Assembly (NCBI GenBank): GCA_020832235.1
Contig: JAFIEZ010000008.1
Coordinates: 222,420 to 286,419, forward strand
Source: Bacteroidota bacterium
GTDB lineage: Bacteria; Bacteroidota; Rhodothermia; Balneolales; HLUCCA01
Direction of reading: 5' to 3'
DNA length: 64,000 bases
Shown here: positions 1 through 64,000 of the stretch, in pieces
Position numbering within the stretch: the first letter of the stretch is position 1
Layout of the letters: each line of letters begins with the position of its first letter
Position numbers and translations under genes: made by a program
The notes under the pieces: generated by a model
Databases searched by the model: none
What the model saw: only the letters and a program-made list of their open reading frames with translations
Told to the model about the DNA's origin: nothing

Positions 1-19
1 ACATTGAGTTAAGCACAAG

Positions 20-191
20 TTATCCACATTGAAATAAACATGTTAATGTGCTGAGCGGCAATAGATTACGAAAAAAAAATTAGATGTTGTCGCAATTCAG
101 GTTTAGCTCATAACATTGCGATAACAGTAAATTTTAACGGTTTTGCAAAACAGAAAGAAATCTCAATAAAGTTTTCCACAGGTTATCAACA
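20..191. promoter_or_regulatory. AT-rich region with DnaA-box-like 9-mers (candidate replication origin or DnaA-binding region)
   Basis: TTATCCACA at 20-28, TTTTCCACA at 172-180, TTATCAACA at 183-191, in an AT-rich non-coding stretch at the window edge. Confidence 0.4.
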
Positions 192-353
192 CGCTAAAAT
201 GCTGTCAAGTGTTGACATTTAGAAAAGTTTTTTTTTGCCATTATTTTTTCCCCTGTAACGAAGATTTTATCTGTCTTAACCTTCTTCATTTGCTTGTCTT
301 TTATGCGGTTACACATGCTCCCAGGCTATGGTATGATGTTGAAAAAAAAGTGA

Positions 354-1220
354 TCATTTCTGGTGAAAAAAAATCTCAGCAAATCGCCGCCTGTCCGACA
401 TGTCTGAGTGAATGGTAACGTTGCAAAGATCCCTGCAAAAAAAAGGCTCTTTTTCTATTTCATGCTCGAGGTGGAGCTCGAAATAAAGCTTGCCTGCTTC
501 GGTTAGAGTTGCTTGTGCGTACGCAGCGATATGTTCGTATACGGAAGAGCGGTTCTCGCAAAACAATGCCATTGCCGGCTCATAGTTTTTAACCTGGGGG
601 TCTAATTCACCTGCCTCATCGTGATGGATATACGGGGGATTAGAAACAATAACATCCCACTGATGTGTGCCCATTTCGTGTAAACGAAACAAATCGGCAT
701 TGGCAAACTTCACCGCTACGGAATTGCTCTCGGCATTATGGCGTGCTATTTCCAATGCATCGTTGCTGAGATCAATTCCATGTACCTCCCACTCCGGTCG
801 CTCTTTTGCAAGGGCTACAGCAATACAGCCCGATCCGGTTCCAATATCCAGAATACGTGTTGGCTTATGGTCGTGGTTATTTAATATGTGTTCCACCAGC
901 TCTTCAGTCTCCGGACGCGGAATTAAAACTCCGGGAGCCACTTTAATCTCACTGTTATAAAAAGAGGTGCTGCCTGTTATATACTGAAGAGGCTCGTGGC
1001 GGGTTCTCCTCTTCACAAAGTCCCGAATAATGGCGAGTTCTGCAGAGGTAAAGGGCCGGTCGAACTGTACATACAGATTGAGCCGCTTTGTATGTAAAGC
1101 GGAAGCCACAAGCCATTCAATACTCAATCGGGGTGAGGCTACATTTTTGTCTGCAAACCACTGCGTACCCCACTCGAGCATACGAAGTACCGTCCATGTT
1201 TCTCCCTTAGAACTACTCAT
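354..1220 (-). CDS. prmC: Peptide chain release factor N5-glutamine methyltransferase
   Basis: ILDIGTGSGCIAVALA SAM motif and the NPPYI catalytic motif typical of PrmC/HemK. Confidence 0.93.
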   Translation of the reverse strand: MSSSKGETWTVLRMLEWGTQWFADKNVASPRLSIEWLVASALHTKRLNLYVQFDRPFTSAELAIIRDFVKRRTRHEPLQYITGSTSFYNSEIKVAPGVLIPRPETEELVEHILNNHDHKPTRILDIGTGSGCIAVALAKERPEWEVHGIDLSNDALEIARHNAESNSVAVKFANADLFRLHEMGTHQWDVIVSNPPYIHHDEAGELDPQVKNYEPAMALFCENRSSVYEHIAAYAQATLTEAGKLYFELHLEHEIEKEPFFCRDLCNVTIHSDMSDRRRFAEIFFHQK

Positions 1221-1238
1221 TCGGGGCTGCAGACCCTT

Positions 1239-1604
1239 TTATTTTTCGGATACATCCTGAACGGTGAGGCCAAATCGTTTGCCATAGTCCAGTATGTAGT
1301 CGGTTACAGCTTCATTTAGTGGCGTTTCCCCCTCGGGATTACTTCCACGGAAACCCATTCTGCCTCCGGTAGAAATTACATCAGCACGTATGGACGTACC
1401 CGTGTAATGAAGCAGCAGTGTAACGGAAATACTGGAGTTCATCAATTTATTGTGCTCCTCGTATACCATTATGTTAACCGAAGTTTTGTCTGCGTTGTTT
1501 ACAGAATAGTGATATTGTGGCGCTGAAGCTTCAAGTATTACCTTGCTCATGCGCTCGAGGGTATCGGATGGACCGAAAACCATTAATTTTCTGGTTGTAC
1601 TCAT
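1239..1604 (-). CDS. Hypothetical protein, 121 aa
   Basis: Intact ORF directly upstream of prmC on the same strand; no family recognised. Confidence 0.6.
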   Translation of the reverse strand: MSTTRKLMVFGPSDTLERMSKVILEASAPQYHYSVNNADKTSVNIMVYEEHNKLMNSSISVTLLLHYTGTSIRADVISTGGRMGFRGSNPEGETPLNEAVTDYILDYGKRFGLTVQDVSEK

Positions 1605-1838
1605 TCCTATTTAAGGTTATCCTTCATTTGTTGGTCTGTATAATGGCAAAGAATATACGTATATAAGGAATGTTTTTTAAATCCATGTTTTACTTTGCCG
1701 GTTCCTGGGTATGTTAGCTTCCTGATGTGTACTCTATATATACGATATCATGCGCTAAATCGTTCTGATTAAGATGTGTACATTTCAGTTTGTCTGCTAA
1801 TAGCCATCATTTTTAACTTTATTGTCAAGTTGTTTACC

Positions 1839-2687
1839 ATGAGTCAACGCCTCTTCATCTTTGCTGCCGTATTCGTTTTTGTAACGTCACTCCCGCTGAC
1901 GTCTGCAGGGCAACCGGGTATTGAACCGCCGGTGCGTGGCGTTGATACCTTCCGTACACCACTAGACGACGACCTCAGGCGTGCTGCTGCATTTAATCTG
2001 GTTCTGAACAACTTTGGCTTCGGCATAGCTGGGGAGTATCGCCGCGTAGTAAGCCCTCTGTCGGAGATTTATGCAGAATTACAGATTACAGCATTGCGCG
2101 ACGTGACCGAACAGAACTACCAGTTCTTCGGACAACAGATAATCCCAAATAAACGGAATCGGGTGTTGTCATTTCCGCTTACGCTCGGTTTCAAGCACAG
2201 GATATTTCCCCAGCCTATTTCCGATAACTTCCGTTTTTTTGTAAGTGCTCAGGGCGGCCCTACACTAGCATTTATTTATCCATACTATAATGCTGCAACC
2301 GTTCGCTTTGTGATGGAGGACGACCTGGCTACTGCCGGTAACCTCAACGATATTGTTCAGATTGGCAGGGTTGAGGCTAACATCGGTCAATTCGTGAATG
2401 ATGTATTTCAGGGCTGGGGCGATGGCGACTGGATGCTGGGTACCGCAGGTCAGATTGGTATAGGCGTTGACTTCGGAGAGCGCTTTAACAACGTAACTAC
2501 GTTGAAAATTGGTTTCACGTTCAGTCATTTTGCCCAGGGTATACAAGTTATGGATCCGCTAAATGCTGTAGGCATAATTCCAACACCCGATTTCGACAGT
2601 GATGTATTTGTACTGCGTGAAGGTACGCCAAAACAGACGTTTTTCGGCTCGCCATTTATCACACTCTCATTCGGGAATATGTGGTAG
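1839..2687 (+). CDS. Secreted/outer-membrane hypothetical protein (beta-barrel-like)
   Basis: N-terminal signal peptide MSQRLFIFAAVFVFVTSLPLTSAGQ; pattern of alternating aromatic strands; start chosen at internal ATG. Confidence 0.6.
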   Translation: MSQRLFIFAAVFVFVTSLPLTSAGQPGIEPPVRGVDTFRTPLDDDLRRAAAFNLVLNNFGFGIAGEYRRVVSPLSEIYAELQITALRDVTEQNYQFFGQQIIPNKRNRVLSFPLTLGFKHRIFPQPISDNFRFFVSAQGGPTLAFIYPYYNAATVRFVMEDDLATAGNLNDIVQIGRVEANIGQFVNDVFQGWGDGDWMLGTAGQIGIGVDFGERFNNVTTLKIGFTFSHFAQGIQVMDPLNAVGIIPTPDFDSDVFVLREGTPKQTFFGSPFITLSFGNMW

Positions 2688-2709
2688 ACAGGCCTAACTG
2701 CCACTGGCT

Positions 2710-3522
2710 TCAACTTGTAGTCCATTCCAATTCGTCTGCCAGGACTTGGAAAAAAGCTTCCGGCTGTCGAAGCATAGGAACATGTCCGCCCATCGGGATC
2801 TCCACAGTTCGCACGTCCTTGAAAAAGCGTGCAATTTTTTTATGGTAACCGAAAGGGAGCATACCGTCGTCGCGGCCCATAATCAAGGTTGTTCTGCCCG
2901 TGTAAACAGATAGTATAGGCAAAAGGCCCAAGGCGCGCGGACTGGTATATGGGTAGCTCATGGTGAGTTTATGGAACACTTTACCCATCATGATTAACTT
3001 TTCCGGATTTATATCCGGTGCAATGCGCAGCAATCCTTTTTGCATCAGCCAATCTTGCTGCAGCAGAAAACGCAGTGGCTGACGGCGGAACAACCTGAAC
3101 AGAATATCCTCTTTGGGATGAAATCCGCCGGGAGCTACCAGAATAAGGCGTGAAAACAGAGCAGGGTCATGTATGGCAGCCGCAGATAGTATTCTACAGC
3201 CAAAGGAATGCGCCACAACAGGTACTTCCTGAATTCCCAGAGATCTGAGCAGACCGGTTAATGCCTCTGCAAAACGTACAATATTCAGATCAGGCTGCGT
3301 TTCAGGATCTTCACCGTTATGATAAGGAAGACCAATCGACAACATGGATTTACCTTGGTCGATAATCTGAGGGGCAATCAGGTGCCATGTTCGGGTAGAT
3401 GCAGCAAAACCATGAATTCCAATCAGGTCTGGTTTACCTGTACCCCATTGCATCCAACGAATTCTGAAGCCGCCAATATTCCACTCCCCATAAAGAGGAT
3501 CACGCTGTTCGGAGGAAGTCAT
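2710..3522 (-). CDS. Alpha/beta hydrolase
   Basis: GIHGFAAS oxyanion region, VAHSFG nucleophile elbow, GRDDG and GGH motifs. Confidence 0.85.
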   Translation of the reverse strand: MTSSEQRDPLYGEWNIGGFRIRWMQWGTGKPDLIGIHGFAASTRTWHLIAPQIIDQGKSMLSIGLPYHNGEDPETQPDLNIVRFAEALTGLLRSLGIQEVPVVAHSFGCRILSAAAIHDPALFSRLILVAPGGFHPKEDILFRLFRRQPLRFLLQQDWLMQKGLLRIAPDINPEKLIMMGKVFHKLTMSYPYTSPRALGLLPILSVYTGRTTLIMGRDDGMLPFGYHKKIARFFKDVRTVEIPMGGHVPMLRQPEAFFQVLADELEWTTS

Positions 3523-4183
3523 GTAGCCATTTTTCCGGTTTTTCCATGGAATGAAGAATCAAGTCGGGACGATGCTGATTCAGTTCGTTTTCAGAAAACG
3601 GTCCTGTAGTTACGGCAATACATTGAGCCTTGTAATGGCGCGCGCAGGCCACATCGTTCGGTGTATCACCAATAATGATGATGTCTTCCTGTGAAAAGGT
3701 GCGATTGAATGCTGCTTCAGCTTTTTGGTGTGCTATGGCTGGCAGGGCGTTTCTATCGGCATGCTCACAACCAAAGGCACCAAAACTAAAGTGGTGATGC
3801 AGATCGGCATGTCTTAGTTTGGTAAATGCAGCATCCTCAAAATTTCCGGTGAGCAAGCCAAAAGGTATTTGTTGTTCTGTACACCAGGCAATGGTTTCAT
3901 TAACACCAGCATGAACTTCTACCCAGTCGGGTTGCACGGCTCTGCTCAATTCGGTGATATACCGATGTTTTACTTCTTCGAAACGAGTTGTATGTTGAGC
4001 TGCCGAACCCATTAGATCAGAAAAAATGGCCTTATCGGTACGCCCCGCGAATGAAATTCCGGTATGATCTACTTCATTGAGGTCGAGTTCCTGCAGCAGT
4101 GCCGCAATCATGGAACGCATTTTTTGATGGCTTACTGAAAGCAGCGTGCCATCAATATCGAATAATATTAATTTATGTTGCAT
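3500..4183 (-). CDS. HAD family hydrolase
   Basis: DIDGTLL motif I, GLLTGN motif II, IIGDTPNDVACA motif IV; overlaps the hydrolase start. Confidence 0.88.
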   Translation of the reverse strand: MQHKLILFDIDGTLLSVSHQKMRSMIAALLQELDLNEVDHTGISFAGRTDKAIFSDLMGSAAQHTTRFEEVKHRYITELSRAVQPDWVEVHAGVNETIAWCTEQQIPFGLLTGNFEDAAFTKLRHADLHHHFSFGAFGCEHADRNALPAIAHQKAEAAFNRTFSQEDIIIIGDTPNDVACARHYKAQCIAVTTGPFSENELNQHRPDLILHSMEKPEKWLHDFLRTA

Positions 4184-4237
4184 AAGAAAGAAGATAAGCA
4201 GTAGCTCGCCCTAATGACGTAAAAATCCGTTTTTTCG

Positions 4238-4311
4238 ACAAAAAAAACCACCAATCCGCTCCTGTCTTTAAATTTCAGAGGTAATGACAGTAATTCATGC
4301 GAACTGGTGGT
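4238..4311 (-). terminator. Structured terminator downstream of the LytS/LytTR operon
   Basis: On the minus strand ACCACCA...CTGTC...GACAG...TGGTGGT followed by a T-run (TTTTTTTTG). Confidence 0.45.
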
Positions 4312-4518
4312 ATGCGCCTCAGTGGTAACGTCTCTCTTGTGGCGTGTCTATGTATGTTTGAGTATTTACAAACTACTCAAACGAACCGCTTCGCATATTT
4401 GCTTCTGTATAATCGGCAGCGTTTAAATGATGAACGGTCTAAAGATTTCAATCATCGGCTTTTCTAATCGAGGTAAGTAAAGTAACAGCATGAGGTTGTA
4501 CGCCTCTACCGTAAATAA

Positions 4519-7500
4519 TCAGCGCAGAGGCATCAAAACAGATGCCCGAACCCCGGTTATCTCACCGTTATTATCGGTCATATTATCAATTTCAATACGC
4601 CATTTCAGACCGTTTTCCTTCGCCAGAATCGCCAGACGCTGTTCAACCAGCGTTACGCCCAGCGATAGACGATTCCCCTCTATGGTGGGCCTCCGGTCAT
4701 TTTTTAGTCCCGTTCCATTATCGATAATCACTACTTCCAATTGTTCATCATCCGACCGTTTCACACAGATCGTAATTTCCCCTGCGGCGCCTTTTGGCAT
4801 AATTCCATGAATAATGGCATTTTCTACAAAGGGTTGCAGTAACATGGATGGAATGTGTGTTGTTATAGTATCAACGTCTTGCGCTATGTGTTTTATAAAG
4901 CTTACCGGATGCGGCAGTCTGCTTGATTCTACAGACACATACAATTCCAGCCGATCCAGCTCCTCAGACAGGGAGGTGGTACGCTGATAGGCCGAATCTA
5001 ATTGTTTCCGAATGAGTTTGGAGAAATCAACCAGCAGTTTCGATGCTTTTACTTTGTCGTCTTTCAAAATTTGATAGCGGATGTTATTCAAAATATTGAA
5101 AACAAAATGCGGACTCATCATTGCCTGAAGGGCCTGATATTCCAGTTCGTTAATCTGACGTTGATATTGATGCTTCTCTTCCTCTTTTTTTTGTATCAGC
5201 CTGATGCGATAGTTGAATAGCAATAGTATTCCGCTCAGTGCAAGAACAAGGCTTATTGCCCATACCCAGGGAAGCATCCACCACGGTCGCAGAATGGTAA
5301 AATGATGCGCTATCATATGACTACCGGCGTTGCCGTCGCTCGTAAATGCTTCTGCCTCGAACACGTAATGCCCCGGTGGTATGCTACGGTAGGTGACTTC
5401 ATTATTCGCTGTGACAGACCAGTCTTCGGTGGAATTAACTTCACGCAGACGATATCGGTACAAAAGCCGGTCGGCGTCATGAAAAAGCAGTCCGGTAAAG
5501 GTAAATGACCATTGATTGTTATAGTGATCTACTACATCTGGAAAATTATGCGTGTAAAGTTGATCATTGACGATAATGGTATATAAATGGAACGGTACCA
5601 GCGTGGGTGATGCTCCGCTCTCTGCCCTGTCTAAGCTTAGAATGGTATTATCTCCACTAAGCCATAGATTGTGCTCTCTTAACTGTATATGGCGAATCTG
5701 TGTGCCAAATAGTCTGCCACTAAAATAGCGTATTCCCTGTGGCAACCGGTCAAGCTGAAAATCCAGTTCAAGTTCGGGGCTTAACGGTATAAGACTTATT
5801 CCCGTGCCGGTTGAAATCCAAAGGGTGTGTTGGTCATATGCAATGGTTTTTACCAGGTCGTCGGCCAGACCATTATCAACGTGTATCTGATGTAGCTTTT
5901 CGTTATTAGTGTTGTATATCCACACGCCCGATCCATGTGTGGCCACTGCAACAATACCATTGTAAAGATACTCGATTTTGGTAATCTGCTGATTACGGAA
6001 CTCCTCTGGCAAAGCTGTCAGCTCAAGGTGTTCATCAAACCGATACAGTCCATTGATGGATCCGACCCAGAGATTGTTTGCATTGCAGGCCTTCAGTGAA
6101 GTAATGCGTTGATTTAAAATCCGTTCAAAGGCATCCGGAGTATCAACGTGTGCAACGTATAATCCGTCAATGGCACCATAGAAGAGTCTGTTATTGGAGT
6201 AAACGAGTTGCTTACCAGACAGAGCGGTTATTTTGTCGGTGGTTGTAAGACGGTTCCCTTGTCTGTTGACCAGATAGAATGTAGTAGCCGTTACAATTCC
6301 CAGTCGACCATCAGGAAGTTCTGTGAAGTCTTCCACACTAATATTGATCGGACGAATCTCATCCCATGTCACCTCTGTATAGGTTCCAGCTGTATCAAAT
6401 ACAAAAATCCTCCCACTGTCGGTACCATACCATTGGTACCCGTCGCTGCTGGTGAACGAACTCCGGATTGAAAAATCGAACAAGTTATGCTTTGCTGCGA
6501 TGTTCTGGATATTTCCAAAGCTGCGGTCAATTCGGTAAATACCATTTCTAACGGTTGTTATCCATACCGATTCCTGATTGTCAAAAGTAACAGATGTAAT
6601 GGTTTTGCCGGGGAGCAGGTGCGATACCTTCTGCTGTGTATTTTTGCCATCGTAATTGTAGAAATGTACACCGTCTGCAATGGTTCCCACGGCCAGGTAG
6701 ACACTGTTAACCGTACGTGTAACGAATGTGATTTCCGCCTGAATTCCGAGCTGGTTTTTGTGGATGGTGTAAGGAGGCGAGGAAGCGGCTGAACCGGAAT
6801 AGACGATCCCACTTCGAGATGGGATTAGAAAACTGCCCTGATGCGTTTGCTGGTGTTGAATCACCCGATAGTTAATGTCGTTTTTCTCAATCCATTTACC
6901 CGTAGCGAAATCCAGATAATAGGTATTCAGTGATGTTCCTGCATGAATAACATTATCCTCGTCTACCCATGCCTGGCGTATGGTATGTACCAACCCTTCC
7001 GACCCAAATTTCTCAATCTGATTGTCGGAGCTTACCCTGTAAATGCTGGCATCCTGACTAAAAAACCAGATAGCCTGGTCATGGTCTTCAAAAACGGAAA
7101 CCAACATATTGCCGAAACGAAGTCGGGCGAGCAGACTGTCGTTCGAAGGATTGAAAAAGGTGTTGTTTTGGAAGTAGGATGGTACCCCGTTAAAGCTCAG
7201 AAACCATAATCTTTGCTGAGAGTCCTGATAAATATAAAATATTTCGTTACCGCCAAGACCGTCTTGCGTAGTGAAATGCCTGAAGCGATTTCCATCAAAC
7301 CGGCTGACACCAGAATCGGTAGCGAACCACATATACCCAAAATCGTCCTGCATGCTGTGGTGCACAACATTAGATACCAACCCGTTGTTGGTGTTGTAAT
7401 TGGGGAAATCAAAATGCATAGGTTGTGCTATAGTTGCGACAGAAAAAAGGGAACATATCGCAGCTAAAACGAAACACAGGCGTTGTGCGTACATAACCGG

Positions 7501-7539
7501 GTTATTCGAAGAATTCATTGCGAAGTCCGGTAATTTCAA
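4519..7539 (-). CDS. Sensor histidine kinase with two-component-regulator beta-propeller and Y_Y_Y domain, LytS-type kinase
   Basis: Repeated propeller motifs (DDFGYMWFATDSGVSRFDG), Y_Y_Y-like extracellular domain, TM helix, LQAMMSPHFVFNILN His_kinase motif, ATPase region NAIIHGI. Confidence 0.88.
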   Translation of the reverse strand: MKLPDFAMNSSNNPVMYAQRLCFVLAAICSLFSVATIAQPMHFDFPNYNTNNGLVSNVVHHSMQDDFGYMWFATDSGVSRFDGNRFRHFTTQDGLGGNEIFYIYQDSQQRLWFLSFNGVPSYFQNNTFFNPSNDSLLARLRFGNMLVSVFEDHDQAIWFFSQDASIYRVSSDNQIEKFGSEGLVHTIRQAWVDEDNVIHAGTSLNTYYLDFATGKWIEKNDINYRVIQHQQTHQGSFLIPSRSGIVYSGSAASSPPYTIHKNQLGIQAEITFVTRTVNSVYLAVGTIADGVHFYNYDGKNTQQKVSHLLPGKTITSVTFDNQESVWITTVRNGIYRIDRSFGNIQNIAAKHNLFDFSIRSSFTSSDGYQWYGTDSGRIFVFDTAGTYTEVTWDEIRPINISVEDFTELPDGRLGIVTATTFYLVNRQGNRLTTTDKITALSGKQLVYSNNRLFYGAIDGLYVAHVDTPDAFERILNQRITSLKACNANNLWVGSINGLYRFDEHLELTALPEEFRNQQITKIEYLYNGIVAVATHGSGVWIYNTNNEKLHQIHVDNGLADDLVKTIAYDQHTLWISTGTGISLIPLSPELELDFQLDRLPQGIRYFSGRLFGTQIRHIQLREHNLWLSGDNTILSLDRAESGASPTLVPFHLYTIIVNDQLYTHNFPDVVDHYNNQWSFTFTGLLFHDADRLLYRYRLREVNSTEDWSVTANNEVTYRSIPPGHYVFEAEAFTSDGNAGSHMIAHHFTILRPWWMLPWVWAISLVLALSGILLLFNYRIRLIQKKEEEKHQYQRQINELEYQALQAMMSPHFVFNILNNIRYQILKDDKVKASKLLVDFSKLIRKQLDSAYQRTTSLSEELDRLELYVSVESSRLPHPVSFIKHIAQDVDTITTHIPSMLLQPFVENAIIHGIMPKGAAGEITICVKRSDDEQLEVVIIDNGTGLKNDRRPTIEGNRLSLGVTLVEQRLAILAKENGLKWRIEIDNMTDNNGEITGVRASVLMPLR

Positions 7540-8317
7540 ATACTTTTTCCATGAACTCTGTCTGTTTGCGTCGCGAAACCGGAATCTTGAGTCCTGATGA
7601 AGTTTCGCAGATATTCCCTTCTGTTTGAGAGAAGCTGCTTAAGTGGTTGAGATTCAGCAAAAAACTCTTATGACACCGGTAAAAGTAGTCGGGCAAGGTT
7701 TGTTCCAGCTCCCCCAGCGACTTGGTTATCAACATTTTATGGCCGTTTTTCAGATACACGGTAGTGTAGTTCCCGTCGGCTTCCATACACTCAATAGAGT
7801 CGGCATCTACAACTTTGAATCCACCGGTGGTGGGAATGTAGAGTTTTTTCTGAAACCCGTTTGAGGACTTGATTCGTTGTACATCCTCCAGCAAGCTGTC
7901 GATTTTCCGTTGGTAGTCGGTGGATATGGCCCCTTCTGTTCCTTTTGTGCTTAGCTTTTCAATAAGCCTTTTTTCGGTAGCCTGAAGCTCGTCGGTGTCG
8001 ATAGGTTTTAGCAGGAAGTCGAAGGCATTGGTTTTCAGAGCCCGAATCGCATAATGTTCATGTGCCGTAACAAAGACGATATGAAAATCGGGATTCGGAA
8101 ACGATTCGAGCAGGGAAAATCCATCTTTCCCGGGCATTTCAACATCCAGAAAAATTACATCCGGAGGATTTTTTTCAATTTGAGTAATGGCCTCGTCTAC
8201 AGATGCAGCCATGGCAGTAACCAGGGTTTGCTCGCAGTACGACTCCAGCAAAATGCGAAGCAGATCGCGATTGGCAAACTCATCATCAACGATTAGTGCT
8301 TTAAGTTTTATACTCAT
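7502..8317 (-). CDS. LytTR family response regulator
   Basis: Receiver domain IVDDE...VIFLDVEMPG...TAH; C-terminal LytTR domain; overlaps the kinase start. Confidence 0.9.
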   Translation of the reverse strand: MSIKLKALIVDDEFANRDLLRILLESYCEQTLVTAMAASVDEAITQIEKNPPDVIFLDVEMPGKDGFSLLESFPNPDFHIVFVTAHEHYAIRALKTNAFDFLLKPIDTDELQATEKRLIEKLSTKGTEGAISTDYQRKIDSLLEDVQRIKSSNGFQKKLYIPTTGGFKVVDADSIECMEADGNYTTVYLKNGHKMLITKSLGELEQTLPDYFYRCHKSFLLNLNHLSSFSQTEGNICETSSGLKIPVSRRKQTEFMEKVFEITGLRNEFFE

Positions 8318-8538
8318 TCGGGAATCTACGCTAAAGTGTTCAGTGCCGGGTAACAGATTCTGCAGATCTACCGGTACCGGAGGACCGCCGTTGGCAGTAT
8401 ATTCCGATTATGGCAATATGCTAAAAAAAACGGAATCATGTAGACAGTAACTGCAATGAAACCCCTTCCATACGTTTTCTATTCCGCCGTTTTTGCCGTA
8501 CCTTACAGGCATCCACCTAACTAAAATAATAGGGATAA

Positions 8539-9822
<1,284 letters not shown>

Positions 9823-10018
9823 GATTCGTTACACAGATTACGGCTGACAGGTTCGGTTTTCTTGGAAACCGTACGGCATGTTAGGTTTGCCAGAGCGTTG
9901 CAATGGCAGGTCTTTCGTTTTTCAGCATTGTAATCAATCGTGTAAAGCGATACATTCGCAGGGAGGACGATGCACAACGTATCGTCCTCCTGTTATTTTT
10001 AATCCAATTATCCGTTAC

Positions 10019-10303
10019 ATGAATATTTATGTAGGTAATCTGGCGTGGAAAGCCAAAAAACAAGACCTGACGGAATTGTTTCAACATTTTGGCGAGGTGA
10101 CCAGAGCATTTATCGTACGCGACAAACGTACCAGAAGGTCGAAAGGCTTCGGATTTGTTGAAATGGAAGAGGAAGAAGCTGCCAGAGCCGCCATCGAAGC
10201 ACTCAACAACACCGTGTTTCTGGAGCGTGCCATCGTTGTGAACGAAGCGCATCCGCGAAAAGACGATGACGACGAAGATACCGACGAATTTGACGAGGAG
10301 TAG
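10019..10303 (+). CDS. RNA-binding protein, single RRM domain
   Basis: MNIYVGNLAW (RNP2) and KGFGFVEM (RNP1), acidic C-terminus; start set at the internal ATG of the 9878 ORF. Confidence 0.9.
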   Translation: MNIYVGNLAWKAKKQDLTELFQHFGEVTRAFIVRDKRTRRSKGFGFVEMEEEEAARAAIEALNNTVFLERAIVVNEAHPRKDDDDEDTDEFDEE

Positions 10304-10390
10304 TTTCAGGCTGCACCGTCTTTTCTCATCATGGATGTGTAGCCTTGCCGGGGGTGCCGGCCAACTGCTTATCTTGACTCCCTTTACACT

Positions 10391-11557
10391 ATGCTAATTA
10401 CCAGGTTGTCGCTTACAGGTTTTCGCAATCATGTGGATACCGCTGTTGCCTGGTCGCCTCGCTTGAATATCATCACCGGTCCGAACGGCGCCGGCAAAAC
10501 GAACCTGATTGATGCCATTCATTACCTGTGTATGAGCCGCAGTTTTGTAGCTGCCACCGATCAGTATGTAGTCACCACCGGGGAGAAGATGTTCTCGGTG
10601 GAGGGGACCTTCGAGGGTGCTATTCGCAGCAAAGCCTTTACCGTGCGCTGCTCCTACTCCCGCGGGGACGGGAAGAAGATCTTTGTGAACGACAGTCCGC
10701 TGGACCGACTCTCAGACCTCATCGGACGTGTTCCGGTGGTGGTGCTGAGTCCCGATGATAAGAAACTGACCAGTGAAGGCCCTGCCGAAAGGCGTTCGTT
10801 TCTGGACGCTTTTATTGCCCAGCTTTCTTCGGCCTATTTACGCGATCTGATGGACTATCGCAGGGTGCTCAAACAACGCAACGCCCTTTTGGGCGAATAC
10901 CGCATGAGTCGCGACACCATGAAATCTATGATCGAGCCCTGGGATATGCAGCTTGTAGCTGCCGGAAGCCGCATAGTACATACCCGGGCTGTCACGCTGG
11001 ACCGATATGCTTCGTATCTGGAGCAGGGCTACGAAACCATAGCGGGAATCGGGCATAAACCGGCGTTTGAATATAAGTCGAATGTGGATGGATATTCGAA
11101 TATTCGCATAAACAAAAGTAATGAATCGTCCGACTTACTCACCCGCATCCAGGAAACCTATGCACGGTTGCTTGAAGAGAGCTTCGACAAAGACCGTGAA
11201 CGGCAGCAGACCAGTGTTGGTCCCCATCGCGACGATATCGTCTTTTATCTCAACGAACTCGAATTACGCAAATTCGGCTCCCAGGGTCAACATCGACTTT
11301 TCGCCCTCGCCCTGAAACTGGCCCAGCGCTCGTACTACGCCGACGAGCTGGGCGACCTCCCCATATTTCTGCTGGATGATGTGTTTGGCGACCTGGATCC
11401 CGGTAAAACCAGCGTACTGCTCGAAATGCTGCTCGCCCAGACCGGACAGGTGTTCATCACAGCCGCGAACCGAAACCTGTTCACCGACTTTTTTACACCA
11501 TCCAAAGAGCAAGACGCTTTTTTCTCGGTCGAAGCAGGGGCAGTGAGTATTTCATAA
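10391..11557 (+). CDS. recF: DNA replication/repair protein RecF
   Basis: Walker A ITGPNGAGKTNLIDAI, signature SVGPHRDDI...SQGQHRLFALALKLA, Walker B IFLLDDVFGDLD. Confidence 0.94.
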   Translation: MLITRLSLTGFRNHVDTAVAWSPRLNIITGPNGAGKTNLIDAIHYLCMSRSFVAATDQYVVTTGEKMFSVEGTFEGAIRSKAFTVRCSYSRGDGKKIFVNDSPLDRLSDLIGRVPVVVLSPDDKKLTSEGPAERRSFLDAFIAQLSSAYLRDLMDYRRVLKQRNALLGEYRMSRDTMKSMIEPWDMQLVAAGSRIVHTRAVTLDRYASYLEQGYETIAGIGHKPAFEYKSNVDGYSNIRINKSNESSDLLTRIQETYARLLEESFDKDRERQQTSVGPHRDDIVFYLNELELRKFGSQGQHRLFALALKLAQRSYYADELGDLPIFLLDDVFGDLDPGKTSVLLEMLLAQTGQVFITAANRNLFTDFFTPSKEQDAFFSVEAGAVSIS

Positions 11558-11760
11558 TGCCAATGAGACACCTTTCTCTGAGTAGATGCAGGGGCAGTTA
11601 GGATTGCGTAGTACTTACCCCGCCTGCTTTTTCTCAGTACAGACTGAGTCGTACACTATGGTCAGCAAGACGGCCTTCAAAAAGTCCCGACATGCCTTTC
11701 TACAAGCACATCCTAAAATGATAAACGTATCGGGTTGTCATCCCTGCCAGAAATTCTCCC

Positions 11761-12273
11761 TTATTTAATATCCTTCTTCAAATCATCCAGCAGTGCCCGA
11801 CAACTACGATAAACGATATCAAAGACCTTCTTGAACCCATCCATTCCGCCATAATACGGATCCGGTACAGCCCCATCATCAGGATCTGGATCGAAATCAC
11901 GCAGCAGAACAATCTTATCATCCTGCTCGGGCTTCACCACCATCGTCTGTAAATCAGCCGCATTGCTATGATCCATCGCCACAACCAGATCGAAATACTC
12001 CAGATCCGACGGCACGGCCTGCCGGGCGCGCGAAAATAATTTCACGCCATGCTGATTAGCCACCTCCTGACTCTTCGAATTCGCAGGATTTCCAACATGC
12101 CATGAGCCGGTGCCGGCAGAATCTATTTCGAAGTACTCATCCAGCTCGTCCTCCGTAACAAGGTGCTGAAAAACGCCCTCAGCGGTCGGACTACGGCAGA
12201 TGTTGCCCAGACATACAAAGTTGATTCGATAGGGTTGCTCTTTGGTAATGGCTCGTCTTGGGAAGGTCATCAT
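11761..12273 (-). CDS. Low molecular weight protein-tyrosine-phosphatase
   Basis: VCLGNICRSPTAEG P-loop and C-terminal VPDPYYGG. Confidence 0.93.
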   Translation of the reverse strand: MMTFPRRAITKEQPYRINFVCLGNICRSPTAEGVFQHLVTEDELDEYFEIDSAGTGSWHVGNPANSKSQEVANQHGVKLFSRARQAVPSDLEYFDLVVAMDHSNAADLQTMVVKPEQDDKIVLLRDFDPDPDDGAVPDPYYGGMDGFKKVFDIVYRSCRALLDDLKKDIK

Positions 12274-12520
12274 GGTTAGCTTATTTAGTCATTGAATTGT
12301 GATGAAGTATAACCAAATCTTGGACTGTGCGCAAAGCGGTCTGTTCGTTGTTCTGTATCCGGGAATTACATTGATCTGCATCAAATACCGCACCATAAGC
12401 AACCGTCATGTTCAACAAGTTCAGTTACAGGTAGCATCTCCAAAAATGACGGAAAAGCTGTATAATTATGAGCAGTGTCAACGTCAGCCGGAAGCATAGA
12501 AACACCATCAACACAAGATC

Positions 12521-14647
<2,127 letters not shown>

Positions 14648-14826
14648 GGCCGTGCTGTAACAAAGAAAATGATTCGTTTACCGCAGTAAGAAAGTCGAAG
14701 CCCCTGGGCAGGAGGGATGTCAGCGCTGTTTATCGCGTACTTCGGCCTGATTTGCCCGGAATGGATGCGTTTTAATCCGGTAATTTCGTACCTTTGGTGA
14801 TCCGTTTTCATCATAATTTTGTGCAC

Positions 14827-15789
14827 ATGTCCATCTCCATCGACGACCTGAAATCAGGCAACAGACGAACCCTCAGCAAGGCCATAACCCTCATTGAAAG
14901 CACACGCGCCGAGGACCGCGAATCGGCTCAGAAACTGCTGCAAGATGCCATGCCGTTCACGGGAGGTGCCTGGAGAATCGGGGTCAGTGGTGTGCCGGGC
15001 GTAGGAAAAAGCACGTTTATCGAGTCTCTCGGGATGTTGCTCATCGCCCGTGGACTCAAGGTTGCGGTGCTAGCCGTAGATCCGAGCTCTCCGTTCTCGG
15101 GGGGGAGCATACTGGGCGACAAAACCCGCATGGAGAAATTGGTTGCCCACGAAGATGCCTTTATTCGTCCTTCGCCAACGGCGGGGAGCCTGGGTGGTGT
15201 GACGCAGCGCACGAGGGAATCCATCCTGCTGTGCGAAGCTGCCGGATATGACGTAATTCTCATCGAAACCGTCGGGGTGGGACAAAGCGAGTACGAGGTG
15301 GCCTCCATGAGCGATCTGTTTTTGCTGCTCATGCTTCCGGGCGCCGGCGACGCGTTGCAGGGCATCAAGCGCGGTATACTGGAGCTGGCCAATGTGATGG
15401 TGGTGAACAAGTGCGACGGTGATAATCGGGATAGGGCCGAAGCCGCCCGACGGGAGATTGAGCAGGGACTGCATTATTTGCAGTCGCGGGAGGAGACCGT
15501 TGAAACCCGGGTTTTCCTGTGCAGCGCCCTCACCAACGAAGGCATCGAAGCGGTCTGGGACCATACCCTGAAGCAACTTGAAGAGCTGAAATCCAGCAAG
15601 CGGCTCGACTCCAACCGCCGCAAGCAGAACCTGAACTGGGTGAAAAGCCTGGTCGAGCAGCAGGTGCTGCACCGGTTTTGGAACGATGGTAATGTACAGG
15701 CCGACTATATGAAAGCCATTACCGAGCTCCGGTCAGGCAGCATCACACCTATGCAGGCGGTAGACGACATCCTCAAAAATAGTCCATAA
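14827..15789 (+). CDS. meaB: Methylmalonyl-CoA mutase-associated GTPase MeaB
   Basis: GVPGVGKSTFIE P-loop, LAVDPSSPFSGGSILGDKTRM, ETVGVGQSE, NKCDGDN; adjacent to mutase. Confidence 0.94.
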   Translation: MSISIDDLKSGNRRTLSKAITLIESTRAEDRESAQKLLQDAMPFTGGAWRIGVSGVPGVGKSTFIESLGMLLIARGLKVAVLAVDPSSPFSGGSILGDKTRMEKLVAHEDAFIRPSPTAGSLGGVTQRTRESILLCEAAGYDVILIETVGVGQSEYEVASMSDLFLLLMLPGAGDALQGIKRGILELANVMVVNKCDGDNRDRAEAARREIEQGLHYLQSREETVETRVFLCSALTNEGIEAVWDHTLKQLEELKSSKRLDSNRRKQNLNWVKSLVEQQVLHRFWNDGNVQADYMKAITELRSGSITPMQAVDDILKNSP

Positions 15790-16111
15790 CCGTAATCAAT
15801 TTGCGATTATCTAGCCGATGTCTCGCCCGCTCTCCACGCACATCTGATTTTCCACACGCACATCCAAACTGTACGACTCAACGACAGGTTCTGATACCTT
15901 AATGATAGCATGCCGTACAGCGGCTGTTCATCTTTTCAACCCTGAAATCTCGCAACGTGCAGTGCCTCAACGATTCCGAAAGCCCTCCGTAAAGGTTTCG
16001 TGACATAATGACCACGAATGTTTTCTTCCTTAGGAACTTTCTGTAATTATTTATATGTTTAAACAAATATCAGTTAAACAACTAATAATTCATACAAAAC
16101 TCATTAGCATT

Positions 16112-16639
16112 ATGGCAACCTGGACATTAGATAAAGACCATTCTGAAATTCGTTTCAAAGCAAAGCACCTCATGATTACTACCGTTACGGGTCAGTTCAA
16201 GGAATATGAGGCTACGGTTGATGCGAAAGAAGAAGACTTTGATGCGGCTCCGATTCATTTTACAGCAAAAACGGCTTCTGTTGAAACCGGTAACAACCAG
16301 CGTGATGAACATCTTCGAAGCGACGATTTCTTCAACGTCGAGCAGTATCCTGATCTTACGTTTAAAGCCAATGGCATGGAGAAAAAAGGTGAAAGTGAAT
16401 ATGTTATGACCGGTGAAATGACCATTCGCGACGTAACCAAGCCGATAACGTTGAATGTGGAATTCGCTGGTCTTGCGAAAGATCCCTGGGGACAAACCAG
16501 AGCCGGATTCACCTTTGAGGGTAAGCTCAATAGAAAAGATTTCGGACTGAAATTCCACGTCGTAAACGAAGCTGGTAACCTGCTCGTGAGCGATGAAATC
16601 AAACTTCTAGGCGAAATTCAGCTGCTTAAAGGCGAGTAA
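16112..16639 (+). CDS. YceI family protein
   Basis: WTLDKDHSEIRFKAKHLMITTVTGQF and DVTKPITLNVEF; start set at internal ATG. Confidence 0.92.
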   Translation: MATWTLDKDHSEIRFKAKHLMITTVTGQFKEYEATVDAKEEDFDAAPIHFTAKTASVETGNNQRDEHLRSDDFFNVEQYPDLTFKANGMEKKGESEYVMTGEMTIRDVTKPITLNVEFAGLAKDPWGQTRAGFTFEGKLNRKDFGLKFHVVNEAGNLLVSDEIKLLGEIQLLKGE

Positions 16640-16680
16640 TCGAAAAGCAGCAGTCTGTAGATGTAGTCTATGGTTAGCGT

Positions 16681-16716
16681 AAGGCCGGTGGGGGTATCCA
16701 ACCGGCCTTTTTTGTT
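16681..16716 (+). terminator. Rho-independent terminator after the YceI gene
   Basis: AAGGCCGGT...ACCGGCCTTTTTTG. Confidence 0.85.
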
Positions 16717-16877
16717 TCAACATACCGTACGTTGAGACCAAGTCCGGCTAATACACCGCTTCAGCAGTGACGAGAACAAATACTTTGGGCAATCGGCACG
16801 AACCATTGACCAGGCGATACATGCGCAATGCCTGTAGTTGCACGCAAGAAACGTTGGATCGATGCATATCGTTTTAT

Positions 16878-16961
16878 TACCCCAACAGCTTGGCAATGGT
16901 CTGCAACTACGTGAAGGTCTACCCCAACAGCTTGGCAATGGTCTGCAGCTGCATGAAGGTC
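16878..16961 (+). repeat. 42-bp tandem duplication spanning the stop codon of the acyl-CoA dehydrogenase
   Basis: taccccaacagcttggcaatggtctgcaactacgtgaaggtc repeated as taccccaacagcttggcaatggtctgcagctgcatgaaggtc. Confidence 0.9.
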
Positions 16962-18082
16962 GTTCCTTCATAGATTTTGCCAATTTTAGCGTCGCGATAA
17001 AACTTTTCAACCGGATATTCACTTACATAACCATATCCCCCGAAGACTTCAATGGCCGATGAGGCCACGCGCTCGGCCACCTCAGAGGAATAAAACTTGG
17101 CCATGGCTGCCTCCTTTAGAAACGGCTGACCCGCTTCCTTAAGCCTTGCCGCCTGATACACCATCAATCGGGCCAGTTCGATTTCGGTAGCCAGACGAGC
17201 CAGCTCAAACTGCATCCCTTGAAACGATCCGATGGTTTTGCCAAATTGCTTACGTTCTTTTGCGTAGGTCAATGCCGCATCAAACGCACCCCGGGCAATG
17301 CCCACCATCTGCGCGCCAATGCCAATGCGGCCTTCGTTGAGGGTTTCAATGGCAATTTTGTAGCCTTTGCCTACTTCACCCAGTACGTTGACATCCGGCA
17401 CTTCACAATCCTCAAAAATAAGCTCTGTGGTGGAACTTGCCCGAATTCCGAGTTTGTCTTCTTTCTTACCGATGCTAAATCCGGGCATACCGGGCTCCAC
17501 GATAAATGCCGTAATTCCTTTGTATCCATCTTCCGGACTCACATTGGCGAACACGATAAAAACGCCGGCTTCTTTGCCGTTGGTAATCCAAAGTTTATGT
17601 CCGTTCAAGATCCATTTATCGCCCTTTTTCACAGCTCTGAGTTTAAGAGAGAAGGCATCGCTGCCCGAACTGGCCTCAGAAAGGGCATAAGCACCTACGG
17701 TATCGGTTGCCAGTCGGGGTAAATAGCGTTGTTTAATATCGTCGCTTGCCCAGTGATTAAAGGCATTGATAACCAATGTGTTATGTACATCCACAAACAC
17801 ACCAACGGCGGGATCAACACGGGAAATTTCCTCAATAGCCACAATCGACATGAAAAAACTTCCTCCGGCACCATCATATTTTTCGGGGATTTCAATGGCC
17901 ATGAGCCCCTGCTCAAAACAACCATCCATAATATCTTTACGCAATTCCGCGGCCTTATCCATTTCATGAATATGAGGAGCAATCGCCCCTCTGGCAAAAT
18001 CAGCGGCGGCATCGCGCAACATTTGTTCATCTTCGGTTAAGGTGGTGAGCGGAGCAATACGTGGTAACGTGTCGATGGCCAT
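16919..18082 (-). CDS. Acyl-CoA dehydrogenase
   Basis: YALSEASSGSDAFSL, KLWITNG, FGGYGYVSEYPVEKFYRDAKI. Confidence 0.95.
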   Translation of the reverse strand: MAIDTLPRIAPLTTLTEDEQMLRDAAADFARGAIAPHIHEMDKAAELRKDIMDGCFEQGLMAIEIPEKYDGAGGSFFMSIVAIEEISRVDPAVGVFVDVHNTLVINAFNHWASDDIKQRYLPRLATDTVGAYALSEASSGSDAFSLKLRAVKKGDKWILNGHKLWITNGKEAGVFIVFANVSPEDGYKGITAFIVEPGMPGFSIGKKEDKLGIRASSTTELIFEDCEVPDVNVLGEVGKGYKIAIETLNEGRIGIGAQMVGIARGAFDAALTYAKERKQFGKTIGSFQGMQFELARLATEIELARLMVYQAARLKEAGQPFLKEAAMAKFYSSEVAERVASSAIEVFGGYGYVSEYPVEKFYRDAKIGKIYEGTTFMQLQTIAKLLG

Positions 18083-18285
18083 AAAGAAAACAGTTTAGGT
18101 AAGGTGATTGGAATTAAGTAAATCCGGTTTTGTATTCAATGATCGAAATATACCAAATATGGCTTCAAATTTGTCTATGTAAGCGCTTTTTTAACTTCAA
18201 CGATCAGGATTTACAAGATTGAAACACAAAAAAGATGTTGACCGTATGCGCGCGCAGTAAGCTTTTGTGCTAACAAACGTAAAAT

Positions 18286-18314
18286 AACCTTAACAAACTT
18301 TGTTTGTTAAGGTT
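18286..18314. promoter_or_regulatory. 13-bp perfect inverted repeat (operator-like)
   Basis: AACCTTAACAAAC-TTT-GTTTGTTAAGGTT between divergent genes. Confidence 0.55.
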
Positions 18315-18384
18315 TAGTTCTATATTGAATAGTCATAAGCCATTATGAATCAATTAATTAATCATCTTCAGAACAGGTAAACTT

Positions 18385-18577
18385 ATGAAAAAAGTAATCG
18401 GCGGAATTATGGCCTTGGCCGGACTGGCGGGAACAATCTATTATACAATATCTTGATGACTCGGAGTCGTTTGAGGTACTGGGTGCAGATGTAGCAGTGA
18501 GTACAGGTGATTATGTGCCGATAATAATATCTGCAGCAGTGTTGGTAATTGGATTGCTTGTAACCCGTATCAAATAA
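18385..18577 (+). pseudogene. Small two-TM membrane protein interrupted by an apparent +1 frameshift
   Basis: MKKVIGGIMALAGLAGTIYYTIS* then in the +1 frame YLDDSESFEVLGADVAVSTGDYVPIIISAAVLVIGLLVTRIK*. Confidence 0.65.
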
Positions 18578-18619
18578 GCACAGTCCGGTGCTTGAATACA
18601 GAGGGTTTTGAAGTGTAAC

Positions 18620-18800
18620 AACGGTCGATGCTGGAAAAGCTTAATTACATGTGTGCAGCCTTGCGAACTTGTTTGAAGCGGCTGTAGCGGTCGATGCTGG
18701 AAAATCACGAGGCATGGTAGTGCAGCCTCGTGTACATGTATAGAGCAGCTTCATCGGTCGTTTCTGAAAAGAAATTAAATGGAAAAGTGCAGCCTTGCGA
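18620..18800 (+). repeat. Degenerate ~66-bp tandem repeat, three units
   Basis: cggtcgatgctggaaaa...gtgcagcc(t) at 18622, 18688 and (diverged) 18755. Confidence 0.65.
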
Positions 18801-18820
18801 AAGGAACACTCGACCAGTAG

Positions 18821-19282
18821 TTAATTCCCACCTCTACCACCGTTACGGGCATATTGGCGGCTCATCTCCATCCATTTGTTGAATTGCTCATCCGAGAGTA
18901 CTTCACGCACCTGGGCATGCATGTCATCGGCTTGTTGCCGCATCTCCGCACGCAGCTGATCGCGGTTCTCCTCACGAACGGTGCGCATATTACGCCGGCT
19001 GGTTGCCATAATCACAAAAAAAGGTTCAACCTGCTCCTCTTCCAGCGCCAATTCCGAAATCATACGCATGCGAAACTCACGATACTGTTGTTCCTGATGC
19101 TGACCTGCGCCACGATCTCCATCACGCATCCGCTCCGCTCTGCCGTTGCGCTCCTCCCAGACCACCTCATTATAGGTTGCCACAGATGGTGAGGTAAGTC
19201 CTCGGAAAAAGTAACCGCTGCCCGCCCCGATCAGAAAGGTTAGCGCAAATAAAAGTACAATAGTGGATGTCTGTTTCAACAT
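18821..19282 (-). CDS. Membrane-anchored periplasmic Spy/CpxP-like protein
   Basis: N-terminal TM, helical acidic/basic region with LSDEQFNKWMEMSRQ. Confidence 0.65.
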   Translation of the reverse strand: MLKQTSTIVLLFALTFLIGAGSGYFFRGLTSPSVATYNEVVWEERNGRAERMRDGDRGAGQHQEQQYREFRMRMISELALEEEQVEPFFVIMATSRRNMRTVREENRDQLRAEMRQQADDMHAQVREVLSDEQFNKWMEMSRQYARNGGRGGN

Positions 19283-19284
19283 GA

Positions 19285-19620
19285 TTAAAATTCCATCAAA
19301 AAGGTGAACTCAGGTATTTCATGCACGATTTCGTCGTTTAACTCACCAAGCAGCCAGCTCTCCACAACCGGTGTGTCCGTTACGTACACCGCGGTATCGC
19401 TTGTATAGTCCAGCCAGGCCGTAATCGCAAAAACAGTGAGGACCGAAGCCAGCACGTAACGGCGAAAAACACGTACAACCATACGGGGTACAAACTCAGC
19501 AGGATCGTATTTTTCTCGTGCAAGTCGCGCTTTCATTCGGGTTACAGCCCAGCCATCGGGCTCGATTTTTCCATAACCCGATTTCAGCGTATTAAGGGTG
19601 TATCGTCTATCAGATTTCAT
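19285..19620 (-). CDS. Small single-TM protein, possible anti-sigma factor
   Basis: Soluble N-terminus, one TM helix (RYVLASVLTVFAITAWLD); sits between sigma factor and Spy-like gene. Confidence 0.5.
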   Translation of the reverse strand: MKSDRRYTLNTLKSGYGKIEPDGWAVTRMKARLAREKYDPAEFVPRMVVRVFRRYVLASVLTVFAITAWLDYTSDTAVYVTDTPVVESWLLGELNDEIVHEIPEFTFLMEF

Positions 19621-20266
19621 AATGAATACCTTTTTTCAAGAGTATATCCCGAAGCTTTTTCCGGGCGTAAAATAGTCTGCTTTTAAGGGTGCCTTCCGGT
19701 TCGCCGGTTATTTCAGCAATTTGTTTATATGGCAGCTCTTCAAGCTCTTTCCAGATTACCAGACTTCGGTAGGGTTCGTCCAGTTCGGTAATGGCCTGTC
19801 TTACAATCAACTGAATTTCACGAACATCCATCTGCTCATCGTCTGATTCTGATTGAGCAAAGTCGTTCGGTTCATGCTCATCGTTCATGGGCCATAATAA
19901 TCCCAGAAATCTGCGAACTTTCTGCTTCCGCATCGCATCGTACACCGTGTTTCTGGCAATTTTATACAGCCAGGTTGAAAGCGCACTTCCACGATTAAAT
20001 GAATCTGCACTTCGATAGGCCTTCAGAAATACATCCTGCGTGAGATCCTCAGCATCCAGTCCGCTCCCCCAAGTCATTCCCGATACATAGCGATAAACCA
20101 AAGCATAATGCGATTCCAGCTCCCGCTCAATATCACGTTCAGTAAATCTGCCGGAGTCGGTCATGGTTTGATCAGGGGTAACAGAAAAGGTGGGGGGCAG
20201 ATCATCCTGCACCCCACGTGCACACCAAAGTAAGGAATCCAGAGATATGTGTACAGATGGAATCAT
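19610..20266 (-). CDS. ECF-type RNA polymerase sigma factor
   Basis: LTQDVFLKAYRS (region 2) and LEELPYKQIAEITGEPEGTLKSRLFYARKKL (region 4); start may be internal at 20164. Confidence 0.9.
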   Translation of the reverse strand: MIPSVHISLDSLLWCARGVQDDLPPTFSVTPDQTMTDSGRFTERDIERELESHYALVYRYVSGMTWGSGLDAEDLTQDVFLKAYRSADSFNRGSALSTWLYKIARNTVYDAMRKQKVRRFLGLLWPMNDEHEPNDFAQSESDDEQMDVREIQLIVRQAITELDEPYRSLVIWKELEELPYKQIAEITGEPEGTLKSRLFYARKKLRDILLKKGIHYEI

Positions 20267-20835
20267 TACTCTTGTGGAGCGCGACGGCCTCGCTGAAAGG
20301 TGTCATCTTGCTGCCGCATACCACGCTGAATACCAGCACCCTCGCCATCGCGATTACCACGCTGAACACCGGCGCCATCCCTGCGACGTTCGCCCTGCAT
20401 CATGCCCTGTCGGTTTCCGCCCTGCATCATACCATATCCGCCTCGGTTGCCCGAACGCTCAGACTGATTCAGCTCACGGCGTTCTTCCCGCAATGTTTCC
20501 AGCTTTGCATACTGCTCTTCGGTGAGTATCTGCCGGAGGCCGTCTTGATGACGCTCCCTCATAGATTCAACAGCGGACCGCATTTCGTTTGGAGTAGTAT
20601 CTCCCTCCTGAAAAGTCGCCCGCATAGCCTGTCGCTCAATGGCGCCGCTGTTTCGCAGGTCGAGTATCTGCAGGCGCTGTTGGTCGGTAAGCTGCAGGGC
20701 TTCGGTCATTTGTGGTGCGAGGATGCCTCCCTGAACGGCACCTGAACGCTGACCGCGTTGCTGAGCGTCAGCTGAAAATACTCCAGCTACTAATAGTATG
20801 GCCAGCGTGATGGAGAGTGTTTTAAGCGTTTTCAT
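20266..20835 (-). CDS. Spy/CpxP-like LTXXQ-type secreted protein with Arg/Gly-rich tail
   Basis: Signal peptide MKTLKTLSITLAILLVAGVFSADAQ, LQLTDQQRLQIL and ILTEEQYAKLE motifs; terminator upstream supports the internal start. Confidence 0.7.
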   Translation of the reverse strand: MKTLKTLSITLAILLVAGVFSADAQQRGQRSGAVQGGILAPQMTEALQLTDQQRLQILDLRNSGAIERQAMRATFQEGDTTPNEMRSAVESMRERHQDGLRQILTEEQYAKLETLREERRELNQSERSGNRGGYGMMQGGNRQGMMQGERRRDGAGVQRGNRDGEGAGIQRGMRQQDDTFQRGRRAPQE

Positions 20836-20920
20836 AATAGATAAAATTTGAAGCGATGTGTTATAGTTAAGAATCGCGCGTTCTTTATCATTAGACGCTT
20901 CACCCAGCAGATGGTTGAAT

Positions 20921-20950
20921 AAAAAAAAGGATGCCGCCTCCGACATCCTT
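20921..20950 (-). terminator. Rho-independent terminator after the PAS-domain gene
   Basis: Minus strand AAGGATG-TCGGAGGCGG-CATCCTTTTTTTT. Confidence 0.85.
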
Positions 20951-21001
20951 AAAATTGGCAAGAAAACCCGGTAAAATAGCGGGCATGTATGGAATGCTAT
21001 C

Positions 21002-22261
21002 CTACGCTACGGTCTCTTCACGACTGCTGACATCAATGGCGGATGCCACAATGGCCTGGGCATTCCCCATATTATCGTAACTGTCAGCCTTGGCATAATC
21101 CATAATTTTCTTAGTTGTACCATCTTTAGTCACAATTCGGTAGGTAATTGTGCTCGACATCCCGTCGAAAGCTTTCATTACGTGCTCGGCAACAATTCCA
21201 CGGTCATCGGGGTGTATCAAGTCTCTCCAACCTTCAGCATGCAGACATTCTTCCACATCGTATCCGGTTATTTTTTTGAACCCGTCCGAGAGCCATTTGA
21301 ATCGGAATTTGTTGTCATCATCCAGGATTAAACCGTAGTTGAAATCCACTTTCCGCTCAAACATCCGTGTGTAATCGGTACTCCGTTTCTTGAGCGTGTT
21401 CAGAATACGTTTACGCAACGTCAGATTTCTCACATCGCATCGCACGAATTCACCGGTATTGAGATCCATTTTCTTAGTCTGAATTTCAACCTGAACGGGA
21501 AGACCGTTCTTGTGACGGAGCATCATTCGGTAGGTTTTGCCCTGCGAGAATTCCTCTTTCCAGATACGTTCGAACTGAGCTTTCAGGGAATTTCCAAACT
21601 TCAGCGGCATCAAATCCCAGATAAATGTGTTTTTGATTTCGTCTTTGTGGTAGCCAATCATCTCACGGAAAGCCTTGTTGGCACTTACCACCGCTCCGTT
21701 TTCAGCCAGATCTACAATGGTACGTTTAGAGTCTTCGTACAGCTCGTCGGTTTCCGCATTGGAATTGATTACGCTTAGCTCAGCCCGCTTGCGCTCGGTT
21801 ATATCATGCTGATAAGAAACCCAATGCGTAATATTTCCATCGGAATCGAGAAGGGGATGGATGTCCCACTGATTTACAAATTCGGACCCGTCTTTTCGGT
21901 AATTGATGGTCTGACCGAAGAAAGCACGTCCGTTCAGCAAAGAATACTTCAACTTGTCGAGTACCGCTCGATCCGTTTTTGGACCATGCAAAATTCGTGG
22001 TGTCTGACCTACAGCTTCCTCGCGGGAATAGCCGGTCATTTTGGTGAACCCTTCGTTGACGTACACAATTTTTGGTCCGGGCTTATCGAGATCCATTTCC
22101 GTAATCAAAATAGAATCGTAATCATTGCGTATAGCTGCCTCTAGCAACTTGAGGTTTTGAGCTTTTTTATTTAGCTCCTCAAAAGCATTTTCCAGCTTCT
22201 TTAGACTTTGCTCATCTTTGGCGCAATCTTTAAGCAATTGTGTAATCTTAGTGTCTGACAT
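21002..22261 (-). CDS. Multi-PAS domain protein without recognisable output domain
   Basis: Three PAS/PAC units, e.g. GYSREEAVGQTPRILHGPKTD...DITERKRAE; ends with a PAC-like SAIDVSSREE. Confidence 0.85.
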   Translation of the reverse strand: MSDTKITQLLKDCAKDEQSLKKLENAFEELNKKAQNLKLLEAAIRNDYDSILITEMDLDKPGPKIVYVNEGFTKMTGYSREEAVGQTPRILHGPKTDRAVLDKLKYSLLNGRAFFGQTINYRKDGSEFVNQWDIHPLLDSDGNITHWVSYQHDITERKRAELSVINSNAETDELYEDSKRTIVDLAENGAVVSANKAFREMIGYHKDEIKNTFIWDLMPLKFGNSLKAQFERIWKEEFSQGKTYRMMLRHKNGLPVQVEIQTKKMDLNTGEFVRCDVRNLTLRKRILNTLKKRSTDYTRMFERKVDFNYGLILDDDNKFRFKWLSDGFKKITGYDVEECLHAEGWRDLIHPDDRGIVAEHVMKAFDGMSSTITYRIVTKDGTTKKIMDYAKADSYDNMGNAQAIVASAIDVSSREETVA

Positions 22262-22726
22262 GGTGAAAAAGGACTGTTAAAAACATTTATTTGCGTACTT
22301 CAGATAAAAGAAACACAGGGGATGTGATTTTCATTCATTTCCGTAGCATATTTAAAGTCTCCAAACTACGTCAATAAGCTTGATTTAGCAATTACTTACA
22401 ATCGGTAAAATCTGCATGATCGGCAGGTTAAAAAAGCGCGGAGTAGTTTATGCGGATTGTGAATTATTCGTACCTTTCTGCTGTTATCAGGAGCATATTT
22501 TTAAGAACATTTTCGAGAGGCAGACATCATAGCTCTTTAGGCGGTATCGTTTTTTCGAATCCTATGTATGAAACCCTCCCGGATATCTGCAAAAGCAATC
22601 TTTTTCCCGTCATCAGGGTCCTTTTTTTCACGTTTGATGTAGTTCAGGGTCTGATGTTTTCTCAGGTTTCGCATCCAGATAAGATGTATATCCGTTACGC
22701 ATTTAACCACAAATTGTTTTTTACCC

Positions 22727-25699
22727 ATGAGTATTGATCTCGACTCACGCGATGTATTTGCCCTCCGTCATAATGGTCCTACCCCCGAAGAACAGTCCGA
22801 AATGCTCCGGTCAATCGGGGTCGACTCTCTCGACCAGCTCATCAGCGAAACCATCCCCGCCGGCATCCGGCTGCCTGAAGCGCTGAATCTGCCCGAACCG
22901 GTGAACGAGCACCGTTTCCTGCGCGAATTTAGAGATGTAGCTCGTAAAAATCACATCTTTCGTTCGTTTATCGGGATGGGGTATTACGACACCATTACCC
23001 CCGGGGTCATTCTCCGAAACATCATGGAGAATCCGGGTTGGTACACGGCCTACACGCCGTACCAGGCTGAAATCGCACAGGGTCGACTCGAGATGCTCAT
23101 TAATTTCCAGACCATGGTGATGGACCTCACGGGTATGGAAATTGCCAATGCTTCCCTGCTAGATGAGGGCACGGCCGCAGCCGAGGCCATGTCGATGCTG
23201 TTTTCGGTGAAGAAAGGTGCCAAGCGGAAGGCATCCCGCTTTTTTGTCTCCGATGCCGTGCATCCGCAGTCGCTGGAGGTGCTAAAAACCCGTGCACTTC
23301 CGATTGGAATCGATCTGGTCATTGCGCCTATCGACACATTGGATGTGACCGACCCGGAATTGTTTGGAGTACTGATTCAGAATCCCGACACCTATGGTAA
23401 CGTGCGCGACCTGACCTCTTTGATTGCTGCAGCGCACGAAAATGGCGTTATGGTAACGGTAGCCGCCGATTTGCTGGCCTGTACCGTGTTGAAATCCCCT
23501 GGTGCCATGGGCGCTGATGTGGTTGTAGGATCGTCGCAGCGTTTCGGCGTACCTATGGGCTACGGCGGACCACACGCCGCGTTTTTTGCTACACGCGAGG
23601 AGTTTAAACGCAGCATTCCGGGACGTATTATCGGGGTTTCGGTTGATGATACGGGTGCACCCGCCTACCGAATGGCGTTGCAGACCCGCGAGCAACATAT
23701 TCGTCGTGAAAAAGCAACATCCAACATCTGTACCGCACAGGTATTGTTGGCGGTAATGGCCGGAGCGTATGCGGTGTATCACGGTCCCAAAGGCCTGCGA
23801 CAAATTGGCGAGCGCGTGTACGGACTCACTTCTGTGCTGGCCTACGAGCTGGGCAAACTTGGCGTTGAAGTACAGAATCCGCTCTGGTTCGACACCCTGC
23901 ATCTGGAGCTCAAAGACGCCGCTGTGGTAGATCGCATTCGCCGTGAAGCCCTGCAACACGAAATGAATTTCCGATACATCGGTGCCACGCAGATTGGCAT
24001 TTCGGTGGATGAGGCCAAGTATGTGAGCGATATTGCCGCGGTGATTGGCGTCTTTGCCCGGGCGCTGGGAGCCGAATCCGTCCCTGAACGGGATACAGTT
24101 TCTGCCCATACCGACGCCATGGCAGCCTTCATTGAAGTCAAAACCAGCGAACTGCGTGAAATTCAGGTGAAATTGGCTTATCCGACCGACCTCATGCGGG
24201 AGGTTGACTACCTTACGCACCCCAGTTTCAATCGTTATCACAGCGAGCACGAGATGCTCCGCTATCTGAAACGACTCGAAAATAAAGACCTCTCGCTGGT
24301 GCACTCCATGATTTCATTGGGCTCTTGTACCATGAAACTCAACGCCACCGCCGAAATGATGCCGGTCACCTGGCCCGAATTCGCGGCATTGCACCCCTTT
24401 GTGCCGGCCGACCAGGCTCTGGGTTATCAGGAAATGAACACCGATCTGTCTAAGTGGTTATGCGAAATCACCGGCTTTGATGCCGTATCCCTCCAGCCGA
24501 ACTCGGGTGCCCAAGGGGAATTTGCCGGACTGATGACCATCCGAAATTACCATCTCTTTCGTGGCGATGCCCACCGAAACGTGGCCATTATTCCTTCCTC
24601 TGCGCATGGTACCAATCCTGCCAGTGCGGTAATGGCCGGCATGGAAGTGGTGGTAACCAAGTGCGACGATCAGGGTAACATCGATTTGGCCGACTTGCGT
24701 GAGAAGGCCGAGAAGTACAGCGACCGTTTGGCGGCACTCATGGTGACATACCCGTCCACACACGGGGTGTTTGAAGAGGATATTCGCGAAATCTGTGCCC
24801 TCATCCACCAGCATGGCGGACAGGTGTACATGGATGGAGCCAACATGAATGCTCAGGTAGGACTCACCTCACCGGCGGCCATTGGAGCCGATGTTTGTCA
24901 CCTGAACCTGCATAAAACATTTTGTATTCCGCACGGCGGAGGTGGTCCTGGAATGGGTCCGATAGGTGTGGCGGCTCATTTAACCCCGTTCCTGCCCGGT
25001 CACACGCTGGTTGACAATGGAGCTTCTGCGGATATGACTGCTATTTCGGCGGCACCGTTTGGAAGCGCCGGTATTTTGCCTATTTCCTATGCCTACATCC
25101 GACTTATGGGCGGAGAGGGACTTACCCAGGCAACTCGTGTGGCCATTTTGAACGCCAATTATATCAAAGCCCGACTCGAAGGTCACTACGATGTGCTCTA
25201 CACCAATCAAAATGGTCGGAGTGCTCACGAAATGATCATCGATCTGCGACCGTTCAAGACGTCTGCCGGGGTGGAAGTAACCGATATCGCCAAGCGATTG
25301 ATGGATTACGGCTATCATGCACCTACGGTGTCGTTTCCTGTAGCCGGAACCATGATGATTGAGCCGACCGAGAGTGAAACCAAGTCCGAACTGGATCGCT
25401 TCTGCGAGGCCATGATGGCTATTCGTGCCGAGATTCAGGAAATAGCCGACGGTGTGGCTGACCGGGAAGTGAACGTACTCACAAAATCACCGCATACGGC
25501 GGCAGTGGTCATGGCTGAAACCTGGGACCGGCCTTATACCCGTCAGAAAGCAGCATTTCCGCTGGAATGGGTTCGGGAGTCGAAATTTTGGCCTGCGGTT
25601 GGTCGTATCGACAGTGCCTATGGTGACCGAAATCTGATGTGCGCATGTATTCCGATAGCCGAATATGCGGATACACAGGAGGAAGCACCTCAGGCTTAG
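22727..25699 (+). CDS. gcvP: Glycine dehydrogenase (aminomethyl-transferring), P protein
   Basis: [11 protein letters not shown]-terminus, [39 protein letters not shown]. Confidence 0.97.
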
Positions 25700-25717
25700 G
25701 CTTGGAGGGAAGGTTTT

Positions 25718-26218
25718 ATGAAATCCTACGACGATATGCTTATCCGTCACGCCAAACAGCCGGTTCATGCGGTGGGGAAAGTATATCGGCCGTTTTGGGA
25801 GGATGCGGGCTCCATCGAAGGGGATTCTGCCGGTGCAAAGGTCTTATTTGGCCGCATCGAACATAGAAACCGAAGCTGCGGCGATGTTGTCCGCCTTTGG
25901 TGGATGTCTGAAAACGGCGTGCTCACCCACATTCGTCATCATGCCGCGGGTTGCATGCTGTGCAAAGCCTCCGCGTCTATATTGTGTGAGGTGGTTGAAG
26001 GTCGATTCCTTAAGGAGTTGCCCAGTCTTATAGAAACAGCCACGCGGCTTACCCACGATACCGAAGCCGGGGATGTTGGTGCACCTGGAGCCATGAATGT
26101 TGGCGCACCCGAAGCCATGCTAGCCCTGTCGCAGGTACGCGAATTTCCCACCCGTCGTAAATGCATAACCCTGGCCTGGGAAGCGCTCGCATCCACACTT
26201 GCGTCCCAGTCGGACTAA
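25718..26218 (+). CDS. SufU/NifU_N-like iron-sulfur cluster assembly protein
   Basis: NRSCGDVVRL, AAGCMLCKASASIL, FPTRRKCITLAWEAL: the three conserved Cys contexts of the SufU/IscU fold. Confidence 0.82.
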   Translation: MKSYDDMLIRHAKQPVHAVGKVYRPFWEDAGSIEGDSAGAKVLFGRIEHRNRSCGDVVRLWWMSENGVLTHIRHHAAGCMLCKASASILCEVVEGRFLKELPSLIETATRLTHDTEAGDVGAPGAMNVGAPEAMLALSQVREFPTRRKCITLAWEALASTLASQSD

Positions 26219-26337
26219 AGGCATCCTACGCATTTCGAAATACGTGCGATTCCAACCCCAAAACGAGCATCGCACAAAGGAAAAGTCACCAACGGTTGCC
26301 CCTATCCACCTCCAACAGATAATATGTATATTGCAAT

Positions 26338-26844
26338 ATGCAGTTACAGCAATCCTATAAAGATGAAATCCTCAGCCGAATCAAAAAAGAGCTTCACCAA
26401 AACGAAACGGTGATGTTTGCCTATGTCTTTGGATCGTTTATAAAATCGGAACATTTTCAGGACGTCGACATAGCTGTACATTTTGTAGAACCCTATCGTT
26501 TACACGACATAGGGCTTCTGCAGTACAATCTGCAACAACATGTTCACGAAGTGTTATTATCCACACCGGGTTATTCCGTCGATATGCTGGACCCCCGGAG
26601 TGGACTTCCTGTTGACCTCGTTGTGATGAACGATTTGCCAGAATCTAACCCGGTATTGAGCCAGGATATACTCAATGAGGGTAAAGAATTAAAATTAGCT
26701 GATCATCCCACCGCTCAGCTTACCTACCGCCTGCGTTCTCTTCACCAATTTGAGGATACACGCTATATCAGATCGTTGTCTGAAAAGGCATTTATGAAGC
26801 GGGTACAGGAAAACAAAATCGGAGACCGTAATTATGCATCCTGA
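26338..26844 (+). CDS. mntA: MNT-type nucleotidyltransferase (antitoxin of a MNT/HEPN pair)
   Basis: FVFGSFIKSEHFQDVDIAV matches the GSFx10DxD minimal nucleotidyltransferase motif. Confidence 0.85.
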   Translation: MQLQQSYKDEILSRIKKELHQNETVMFAYVFGSFIKSEHFQDVDIAVHFVEPYRLHDIGLLQYNLQQHVHEVLLSTPGYSVDMLDPRSGLPVDLVVMNDLPESNPVLSQDILNEGKELKLADHPTAQLTYRLRSLHQFEDTRYIRSLSEKAFMKRVQENKIGDRNYAS

Positions 26845-27238
26845 CCGTCTTGCTCAACTTGAAGAGAATGTGGCAAAGTTAAGAGCTTTCAAAAAGGAAC
26901 ATTCCCAAAATGAAGTGCTTGAAAACCTGACGCTGGGGTGGGCGCTTCGGTACGGACTATTTGAGTCGATACAGTTAACGATTGATATCGCCTGCCATAT
27001 CGCCGCAAGCAATAACTTTGGAAAAACATCCACGTATAAAGACTGTGTAAACAGCCTTCAATCGTTTAATATTTTGGATGAAGGCCTTGCCGAGAGGCTG
27101 CGTGCTATGGTGGGCTTGAGAAATATTCTCATTCACGAATATGTAAAAATTGACGTTAATCAATTGTATGCGTACCTGAATTTACTCGATGACTTTTCCG
27201 AGTTTATTGCAAAAGTTTCCCCTTATGCAAAGGATTAA
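26834..27238 (+). CDS. hepT: HEPN-domain toxin (HepT/DUF86)
   Basis: GLRNILIHEYVKID carries the RX4-6H HEPN ribonuclease motif; 11-nt overlap with the MNT gene. Confidence 0.87.
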   Translation: MHPDRLAQLEENVAKLRAFKKEHSQNEVLENLTLGWALRYGLFESIQLTIDIACHIAASNNFGKTSTYKDCVNSLQSFNILDEGLAERLRAMVGLRNILIHEYVKIDVNQLYAYLNLLDDFSEFIAKVSPYAKD

Positions 27239-27252
27239 TCTTTAGCAGTATC

Positions 27253-27285
27253 AAATCCTCAGCCGAATCAAAAAAGAGCTTCACC
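27253..27285 (+). repeat. 33-nt exact repeat of the MNT gene 5' end (26366-26398)
   Basis: aaatcctcagccgaatcaaaaaagagcttcacc present at both places. Confidence 0.95.
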
Positions 27286-27307
27286 GCAACGAAAAAGTCG
27301 CTAAACC

Positions 27308-28192
27308 TTAACCCAGGTGGGTGCGAAGTCGACCGCTATTGCTTTTGGTACGCAGCTTGCGAATAGCTTTTTCCTTAATCTGACGAACCCGCTCACGGGT
27401 AAGATCCAGCTGCTCACCAATATCTTCCAGCGTTAACGCCTGGCCTGTGCCAATTCCGTAATAGCTGATTAGAACCTGCGCTTCCCGCGGAGTAAGCTTC
27501 GCCAGCATGCTCTTAATATCTTCCTGTTGCGACTGAACCATCAGATCCGCATCGGGTCGACCTTCCTCTTCATCAGAAATGGTATCCATCAGTGTAAGAT
27601 CACCGTCGTAACCTACCGGAGCATCCATCGACAAGTGATAAGAAGAACGCTTTTGTGTTTCCTGAATGCTGTTCGCCGATGACTCCAGGTATTCCGATAA
27701 TTCGGCAGCGGTAGGAGGGCGCTCGAGCTGCTGCTCTAGATTACCCTGAACTTTCTTGATTTTATTGATTTCGCCGATGACGTTTAGCGGAAGCCGAACA
27801 ATACGTCCTTTCAGAGCCAGAGCCTGAAGTATAGACTGCCGAATCCACCATACGGCATACGAAATAAATTTGAATCCACGGGTAGGATCAAATCGCTCCG
27901 CTGCTTTAATAAGTCCGATATTGCCCTCAGCAACCAGGTCATCCAGGCTCAAACCATTCCCCTGGAACTTTTTGGCTGTAGAAACTACGAAACGAAGGTT
28001 GGCTTCAACCAGGCGATTTCGCGCAGTCTGGTCACCGGCTATAATTGCCTCGGCTAACCGGACTTCCTCATCCACATTAATCTGCGGATAGTTCGCAATG
28101 TCAGCAAAATACTGATCAATGGTTCTGGAATCCGTTCTGAATGTGCTTGATGTATCCTTGCTTTTTGCCGCCTTTTTTTTGCTCATAGTCAC
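27308..28192 (-). CDS. rpoD: Primary-type sigma-70 family RNA polymerase sigma factor
   Basis: DLVAEGNIGLIKAAERFDPTRGFKFISYAVWWIRQSI and TLEDIGEQLDLTRERVRQIKEKAIRKLR. Confidence 0.93.
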   Translation of the reverse strand: MTMSKKKAAKSKDTSSTFRTDSRTIDQYFADIANYPQINVDEEVRLAEAIIAGDQTARNRLVEANLRFVVSTAKKFQGNGLSLDDLVAEGNIGLIKAAERFDPTRGFKFISYAVWWIRQSILQALALKGRIVRLPLNVIGEINKIKKVQGNLEQQLERPPTAAELSEYLESSANSIQETQKRSSYHLSMDAPVGYDGDLTLMDTISDEEEGRPDADLMVQSQQEDIKSMLAKLTPREAQVLISYYGIGTGQALTLEDIGEQLDLTRERVRQIKEKAIRKLRTKSNSGRLRTHLG

Positions 28193-28426
28193 GCGTTTAT
28201 GGTGGGCTAATAATAAATTACCTTTCGCTAATGCTCAAAATAGCATGCACGAAATAAAAGTTTCTGTTTAAACGTAGTTTTCTCGTGAAGCCGATAATAA
28301 TACAAAATAATCCGTCCAAAATCAATTCTGAGTTTGGAGTTTCCCCTGAAAATTGATAGTGGACTTTACAAAGAATATCGTCGAAATTCGCTTACAGCTT
28401 AAACGTCTATTAATTTAACAGACATT

Positions 28427-29473
28427 ATGATTCGAATAGTTCACGTTTCAATGATGCTTCTTTTTGGGTTGCCTGCCATTGCCTGCACCGATACCGCAGT
28501 ACTTTCGCCGGAACCACCCGCTGCCGAAACAACCGCATCAATAGGACGTGTTGGTTCTCCTGCTGACACTACAACGAATCCAATACCTTTATTATTTCTT
28601 GGAGGTGGCAGCACCGATGTGGATGTCGCCATGATTCGCTTTATCCAGGCAGCCGATGGCGGGAATATTTCCGTCATTCGCGCATCAGGAAGTACCGGCT
28701 ACAACCAATATATGCTCGATCTGGCCGATGCGGCCTCTGTAGAAACCTTTCTGTTCAACACCCGCGAGAAAAGCGAAAATCCCGACGATAATGCAACACT
28801 TGCACGTTCCGAGGCCTTGTTCGTAGCCGGTGGCGACCAGTGGCGCTACACGTTGAGCTGGTCGAACACCCTTCTCAGCGAAACAGTTGACCACCTCTTA
28901 CGCGAAAAACACATACCTGTTGGCGGAACCAGCGCCGGAGCCATGATCTGGGGCGGACGATATTTCGACGCATCCGGAAGATCTGTAACCAGCACCGAGG
29001 CCATGGCCGACCCCCTCGCCTCCGACATCACATTAAGACCGGCCCTGTTCGGTACCGCAGCCGTACTGGCCGACCGCATCGTTGATACCCATTTCTCCGA
29101 ACGCCAACGCGAAGGCAGGCTCATGACCTTCCTGGCACGGGCCCGCGAAACGGACTATGAACCCAAAGGCATCGGCATCGACGAACGCACAGCCCTCATC
29201 ATCGACGAAAATGGCATCGGAACGGTCTATGGAGGTGGTTTCGTATGGATGTACTTGCCGTATTGGTCCCGCGGCGGACCCGAAATGATGCTGGCGGATG
29301 CTCCCCTCACCTGGCACCGCGACCGCCGCGCCGTACGGGTGTGGAAACTGGCTCCCGGCGACCGGTATGATTTCAGCACCGACCGACCCCTCGACCGTCC
29401 ATCCAGCTACCATGCCTTCGTGCAGAACGGGGTCTTTTTTATCGAAGCCGTAGATCCATCCACACTAGAATAA
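28427..29473 (+). CDS. Cyanophycinase-like peptidase (S51 family)
   Basis: LFLGGGSTD, FVAGGDQWRY, GGTSAGAMIWGG nucleophile motif; N-terminal signal region. Confidence 0.87.
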   Translation: MIRIVHVSMMLLFGLPAIACTDTAVLSPEPPAAETTASIGRVGSPADTTTNPIPLLFLGGGSTDVDVAMIRFIQAADGGNISVIRASGSTGYNQYMLDLADAASVETFLFNTREKSENPDDNATLARSEALFVAGGDQWRYTLSWSNTLLSETVDHLLREKHIPVGGTSAGAMIWGGRYFDASGRSVTSTEAMADPLASDITLRPALFGTAAVLADRIVDTHFSERQREGRLMTFLARARETDYEPKGIGIDERTALIIDENGIGTVYGGGFVWMYLPYWSRGGPEMMLADAPLTWHRDRRAVRVWKLAPGDRYDFSTDRPLDRPSSYHAFVQNGVFFIEAVDPSTLE

Positions 29474-29654
29474 TACCCGTTAGACCGTCAAGTGTTAACG
29501 TCAGGTTACACAGACAGCTTCCGCGAGGCACATCCTTGTAAAATCATTTGAAAAACAACATGATGGCGCCTGCCAACCCTTACCGGCAGATGATTTTATT
29601 CAATTTCTTGATTATACTGTTTTCATCGGTTGTCTGTAAAGTCGTGTACAAGTC

Positions 29655-29806
29655 TGTCGATGGAAGCCTCGGTTAAAGCCGATGGAGCCTCGATTAACGT
29701 CGATGGAGGCCTCGGTTAACGTCGATGGAAGCCTCGGTTAATGTCGATGGAAGCCTCGGTTAAAGCCGATGGTAGCCTTTCGATGGAAGCCTCGATTAAA
29801 ACCGAA
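29655..29806 (+). repeat. Intergenic ~22-bp tandem repeat, about 6-7 units
   Basis: gtcgatggaagcctcggttaa(a/c/t) with variants; exact 18-mer cores at 29656, 29721, 29743. Confidence 0.93.
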
Positions 29807-29890
29807 CCTTGAGGCCTTGTAAAATCCGGCAATGTATCACCACGATACCGGCAACCCTCTCCCACAAACACAAACAAACAGGTAGTTATT

Positions 29891-30298
29891 ATGTTAACAT
29901 TCAACACAGACAAATATGCCGATATCGCTCCCTTGCTGCTCCGCATCGGGGTTGGACTCATTTTTATTTATGCCGGATGGGGCAAACTGACCGGCATTGA
30001 AGGCACAATCGGATTCTTCGGCAACATCGGCATCCCGATGGCCGCTTTCATGGCCTGGTTCGTTGCCATTGTAGAATTCGTTGGAGGAATCATGATCCTG
30101 GCCGGATTCCGAATCCAAATTCCCGCGTTGCTCATGGCCATCATCATGGTTGTGGCCATTGTAACCACCAAACTTGGCGGCGACGACGTATTCCGTGCTA
30201 TGCGACTAGACCTGTTGTTATTATTGACCTCATTGGCGCTCATCATTACGGGCAGTGGCAAAATCTCTGTAGATGGTATGACCGCCAAGAAAGACTAA
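29891..30298 (+). CDS. DoxX family protein
   Basis: LLRIGVGLIFIYAGWGKLTG and four hydrophobic segments. Confidence 0.9.
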   Translation: MLTFNTDKYADIAPLLLRIGVGLIFIYAGWGKLTGIEGTIGFFGNIGIPMAAFMAWFVAIVEFVGGIMILAGFRIQIPALLMAIIMVVAIVTTKLGGDDVFRAMRLDLLLLLTSLALIITGSGKISVDGMTAKKD

Positions 30299-30442
30299 TT
30301 CCGCCAGACGGCATCGTCGGTCCTGCTTCATATTCCGTTTAACAGGGCAATAGATGCGGCTTTAATGTTAGGCATTGCCGCAAACTGTAAGCTGCTAAGA
30401 GGCAGAACACCGATTATGTATCATCAAGCGGTTCTTTTCATT

Positions 30443-30479
30443 AAAAGGATGCATCCCTAACAAGGAGCATCCTTTTTTT
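30443..30479 (+). terminator. Rho-independent terminator
   Basis: AAAGGATGC-ATCCCTAACAAG-GAGCATCCTTTTTTT. Confidence 0.85.
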
Positions 30480-30609
30480 ATTCAGCTCATCGTCCAGAGC
30501 CAAGAAGCGTGTTTAATCAGATAATATTTTTTATTATTTATATAGGAAGTAGTTATTAATCCGTTATCTATATTTTATAACTAACAATTTATAACCAACA
30601 GTTTTTAAT

Positions 30610-30855
30610 TTGGAAGCTATTGATGTACATACAAAAATGATTGACAGCTATCTCACTTTTTTTAAAAATATGAGTGCCCAAAATAAGATTGATTTGATTT
30701 CCAAATTAACAAATTCGTTAAATAGGGATGTCAAACAGAATAAATTGGACTTTTTCCATTCTTACGGGGGATGGGATAATAGTGAAAGCGCTGAAGACCT
30801 CATCAACGTGATAAAAGGGTCTCGAAACTTTAAGAGAATAGTTGACGAGCTTTGA
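30610..30855 (+). CDS. Putative antitoxin partner of VapC (TTG start)
   Basis: 81-aa ORF overlapping the PIN-domain gene by 4 nt. Confidence 0.65.
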   Translation: MEAIDVHTKMIDSYLTFFKNMSAQNKIDLISKLTNSLNRDVKQNKLDFFHSYGGWDNSESAEDLINVIKGSRNFKRIVDEL

Positions 30856-31250
30856 ATCAGTACCTTCTCGATACGAATGTTTGCATCTATTTCATAAAAG
30901 GTCTTCATGATTTGAAAACCAAATTTGCTGAGGTTGGACCCGAAAATTGCTTTATCTCTGAAATCACTTTAGCTGAATTGAAATTTGGCGTGGAAAAGAG
31001 TCAAGCCAAAACCAAAAATAGCAAAGCTCTGGAAATTTTCTTGTCTGGTATTCAAGTGATTCCCATTCTCCCCGCGTTAGATATTTATGCTTCTGAAAAG
31101 GCTCGGCTTCAAAAAGTTGGACAAATTATTGATGACTTCGATCTATTGATAGGAGCGAGTGCCGTAGCTTTTGACTTAGTGATGGTCACCAATAACTACA
31201 AGCATTTTAATAGAATAAAAGGTATTAGCGTAGAAGATTGGACTAAATAA
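30852..31250 (+). CDS. vapC: VapC-like PIN-domain toxin
   Basis: LLDTNVCIYFIKG, ISEITLAELKFGVEKS, DDFDLLIGASA, VTNNYKHFNRI. Confidence 0.92.
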   Translation: MNQYLLDTNVCIYFIKGLHDLKTKFAEVGPENCFISEITLAELKFGVEKSQAKTKNSKALEIFLSGIQVIPILPALDIYASEKARLQKVGQIIDDFDLLIGASAVAFDLVMVTNNYKHFNRIKGISVEDWTK

Positions 31251-31272
31251 GATATAAATCAGGGAACCAAAT

Positions 31273-32826
31273 CTACGCGTACCCGATCCACACAGCCACA
31301 ACCAGCGCTGCGGCCGACAGTGCCAATAATTTTAGCACAAGGGGACCAATAAAGCGCAGCCAGCGCGAATACGGGATGCCGGCAAGTCCCAAAATACCCA
31401 TCAATACCGGATTCGTAGGCACAATCATATTCATCAGTCCGTCGCCAAACTGAAACGCCAGCACCGCAACCTGCCGAGAAACTCCCACCAGATCGCCGAT
31501 AGGAGCCATCAATGGCATCGCCACAAAAGCCTGACCACTTCCCGAAGGAATGAAAAAATTGAGTCCACTCTGAATGAACAGCATCCCAACTGCAGCCAGT
31601 TCAGCTCCCATCATCGCCAAAGGCGTTGCAAGGGCATGCACCACGGTATGCAATACCACGCCATCCTCCATGAGCAGGGCAATAGACCGGGCGAAACCAA
31701 TCAACAAAGCCGTTGAAGTAAGCTCCGCAGCTCCCCGTGCAAAGGTCTCGGCGGTCATATTCACCCCCATGCGCGAAATGAGTCCGGTAACAATAGCAAG
31801 AATCAGAAACAACGCGCCCAGCTCCACCAAATACCAGCCCTGCGCGGCAATGCCCCAGATCAAAATAGCCAAGGCCAAAAGCGTTGCGCCGAGAACAGCC
31901 TTGCGAGAGCCGGTCATTTCGGGATAAGCGGCCGCTGCAGCTGTTAACGTTGGAGCAGCATCCGGTGTTTCGATAGCCTGGTTTTCAGCAACGTTTTCGG
32001 AGGATGCCGACGTAGTTGCAGGAGATGCAGACAACGACGCAGATGAAGCACCGGCGTTCTCGTTGGACATCGATTTGCCCGTACGGTCTCCAGTTGAATT
32101 GGCAACAGGCTCCGCCAACGCCACGGGCGATTCACCCACTCCCGCCATCAGACTCGCCGACGGATCGGCCTGAATGCGTCGCACATACCCCCACACATGA
32201 TGAAATCCAACCGCTACAAACGGCACCACCAACGCCAACCGATACTCAAAACCCGATAAAGGCGGCAACCCCGCCACATTCTGCGCCACCACCAGCGTAA
32301 AGGGATTCATAAATGCAATGCCATAGCCAATGCCGTAACCCACCACCAGCGTACCAATAGCCGCAATGGCATCCAGGCGCATCGCCACGCAAAGTCCCAC
32401 CAGAATGATAGCAAAAGGAATGTACTCCTCAGCCACCCCAATCGTTGCCGAAGCCAGGGCAAAGGTCAGCAGCATGGAAAACAGCAACCATTTCGGCCGG
32501 TCACCAAAACGTTGCAGCAGCGATCCCAGCCAGGCGTCAATGGCGCCCGTCTCCCGAATCACTTTAATCGACCCGCCGATAATCAGCACGAAAAAAATAA
32601 TGCCCTGCGCATCGGCCAGCGCACGCGGCACCACCGTAAACAGGGAAACAGGATGCAGATAGTCCTTGGCTTCCACCTGTGTGTAGGTGCCGGGCACAAC
32701 CACGGTCTGACCCGCCTCATTCGGCTGCATTTCAAACGTGCCGGAAGGAACCACCCAAGTGAGGACGAGGGCAAAAGTCATCAGTGCAAACATGAGGACC
32801 AGGTTATGAGGCATTTTGAACTTCAT
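31273..32826 (-). CDS. YfcC family (DcuC-like) transporter with low-complexity insert
   Basis: HNLVLMFALMTFALVLTWVVPSGTFE, many TM helices, FFIPSGSGQAFVAMPLMAPI, IVPTNPVLMGILGLAG. Confidence 0.8.
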   Translation of the reverse strand: MKFKMPHNLVLMFALMTFALVLTWVVPSGTFEMQPNEAGQTVVVPGTYTQVEAKDYLHPVSLFTVVPRALADAQGIIFFVLIIGGSIKVIRETGAIDAWLGSLLQRFGDRPKWLLFSMLLTFALASATIGVAEEYIPFAIILVGLCVAMRLDAIAAIGTLVVGYGIGYGIAFMNPFTLVVAQNVAGLPPLSGFEYRLALVVPFVAVGFHHVWGYVRRIQADPSASLMAGVGESPVALAEPVANSTGDRTGKSMSNENAGASSASLSASPATTSASSENVAENQAIETPDAAPTLTAAAAAYPEMTGSRKAVLGATLLALAILIWGIAAQGWYLVELGALFLILAIVTGLISRMGVNMTAETFARGAAELTSTALLIGFARSIALLMEDGVVLHTVVHALATPLAMMGAELAAVGMLFIQSGLNFFIPSGSGQAFVAMPLMAPIGDLVGVSRQVAVLAFQFGDGLMNMIVPTNPVLMGILGLAGIPYSRWLRFIGPLVLKLLALSAAALVVAVWIGYA

Positions 32827-33020
32827 AAGCGACGCATACAGTTAGATTATAGGTTGGGACAGGACGTTAAAGCCGTAAATAGAATTAGGTAAAGGCCGTA
32901 AACAGCCCGAATGCATACACGGAAATCAGGTGCGATATCGTGCCACGCGCTGAAACACAAATGGCGCCACGTGCTTGCACGGAAACGCTATGACCATCAA
33001 GCCCACGAGCCACCGCACAG

Positions 33021-33476
33021 CTACTGCCCGCGCCAGCGGTTCATACGTTCGGTAACGGTTTCTCCAAGTCGGCGAAACGTTGGACCATCAAAATAACGAC
33101 TATCCCGAAACAAGACCTCCCCATCCGGCGACAAAAATATCAACGTCGGATACGTGCGCACATCAAACTCCGTCGCCGCAGCCAATCCATATGCCGGATC
33201 TTCCGCATTAATACTCAAATTGATAAAACCACTATTGAAATACGCCACCACATCCGCATCGCGGTAGGTTCCGCCCATCATCGACCGGCAGGTCATACAC
33301 CAATTGGTATAAAAACTGATAAACACGGGTTTATCGCGCTCCCCGGCATAATCCAGCGCCTCTTCAATCGTCATATTTGCAAAAACAATGGCATTCGCGC
33401 CCGTCACAAAACGAAAGGTGTACCAGCCAAAGGCCATAAAGGCAACCAAAACTACCAGCCAGAATCGTTTACTCAT
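33021..33476 (-). CDS. Thioredoxin-fold protein (DsbD C-terminal-like)
   Basis: ISFYTNWCMTCRSM active site, VRTYPTLIFLSPDGEVLF. Confidence 0.87.
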   Translation of the reverse strand: MSKRFWLVVLVAFMAFGWYTFRFVTGANAIVFANMTIEEALDYAGERDKPVFISFYTNWCMTCRSMMGGTYRDADVVAYFNSGFINLSINAEDPAYGLAAATEFDVRTYPTLIFLSPDGEVLFRDSRYFDGPTFRRLGETVTERMNRWRGQ

Positions 33477-34724
33477 TTACTTGCGGATGTCGTTCAAAAA
33501 ATCGCCACTGTGCGGATCCAGCCGAAGCTCGTGACCCATTTTATCACGCTTGGTTTTCATATAATCCATATTTTCGGGATAGGTAGGCACCTCAATAGGC
33601 ACCCGCTCCACCATCTCCAGTCCATAGCCCTGAAGTCCTACTCGCTTAGCCGGATTATTCGTCATCAGGCGCATCTTCGTAATACCCAGCGACCTCAAAA
33701 TCTGCGCGCCAACGCCATAATCCCGTAAATCGGCCTTGAAACCCAGCGCCACATTCGCCTCGATGGTATCCATGCCCTGCTCCTGCAGCTTATACGCCCG
33801 GAGCTTGTTGATCAGTCCAATGCCACGACCTTCCTGATTCATATACAGCACCACACCCTTGCCCTCACGCTCCACCTGCAGCAGGGCCGCATGCAGCTGC
33901 TCCCCGCAATCACAGCGTTTCGATCCGAAAATGTCCCCCGTAACACACAAACTGTGCACCCGCACCAAAACAGGCTCGTCAGGCTCCCAGGTACCTTTAA
34001 CCAGCGCCAGATGATTTCCACCACTTAAAAGCTCTTCAAAAGCATGAATCTGAAAATCACCATACACGGTCGGGAGCTTCACATTCACCGCTTCCTTCAC
34101 CAGCGACTCCTTCTGCATGCGGTAGGCGATGAGGTCTTTGATGGTGATTAATTTCATATCAAAGCGTCTGGCCACGTTAACCAGATCCGGCAGACGAGCC
34201 ATACTGCCATCGTCATTCATGATTTCACAAATCACCCCGGCAGGCTGCAGACCGGAAAGACGGGCCAGGTCGATGGAAGCCTCGGTATGACCGGCGCGTC
34301 GCAGCACACCACCCTGCACACCAATCAAGGGGAAAATATGTCCGGGCCGGCGAAAATCGTCGGCTCTCGACTTCGAGTTGATCAGCGCTTTGATGGTATT
34401 TGCCCGGTCGGAGGCGCTGATCCCTGTTGTGGTACCCTCCCGCGCATCCACCGACACGGTAAACGCCGTTTCCATGGCATCGGTATTATGCTCAACCATA
34501 CGGTCAAGCTTCAGATCATAAGCCCGCTCACGCGTTATCGGCACGCAGATGAGTCCGCGACCGTGCGTTGCCATCAGGTTCACCGCCGCCGGCGTCACCA
34601 GCTCGGCCGCCATCACAAAATCCCCCTCGTTTTCACGATCCTCATCGTCAACTACAATGATAATCTTGCCGTTTCGGATGTCTTCCAGAGCCGATTCTAT
34701 CGTATTGAATTCAATTTTTTCCAT
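33477..34724 (-). CDS. ribBA: Bifunctional 3,4-dihydroxy-2-butanone-4-phosphate synthase/GTP cyclohydrolase II
   Basis: [56 protein letters not shown]. Confidence 0.96.
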
Positions 34725-34923
34725 GTTACAGGAAGTCGGGGGATTTTTATAATAATGGATGTGCCGTGGAAACCGAAACTACCAATGTGCAACCATCGCC
34801 GCACAAAAAACAGATGCCACAGATGAAAAACACGGCGATTACACCTGTATGCCGATGCCGTCTGCCTCCGGCAAACCGGTTAACTATCTGCCAAAAACAG
34901 ACCGCAGGGCCGAACCGTTCAGC

Positions 34924-35232
34924 TTACGCCAGCTTCTCTGGATTTACATCCACCACAGCCGACTTCAGCAAGCGAACCTTCACATCTTTGTCCACCTCCA
35001 TCATCACAGAGCCTTCCTCAATGCTGAGCACCGTGCCCACCAGTCCGCCGGAAGTAACCACTTTATCGCCTTTTTTCAGCTCGGTTACTTTTTTCTGAAT
35101 TTCCTTCTGACGCTTCGACTGCGGACGAATAATGAAAAGATAAAATACCAGGAACAGGGCTACCAGGAAGAAAAGGCTTTCAAAACCGCCGCCTTGCTCA
35201 GGATTGCCCATAAAAAAGAATAAGAATGTCAT
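34924..35232 (-). CDS. yajC: Preprotein translocase subunit YajC
   Basis: YLFIIRPQSKRQKEIQKKVTELKKGDKVVTSGGLVGTV. Confidence 0.93.
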   Translation of the reverse strand: MTFLFFFMGNPEQGGGFESLFFLVALFLVFYLFIIRPQSKRQKEIQKKVTELKKGDKVVTSGGLVGTVLSIEEGSVMMEVDKDVKVRLLKSAVVDVNPEKLA

Positions 35233-35429
35233 GATGTTGATAAGGTTAAAATCAGATTTTGTTTAGATGTGGCAAAGATACAGCTTTTTGTCAATTTCTG
35301 TGGAGACAACCAATCTAATACCTAAATCCATACTTCAAAACAATAGATCGTCTTCTTTCCATGCCAAAATCGGCAAATCACGCTGGCACCTACTCCGCTT
35401 GAAAACGCCGGCAAAGTCCTGCCGCAAAG

Positions 35430-36884
35430 CTACATCCTCGTTCGCAAGAAAAGATAAATCAACACCGAGAGCACCGCAGACAGGATGTAAGCCCCCACAT
35501 AACCCGCAAAAACAAACAAGGTCGACATCATCACCGGTCCCAGCGTTTGTCCGGCCCGCAGCACCATCCCATTCACCGAAAGCACCCCGCCGCGCTGCTC
35601 TGGCCGCACCGCATTGGCAATAAGGGTCTGAATATTCGGATTATTAATGCCAATGGCGAAACCAAACAGAATACACGGAATCATAATCAGCCACTCATTG
35701 GGCATCATCGGAATCATGAGCAAACTGGCCGCCACCATCAAATACGAAATAAGCAAGAGCTCCAGCGTCTTGAAAAACATCGAAAGGTAGCCCAGCAGTA
35801 CTCCCGAAATCAGATTTCCCAGCGACATACTCGCAATAATGAGTCCAATCACCAGCGCACTCGAGCTGAAATAATGCTCCAGATAAAACGGCATAAACGT
35901 GAGGATGGGACCGTAAATCAGCATAAACGTTGAAGTACTCAGCAGGAACATGATGCGGATTTTTCGCGAGCTGAGCGTACGATGAACGCTTTTCAGGTAG
36001 GTAGGCACGTGGATGTTCCTGCGGGGAGGAGGGAGTTTCAGCTTGAAAAGCACCAGCAGCGCCGTAGGCACAGCCAGAATGGGCAGCAGAAACGGATACC
36101 GCCAGCCGATGATGCTCAAGGCACCCCCAATAGCGGGATAAACCGCAGCCCCAAAACTCACCACACCGGAGTTGTAACCCAAAGCTGCCGTTCGATCATT
36201 ACCATGAAACACATCACTGATGATGGTCACGTTCATCGCTCCCAGCGAAGCTGCGCCAATCCCCTGCAGAAAACGCAGGATGAGCAACGTTTTAAAATCC
36301 GGCGCGAAAAAACAGGCCGTTCCGGCAACGGCAAAAAGCAGCAGGATGGGGATAAGCACGCGTTTCCGACCGTACAAATCGCCCAAAACCCCGAAAATAG
36401 GTGTGAGGAAGACGCCCGGCAGCGTGAAAATGATAATCAGCAACGAAGCCTGATCGGGCGTTACACCAAATTGATCGCTGATCATGGGCAGGATGGGGGT
36501 CACACTGGCCACACCCATAATTCCCGTGAGCGTTACCCCGAAAACGATGTGCAAAGAAGGACTTTTCAGCACCCCCATACGCGGGGATTCGCGTTGTTTC
36601 GGCTGACCTGAACCCGCGTGTGTGCGTGAGCTGCCCCCTTGGTGGGATGCCAAATTCTGATGAAAACCCGATCCCGCGTGCGTACGTGAGCCGACTGCCA
36701 GAACATTGTCCCGCGCTGCAGCATTGTCCGAACGATTGATGGACCCCTTACTTTCTGCGCCGGAAACGCCCACAGGGGAGTCCCCCTGGTCCGAGACCTT
36801 ATCGGAATCCCTGCTGCTTCCACCCGAAACATCAGGCTTGTCCGGCCGACCGGAATCACGCGTAGAATGAGAATTTTCCTGCAT
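35430..36884 (-). CDS. MFS transporter with long Ser/Asp/Gly-rich N-terminal extension
   Basis: GVFLTPIFGVLGDLYGRKRVLI MFS motif, 12-TM pattern; start could be internal at 36578. Confidence 0.87.
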   Translation of the reverse strand: MQENSHSTRDSGRPDKPDVSGGSSRDSDKVSDQGDSPVGVSGAESKGSINRSDNAAARDNVLAVGSRTHAGSGFHQNLASHQGGSSRTHAGSGQPKQRESPRMGVLKSPSLHIVFGVTLTGIMGVASVTPILPMISDQFGVTPDQASLLIIIFTLPGVFLTPIFGVLGDLYGRKRVLIPILLLFAVAGTACFFAPDFKTLLILRFLQGIGAASLGAMNVTIISDVFHGNDRTAALGYNSGVVSFGAAVYPAIGGALSIIGWRYPFLLPILAVPTALLVLFKLKLPPPRRNIHVPTYLKSVHRTLSSRKIRIMFLLSTSTFMLIYGPILTFMPFYLEHYFSSSALVIGLIIASMSLGNLISGVLLGYLSMFFKTLELLLISYLMVAASLLMIPMMPNEWLIMIPCILFGFAIGINNPNIQTLIANAVRPEQRGGVLSVNGMVLRAGQTLGPVMMSTLFVFAGYVGAYILSAVLSVLIYLFLRTRM

Positions 36885-37013
36885 CCGCTAAATGTACACA
36901 AAATAGCACCTATTCGACATCCATTTACCCCACAGAAAATGTCAGGTTACGCAAAAATTACAGCGAGGGATTCGAACGCTGCAGGCAGGAGGGAGGCTTA
37001 TGATGGTCTACCA

Positions 37014-37053
37014 AAACAAAAAAAGCCCTGTAAACGGTTAATTTACAGGGCTT
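37014..37053 (-). terminator. Rho-independent terminator after tRNA-Val
   Basis: Minus strand AAAGCCCTGTAAA-TTAACCG-TTTACAGGGCTTTTTTT. Confidence 0.88.
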
Positions 37054-37062
37054 TAAACGGTG

Positions 37063-37137
37063 TGGGCGCTAAGGGACTCGAACCCCTGACCCCCTGCTTG
37101 TAAGGCAGGTGCTCTAAACCAACTGAGCTAAGCGCCC
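37063..37137 (-). tRNA. tRNA-Val (TAC anticodon)
   Basis: Minus strand GGGCGCTTAGCTCAGTTGGTTTAGAGCACCTGCCTTACAAGCAGGGGGTCAGGGGTTCGAGTCCCTTAGCGCCCA; cloverleaf by eye. Confidence 0.95.
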
Positions 37138-37230
37138 GTTTTGTTCAAGGCCTCAAATATACGAAGCCTGAATATCACAAAGCAAGAGAAAAAAAAGAAG
37201 TGCTAAAAAAAGGTTGTTCGAGAGGCCGGC

Positions 37231-37602
37231 TTACTCGCCGAAAATACCTTCAATTTGTTTTTGCAGCCTGTCCGACTCAATAGGTTTGATGATATACCCT
37301 GCCGGACCGGTTTTACTGGCACGTTCGCGTGTATTCGGATCAGAGTTTCCGGTTATATAAATCACCGGAATCGTCGTGTGTTTGTTGATTTCGGTCATGG
37401 TTTCAATACCATCCAGCTCTCCGTTAATTTTGATATCCATCAAAATTAAATCAACATCCCCTTGTTTAACCCGCTCAATAGCCGCCAGACCGTTCGAGAC
37501 CTTACCCACAACCATATAGCCCAGTTTCTTTACCTGCTTTTCAATAAGCATTGCAATAATAAACTCGTCTTCTACAATCAAAATATTTTTCATAAATCTC
37601 AA
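37231..37602 (-). CDS. Single-domain response regulator
   Basis: ILIVEDEFIIAMLIE, DLILMDIKING, VIYITGNSD, KTGPAGYIIKPI. Confidence 0.92.
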   Translation of the reverse strand: MRFMKNILIVEDEFIIAMLIEKQVKKLGYMVVGKVSNGLAAIERVKQGDVDLILMDIKINGELDGIETMTEINKHTTIPVIYITGNSDPNTRERASKTGPAGYIIKPIESDRLQKQIEGIFGE

Positions 37603-37808
37603 ATCTCAGAGGGCTTGTAATCCGTATACAAAGTGGCTTTGAGCTCGTAATAATGCTTACACACAGCCTGATTCAGATACCTTTCCAGCATACTTCAATA
37701 TACGTCACATACTTGCGATAAAACAATCAGTTAATGCGCATGATTGATAGGAAATGTAGCAGGCCAGTATTCGTGAGGCAGACTGATATTAAAAATTGCA
37801 GGCTAATA

Positions 37809-39128
37809 TTAACGAGGCAGACCGATATAAAAAGTTGCGCCCATGCCGGGCTTGGATGATATCTTTACCGTGCCCCCATGTCGATTTATAATACGACGCA
37901 CAACGGCCAGACCAATGCCAAAACCCGGATATTCATCATCCTGCACCAAACGCCTGAATGGTCGGAATAAATCTTTGGACTGGTCCATATGAATTCCAAT
38001 TCCATTGTCTTTTATATAAAACTCCAGGCGGTCTTCAAATGGTGTGCAACCCACTTCAATCTTAGGATGGGGAACTTTCGAAGAAAACTTAATCGCATTA
38101 GACAGTAGATTATCGAACATAATTTTAAATAATCGCTTATCTGCATATGCGTATATATCACTATCCAGATCTACATGGATATTTCCATTGTTCATATTCG
38201 CCACTGCTTCACGAACCAGCTCAGACATATCCACATGCTCCATTTCCAGTCCGGACTGTGTTACCTTCGACAATCGTAACAAATCATCAATCAGCTGAGC
38301 CATTTTGTCGGCTGCATTCCGCACTCTTTTAAGGTATAAATTGGATGACTCGCTCAAGCTATTGGCGGTATCATGATGAATAGCTTCCGAAAACGACTGA
38401 ACCGCTCGAACCGGAGCCTTAAGATCATGAGAAACACTGTACGTAAAGGCTTCCAACTCCTCGTTGGTGATTTCCAAATCCCTCGTACGTAAAGCCACTT
38501 CCCGTTCCAGATGTTCCGTTAGCTTTCTTACCTGCTCCTTATTAATCAGTTCAGCAGTTACATCCCGAAACTGAAATAAAAACGCGCTGGAATGATAGAA
38601 CTCCATACGCCTGTACGTTAACTCAAGGGTAATCTGACTCCCGTTCTTCTTACGAAACTCAATAATTTCAGGAATCTGACTGTCTGAGTGCTTCAGATAC
38701 GTTTGCAGCATATCCAACTCAGAAGGTAATATCAAATCGGTCAGCTTAAGCCGCGACAATTCCGCAGCACTATACCCGAGCATACCTCCGAAATTCAGGT
38801 TATGCGCAACGATATGCAGAGATTCCCTTTGCACAACAGCCGTTGGATTGGGATTATTTAAAAAAAGCTCCTCATAATGCTGCTCGGTGACCCTCAACTC
38901 CTCAGCATGCTTCAAAATGGACTGCTTATACAGATTCACCAGCAGATACAAAGGAATGGCCGTCACAACTACATAGACCCAGCCTTTGTAGGTTTGCATC
39001 GTAGTAAGCAGCTCCGGATTATCAGTAAGTCCGGCAACCCAGTTATCAGAAAAAAGAATCCAGACTACCCCGGCAATCAGGTACAAAAGCGCGATAGAGG
39101 CCGGATTAATAAGCTTATTGAAAGACAT
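37809..39128 (-). CDS. Membrane PAS-domain sensor histidine kinase
   Basis: Two TM helices, PAS, FTYSVSHDLKAPVRA H-box, DNLLSNAIKFS, GFGIGLAVVRRI. Confidence 0.93.
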   Translation of the reverse strand: MSFNKLINPASIALLYLIAGVVWILFSDNWVAGLTDNPELLTTMQTYKGWVYVVVTAIPLYLLVNLYKQSILKHAEELRVTEQHYEELFLNNPNPTAVVQRESLHIVAHNLNFGGMLGYSAAELSRLKLTDLILPSELDMLQTYLKHSDSQIPEIIEFRKKNGSQITLELTYRRMEFYHSSAFLFQFRDVTAELINKEQVRKLTEHLEREVALRTRDLEITNEELEAFTYSVSHDLKAPVRAVQSFSEAIHHDTANSLSESSNLYLKRVRNAADKMAQLIDDLLRLSKVTQSGLEMEHVDMSELVREAVANMNNGNIHVDLDSDIYAYADKRLFKIMFDNLLSNAIKFSSKVPHPKIEVGCTPFEDRLEFYIKDNGIGIHMDQSKDLFRPFRRLVQDDEYPGFGIGLAVVRRIINRHGGTVKISSKPGMGATFYIGLPR

Positions 39129-39324
39129 GAACTTGACGACTGAGCAAGAGTTTTAAACTCATGAAATTATATCGTTTCGCTGTACGGTTACTATACTTAA
39201 TATAGCATAATGCACGCAATTAACAAGAGATGCTCATTGCCAGCATGGCGACTGCGCCATGAATAGGCGGGGTGCCTGACGGACGGATTTCACGTGCTTA
39301 GGTGCCTGATGGCTATTTTTCTGA

Positions 39325-39464
39325 TGGATGTATATAGGCGGATGCCTATCTGAGGTTGCGTATATGAGGATGTAAATCGCTGGATTCAGATAAATGGATG
39401 CACATTGGAAAATGCAGATAGCTGGATGCGCATAGGAGAATGCACGTAGATGGATGTATATCAT
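39325..39464 (+). repeat. Degenerate 14-bp-period tandem array, 10 units
   Basis: tggatgtatatagg/cggatgcctatctg/aggttgcgtatatg/aggatgtaaatcgc/tggattcagataaa/tggatgcacattgg/aaaatgcagatagc/tggatgcgcatagg/agaatgcacgtaga/tggatgtatatcat. Confidence 0.88.
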
Positions 39465-39525
39465 TTGCGACACAAAAGCTGTCAAAAAATATCCAAGCTC
39501 CCGAAAACAAAACTTCAGCGCATAA

Positions 39526-39558
39526 AAAAAGCCTTGACCGTTCCCGGATCAAGGCTTA
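39526..39558 (-). terminator. Rho-independent terminator after tRNA-Lys
   Basis: Minus strand AAGCCTTGA-TCCGGGAACGG-TCAAGGCTTTTTTT. Confidence 0.85.
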
Positions 39559-39571
39559 ATGTATTTGGTTA

Positions 39572-39647
39572 TGGTGAAAGGGGTGGGGCTCGAACCCACG
39601 ACCTACGGCTTAAAAGGCCGCTGCTCTACCGACTGAGCTACCCTTTC
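39572..39647 (-). tRNA. tRNA-Lys (TTT anticodon), CCA encoded
   Basis: Minus strand GAAAGGGTAGCTCAGTCGGTAGAGCAGCGGCCTTTTAAGCCGTAGGTCGTGGGTTCGAGCCCCACCCCTTTCACCA. Confidence 0.95.
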
Positions 39648-39773
39648 ATGGCAAATCAATTTCTCAACTTGCGAAGATTCGAAATATACGGAGGGATGCC
39701 CCTTTTACGCAAGAACTTTTTGAAAAAAGTGAGCAGGTATTTCGAATTATGAGAGCCTGTTTACCCCGCTAGC

Positions 39774-40166
39774 TCACAGTTTCTGTCGAATAGCCGCTGC
39801 GATAGCCTGCATCTCCTCAGCGGTAAACGACTCCTTCTTCCCCAGGCTGAAACCCTTGCGATCGGGATACATGGGAATGAGATGCACATGCGCGTGCGGT
39901 ACTTCAAGTCCCTCTACGATGATGCCGGTACGCACCGGACGAAACGCTGCATCCAGGGCGCGGGCAATGGGCTGGGCGAATTGCAGGAGTCCGCCAAGCA
40001 CGTCAGGGGGCAGATCGAAGATATAGTCCACCTCCAGTTTCGGCACCACCAGGGTATGTCCTTTTGCAGCCGGATTGATATCTAAAAATGCGTAATACTG
40101 ATCGTTTTCGGCGATTTTATAACTCGGGATGTCGCCGTTGATGATCTTCGTGAATATCGTTGCCAT
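39774..40166 (-). CDS. HIT family protein
   Basis: FTKIINGDIPSYKIAENDQYYAFLDINPAAKGHTLVVPK and HAHVHLIP. Confidence 0.94.
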   Translation of the reverse strand: MATIFTKIINGDIPSYKIAENDQYYAFLDINPAAKGHTLVVPKLEVDYIFDLPPDVLGGLLQFAQPIARALDAAFRPVRTGIIVEGLEVPHAHVHLIPMYPDRKGFSLGKKESFTAEEMQAIAAAIRQKL

Positions 40167-40234
40167 TGTGTCGTACGTTTGTTACTTTCGGAATTGAACA
40201 CACAAAATAGAAAGATTATGCTCACGCACAAAGG

Positions 40235-42667
40235 CTACTCCACCGTCACGCTTTTCGCCAGATTGCGCGGCATATCCACGTTGCATTTTCGTCCGATCGC
40301 GATGTGGTACGACAACAACTGCAACGGAATAACCGAAAGCAGCGGCGTGACCGCATCATGACAATGCGGCACGGTAATCATATATTCCGATAGTCCGGCC
40401 ACAGCGGCGTTATCGGGCGTGGTGATGGATATAATCCGTCCCTTCCGCGCGCGAACCTCCTCAATATTGGAGATCATCTTTTCATTCACGTGATCGGCCG
40501 TGGCCAGCACCACCACCGGCATGTGCTCATCAATGAGCGCGATAGGACCGTGTTTCATCTCCGCGGCGGGATAACCCTCGGCGTGAATGTAGCTGATTTC
40601 CTTCAGTTTAAGCGCACCCTCAAGCGCCACAGGGAAATTATAGCTCCTGCCCAGATACAGGAAGTTCGGGGCATAGGTAAAGGTCCGCGACATCTCCGCA
40701 ATCGCATCGTTCTGGGTCAGAATTTCGCTGATTTTCTCCGGCACCGCCGCCAGATCGCGCACAATCGCCGCAAATTCCTCGGGATCCAGCGTTCCCCGAT
40801 GCTGCGCCAGGTGCAACGCAATCATCGTAAGCACCGTAACCTGAGCCGTAAACGCCTTGGTAGAAGCCACTCCGATTTCCGGACCGGCATGGATATACAC
40901 CCCCGCATCGGTCTCGCGGGCGATGGTACTTCCCACCACATTCACCACGCCGATTACCGTAGCGCCCTTGCCCTTGGCCTCACGAAGCGCAGCCAGGGTA
41001 TCGGCCGTCTCGCCCGACTGCGACACCACAATCAGCACGTCATCCGACTCAATAATAGGATCGCTGTAGCGGAATTCCGAGGCGTAAGCCACCTCTACCG
41101 GAATCCGCGCCAGCGCCTCGATCAGGTACTCGCCCACCAGGGCCGAATGCCAGCTTGTTCCACAAGCCGCAATCAAAATCCGCCGCGCACTCAGCAGCTT
41201 ATCCATCACCGGTTCGAGTCCGCCCAGCTGCACCCGGCCTTCCTCCACCAGGAGTCGACCACGCATACAGTCCGACAGCGCCCGGGGCTGCTCAAAAATC
41301 TCTTTCAGCATGAAATGCTCGTACCCGCCCTTCTCAATCTGCTCCAGATCCATGGCCAGCTCATGCACTTCCTTGCGGATAGGCACGTTGCGTGTGGTAC
41401 GCACCTCATAACCCGTAGGCGTAACCACCGCCATTTCCTCATCATCGAGATAAACCACATGCTGGGTGTACTCGATAATCGGCGAGGCATCGGATGCCAC
41501 GAAAAACTCATTCTCGCCCACGCCCAACAGCAGGGGCGAACCCTTCCGTGCAGCAATAAGTGAGCCGGGCAGGTCCTTATGCACAATCACGATACCATAC
41601 GTGCCTTCTACCTGACTTAATGCCTGTTGCACGGCCGTAACAAAATCTTCGTCAATTACCTTATCAATTTCCTCAATAAGGTGAGCCAGTACCTCGGTAT
41701 CGGTCTGGGATGCAAATACATGGCCTTTGCGCTCGAGTTCTTTGCGCAGCGTGGCGTAATTCTCGATAATTCCATTGTGAACAAGGGCAAAATCCCCGCT
41801 ATTTCCGGTGTGCGGATGCGCATTCACATCGTTCGGCTCGCCGTGCGTGGCCCAGCGCGTATGTCCGAGCGCGGCCCAAACCTCATTTCCGTTGTGCTGC
41901 GTGCCCGATGTATTCACAAAATGTGAATCCGGGTGCAGAATGTTCACCCCGAAACGGGCGTGGGTGGCACCTTCTTTCGTTGCCGCCCTCGACCCGTCGT
42001 TCAAAATCTCGGTGTCGCCTCTGCGCGGCTCCTCGTCCCTTCCCGCCATGAGATCGGCCGGAAGCTCTCGGGGATCAATATGACTAAGGTCGACGTTGCT
42101 CAGGTCGGGTTCCATGTTCGGTGCCTCGTTACCCTCACCCGTTTCGGAACGTGGTTGTGTTTCGGAGCCTATTTCTGTTTCGGTTTCGGCACGGGTGTGT
42201 GCGAATTCATCTTCCTCGAAAATCGAAAGCTCGCGCGCTATGCCGTCGTTCTCGCCGTTTGTAGGTCCATTTCCATCACCAACATTCGATTCCTTGGCGT
42301 TGGATTCGGTGGAATGAGCGGAATCGGGTGATTCGGCATAGTCTAAAACGGGAGCTCCACTATGTTGAGCGGCTTTACTACTGGTGCGTGCTAAATCTGC
42401 ACTGCGCGCTAAATCTGCACTGCGTGCTAAATCTGCACCACGAGCCGCCTCCGACTCCCGCGCGAACGCGCCCTTGGCCATAGCGAACGTATCGGGAATC
42501 ATCGCCTCCAGCGCGGCCACCCTTCCTTTGGTCTTGAACACCTGCAACGAACCGTTAACGGCAGCAAATCCCGCCGAGTCATATCCCCGGTACTCCAGAC
42601 GCTTAAGTCCCTTGGTAATTACATCACGAGCGGGTCGACCGCCCACATAGCCTACGATTCCACACAT
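40235..42667 (-). CDS. glmS: Glutamine-fructose-6-phosphate transaminase (isomerizing) with large acidic insertion
   Basis: MCGIVGYVG N-terminus, LGHTRWATHGEPNDVNAHPH, SIS motifs, ends with NLAKSVTVE; 810 aa instead of about 610. Confidence 0.95.
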   Translation of the reverse strand: MCGIVGYVGGRPARDVITKGLKRLEYRGYDSAGFAAVNGSLQVFKTKGRVAALEAMIPDTFAMAKGAFARESEAARGADLARSADLARSADLARTSSKAAQHSGAPVLDYAESPDSAHSTESNAKESNVGDGNGPTNGENDGIARELSIFEEDEFAHTRAETETEIGSETQPRSETGEGNEAPNMEPDLSNVDLSHIDPRELPADLMAGRDEEPRRGDTEILNDGSRAATKEGATHARFGVNILHPDSHFVNTSGTQHNGNEVWAALGHTRWATHGEPNDVNAHPHTGNSGDFALVHNGIIENYATLRKELERKGHVFASQTDTEVLAHLIEEIDKVIDEDFVTAVQQALSQVEGTYGIVIVHKDLPGSLIAARKGSPLLLGVGENEFFVASDASPIIEYTQHVVYLDDEEMAVVTPTGYEVRTTRNVPIRKEVHELAMDLEQIEKGGYEHFMLKEIFEQPRALSDCMRGRLLVEEGRVQLGGLEPVMDKLLSARRILIAACGTSWHSALVGEYLIEALARIPVEVAYASEFRYSDPIIESDDVLIVVSQSGETADTLAALREAKGKGATVIGVVNVVGSTIARETDAGVYIHAGPEIGVASTKAFTAQVTVLTMIALHLAQHRGTLDPEEFAAIVRDLAAVPEKISEILTQNDAIAEMSRTFTYAPNFLYLGRSYNFPVALEGALKLKEISYIHAEGYPAAEMKHGPIALIDEHMPVVVLATADHVNEKMISNIEEVRARKGRIISITTPDNAAVAGLSEYMITVPHCHDAVTPLLSVIPLQLLSYHIAIGRKCNVDMPRNLAKSVTVE

Positions 42668-42797
42668 AAATATGCTCTCTCAAAAGGTTTAGACTGAATA
42701 CATTGCACTATTGCAATGCAACAATGAGTTCAATAATCGTACCAAAATTAGGGCTTTTGGTTCCGCTTAAAAATTCCAAACCGCTTTAGAACCCATA

Positions 42798-42850
42798 AAT
42801 ACGCCAATCTACGTACCTAATTTGCGTAAAAGTACGGATGTGTTTCATCC
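42798..42850 (+). repeat. Left copy of a ~50-bp imperfect direct repeat
   Basis: aaatacgccaatctacgtacctaatttgcgtaaaagtacggatgtgtttcatcc; matches 44223-44274. Confidence 0.8.
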
Positions 42851-42895
42851 AACTCCTGAAGAGCAGGGATCGTCCATACTACGCGGCTCATGATA

Positions 42896-43153
42896 TTATT
42901 CCAGCCAGCGTTTTAAATAAACCGTTGCTTCTTCATGACTTACCACGCGTCCCTCTGCGATGGCTTTCTCACCCCGGGCCAATCCTTCCAACAGGGTGAG
43001 TTTCTGCTGCATGTGTTCGAAATGTTCAACATCCACCAGGTAGGCTGAGGGCTGTCCATGCTCAGTTATGAGCACAGGTTCCCTGTGTTCCCTGATTTCT
43101 TTCAGGATTTTCGTTGCTTGTCGTTTTAACGTTGTAACTAATTCGGTTTTCAT
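42896..43153 (-). CDS. Phd/YefM family antitoxin, no toxin adjacent
   Basis: LKRQATKILKEIREHREPVLITEHGQPSAYLVDVEHFE. Confidence 0.88.
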   Translation of the reverse strand: MKTELVTTLKRQATKILKEIREHREPVLITEHGQPSAYLVDVEHFEHMQQKLTLLEGLARGEKAIAEGRVVSHEEATVYLKRWLE

Positions 43154-43174
43154 AGTGATACTAAAGTATCACTA
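43153..43174. promoter_or_regulatory. Inverted repeat operator at the start of the orphan Phd/YefM gene
   Basis: TAGTGATACT-AA-AGTATCACTA, 10-bp arms, abutting the start codon. Confidence 0.6.
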
Positions 43175-43329
43175 TCCAAAATCTGTTTCCACTAAATTAG
43201 GCACGACCTCTTTCCAACGTACGAAATACGGCAATTTTCGAGCCTGAATGGTGTAGAACTGTGGACGCAAACACCTGTCAACAACGCGACTTCGTCCGAA
43301 AGGCATTCCCAATAAATGTTGACAATTAG

Positions 43330-43383
43330 TACGCAATAGCGTACGTTACATTCATCTGTTACATTCATCTGTTACATTCATTT
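43330..43383. promoter_or_regulatory. Candidate operator region of the yefM-yoeB pair
   Basis: TACGC-AATA-GCGTA inverted repeat at 43330-43343, then gttacattcatct x3 (43345-43383, last copy ends ttt). Confidence 0.5.
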
Positions 43384-43392
43384 TTTACTCCA

Positions 43393-43635
43393 ATGAAAAC
43401 CATAACTGCAACGCAAGCCCGAAAAGACATTTACCGATTGTTAGACGAAGCGTCTGAAACCCATGAACCCGTCCATATCTCCGGAAAACGGTCAAACGCG
43501 GTACTCATAAGTGAGGATGATTGGCGGGCAATCCAGGAGACGCTTTATCTAACTTCAATTCCTGGAATGTCGGAGTCCATTGTGGAGGGGATGCATACGC
43601 CGCTTGAAGAAACGGATGAAGAGCTTGATTGGTGA
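43393..43635 (+). CDS. yefM: Phd/YefM family antitoxin
   Basis: MKTITATQARKDIYRLLDEASETHEPVHISGKRSNAVLISEDDWRAIQETLYL. Confidence 0.93.
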   Translation: MKTITATQARKDIYRLLDEASETHEPVHISGKRSNAVLISEDDWRAIQETLYLTSIPGMSESIVEGMHTPLEETDEELDW

Positions 43636-43645
43636 GCAAATTTAA

Positions 43646-43912
43646 ATGAGTACGTACAAAATCGTCTACACCAGACAGGCAAAAAAAGATGCCAAAAAAG
43701 CAGCTTCATCAGGACTAAAACCTAAAATTGAAGAGCTGCTGGAAATTCTCCGTTCGAATCCTTTCGAAGAATATCCTCCCTTTGAAAAACTGGTTGGTAA
43801 CCTAGAAGGAGCCTATTCCAGGCGCATTAATATTCAACACCGATTGGTTTACCAGGTTCTTGAAGAAGAAAACGTGGTGAAAGTTATTCGGATGTGGACG
43901 CACTACGATTGA
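43646..43912 (+). CDS. yoeB: Txe/YoeB family toxin
   Basis: IVYTRQAKKDAKKA, FEKLVGNLEGAYSRRINIQHRLVYQV, VIRMWTHYD. Confidence 0.93.
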   Translation: MSTYKIVYTRQAKKDAKKAASSGLKPKIEELLEILRSNPFEEYPPFEKLVGNLEGAYSRRINIQHRLVYQVLEEENVVKVIRMWTHYD

Positions 43913-43931
43913 TTGGTGTCTGCAAACACGC

Positions 43932-44150
43932 TCATGAAATTTCACGCCAAATATCCTCATCGGTTAACAGACCCTGTGCTTCAGCGAAAGGCAAAATCGT
44001 ATCGCGTAACTGATGGAAAGGTTCAACACCAAGCTGAAGCTTAACGGCCTCCCGTACCAAGTCGCTTTTTGCTCGACCAGTACGTTGTGCAGTAGCTGTC
44101 AATAGCTCGTCTAGATTTTTGTCTATGCGTATGGATATCGTAGTGTTCAT
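43932..44150 (-). CDS. Ribbon-helix-helix antitoxin-like protein, no toxin adjacent
   Basis: TTISIRIDKNLDELLTATAQRTGRAKSDLVREAVKLQL. Confidence 0.82.
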   Translation of the reverse strand: MNTTISIRIDKNLDELLTATAQRTGRAKSDLVREAVKLQLGVEPFHQLRDTILPFAEAQGLLTDEDIWREIS

Positions 44151-44222
44151 GGCTTTATCTATCCGTGTATTTCAATGTAATTCAACGTGTGAAGTATGTC
44201 AACAACTGGGCGTATATCCCAG

Positions 44223-44274
44223 AAATACGCCAATCTACGTACCTGTTTTGCGTAGATATACGGATGTTCATTCC
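44223..44274 (+). repeat. Right copy of the ~50-bp imperfect direct repeat
   Basis: aaatacgccaatctacgtacctgttttgcgtagatatacggatgttcattcc; matches 42798-42850. Confidence 0.8.
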
Positions 44275-44375
44275 ATAAAAAAAACCGCACATTTAGCACA
44301 CTGCAAACGCCGGGGGGGTAAAAAATGCAACAAAACAACTGGTTTGAGAACATACAACAGAGAGAACACCCGTAC

Positions 44376-45647
44376 ATGAACATCATATTCTTCGAAGACG
44401 CACGCGTGGTGCGATTCTACCCAAACGCCCTCACCCGACCGCTCGACAAAATGCGCCTCGGCATCCTCACCATCGGCGAAAAGTGGAAACACATCCTCGA
44501 CATCCACCACGCCACCCGAACCCTGCGTCCCTGGCTCAAAGGCGTGTTCAACTCCCCGCTCCCGCGCACCGACGAGCCCCATATCTGGATCAACTCCCGG
44601 TTCGTGCCCCACAAACGCATCGCCGAACAGGTCCTCGCCCTACAGCCCAACCAGGGACTCACCTGCAACGGCACCCCCGTCATCGTCCGGCTCCACGGCG
44701 ACGAGACCACCCGCGAATACCGCCGACAGCAGCAATGGATGCAAGGTTTCGAAGAACACCTGCAAAAAGGCGGAGGGAAATACCCCATACAGCCCATCAA
44801 GTTCGCCGACCACATCGACTACACCGAAACCGAATCCGGCATCCTGCTCGACCATGCCTGGGACCTCTTCCACAACAACGCCGAGCAGATCGCGGCCGAC
44901 CTCATGCTCATGCGCCCAACGCGCACCCTCAACCACTGGCCCCTCAAGCACTTCTACACCATCAATCCGAGCCAGGTCTACCTCGAAGAAGACGTACGCC
45001 TGGATCCGGGCTGTGTATTCGATGCCAGCGACGGACCCATATACATCGGACGAGGCAGCCACGTCATGAGCGGCGCCCTCATTAAAGGTCCCGTAGCCCT
45101 GTGCGAATACTCCACCGTACGCATGGGCGCCAAAATCTACGAAGGAACCACGGTCGGACCGCATTGCAAGGTCGCCGGGGAAGTCAGCACCGCGATATTT
45201 CAGGCGTACAGCAACAAAGCCCACGACGGCTACATCGGCAACTCGGTCATCGGCGAATGGGTAAACCTCGGCGCCGACACCAACAACTCCAACCTGAAAA
45301 ACAACTACTCCAAAATCCGCGTATACGACTGGGAAACCGGCGAGCAACAAGACTCCGGACTCCAATTCTGCGGGCTCTTCATCGCCGACCACTCCAAAAC
45401 CGCCATCAACTCCATGCTCAACTCCGGCACTGTATGCGGGGTAAGCAGCAGCATTCTCACCAACAACTTCCCGCCCAAATACATCCCCTCGTATGGCTGG
45501 GTAACCGACGAAGGCATTGATGTTTTCGAGCTCGAAAAAGCCCTGGAAACCGCCCGACTGGTGATGGGACGGCGAAATAAGATTATGAGTCCAGACTACG
45601 AAGCCATGATGCGCTACCTGTACCGGGTTCGCGACGGGCGGGAGTAA
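44376..45647 (+). CDS. Putative sugar nucleotidyltransferase, GlmU-like with left-handed beta-helix
   Basis: NIIFFEDARVVRFYPNALTRPL, ALIKGPVALCEYSTVRMGAKIYEGTTVGPHCKVAGEV hexapeptide repeats; start set at internal ATG. Confidence 0.85.
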   Translation: MNIIFFEDARVVRFYPNALTRPLDKMRLGILTIGEKWKHILDIHHATRTLRPWLKGVFNSPLPRTDEPHIWINSRFVPHKRIAEQVLALQPNQGLTCNGTPVIVRLHGDETTREYRRQQQWMQGFEEHLQKGGGKYPIQPIKFADHIDYTETESGILLDHAWDLFHNNAEQIAADLMLMRPTRTLNHWPLKHFYTINPSQVYLEEDVRLDPGCVFDASDGPIYIGRGSHVMSGALIKGPVALCEYSTVRMGAKIYEGTTVGPHCKVAGEVSTAIFQAYSNKAHDGYIGNSVIGEWVNLGADTNNSNLKNNYSKIRVYDWETGEQQDSGLQFCGLFIADHSKTAINSMLNSGTVCGVSSSILTNNFPPKYIPSYGWVTDEGIDVFELEKALETARLVMGRRNKIMSPDYEAMMRYLYRVRDGRE

Positions 45648-46186
45648 AAGTTACGCTTTTAACAAACATTAGAAACTCGTAATAAAAGCGGTTCCACGTG
45701 TTAAGTCGGCCCCAAAGCGCCTTGCCGATAACTAAATGAGTTTGCACTCCGAAAAACATTGCCCTATATTCATTGCAGCACAATAAACTAGAGTCAATAA
45801 TTGATGCAAATAGGAAGAGAGACTTGAAAGCAGGACACGTCGATAAAGAATCAGAGGTCAAATTAGTTGTTATGGAAACTGCGTGCGACCACCACTGAAA
45901 CACAAGACGTTAACGTGCAAATCTAAGGCATTCTTTTCATATGAGTACATTATTTACTCAAAAAGCACATGTTATATCGTTGCATATTGAATAAGTAAAT
46001 GCTGCATAATCATAGCATGCTTATTTCAGATAAACTGGAACATAACACCCTTGTGTCAGTTTAAACGCTCAGTGAGCAACAGCGCACTGCAGCTACATGA
46101 AATGCCTCTGCCAGACCTCAACATGGGACTGACAGCGGCGAAGCCCTGTCAGAAATCGCGGTTTACCCGCCACACACGTACCGATC

Positions 46187-46705
46187 GTGCTCGACGTTCT
46201 CATATCCAACAAAACCCGAATCAAACTCCTGTTCCGATTTTTTCTGAATCCGGGAGAAGCCGCCTACCTGCGCGGACTCGAAAAAGAGTTTGACGAAAAT
46301 TCCAATTCCATCCGAATGGAACTCAACCGGTTCGAAAGTGCCGGAATTCTGAGCTCTTACGAAGATGGAAACAAAAAAATGTACGCCGTCAACACCGGTT
46401 ATCCGCTGTTCGGCGAATTGCAAAGCCTGGCCATGAAACACTTCGGCGTCGATATCGCACTCGAAGAAATAGTCGGAAAACTGGGCAAGCCCACTTCCGT
46501 TTATCTAACCGGTCAGCTTGCCCGCGGACTCGACTCCAATATTATTGACCTGGCCATCGTGGGAGAACATATCGACCGACCCTTCCTGGCATCCCTCTCC
46601 GACAAAGCCGAAAAACTGGTAGGACGAAAAATCCGCACCATGATTCTGCATCCGGAAGAAATCGATACCATCCCCGAACCGCGCATGCTCATTTACGGTA
46701 AATAA
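46187..46705 (+). CDS. Winged-helix regulator-like protein with nucleotidyltransferase-like C-terminal half
   Basis: SNKTRIKLLFRFFLNPGEAAYLRGLEKEFDENSNSIRMELNRFESAGIL then VYLTGQLARGLDSNIIDLAIVG; GTG start. Confidence 0.7.
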   Translation: MLDVLISNKTRIKLLFRFFLNPGEAAYLRGLEKEFDENSNSIRMELNRFESAGILSSYEDGNKKMYAVNTGYPLFGELQSLAMKHFGVDIALEEIVGKLGKPTSVYLTGQLARGLDSNIIDLAIVGEHIDRPFLASLSDKAEKLVGRKIRTMILHPEEIDTIPEPRMLIYGK

Positions 46706-46707
46706 CG

Positions 46708-47274
46708 ATGATCATGCTGTCTGACATAGCAAACAACCACAATATCCGAGAGGATGTTGCCGAAACCGACCGTCAGCCGGCAGACAAAACCTGGCGCGCC
46801 TTCTACACCCGTCCACGACACGAACGCAAAGCCGCTGCCCGACTCGAAGAAGCCGGCATAGAAGTATATTGTCCCACCGTACGCGTGAAAGTACGCTGGA
46901 GCGACCGCTGGAAAAAAGTCACCAAAGTACTCTTCACCAGCTACGTATTCGCCCGGGTAAACGAAAAAGAACGCATCACCGTACTCGAAGATGAAAGCAT
47001 CTCACGTTGCGTACTCTACCTGGGCAAACCCGCCCTCATTCGCGACAATGAAATAGAAGCCATCCGATTATTGCTGGATGCCGGCACGAACATAACCATT
47101 CACCGCCTCAAACCCGGTACCAAAGTCCGCATTACCGACGGACCGCTGGAAGGGCGCATCGGTGAGCTCATTACCTACAACAACGCCCAAGAAGCCATCT
47201 TACGCATAGAAGCCCTGGGCACCGAAATTCAGGCTACCCTCACACCAGAGCAGGTTCAGGCTTTACAGACATAG
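46708..47274 (+). CDS. UpxY-like (NusG family) transcription antiterminator
   Basis: WRAFYTRPRHERKAAARLEEAGIEVYCPTV, PGTKVRITDGPLEGRIGELI KOW-like region. Confidence 0.9.
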   Translation: MIMLSDIANNHNIREDVAETDRQPADKTWRAFYTRPRHERKAAARLEEAGIEVYCPTVRVKVRWSDRWKKVTKVLFTSYVFARVNEKERITVLEDESISRCVLYLGKPALIRDNEIEAIRLLLDAGTNITIHRLKPGTKVRITDGPLEGRIGELITYNNAQEAILRIEALGTEIQATLTPEQVQALQT

Positions 47275-47412
47275 AACGTACACCTAGCCACCGAAATTCA
47301 GGCTACCCTCACACCAGAGCAGGTTCAAGCCTTACAGACATAGAACGTACACCTAGCCACCGAAAGCCCACACACCAGGGCCGATACAGTCTTACAAACG
47401 TAGAACCTAAAC
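47221..47412 (+). repeat. 69-bp tandem duplication of the upxY 3' end, with a third degenerate unit
   Basis: Units start accgaaa at 47221, 47290, 47359; first two nearly identical and include the stop codon. Confidence 0.93.
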
Positions 47413-47495
47413 CGGCCACAAATAAACTATTCCGTCAGCATAGTTACAGTAAAGTTAAAAATGTGTATCTTCCAAGCTGTGTGAATGCATCGTCA

Positions 47496-47624
47496 ATGAG
47501 AAAAGCAATAGAAATAGTGAAACAAAAGAATACAGTACAGGTTAAATCAACTGTACTGTGGTTTGGGTTTACCATGTCCATCCCCGAACGGGTGGAGCCA
47601 CGCTTACTAAGCACAATAAGTTGA
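47496..47624 (+). CDS. Candidate 42-codon leader ORF upstream of wecA copy 1
   Basis: MRKAIEIVKQKNTVQVKSTVLWFGFTMSIPERVEPRLLSTIS*; same length as the counterpart at 53565; overlaps a competing frame. Confidence 0.4.
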   Translation: MRKAIEIVKQKNTVQVKSTVLWFGFTMSIPERVEPRLLSTIS

Positions 47625-47632
47625 GAGACGTC

Positions 47633-48814
47633 ATGATTATTTACATACTAGCTGCTTTTTTACTGGGGGGAATGATTGCAGCATTCAGTATACCGCGGGT
47701 TATTAAACTGTCTATCCGTAAAAAACTGATGGATATCCCAGATAACGGCCGCAAACAACATAAAGCCCCTACACCTACACTCGGTGGAGTGGGAATCTTC
47801 TTCGGATTTGTACTTTCCATATCGGTGGTGGGCGGATTCATGGCCCCCGATTACTTCCCGTTTCTCATCGCCGGCGTCATTCTGCTCTTCATCGTGGGCA
47901 TTAAAGACGACCTGATGGGCGTTTCAGCAAAAAAGAAGTTGGTAGCACAGATTATCGCTTCGGCGCTGGTGGTGTACGGCGGAGGCATCTACATACCCGA
48001 GATGGGCGGACTCTTCGGTATTTATTCCGTTCCGGCACATTTTTCCCAACCCTTTTCCGTCTTTGCCATGGTGATTATTCTGAACGCCTACAATCTTATT
48101 GATGGAATTGACGGACTGGCAGGAAGCGTAGGATTCATAGCCAGTGCCACCTTCGGAACCTTCTTATTTCTTAATGGCGCGGTGAACGAAGCCGTTCTGG
48201 CCTTTGCCCTGGCCGGTGCACTTGCCGGATTTCTGATATATAATTTTGAACCGGCCCGGATTTTCATGGGCGATACCGGATCCATGGTTGTCGGATTTCT
48301 ACTGGCCATGCTCTCCTTTAATGTCATGCAGACCAACCTTGCCGCTGAAGTAGCGTATATGCCAGCCAGCGCAGTAATGGTATTTGGGGTGCTGATTATT
48401 CCCATGTACGACACGTTGCGTGTGATCCTTATTCGAATTAAAAATCGTCAGTCGCCGCTCAATCCCGATTCCAACCACATGCACCATGTATTGCTGAAGA
48501 CCGGTTATTCGCACCGGGGTATTGTTTTGGTTATGGCAGCGGCCAATCTCCTTATTATTACTACCGCATTTTTGATTCGGGATGTAAATGTGCATCTGCT
48601 CTTTGGTGTTATGGCTCTTCAGGCCATGCTTATATTACCTATCGGACGTACGGTCATGCATATTATCCGCGGACGGGAAGAAGAGGCGTATATGCGACAA
48701 ATTCGTATGATGACCCAGCCACAATCCCGTGATGTCGACAGGTCTTCCTCACACGAACAAGAAGAAACTAATAATTCAGCAAAACAATCTACAGTGCATA
48801 ACCTTTTTGAATAA
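47633..48814 (+). CDS. MraY/WecA-like undecaprenyl-phosphate sugar-1-phosphate transferase, copy 1
   Basis: MDIPDNGRKQHKAPTPTLGGVGIF, NAYNLIDGIDGLAG, FMGDTGSMVVGF, HMHHVL. Confidence 0.93.
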   Translation: MIIYILAAFLLGGMIAAFSIPRVIKLSIRKKLMDIPDNGRKQHKAPTPTLGGVGIFFGFVLSISVVGGFMAPDYFPFLIAGVILLFIVGIKDDLMGVSAKKKLVAQIIASALVVYGGGIYIPEMGGLFGIYSVPAHFSQPFSVFAMVIILNAYNLIDGIDGLAGSVGFIASATFGTFLFLNGAVNEAVLAFALAGALAGFLIYNFEPARIFMGDTGSMVVGFLLAMLSFNVMQTNLAAEVAYMPASAVMVFGVLIIPMYDTLRVILIRIKNRQSPLNPDSNHMHHVLLKTGYSHRGIVLVMAAANLLIITTAFLIRDVNVHLLFGVMALQAMLILPIGRTVMHIIRGREEEAYMRQIRMMTQPQSRDVDRSSSHEQEETNNSAKQSTVHNLFE

Positions 48815-48852
48815 CAGGTTATGTGGTCACTAAGTAATTCTTACAACTATAC

Positions 48853-51585
48853 ATGAAACTCAGTCATTTTTCCCACATATTTCTGCTCGCATTTATGTTG
48901 TTTTTGCCAGCAATAGCCCAAGCGCAGTTTGGCTCAATTGACGTCAGAACGGTAAACGTCGATGTGCTGTCTGACGACCAAATACGTCAAATATGGACCC
49001 GAGCACAACAGGAGAATATGACCGTGAACGAGGTTGTCACGGTCGGACAGGCACAGGGACTTCCCGCCTCCGAAGCCGAAAAACTCCGTACTCGATTAAA
49101 TCAGGCAGCTGCCGGTCAACTCTCTGGTGCAGCTACGAATGGTGCTGCATCCCAGGCTCGCCAGCCGAGTCAGATGATGGACGCGGATGAAATCGAAATC
49201 ATACCAAGCGACGAAGATCTCCCGGAACCTGTTACACCGGAAGAGCCTCAAGACCCAGAATTCATACCCATATACGGGCACTCTATCTTTACCGATCAGT
49301 CACTGGATATTTTTACAACCACGGATGCGGCCCGGGCACCGGATAGCTATATTCTCGGTTCAGGCGACCAGATACGAGTTATTATTTTCGGTACCTCACA
49401 AGCCGATTTACTTCTGGAAATCAACGAGGACGGATATGTTCAGCCAAGTGGCATGCCACGCATTTTTGTGAAGGGACTTTCCATGAAGGAAGCCCGTCAG
49501 GTGCTGCGCGAGCGCCTCTCAGCCTTTTTTCAATTCCGAAGTGATGAGATAGCCATTACTATCAGAACCGCACGCAGTATCACAATTAATATTTTCGGCG
49601 AAACGGAGGTCAGGGGTGGATTTACCATATCTGCTCTGAATACCGCCTTTAACGCACTTTCTGCGGCAGGTGGTCCCACTGAGATAGGATCTGTACGGGA
49701 TATTCGTGTAATCCGCGGTGACCAACGCAGTACTATCGACGTGTATGAATTTCTTCGCAATCCATCTGCAGGTTCAATTATGGACCTCCAGCACAACGAT
49801 ATCATATTTGTACCCGTCGCTGAAAAAGTGGTACGCATATCGGGATCCGTACGCAGACCCATGCGCTACGAACTGAAATCCGGTGAGGGCGTTCTGGAAT
49901 TGATTCAGTTTGCCGGTGGAATCAATTTTGATACATCTCCGGATTTTGTCCAGGTACAACGCATTGTGAATGACGAGCCCAAATTAATGGATTTTCGTCT
50001 GACCGATATACTCTCGGGCTCAGAAAGGGTTGAACTGCGCGACGGAGATATTGTGCGTATCCGCCCCATCGGACGTGAACTGGAGAATTTTGTTGAGATT
50101 ACGGGTAGTGTATTCTACCCGGGTCAATATAATCTTGATCAAACCGGAAGCATACGTACGCTTATAGACCGTGCCGGTCTTCGTGAGCAGGCCAAAACAG
50201 ATATGATTTTCGTAGAGAGAATCCTGCCGGATAGCTCTATACGCATTGTACCCGTGGCCTATGATGAACTGCTACAGACCGGGACCGATCTGCAACTGGA
50301 ACGGCGTGATAATGTTATTGTATTTGATAAACAGCGATATCGGGATGTTGCTGACATTCAGGTTACCGGAAATGTCCGCAATCCGTTCAGTCGGGAACTG
50401 CAGTTTGATGAGCGCCTCAGAATACGAGAAGCGCTAGAACTGGCCGGTGGACTGCAGCCTACCGCCGCTGCCAGAGGCTATATTTTCCGTACTGATGTAT
50501 TCAATCCCGAATTTGTAACCCACATACCGGTAAATCTCATCAGCGAGGGAGACGTGCAGCTGCAACCCGGAGACCGCCTCGTGGTTTACGATCAGTCTAT
50601 GTACAGCGAAGCTGGTGAACTATCCATCTCAGGGGCCGTACAGAATCCTTTCGACACAGCTTTTGATCCTGAGCTGACTCCTACCGACCTGCTCATTATG
50701 GCGAATGGATTTCAGCGGGGCGCAGCGTTGAATCGCATCGATGTATTTCGGATGGATGTGTCTATCAGCAGAGGAGTTAATTACAGCGTTATTACTCTTC
50801 AGGCCGACAGCCTGTACAATATAACCGCAGCTCCGGAAGGATTCCGACTACAACCGTTTGACCGTGTGGTGGTTCGAAGAATACCCGAATTCAATGTTGG
50901 ACTGGCAGTAACGTTAGAAGGGGAAGCACGCTATCCCGGCACCTATCCTCTGGCAAATCGACGTACACATTTATCGGATGTTATTAATCAGGCGGGCGGA
51001 CTCACCTCCGTGGCAGATCCCTCCAATGCCATTATCATGCGTTCACAGGGGAATACGGTAGGTCCTATCGCCGTGAACTTATCCAGAGCTATGGCAAGCC
51101 GCAGGGATGGACAACTTGATCCGGTATTATTCCCGGACGACATCATTATGATTCCCCGATTCAACAATATCGTTTCCATACGCGTTGAAGCTACCCGCGT
51201 TGGGGAGTTGCAGCAACAAGGCGTGGTTGACGATGAAACGTTAACTGGTGAGTTAAGCACTATAAATGTAGTGTATCAGGGGAGCCGTTCGGCTAAATGG
51301 TATATTGAAAACTTTGGCGGAGGGTTTGCAGAAGATGCAGATCGCTGGAGCGTCACCGTGACCTTGCCAAATGGTCAGGTTCGTGGCACCAAACGTACCC
51401 TGTTGTTTTTCCGGAATTATCCAGCAGTTGAGCCCGGCAGCACCATATCCCTTCGACTGAATCCCGAAGTATTACAGGCAGATATGGAAGAAGGTATTGA
51501 CTGGGATCGCGTTTATCAGCGTAGTATACAAACCACTACGTCATTGTTGACGATACTCATTCTTCTCGACCAGTTATCCAATTAA
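48853..51585 (+). CDS. Polysaccharide export protein with multiple SLBB domains
   Basis: Signal peptide, YILGSGDQIRVIIFGTSQADLLLEINEDGYV export domain, repeated ITGSVFYPGQY/VTGNVRNPFS SLBB-like units. Confidence 0.9.
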   Translation: MKLSHFSHIFLLAFMLFLPAIAQAQFGSIDVRTVNVDVLSDDQIRQIWTRAQQENMTVNEVVTVGQAQGLPASEAEKLRTRLNQAAAGQLSGAATNGAASQARQPSQMMDADEIEIIPSDEDLPEPVTPEEPQDPEFIPIYGHSIFTDQSLDIFTTTDAARAPDSYILGSGDQIRVIIFGTSQADLLLEINEDGYVQPSGMPRIFVKGLSMKEARQVLRERLSAFFQFRSDEIAITIRTARSITINIFGETEVRGGFTISALNTAFNALSAAGGPTEIGSVRDIRVIRGDQRSTIDVYEFLRNPSAGSIMDLQHNDIIFVPVAEKVVRISGSVRRPMRYELKSGEGVLELIQFAGGINFDTSPDFVQVQRIVNDEPKLMDFRLTDILSGSERVELRDGDIVRIRPIGRELENFVEITGSVFYPGQYNLDQTGSIRTLIDRAGLREQAKTDMIFVERILPDSSIRIVPVAYDELLQTGTDLQLERRDNVIVFDKQRYRDVADIQVTGNVRNPFSRELQFDERLRIREALELAGGLQPTAAARGYIFRTDVFNPEFVTHIPVNLISEGDVQLQPGDRLVVYDQSMYSEAGELSISGAVQNPFDTAFDPELTPTDLLIMANGFQRGAALNRIDVFRMDVSISRGVNYSVITLQADSLYNITAAPEGFRLQPFDRVVVRRIPEFNVGLAVTLEGEARYPGTYPLANRRTHLSDVINQAGGLTSVADPSNAIIMRSQGNTVGPIAVNLSRAMASRRDGQLDPVLFPDDIIMIPRFNNIVSIRVEATRVGELQQQGVVDDETLTGELSTINVVYQGSRSAKWYIENFGGGFAEDADRWSVTVTLPNGQVRGTKRTLLFFRNYPAVEPGSTISLRLNPEVLQADMEEGIDWDRVYQRSIQTTTSLLTILILLDQLSN

Positions 51586-51613
51586 TCCATCACATTTTAA
51601 ACGAAACGCAATC

Positions 51614-52753
51614 GTGAGCGAAAATCGTCCCACCCACATCGACGACGATGAAATTGATCTGAAAGAGCTCATCCCAAAGATCATTGGTTTCATCAAGCAC
51701 CTCTGGCAGGAACAACGTTACATCTGGTTCGCCTTGCTTGTTACTGTACCCATCGGGTTGCTTGTAGCCTTTGGTAGCACCCCCGAGTACACCGCGAGCA
51801 CCAAAATTTTACCCTATCGCAGTGGCGGATCGGGTGGTGGATTGAGCGGACTGGCCGGACTGGCCGGCGTACGACTCCCTGCCGGACAAACGGAACAACT
51901 CATTACTGTGGATATGTATCCTGAACTAGCGGCTACCCTTGATTTTCGTTTGATACTGGCTGAAACTCCCATTCGCTTTTCTAAATTAAATGAGCCGGTA
52001 ACACCAGCGATGTACTTTCAGGAGATTGCCGAACCGGATGCTTTAAGTCGGGTGAAGTCCTATACCATAGGCCTCCCAGGAACGATTTTATCCGCTTTAC
52101 GATCGTCCTTCATAGATGCAAATCCGCCTTCAATACAACGAATCGATTCAGAAGACGATCCGCTAAAAAGCTTCGACGAAGCATATCTGCGTATGCTTCG
52201 AACTTTAGGAGAACGCTTAAGTGTACGCGCCAATCAAACTCAACGGGTCACTACCTCCTTGACCATCGAAGCTACTATGCCCGATCCGGTAGCAGCTGCT
52301 GATATGGTACGCATTGCATCAGAGCGCCTCATGCAGACCGTCATTGACTATGAAATCCGGAAGGTAAGCGTAGAAATCCGTTTCCTGGAAGAACAGTATC
52401 AGCGCAGCAAAATTCGCTACGAAGCTGCTCAAGAAGCACTGGCACTTTTTACCGATCGTAACCGAGGCACCCTCAGCGCCACCGCCCAAATCGAAGCTCA
52501 ACGTCTCCAAAGCGAATTCAATCTGGCGCTGGAAATTTATCGCAACTTTACTACTGAACTAGAACAAGCCCGCATCAAACAAAACCGTGATACTCCAATA
52601 TTCACTGTTTTAGAATCTGTTACGGTTCCGAATAATCGTAGCACACCAAGACGTGGGTTAACTCTAATCTTATCTATGATTTTGGGCGTATTTTTTGGGG
52701 TGGTCGTTATATTTGCTAAACTTAACATTGGAAAAGCTTATCAAAAAGTATAG
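51614..52753 (+). CDS. Wzz/GumC-type chain-length determinant protein, no kinase domain
   Basis: N- and C-terminal TM helices, coiled coil, SVTVPNNRSTPRRGLTLILSMILGVFFGV. Confidence 0.85.
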   Translation: MSENRPTHIDDDEIDLKELIPKIIGFIKHLWQEQRYIWFALLVTVPIGLLVAFGSTPEYTASTKILPYRSGGSGGGLSGLAGLAGVRLPAGQTEQLITVDMYPELAATLDFRLILAETPIRFSKLNEPVTPAMYFQEIAEPDALSRVKSYTIGLPGTILSALRSSFIDANPPSIQRIDSEDDPLKSFDEAYLRMLRTLGERLSVRANQTQRVTTSLTIEATMPDPVAAADMVRIASERLMQTVIDYEIRKVSVEIRFLEEQYQRSKIRYEAAQEALALFTDRNRGTLSATAQIEAQRLQSEFNLALEIYRNFTTELEQARIKQNRDTPIFTVLESVTVPNNRSTPRRGLTLILSMILGVFFGVVVIFAKLNIGKAYQKV

Positions 52754-52906
52754 AGATTTGAAATATAATTAACTAAAAATACTCGCAAACGGACTAGTGA
52801 AGGTAATCAGTTATCATAGTTTACGCTTAGCACAATTTATGGTGGCCTAAATCCAAGATTTCAATCATATATTTTAGAGACTCACCCTACTTGTTGCATT
52901 AAAAAA

Positions 52907-53479
52907 ATGAGACCTCCAACCAACACCCGGGCAGGCACGACCAAGCAGGAATGCCGCACCACGGACACGCAGCGTTCAACCGATACGATCTGGCGCGCCT
53001 TCTATACCCGTCCGCGGCACGAACGCAAAGCCGCCGCCCGGCTCGAAGAAGCCGGCATCGAGGTGTATTGTCCTACCGTGACCACCAAAGTACGCTGGAG
53101 CGACCGCTGGAAAAAAGTCACCAAAGTCCTGTTCACCAGCTATGTCTTTGCGAGGGTCGACGAAAAGCAGCGCATCACGGTGCTCGAAGACGAAGGCATC
53201 TCGCGCTGTGTGCTGTATCTGGGCAAACCCGCCACCATACGCGACGAAGAAATTGAAGCCATCCGTTTTCTGCTGGATGCCGGCACGGATGTAACGGTTC
53301 ACTGACTCGAACCCGGCACCAAAGTCCGCATCACCGACGGACCGCTCGGAGGACGCATCGGCAAGCTCATAACCTACACCAACGCCAACCAGGCCATCTT
53401 ACGCCTCGAAGCCCTGGGCACGGAGATCCAGGCCACGCTTAACCCCGAGCAGATTACAGCGCTCGGTAAGGAAGCCTGA
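52907..53479 (+). pseudogene. UpxY-like antiterminator copy 2 with in-frame TGA at 53303-53305
   Basis: Open to VTVH*, then continues in frame as LEPGTKVRITDGPLGGRIGKLITYTNANQAILRLEALGTEIQATLNPEQITALGKEA*; copy 1 has Arg at this position. Confidence 0.88.
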
Positions 53480-53564
53480 ATTAGGTACAGAAACATTACA
53501 GTAGCTTAACAAGCTTAAAACGTAAAAAGTCTGTATTTTATAGGACTTAAGAAAAGCATCGACA

Positions 53565-53693
53565 ATGTCAGCTAACAACGACATAGAGAAACATAATCCT
53601 GCTGTGCGAGTTTACAAGCTTGTACAGTGGTTTGGGAATACCCGGTCCACAAAGAACGAAGTGGAACCACGACTAGCAAATACAACAAGGTGA
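53565..53693 (+). CDS. Candidate 42-codon leader ORF upstream of wecA copy 2
   Basis: MSANNDIEKHNPAVRVYKLVQWFGNTRSTKNEVEPRLANTTR*; shares WFGxTxS and VEPRL with the counterpart at 47496. Confidence 0.4.
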   Translation: MSANNDIEKHNPAVRVYKLVQWFGNTRSTKNEVEPRLANTTR

Positions 53694-53701
53694 GAGACGT
53701 C

Positions 53702-54880
53702 ATGATAATCTATATACTAGCTGCATTTACATTGGGGGGAGTGATCGCGGCATTCAGTATACCGCGCGTGATTCATCTGTCGGTTCGAAAAAAACTGATG
53801 GACTTGCCGGATAACGGCCGAAAGCAACACAAAGCTCCGACACCAACACTTGGGGGAGTGGGGATTTTCTTCGGATTTGTGCTTTCCATATCCATAGTGG
53901 GCGGATTTATGGCGCCCGACTACTTCCCGTTTCTGATTGCAGGCATAACCCTGCTCTTTATTGTAGGGATTAAAGACGACCTGATGGGCGTTTCGGCGAA
54001 GAAAAAGCTGGTTGCCCAGATCCTGGCTTCGGTCATGGTGGTTTACGGAGGAGGAATCTACATTCCTGAACTGGGCGGACTCTTCGGAATCAACAGTATT
54101 CCCGCGTACTTGTCCCAGCCCTTCTCGGTCTTCGCCATGGTCATCATATTAAACGCCTATAACCTGATTGACGGTGTAGACGGACTGGCTGGATCGGTCG
54201 GATTCATTGCCAGCGCTACCCTGGGAACCTTCTTATTTCTAAACGGAGCGGTAAATGAAGCTATTCTGGCCTTCGCCCTTGCCGGGGCCTTAGGCGGATT
54301 TCTCGTTTACAACTTCGAGCCAGCACGGATATTCATGGGCGACACGGGATCTATGGTCGTTGGGTTCCTGCTCGCCATGCTGGCCTTTAACGTGATGCAG
54401 ACCAACCTTACGGCTGAAATCGTGTATCTGCCTGCCAGCGCGGTTATGGTCTTCGGGGTACTCATTATTCCCATGTACGATACCTTGCGGGTAATCTTGA
54501 TTCGACTCAAAAATCGACAATCCCCGTTGAATCCCGACGCCAATCACATGCACCACGTGCTGATGAAGTCCGGCTACTCGCACCGCGGCATTGTATTGGT
54601 CCAGGCTACTGCAAGTCTGATTATTATCACTACCGCCTTCATACTACGTGAAGTGAATGTACATATACTCTTTGGCGTGATGGCAGCACAGGCTATACTG
54701 ATACTACCTGTTGCCCGAACCATGATGCATATCATACGCGGAAGAGAAGAAGAAGCGTATATGCGACAAATTCGTTTGATGACACAGGCCCGTGATAATG
54801 CCAGTGACTCCATTCACAATCAACAAAATGGGGAACCCTCCTCAAAAAAGCACCCGGTGACCTACAACCTCTTTGAGTAG
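53702..54880 (+). CDS. MraY/WecA-like undecaprenyl-phosphate sugar-1-phosphate transferase, copy 2
   Basis: Close paralog of 47633-48814 along its full length. Confidence 0.93.
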   Translation: MIIYILAAFTLGGVIAAFSIPRVIHLSVRKKLMDLPDNGRKQHKAPTPTLGGVGIFFGFVLSISIVGGFMAPDYFPFLIAGITLLFIVGIKDDLMGVSAKKKLVAQILASVMVVYGGGIYIPELGGLFGINSIPAYLSQPFSVFAMVIILNAYNLIDGVDGLAGSVGFIASATLGTFLFLNGAVNEAILAFALAGALGGFLVYNFEPARIFMGDTGSMVVGFLLAMLAFNVMQTNLTAEIVYLPASAVMVFGVLIIPMYDTLRVILIRLKNRQSPLNPDANHMHHVLMKSGYSHRGIVLVQATASLIIITTAFILREVNVHILFGVMAAQAILILPVARTMMHIIRGREEEAYMRQIRLMTQARDNASDSIHNQQNGEPSSKKHPVTYNLFE

Positions 54881-54920
54881 GTCGATAATCAACTTATCTG
54901 AACACGTTTGCATTTAATTA

Positions 54921-54952
54921 GAAGGTCTGTTAACAGACCTTCTGTATTTTTT
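54921..54952 (+). terminator. Terminator-like palindrome inside the polysaccharide locus
   Basis: GAAGGTCTGTTAACAGACCTTC followed by TGTATTTTTTCC. Confidence 0.65.
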
Positions 54953-55034
54953 CCTACCTTTTACAGGTATTACCATCTCTGAACAGTAAGATTACACTAT
55001 GACCGATATAAACTGACAATCGTCCAACGGCAAT

Positions 55035-57383
55035 ATGGGCCGATACCGAGGCGAAGAAATTGCCAACCAGTACAGTGGACCCGGAGGTATACAGAACGAC
55101 CAAAACGATGATGAAATTGATCTTCGTCAGGTAATTGGACTTTTCTGGCACAATAAATGGGTTATCATACTGATAACTCTCGTATTTGGAACTGGAGCCG
55201 GATTTTACGCTTTCACTGCTATGCCTATTTACGAAAGTAACGGTAGTCTGCAAATCTCCGAAGCCGGAATGCGATACTCCATGGCAGGTTCTGATCTCAG
55301 TAATCTATTGGTATCCAATTTTGGTATTGGTATGGGTTCTAGTATTGAGAATGAAATTCATGTACTCCAGTCCCGAACGTTTACACGTGAATTAGCCCAG
55401 CGTATCTATGATGAGCGATTTCAGCAAGATGGTAGATTGTATCCGGTTTTATGGGAAGATTACCCGAATGACTCAACATTAGTTGATGTAGAACGCGTAT
55501 TTCGCAGACTACAAGGTCAAATACAGTTTCAAAGAGCAGACAGGAGTTCCAATCTTCTACGTTTAACCTACAGAAGTCCATCGCCATTTGAAGCGGCACG
55601 GGTTGTAGATTTGGCCATTGAAACGTACAGTGATGTATCTACTCGAATTAACCGGTCACAGGCACGAAGTGCTATTGAATTTTTAGATGCGGAACTTGAA
55701 AAGGTGACAAATAACCTGAGAGATTCGGAAGAGAGTTTACGCGAATTCATGAATGAAAATCGCTTAGTGCAACTTGATACGCAAGCGAGTGAGTTAATTA
55801 GAACGTTGTCTTCATTGGAAGCGGAATATCAATCCAATCAAATCAAATTGGTTGCAGTTGAATCGACTTTGGATGCGAGTAGAGAAGAACTATTACGTAT
55901 TACTCCGAATCTCCCCAGTCAATTAACGGCCTCCGTAGCCCCTCGTTTAAACAGGTTGCAAACCTTTTTAGCCGAACGGGAAACGGAACGTACAGTGCTG
56001 TTTTCTCGTAATCCAGGGCTTCGTTCTACCCCAAATGACCCAGCCATATCTACCCTCAATCAACAGATTGAAAGCATCAGAGAAGAAATCGCAGTATTAG
56101 CGAATGAGTTGATTAATGATGATAATTCGTTGGCATTTTTGAGTGCCGGAGATGGCAATATCTCGTCGCGATTCAATGAGTTGAGGAATCGAGTGGTGGC
56201 ATTGGAAATCGAGCAACAACAATATCTGGCATTATCGAACTTACTTGAAAGAAGAGTAGCCGAGTATAATGCATCATTTAATGATTTGCCGGACAATATG
56301 ATTGAAATGGCACGATTCAGAAGAAATCTTCAGATGAGTGAGCAGTTATACCTTTTAATTTCACAGCAGTCCGCTGAAACGGCTCTATGGGAGCAGACTC
56401 AGTCAGGTTTGGCCAGAATAGTCGATATGTCATTTTTACCCACAAGGCCGGTTGAGCCAAGGAAGCCATTAATTTTGTTGATTGGATTAATGTTAGGTGG
56501 CGTGGTTGCTGTAGGGTTTGTTGGCATACGTGAATTTCTCAAAGTAGAAATATCCAGCATTGATAAGCTGATGAAAAAAGGATATCCATTACTTACTATT
56601 ATCCCTGACATGACCAAGCACATTAAAGAAAACTTTGATGGGGCGGAATATGTAACCATACGTGGGAATATTTTGTCAACAGGTCTAGTCATGGTGTTGG
56701 ACTCTATATCGCCACTTGCTGAATCCTTTCGACGCTTACAGTCAAATGTAAGTTACTCTCAACCTGATAATCCACTTAAAACGATTATTGTTACCTCAGC
56801 GAACAAGAGTGAGGGAAAATCTACGGTTTCAACAAACCTTTGTGTGGCATTAGCAGAGGCAGGAAAGAAAGTATTATTAGTAGACTGTGATTTTAGACGA
56901 CCTCGTGTACATAGTTACTTTGGCAAAGAACAAGAGCCAGGCTCAATGGATGTTTTGTTCGGTGGACAAAACACCGATGATGTAATTCAAAAGACATTGA
57001 TACCTAATGTTGATGTGCTCACATCTGGGAAGCGCCCTCCTAATCCGGCGGAGATTACACGAAGTGGTAAGCTTCGTGAAATGATACGTGATCTTAAACA
57101 TAAATATGATCATGTCATCATCGATTCACCACCATTTGGTATAATATCCGATGCCGCACCTTTAATTGGAGAAGCGGATGGAGTGATACTCGTAGCTAGA
57201 TTTAATCAAACGAAATCACCTGAATTGGATTTGACAATTGATAACCTAAATAAGGTCAAAGCGAATGTAATCGGGACGGTTATGACGGCATTTGATCCTA
57301 AGAAATCTACCGGCTACTATTACAGTAGTTACTATTATAAATACGCATACGAAAGCTATGACAAATACCATGAGGAAGCTTAA
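55035..57383 (+). CDS. Polysaccharide biosynthesis tyrosine autokinase (Wzz plus BY-kinase)
   Basis: Wzz domain, Walker A TSANKSEGKSTVSTNLC, Walker A' LLVDCDFRRP, Tyr-rich tail GYYYSSYYYKYAYESYDKY. Confidence 0.94.
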   Translation: MGRYRGEEIANQYSGPGGIQNDQNDDEIDLRQVIGLFWHNKWVIILITLVFGTGAGFYAFTAMPIYESNGSLQISEAGMRYSMAGSDLSNLLVSNFGIGMGSSIENEIHVLQSRTFTRELAQRIYDERFQQDGRLYPVLWEDYPNDSTLVDVERVFRRLQGQIQFQRADRSSNLLRLTYRSPSPFEAARVVDLAIETYSDVSTRINRSQARSAIEFLDAELEKVTNNLRDSEESLREFMNENRLVQLDTQASELIRTLSSLEAEYQSNQIKLVAVESTLDASREELLRITPNLPSQLTASVAPRLNRLQTFLAERETERTVLFSRNPGLRSTPNDPAISTLNQQIESIREEIAVLANELINDDNSLAFLSAGDGNISSRFNELRNRVVALEIEQQQYLALSNLLERRVAEYNASFNDLPDNMIEMARFRRNLQMSEQLYLLISQQSAETALWEQTQSGLARIVDMSFLPTRPVEPRKPLILLIGLMLGGVVAVGFVGIREFLKVEISSIDKLMKKGYPLLTIIPDMTKHIKENFDGAEYVTIRGNILSTGLVMVLDSISPLAESFRRLQSNVSYSQPDNPLKTIIVTSANKSEGKSTVSTNLCVALAEAGKKVLLVDCDFRRPRVHSYFGKEQEPGSMDVLFGGQNTDDVIQKTLIPNVDVLTSGKRPPNPAEITRSGKLREMIRDLKHKYDHVIIDSPPFGIISDAAPLIGEADGVILVARFNQTKSPELDLTIDNLNKVKANVIGTVMTAFDPKKSTGYYYSSYYYKYAYESYDKYHEEA

Positions 57384-57386
57384 GCA

Positions 57387-57920
57387 ATGAATAACATTTA
57401 TATAAAGTCACTATTAATTTTTTCCACGTTACTTTTTTCATTTATAATAGTAGCCGATGCTCAGACAAGTAATTATTATCAAAGTCAAAATTTTCGACTT
57501 GGTGAGGCTCATTATCGTGTTGCAGACGCGTCTCAAGTTGCTGATACTATATTGATATGGGGTGACGTACAGTTACCAGGCACCTATCTCGTTCCACGTG
57601 GTATAAATTTAGCCCAAATGTTAGCTTACGCTAGAGGTCCAATTAGATTAAGAACAAGTGAGACTGATCTTGATTGGAGTAAAGTATTTGTCGAGTTTAC
57701 AGTGACTTCACGAAATTCAGAAGAATCTGTAATGTATGTTTTACAAGTTGATGGATATGTGCCACCTGAATTCTTTATAAATGAAGAAAAAAATTTTGAT
57801 ACGATAGTTGTAAGGGTAAGAAGACAACCAAACTTTTTAGATTATGTTAGAGCATATTCTCCAATAATAGCTACAGTTCTGAATACATTGCTACTATATC
57901 GAACAATTAGAGATTTATAA
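57387..57920 (+). CDS. Small secreted SLBB-like protein with C-terminal TM segment
   Basis: Signal peptide, ILIWGDVQLPGTYLVPRGINLAQMLAYARGP SLBB-like core, C-terminal hydrophobic SPIIATVLNTLLLYRTI. Confidence 0.7.
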   Translation: MNNIYIKSLLIFSTLLFSFIIVADAQTSNYYQSQNFRLGEAHYRVADASQVADTILIWGDVQLPGTYLVPRGINLAQMLAYARGPIRLRTSETDLDWSKVFVEFTVTSRNSEESVMYVLQVDGYVPPEFFINEEKNFDTIVVRVRRQPNFLDYVRAYSPIIATVLNTLLLYRTIRDL

Positions 57921-58132
57921 GTTTTAGAGTGAGCTGTTGGTTTTGTATGTTAAATTTTATTATTCTACAAAATAACTAAGTCTAAAAAGAGAGGTATACT
58001 CTAATAGTAATAAAAAATATTTAATATAAATCGAGGTTGTGTTTAATAATAATAAAAAATAATATTTATTTTGAATATAAATATAACTTAAGATAGTGAG
58101 TGTTAATAACAAATCTTTTCTAAATAAAACAA

Positions 58133-59446
58133 TTGATTAACTGGTTCAAAGCTAATTGGGAAACGAATAGAAAAAAAATTATAGGCACTGGTGCTACAGC
58201 GAATGTGTTTAGGAATATGAGCATTCTCGCTACTGGTAGTGGAATTGCAAAGTTAGTGGGTTTAGTAGCAATGCCGGTAATTACTCGTATTTATGGACCT
58301 GAAGATTTTGGCATACTAGCAGTGTTTGCTGCGTCGCTGTCATTAATGGTGCCATTTTCTACGTTGAAATATTCAATAATGATACCTATACCAAAAACTG
58401 AAGTGATGGCTATGAATACGGCAGTCCTAAGTTTTATTGTCCTTCTAATCACGCTTATAGTATCATTCTTTATCCTCCTGTTTGGGGCTGAATTTCTATT
58501 TGTACTTTTGAATACTCCCGAGATGGTCCCTTACTGGTGGCTTTTGTTGATTGGTTTGTTTGTATCAGGATACCATGAAATTCTGACCAGCTGGGCAACT
58601 AGAATGAAAACATTCTCAAAGCTAGCCAAAATTTCTGTGCTGCAGACAATTCTTAGCTCAGTGACAAAAATTGTTCTAGGTGTAGCTAGCTTTAAACCAG
58701 TAGGTCTCATTATTGGTAATATTGTAGCAAGTGGGGCAGGAATATATTCATTAACGAAGCTATTTATTTATGATATTAGAGAATACATACCACATGTAAC
58801 TAAGAAGAGACTTAAATTAATTAGTTTATATTATCTAGATCTTCCAAAATATAGATTGCCATCACAATTTCTTTTAGTGATAGCTACTAAACTTCCAATA
58901 CTTTTCTTTGCATTTAATTTTAGTAGTGAAGAAACAGGGCAACTAGGGCTTGCATTTACAGTCATAGCTATACCCATTGGGCTCATTGGTAACAGTACTT
59001 CTAAAGCATACTATGCTGAAGTCGCACAAATCGGACCTAAGAAAAGCAAAGAAATATGGAACATAACTAAATCAACATTTAAACGTCTTGCTATATTAGC
59101 ACTAATTCCCATTTTAGTTTTATTAACGTTATCGCCATTGCTATTTAGTATAGTATTTGGTTCACAATGGGTAGAAGCTGGTGAATACACAAGCATTCTT
59201 GCAATATATTTGATGTGCCAATTTATCACATCGCCACTTGTAAAGGTATTGACTGTGTATAACAGACAGAAATTGTTTCTATATATCAATCTAACTAGAA
59301 TGGTATTAATAACAATTATGTTCGCATTGTGTTACTATTATGAAGCCGATGTATACGTTACACTAATGACTTACTCAATTGTAATTAGTGGGCATTACAT
59401 TTTTACTGGCTATCAAGTATTTAGAATTATAAAATCAAATAAGTAA
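58133..59446 (+). CDS. Wzx-like oligosaccharide flippase
   Basis: SILATGSGIAKLVGLVAMPVITRIYGPEDFGILAVFAA, many TM helices; TTG start. Confidence 0.9.
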   Translation: MINWFKANWETNRKKIIGTGATANVFRNMSILATGSGIAKLVGLVAMPVITRIYGPEDFGILAVFAASLSLMVPFSTLKYSIMIPIPKTEVMAMNTAVLSFIVLLITLIVSFFILLFGAEFLFVLLNTPEMVPYWWLLLIGLFVSGYHEILTSWATRMKTFSKLAKISVLQTILSSVTKIVLGVASFKPVGLIIGNIVASGAGIYSLTKLFIYDIREYIPHVTKKRLKLISLYYLDLPKYRLPSQFLLVIATKLPILFFAFNFSSEETGQLGLAFTVIAIPIGLIGNSTSKAYYAEVAQIGPKKSKEIWNITKSTFKRLAILALIPILVLLTLSPLLFSIVFGSQWVEAGEYTSILAIYLMCQFITSPLVKVLTVYNRQKLFLYINLTRMVLITIMFALCYYYEADVYVTLMTYSIVISGHYIFTGYQVFRIIKSNK

Positions 59447-59457
59447 ATTAATAAAAA

Positions 59458-60714
59458 GTGATTAATAGAATACGAGTAAGTGGCGCAAAAAATTCTGCGA
59501 CACGTGTATTAGCAGCCTCCCTCATAAGTGATGAGAAATGTACTCTAATTAATTTTCCAACTGAATTAGTTGATGCTAACCACAAAAAACGATTTATTAA
59601 CAATATGGGTGGTATTGTTTCATTTAATTCATTGAATGAAACAGCGCTAATTGAATCTGTTTCATTCAATGATGAAATTTTATCATCGTATGACTACCCC
59701 ATACGAACTACATATTTATTGGTACCTGGTTTACTTAAAAAGAATGGCATAGCTAGGATTCCTTATCCTGGTGGGTGTAAGATTGGACATAGGGGGTATG
59801 ATTTACATATTATGGTTTGGGAAAGTTTAGGAGCTGTTGTAACTGAAAAAAAAGATTACATTGAGGTTGTTGCCAGCGAGCTTAAAGGTAATACCATTAA
59901 CTTTCCCATTTCAACTATAGGAGGAACTGAATCGGCATTAATTTGTGGTTCTATTGCAATTGGAGAAACCATTATAAAAAATGCATATGTGTCACCAGAG
60001 GTAAATGATCTTATCGCATTCCTTAAATCTATTGGTGTACAAATTGAAGTTCATGGTAATAGTTATATTAGGGTTGTTGGTAATAAATACCTGAGGGGAA
60101 CATCATTTGAAATCATGCCAGATAGGATTGAAGCAATAACTTGGATAATATTTGCGGTGCTTTCTGGAAGAAATCTTCAAATTGATAATGTGCCTTTTAG
60201 AGAGATGGCTGTGCCTTTACTTCATTTAAAAGATGCTGGCATTGATTACTATTCGAACAACACATCTGTTTTGATAACAGAAGAAAACTATACGCGCGGT
60301 ATACAACCTTTTGAGCTTGCTACAGGAACTCATCCTGGAATTATATCAGATATGCAGCCTTTTTATGTATTACTAGGCTTAAAAGCAAATGGCATTAGTA
60401 GAATATATGATTATAGATATCCTGAACGTATAGCATATCTCAAAGAACTTCAGAAGTTTACAAGTGGTGGTCTTGAAGGTATATCTGGCAAAATTACGAT
60501 TAACGGAGTACAAAATTTCAAACCTGCTGAAGCAGATTCTACAGACTTACGTGGTAGTATGGCAGTGCTTATGGCTGCTTTACTATCTGGTAATAATGGT
60601 GAATCAATTATACATAATATTAGTATGGCTTTAAGAGGGTATAATAAATTAGAAAATAAACTAAATCAGCTTGGATATAAACTAAAGATTGAAAATGGAT
60701 CCGCAATTATTTAA
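59458..60714 (+). CDS. MurA-like enolpyruvyl transferase paralog
   Basis: RVSGAKN, PGGCKIG (catalytic Cys context), MPDRIEA, HPGIISDMQP, RGYNKLENKL; GTG start. Confidence 0.88.
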   Translation: MINRIRVSGAKNSATRVLAASLISDEKCTLINFPTELVDANHKKRFINNMGGIVSFNSLNETALIESVSFNDEILSSYDYPIRTTYLLVPGLLKKNGIARIPYPGGCKIGHRGYDLHIMVWESLGAVVTEKKDYIEVVASELKGNTINFPISTIGGTESALICGSIAIGETIIKNAYVSPEVNDLIAFLKSIGVQIEVHGNSYIRVVGNKYLRGTSFEIMPDRIEAITWIIFAVLSGRNLQIDNVPFREMAVPLLHLKDAGIDYYSNNTSVLITEENYTRGIQPFELATGTHPGIISDMQPFYVLLGLKANGISRIYDYRYPERIAYLKELQKFTSGGLEGISGKITINGVQNFKPAEADSTDLRGSMAVLMAALLSGNNGESIIHNISMALRGYNKLENKLNQLGYKLKIENGSAII

Positions 60715-60740
60715 ATGAAAATAAAGTAAAATAAATTAAT

Positions 60741-61703
60741 TTGGAAAGTTTCATTTTAAATAAAGAGCACATCCAAAATCTTCATAGCAAAGTCTCTGGT
60801 GCTATTAGGGAAAATGTTGATCTAGCAAGTATAAGTAGATGGAAAATTGGTGGTATCGCTGATTGCATTGTTCAACCCTCTTCTACACATGAAGTAGCTA
60901 CAATTATTCAATATTTTTTTGAATATAGAATACCATACATTGTGATAGGTTCTACAAGCAATTTACTTTTTGCGGATGAAGGATTACGAGTACCATGCAT
61001 ACAAATTGGAAGTCGAATGTCAAAGTATAGCATTCAAAGTCCAACTGCATGGGCACAAGCAGGTGTTTGGATACCATTTTTTGCAAGAAATGTAGCGAAA
61101 AATGGATTGAGCGGTATAGAACATACTGCTGGAATACCTGGAACGCTAGGCGGATTAATATATATGAATGGTGGCAGCCAACGCAAGGGAATTGGTGATC
61201 ATATAAATACTGTGACAGCAGTATCATCTGAAGGTTTTATAAAAAAATTCAATAAAAATGAATGTGAATTTGAATATAGAGCTTCCGCATTTCAACATAA
61301 TGGTTTTTTAATAACAGAGGCTACATTAAGCCAATTTAAAAATAAAAAATATTCGTTAATACGCGAAGATATGTTAAAAATACTAGAGTCTCGGAGAAAG
61401 AAGTTTCCGAATAAGCTACCAAACTGTGGTTCTACTTTTATTAGCAATCCTAAAATGTACGATGAGTTTGGGCCACCAGGGAAAATAATTGAAGATCTCG
61501 GATTAAAAGGTTTAACCAAGGGTGGTGCAACTGTTTCCAAAATCCACGGTAATTTTATAAATAATGAAGGTGGTGCAAAGTCTTCAGATGTAATATGGCT
61601 GATAAGAACAATTCAAAATGAAGTGTACAGGAAAACTAATACTTTATTAAAAACAGAGGTTAAGTATATTAATGAATACGGATTAATATCTGAAATACAA
61701 TAG
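60741..61703 (+). CDS. MurB-like UDP-N-acetylenolpyruvoylglucosamine reductase paralog
   Basis: SRWKIGGIADCIVQP, GSTSNLLFADEG, GIEHTAGIPGTLGG, LPNCGSTFISNP, GLKGLTKGGATVSKIHGNFINNEGGA; TTG start. Confidence 0.9.
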   Translation: MESFILNKEHIQNLHSKVSGAIRENVDLASISRWKIGGIADCIVQPSSTHEVATIIQYFFEYRIPYIVIGSTSNLLFADEGLRVPCIQIGSRMSKYSIQSPTAWAQAGVWIPFFARNVAKNGLSGIEHTAGIPGTLGGLIYMNGGSQRKGIGDHINTVTAVSSEGFIKKFNKNECEFEYRASAFQHNGFLITEATLSQFKNKKYSLIREDMLKILESRRKKFPNKLPNCGSTFISNPKMYDEFGPPGKIIEDLGLKGLTKGGATVSKIHGNFINNEGGAKSSDVIWLIRTIQNEVYRKTNTLLKTEVKYINEYGLISEIQ

Positions 61704-61837
61704 TAGATGCTTTAATGATTAATATTAGCTAATAATATACACAATACGTGAGCTTTATGTTCTGGACCCCAAAATAGCTGTAGAGAAATTTCACTTAAGG
61801 GGTAATTATCTTAAGGTACAAAAAACACATAATTTGT

Positions 61838-62248
61838 ATGGCTCAGCAGAAATGGGAAATATTACAAGAATCTGAAGCGCACGGTGTATCGGTCAGAATT
61901 CGATAAAACCAGATTTATTAAAAAACGTTTTATGGATGGAAGGCGAAGTACGAACTGGAAGGTCTCTCCAAACTTGAATCCCGTACTAGACCGGCAACAT
62001 TACAACAGAATGGCTCTGTGGAAGCTTTGCATAGAAACATTGAACGAAGCATTTATTTTAGAAAAAATTTATCATATGATCTCGATGATGCAAGACTGAC
62101 ACTTAAGGAGTTCGTTAACATTTATAGTAGCTAGCGAATCCATTCAGGTTTCGGATTCAAAAGTCCACAGCAGTACTTGATTGAAAAAGGATATGGTAGT
62201 GTTTTGAATTACACAACAAACCATCAAAACAATAATCACATAAAATAA
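61838..62248 (+). pseudogene. Decayed transposase remnant
   Basis: MAQQKWEILQESEAHGVSV, then KYELEGLSKLESRTRPATLQQNGSVEALHR, DLDDARLTLKEFVNIYSS*RIHSGFGFKSPQQYLIEKGYG; frameshifts, stop and missing DDE middle. Confidence 0.82.
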
Positions 62249-62576
62249 AATAGTATTCAAATTATGGGGGGGGGCTAGATCAAATGTTTTTGTCTGTGAT
62301 ATGATTTACGTCCAAAAAAAGACAAAGAAGTGATTGACAAATCAAGTTGTGATTGTTATCTGTCCAGGCTATATAGCTCTATGGTAGATTTAATACCCGA
62401 ATAGTACATCCTTACCTAATAACTTACTCCTTGAAACAATCCATTTTAGTGTCTTTAAAATGGAGAGAAAATTAGATAGCAGTTAAATATTAATTATAAC
62501 AATGCAACTACAACAAGAAATCACATCCTCTATTTTCTAATTGTTTAGAGATGGTGGAGATTATAATATCAAAAAT

Positions 62577-63719
62577 ATGTCCGGAGTAATTATTGCGATA
62601 AGTGGATCAAAAACTGGTGGAGCAGAAACTAGAGGTATCAAAATAGCCAGTGCTCTAAGTAAAGATATTGAAGTGGTCTTAGTAATCAATAAAGACTTAC
62701 ATAGTGCAGTCTTAAACAATAAGTTATTGTTTAAATGTATAGAAAATCTTAAAATAGTTACAATTTCAAATAGCGTATTAAATAAAATACTATATAAAAC
62801 TGTACTAAAAATAGAGAATTATATACCAGTATTCATAGCTAGATATATATATGTAGAATTGATTGCATTTAGATGGGTAAAAATTCTAAGCGACTATGGG
62901 TATCCAGTTCATAACATATGTGGTGAAATTTCAAGAATTGCAACTGCTGTGGTTTCAGCTCATAAAAATGTGACAATAGAACTCACAAGTAATCGTCTTG
63001 ATAGTCAATTAGATAGGTTAGAAAGACTAATAGGTTATAATGAAGGAAATACTAATTTAATTGCAGTAAGTGATACAGTAAAGGATAGGTATAGTAAGTA
63101 TGGAGTAACCGATGTATACCAATCAGCCTTTGTTTTTAAAAACAACTTAAGGGAAGTAAAAGAAGAAAACAAGGAAAATGTAATAATTTTTGGACACCAG
63201 CTTAAGAAAGAAAAGAATGCGATATTGTTTGCTGATGCTATATCAGATTTATATAGTGAAAATAAGCTCAAATCTTGGAGAATTTTAATTTTAGGAGATG
63301 GTCCACTACGAAAACAATTAGAATCAATATTGTCAATACCAATCAAAAGCCGTGTTGTAGAAATTCGGGAAAGCAATAATTTTGTAGAAGAGCTTAATAA
63401 GGCAAAAATATTTGTATCATTGATAATTACAGGTAATTATCCATCTCAAAGTGTAGCGGAGGCTATTGAGTCAAAATGTTTATTAATACTAAGTGATACT
63501 GGTCTTAGTAGAGAAAAATATGGAGAGAGTGGGATATGCTACACTACACTTGAGAAAAGTGATATTAAAAAAAAGATATTACATTTAATTGATTTATCAG
63601 AAACCGATCTATATAAAATAAATACAACTAAAACATACTCTTTATTCTTGAAATTGTTAAGTGAGTCTCCTACGCAGTCATTGCTTAATAAGTACAAGAC
63701 TTCGAACATACAATTATGA
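62577..63719 (+). CDS. Glycosyltransferase family 4-like protein
   Basis: GSKTGGAETRGIKIASAL N-terminus, VIIFGHQLKKEKNAILFADAI, ILGDGPLRKQLE, PSQSVAEAIESKCLLILSDTG; start set at internal ATG. Confidence 0.85.
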   Translation: MSGVIIAISGSKTGGAETRGIKIASALSKDIEVVLVINKDLHSAVLNNKLLFKCIENLKIVTISNSVLNKILYKTVLKIENYIPVFIARYIYVELIAFRWVKILSDYGYPVHNICGEISRIATAVVSAHKNVTIELTSNRLDSQLDRLERLIGYNEGNTNLIAVSDTVKDRYSKYGVTDVYQSAFVFKNNLREVKEENKENVIIFGHQLKKEKNAILFADAISDLYSENKLKSWRILILGDGPLRKQLESILSIPIKSRVVEIRESNNFVEELNKAKIFVSLIITGNYPSQSVAEAIESKCLLILSDTGLSREKYGESGICYTTLEKSDIKKKILHLIDLSETDLYKINTTKTYSLFLKLLSESPTQSLLNKYKTSNIQL

Positions 63720-63740
63720 TTTATTTATTGTACATATTTA

Positions 63741-64000
63741 TGACCTCCTCCCACAAAATAGAGTCGTTGTAAAATAGAGTTTTTCGGGTAATTTGGAAGG
63801 TGGGAGCATTCCAAAATCAAATCCGAAAGACCGTGAAAAAATCAAAATTTACCGAGGCCCAAATTGCCTTTGCCCTCAAACAAGCCGAGACCGGAACCCG
63901 AGTGGAGGAGATCTGTCGAAAGTTTGGGATCTCTCAAGCCACCTTTTTCAACTGGAAGAAGAAGTACGGCGGATTAGGTACCAGTGAACTTCGACGTCTG
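63741..64000 (+). mobile_element. IS3-family-like insertion sequence, left end, truncated by the window edge
   Basis: TGACCTCCTCCCACAAAATAGAG terminus-like sequence followed by orfA. Confidence 0.75.
63833..64000 (+). CDS. IS3-type transposase OrfA, partial (GTG start)
   Basis: MKKSKFTEAQIAFALKQAETGTRVEEICRKFGISQATFFNWKKKYGGLGTSELRRL...; the listed 63793 ORF is a different, spurious frame. Confidence 0.9.
   Translation, partial: MKKSKFTEAQIAFALKQAETGTRVEEICRKFGISQATFFNWKKKYGGLGTSELRRL

Follow-up and report, generated by a model that had tools for sequence, protein, structure and literature searches.

Why would a bacterium carry relatives of two peptidoglycan enzymes, MurA and MurB, inside a locus for an exported polysaccharide? 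The question is raised by the window, the whole 64,000-nucleotide stretch of Bacteroidota DNA analysed here, in which a murA-like and a murB-like gene lie back to back among exopolysaccharide (EPS) genes. We think it likely that murAB is a horizontally acquired two-enzyme module whose product would be a UDP-activated sugar with a 3-O-lactyl (1-carboxyethyl) group, destined for the exported polymer. The genes concerned are the following.

53627-54880, forward strand: glycosyl transferase family 4 (WecA/MraY-type), the initiating sugar-phosphate transferase of the EPS locus (PF00953)
55035-57383, forward strand: Wzc-like polysaccharide tyrosine autokinase (PF02706, PF13807, PF13614; TIGR01007 above cut-off)
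57387-57920, forward strand: small probable exported protein, no Pfam match; a counterpart has the same place in genome G006 (L044 7220-7762)
58133-59446, forward strand: Wzx-like flippase, the gene next to murA on its upstream side with 11 nt between them (PF13440/PF01943)
59458-60714, forward strand: EPS-type MurA of class I, a predicted enolpyruvyl transferase acting on a UDP-sugar; 418 aa, GTG start by the ORF call (PF00275, PRK09369)
60741-61703, forward strand: EPS-type MurB, a predicted FAD enolpyruvyl-sugar reductase of type II; 320 aa, TTG start by the ORF call (PF02873/PF01565, TIGR00179)
62541-63719, forward strand: glycosyltransferase group 1 (GT4-type), downstream of the pair (PF00534/PF13692)

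Around the pair the genes run in the order Wzc-like kinase, small probable exported protein, Wzx-like flippase, murA, murB and then the GT4-type glycosyltransferase, with 26 nt between murA and murB. The make-up fits a Wzx/Wzy EPS locus, with a flippase, Wzc, a Wza-like export protein and both initiating and other glycosyltransferases adjoining the pair. A homologous flippase holds the same place relative to the pair in G006 (L044). The sequence-only reading of this DNA had described MurA-like and MurB-like genes that follow a flippase and a tyrosine autokinase in an AT-rich block. Pfam, NCBIfam and PDB comparisons bear this out for both ORFs, as do Pfam/NCBIfam profiles for the flippase and the kinase, and the pair is AT-rich (34.0% GC in murA and 33.6% in murB vs 48.9% for window positions 1-55000).

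Transposase fragments flank the block. A broken transposase remnant follows murB (61830-62250; 61.83-62.24 kb), and the N-terminus of an IS3-type transposase (HTH_Tnp_1, 2.2e-17) lies at 63833-64000 (63.83-64.0 kb), where contig C3 ends at window position 64000. That the pair is a silent or decaying remnant near a contig end rich in transposase fragments, as these flanking pieces might suggest, is very improbable: both ORFs are unbroken and have every catalytic residue, and orthologues at 57-68% identity retain the order and context.

The window MurA matches PF00275 (2.5e-46) and PRK09369 (308.6 bits, over the cut-off) and falls below the murA equivalog cut-off of TIGR01072 (303.1 bits vs 392.7). 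Its AlphaFold2 model has a mean pLDDT of 92, the sole segment below 50 being residues 107-112, the loop at the catalytic Cys, and the top matches of the model in the PDB are all MurA (TM up to 0.90). The protein thus resembles MurA (EC 2.5.1.7) in fold and in its PEP and catalytic residues, including Cys115, Asp305 and Arg397, but differs from it in being only about 29-31% identical to housekeeping MurA, in its place in an EPS locus and in the replacements V327R, T304S, A92T, P303I, A186Y and E188S. The window MurB has FAD_binding_4 and MurB_C domains and passes TIGR00179 (193.2 bits vs a cut-off of 144.5). Like type II MurB, it has equivalents of R159, S229 and E325 by alignment to E. coli; across the EPS-type MurB set the R and S are found in 60/60 sequences and the E in 59/60 (one gap). 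The MurA and MurB motifs listed in the sequence-only reading were all located, at positions that correspond to the catalytic residues of the E. coli enzymes.

The pair is not the sole copy. The window genome encodes three EPSP-synthase-family proteins and two MurB proteins. Used as a query in its own genome, the window MurA retrieves only itself and C10:518226-519428, and the remaining EPSP-synthase-family protein, on C14, is for this reason taken to be AroA. The second, housekeeping MurB is on C13, near alaS and pyruvate dehydrogenase genes, and is of the E. coli-like type, unlike the EPS-type MurB. Separate housekeeping murA and murB genes, the absence of which the sequence-only reading had named as grounds for dropping its proposal, are therefore present on C10 and C13. 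Identity to the housekeeping proteins of the same genome is 30% for the window MurA and 26% for the window MurB. Both enzymes have a second copy in 15/15 carrier genomes searched, and 14/15 have one MurA over the TIGR01072 cut-off; in the carrier genomes tested the EPS-type proteins score 294-381 with this model and the housekeeping ones 430-597 in 14/15.

A genome-wide scan of 84,980 species representatives returned 162 MurB relatives, the best 80 loci of which were taken for context analysis. These 80 come from Balneolota, Bacteroidota, Pseudomonadota, Verrucomicrobiota, Actinomycetota, Sumerlaeota, Planctomycetota, Desulfuromonadales and others. EPS-type MurA is encoded in 48 of these best 80 of 162 loci, and in 44 of the 48 the two genes share a strand with murA in front, in most cases overlapping or no more than 110 nt apart. 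The other 32 loci lack MurA; some of them are cut by contig ends and many are from Desulfuromonadales. Once near-duplicates are removed, a glycosyltransferase or flippase (named clusters) lies within about 9.5 kb in 41/46 loci, and Pfam scans of 198 neighbours agree with the polysaccharide context. In Alteromonas EPS loci (e.g., L084) a class I murAB is accompanied by glycosyltransferases, a flippase and a Wzy_C protein.

Occurrence is patchy. Among 129 genomes of the window's order, EPS-type MurB is found in the window genome and two others and is absent from the two congeners; among 395 genomes of the phylum it is found in the window genome only (539 vs at most 257 bits). EPS-type MurB is plasmid-borne in Haematobacter, Qingshengfaniella, Rhizobium gallicum and Agrobacterium. 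The patchiness, the low GC and the plasmid carriage together point to spread of the EPS-type murAB family by horizontal transfer. The phage matches listed are 29-32% identical and no nearer than housekeeping MurA.

In the MurA tree, a branch supported at 100/99 separates 52 EPS-type sequences from 45 housekeeping sequences. The EPS side holds a class I of 24 sequences, including that of the window (100/100), a class II of 26, including that of Rhizobium mongolense (100/99), and two Sumerlaeota sequences; the two classes have a median identity of 36%. The class I stem is long and its exact rooting is unsure. The housekeeping MurA of the window genome groups with that of the congener G002. The window MurA thus lies outside the housekeeping clade, and placement within it was the second finding that had been expected to tell against a polysaccharide role.

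The gene neighbourhoods of the two classes differ: a hexapeptide acetyltransferase is encoded in 12/24 class II loci vs 0/20 class I loci (Fisher p 0.0001, relatedness ignored). UGD genes stand in just 15/44 loci, and an association of UGD with MurA class, considered as evidence for a uronic acceptor, was set aside as not significant (p 0.11).

These data bear on whether the pair is an extra peptidoglycan supply, or a resistance to fosfomycin or another MurA inhibitor, that landed by chance in an EPS locus. The enzyme families are the peptidoglycan ones and second MurA copies exist in Firmicutes. We nevertheless hold this explanation to be improbable given the recurrent place by flippases and glycosyltransferases across phyla, the position of the window MurA far outside the housekeeping clade and the fosfomycin-target Cys115, which is kept in 52/52 EPS-type MurAs. 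No Mur ligase genes adjoin the window pair. The alternate wall or self-resistance pathway offered earlier as a second option is disfavoured on the same grounds. A lactyl-ether sugar nucleotide for the exported polysaccharide, which had been the main proposal, is the best-supported reading, and neither the copy number nor the tree refutes it.

The two genes have not moved together. When MurA class labels are placed on the MurB tree they change 13 times, at least seven of the changes being forced by well-supported branches, against a mean of 15.3 for shuffled labels, and grouping of the labels into single clades is rejected. As the labels are unclustered, MurA and MurB are not one travelling unit. 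Loci L109 and L124 encode MurBs that are 87.5% identical and MurAs of different classes that are 37% identical, with DNA similarity starting 8 nt before murB. Loci L071 and L062 have UGD, an epimerase, the flippase and murB in common at 73-77% DNA identity, and murA and the preceding gene are replaced. A mixed pair in L045 (G036, 2077-4226), where a class II EPS-type MurA is joined by a MurB that does not belong to the EPS-type lineage (197 bits), is a further sign of separate exchange. Exchange of MurA classes against a conserved MurB is the pattern expected if MurA selects the sugar and MurB is generic; MurA has the look of a sugar-selecting module that can be exchanged, and MurB that of a reductase without such a choice.

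The EPS-type MurB lineage is apart from other housekeeping MurB in the tree, and it is the only MurB in 10/10 Desulfuromonadales genomes searched. The sole MurB belongs to this lineage at L097, L076, L093, L099, L121 and other Desulfuromonadales loci; in Malonomonas rubra (L097) it lies beside tgt-secDF-recJ, not in the dcw cluster. Being the sole MurB of those genomes, it must be their peptidoglycan enzyme, and the type therefore carries normal reductase chemistry. The EPS MurB thus descends from an ordinary reductase lineage or has a common root with one (the tree is unrooted). The window MurB differs from other type II MurB in the motifs GGSQRKG and NCGSxFxSNP...GPPGK, which are common to the single-copy Desulfuromonadales MurB. 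We rejected the NCGS/GPPGK motifs as a mark of EPS function, since the sole MurB of Desulfuromonadales is of this type too.

Catalytic and pocket positions were assigned by alignment to E. coli MurA. K22, N23, R91, C115, R120, H125, D305, R331, D369, R371 and R397 (E. coli numbering) are unchanged in classes I and II; K22, R91, C115, R120, D305, R331, D369, R371 and R397 stand at 100% in the 24 class I and 26 class II sequences. We take positions 327, 304, 303, 92 and 121, from known MurA structures, to line the UDP-GlcNAc site. Published residue lists partly back these assignments (PMC11628175; PMC10816260). V/I327 is replaced by R in 50/50 sequences of the two classes and T304 by S in both. 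A92 has become T in class I or N in class II, A186 Y or H, P303 I or N and E188 T/S or R; P121 is G in 22/24 class I and K in 19/26 class II sequences, and V161 is R in class II. In housekeeping MurA, T304, A92, A186 and P303 are invariant or nearly so and position 327 is V/I. Because the catalytic and PEP residues are unchanged while the pocket residues are replaced, we infer that EPS-type MurA would retain its PEP chemistry and have an altered acceptor. The added Arg at 327 (R320 in the window protein) is compatible with an acidic acceptor, though it falls short of proof.

The pair could instead make plain UDP-MurNAc as an EPS monosaccharide, with the changed residues tuning regulation or kinetics and not the acceptor. 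This is a sub-case of the lactyl-sugar reading, and confidence in the two overlaps. The uridine-side and catalytic residues N23, R120, D123, H125 and D305 are kept in EPS-type MurA, and its MurB partner belongs to the type on which Desulfuromonadales rely for peptidoglycan. Plain UDP-MurNAc is possible but doubtful, since the cell already produces it and dedicated copies would be redundant, since MurA classes have been exchanged in place next to a conserved MurB, and since invariant or hydrophobic pocket residues have been replaced in a fixed and class-specific way (V327R, T304S, A92T/N, P303I/N, A186Y/H). The product is probably other than plain MurNAc. MurNAc or an isomer, the sugar that the sequence-only reading had suggested, is on these pocket residues less likely than another UDP-sugar.

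Judged from sequence, UDP-GlcNAc is probably not the acceptor; another UDP-sugar, such as a UDP-hexuronic acid, is the most likely one and would be chosen by the MurA class. By family chemistry, the MurA-like enzyme would join PEP and the UDP-sugar to give an enolpyruvyl-UDP-sugar, which the MurB-like flavoenzyme would reduce with NADPH to the 3-O-lactyl ether. A neighbouring glycosyltransferase may then attach the acidic sugar to the repeat unit on its lipid carrier, and the flippase next to the pair would export that unit for polymerisation. On a wider proposition our judgement is evenly balanced: that an exchanged, widespread MurA/MurB family may be a general route to 3-O-lactyl sugar nucleotides for EPS, in which at least two MurA classes with rebuilt pockets have been swapped near the murA/murB boundary, MurB has been kept and MurA selects the sugar (e.g., UDP-hexuronic acids, leading to 3-O-lactyl-GlcA).

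Chemical work has found lactyl-ether sugars in marine exopolysaccharides, O antigens and capsules, but most of the enzymes that make them are unassigned. 3-O-(1-carboxyethyl)-D-glucuronic acid has been found in two Alteromonas EPS (PMC2901825). Its ether position is exactly the one that our reading would predict, as a link at genus level, the strains differing from those with the murAB loci. Papers on Rhizobium favelukesii, Cobetia and Klebsiella that use the term "1-carboxyethyl" in fact describe pyruvate ketals and were discarded. The ketal pyruvyltransferases of EPS also give a PEP-derived acidic decoration, but they are another enzyme class, and their product is a pyruvate acetal instead of a UDP-sugar with a lactyl ether.

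In a 2019 review of pyruvate chemistry on glycans, the MurA-fold enolpyruvyl transferases are peptidoglycan MurA and NikO only (PMC6801904). NikO, of nikkomycin biosynthesis, is likewise a homologue of MurA that has been taken into a different pathway, where its acceptor is UMP (PMC6801904). It differs in that no MurB partner has been described, in lying outside an EPS locus and in an identity of 22-23% in the fold match. In Shigella boydii type 17, two glucolactilic acid genes (GenBank DQ875941; Senchenkova 2006) were confirmed in 2006, going by the title (cited in PMC5643014). The likeness, two genes reported for a lactyl-ether sugar of an exported polysaccharide, is one of title and not of compared sequences. 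Three EPS-type murAB pairs, used as DNA queries against 5,426 E. coli genomes, gave no match, although divergent homologues could escape such a search. The Shigella sugar reportedly carries its lactyl group at O-4, vs the 3-O position expected here. In our literature search, no paper described MurA/MurB homologues as enzymes for EPS sugars.

The EPS-type family offers sequence-level candidate enzymes in culturable hosts (Halomonas, Marinobacter, Alteromonas and Rhizobium). If the proposed role is true, the family supplies the genes so far lacking for sugars that chemical analysis has shown in marine slimes, and an essential antibiotic-target pathway has been recruited as an exchangeable surface-glycan module. 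For annotators, a second murA/murB in a polysaccharide locus is probably not a set of peptidoglycan genes.

Many carriers (loci L046-L072, counted without a background set) are halophile, soda-lake or alkaliphilic, among them Halomonas, Thioalkalivibrio, Roseinatronobacter, Pseudotabrizicola alkalilacus and a Balneolia sediment MAG. In a Balneolia MAG (G038/L046, also L219), the EPS-type MurB gene lies between those of a GFO/IDH/MocA oxidoreductase and a UDP-GlcNAc 2-epimerase; no EPS MurA is visible on that short contig. Elsewhere in the window, a unit of an UpxY/NusG-like antiterminator and a GT4 (WecA-type) transferase occurs twice about 6 kb apart (46791-47891 and 52990-53960), with 84% and 81% identity in stretches of 300 nt; of the two antiterminator ORFs, the second is the shorter (132 vs 188 aa). 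With this unit doubled, two EPS modules appear to be arranged in tandem. On the reverse strand, 40235-42667 encodes a glucosamine-fructose-6-phosphate aminotransferase-like protein (810 aa) whose N-terminal domain contains a long low-complexity insertion.
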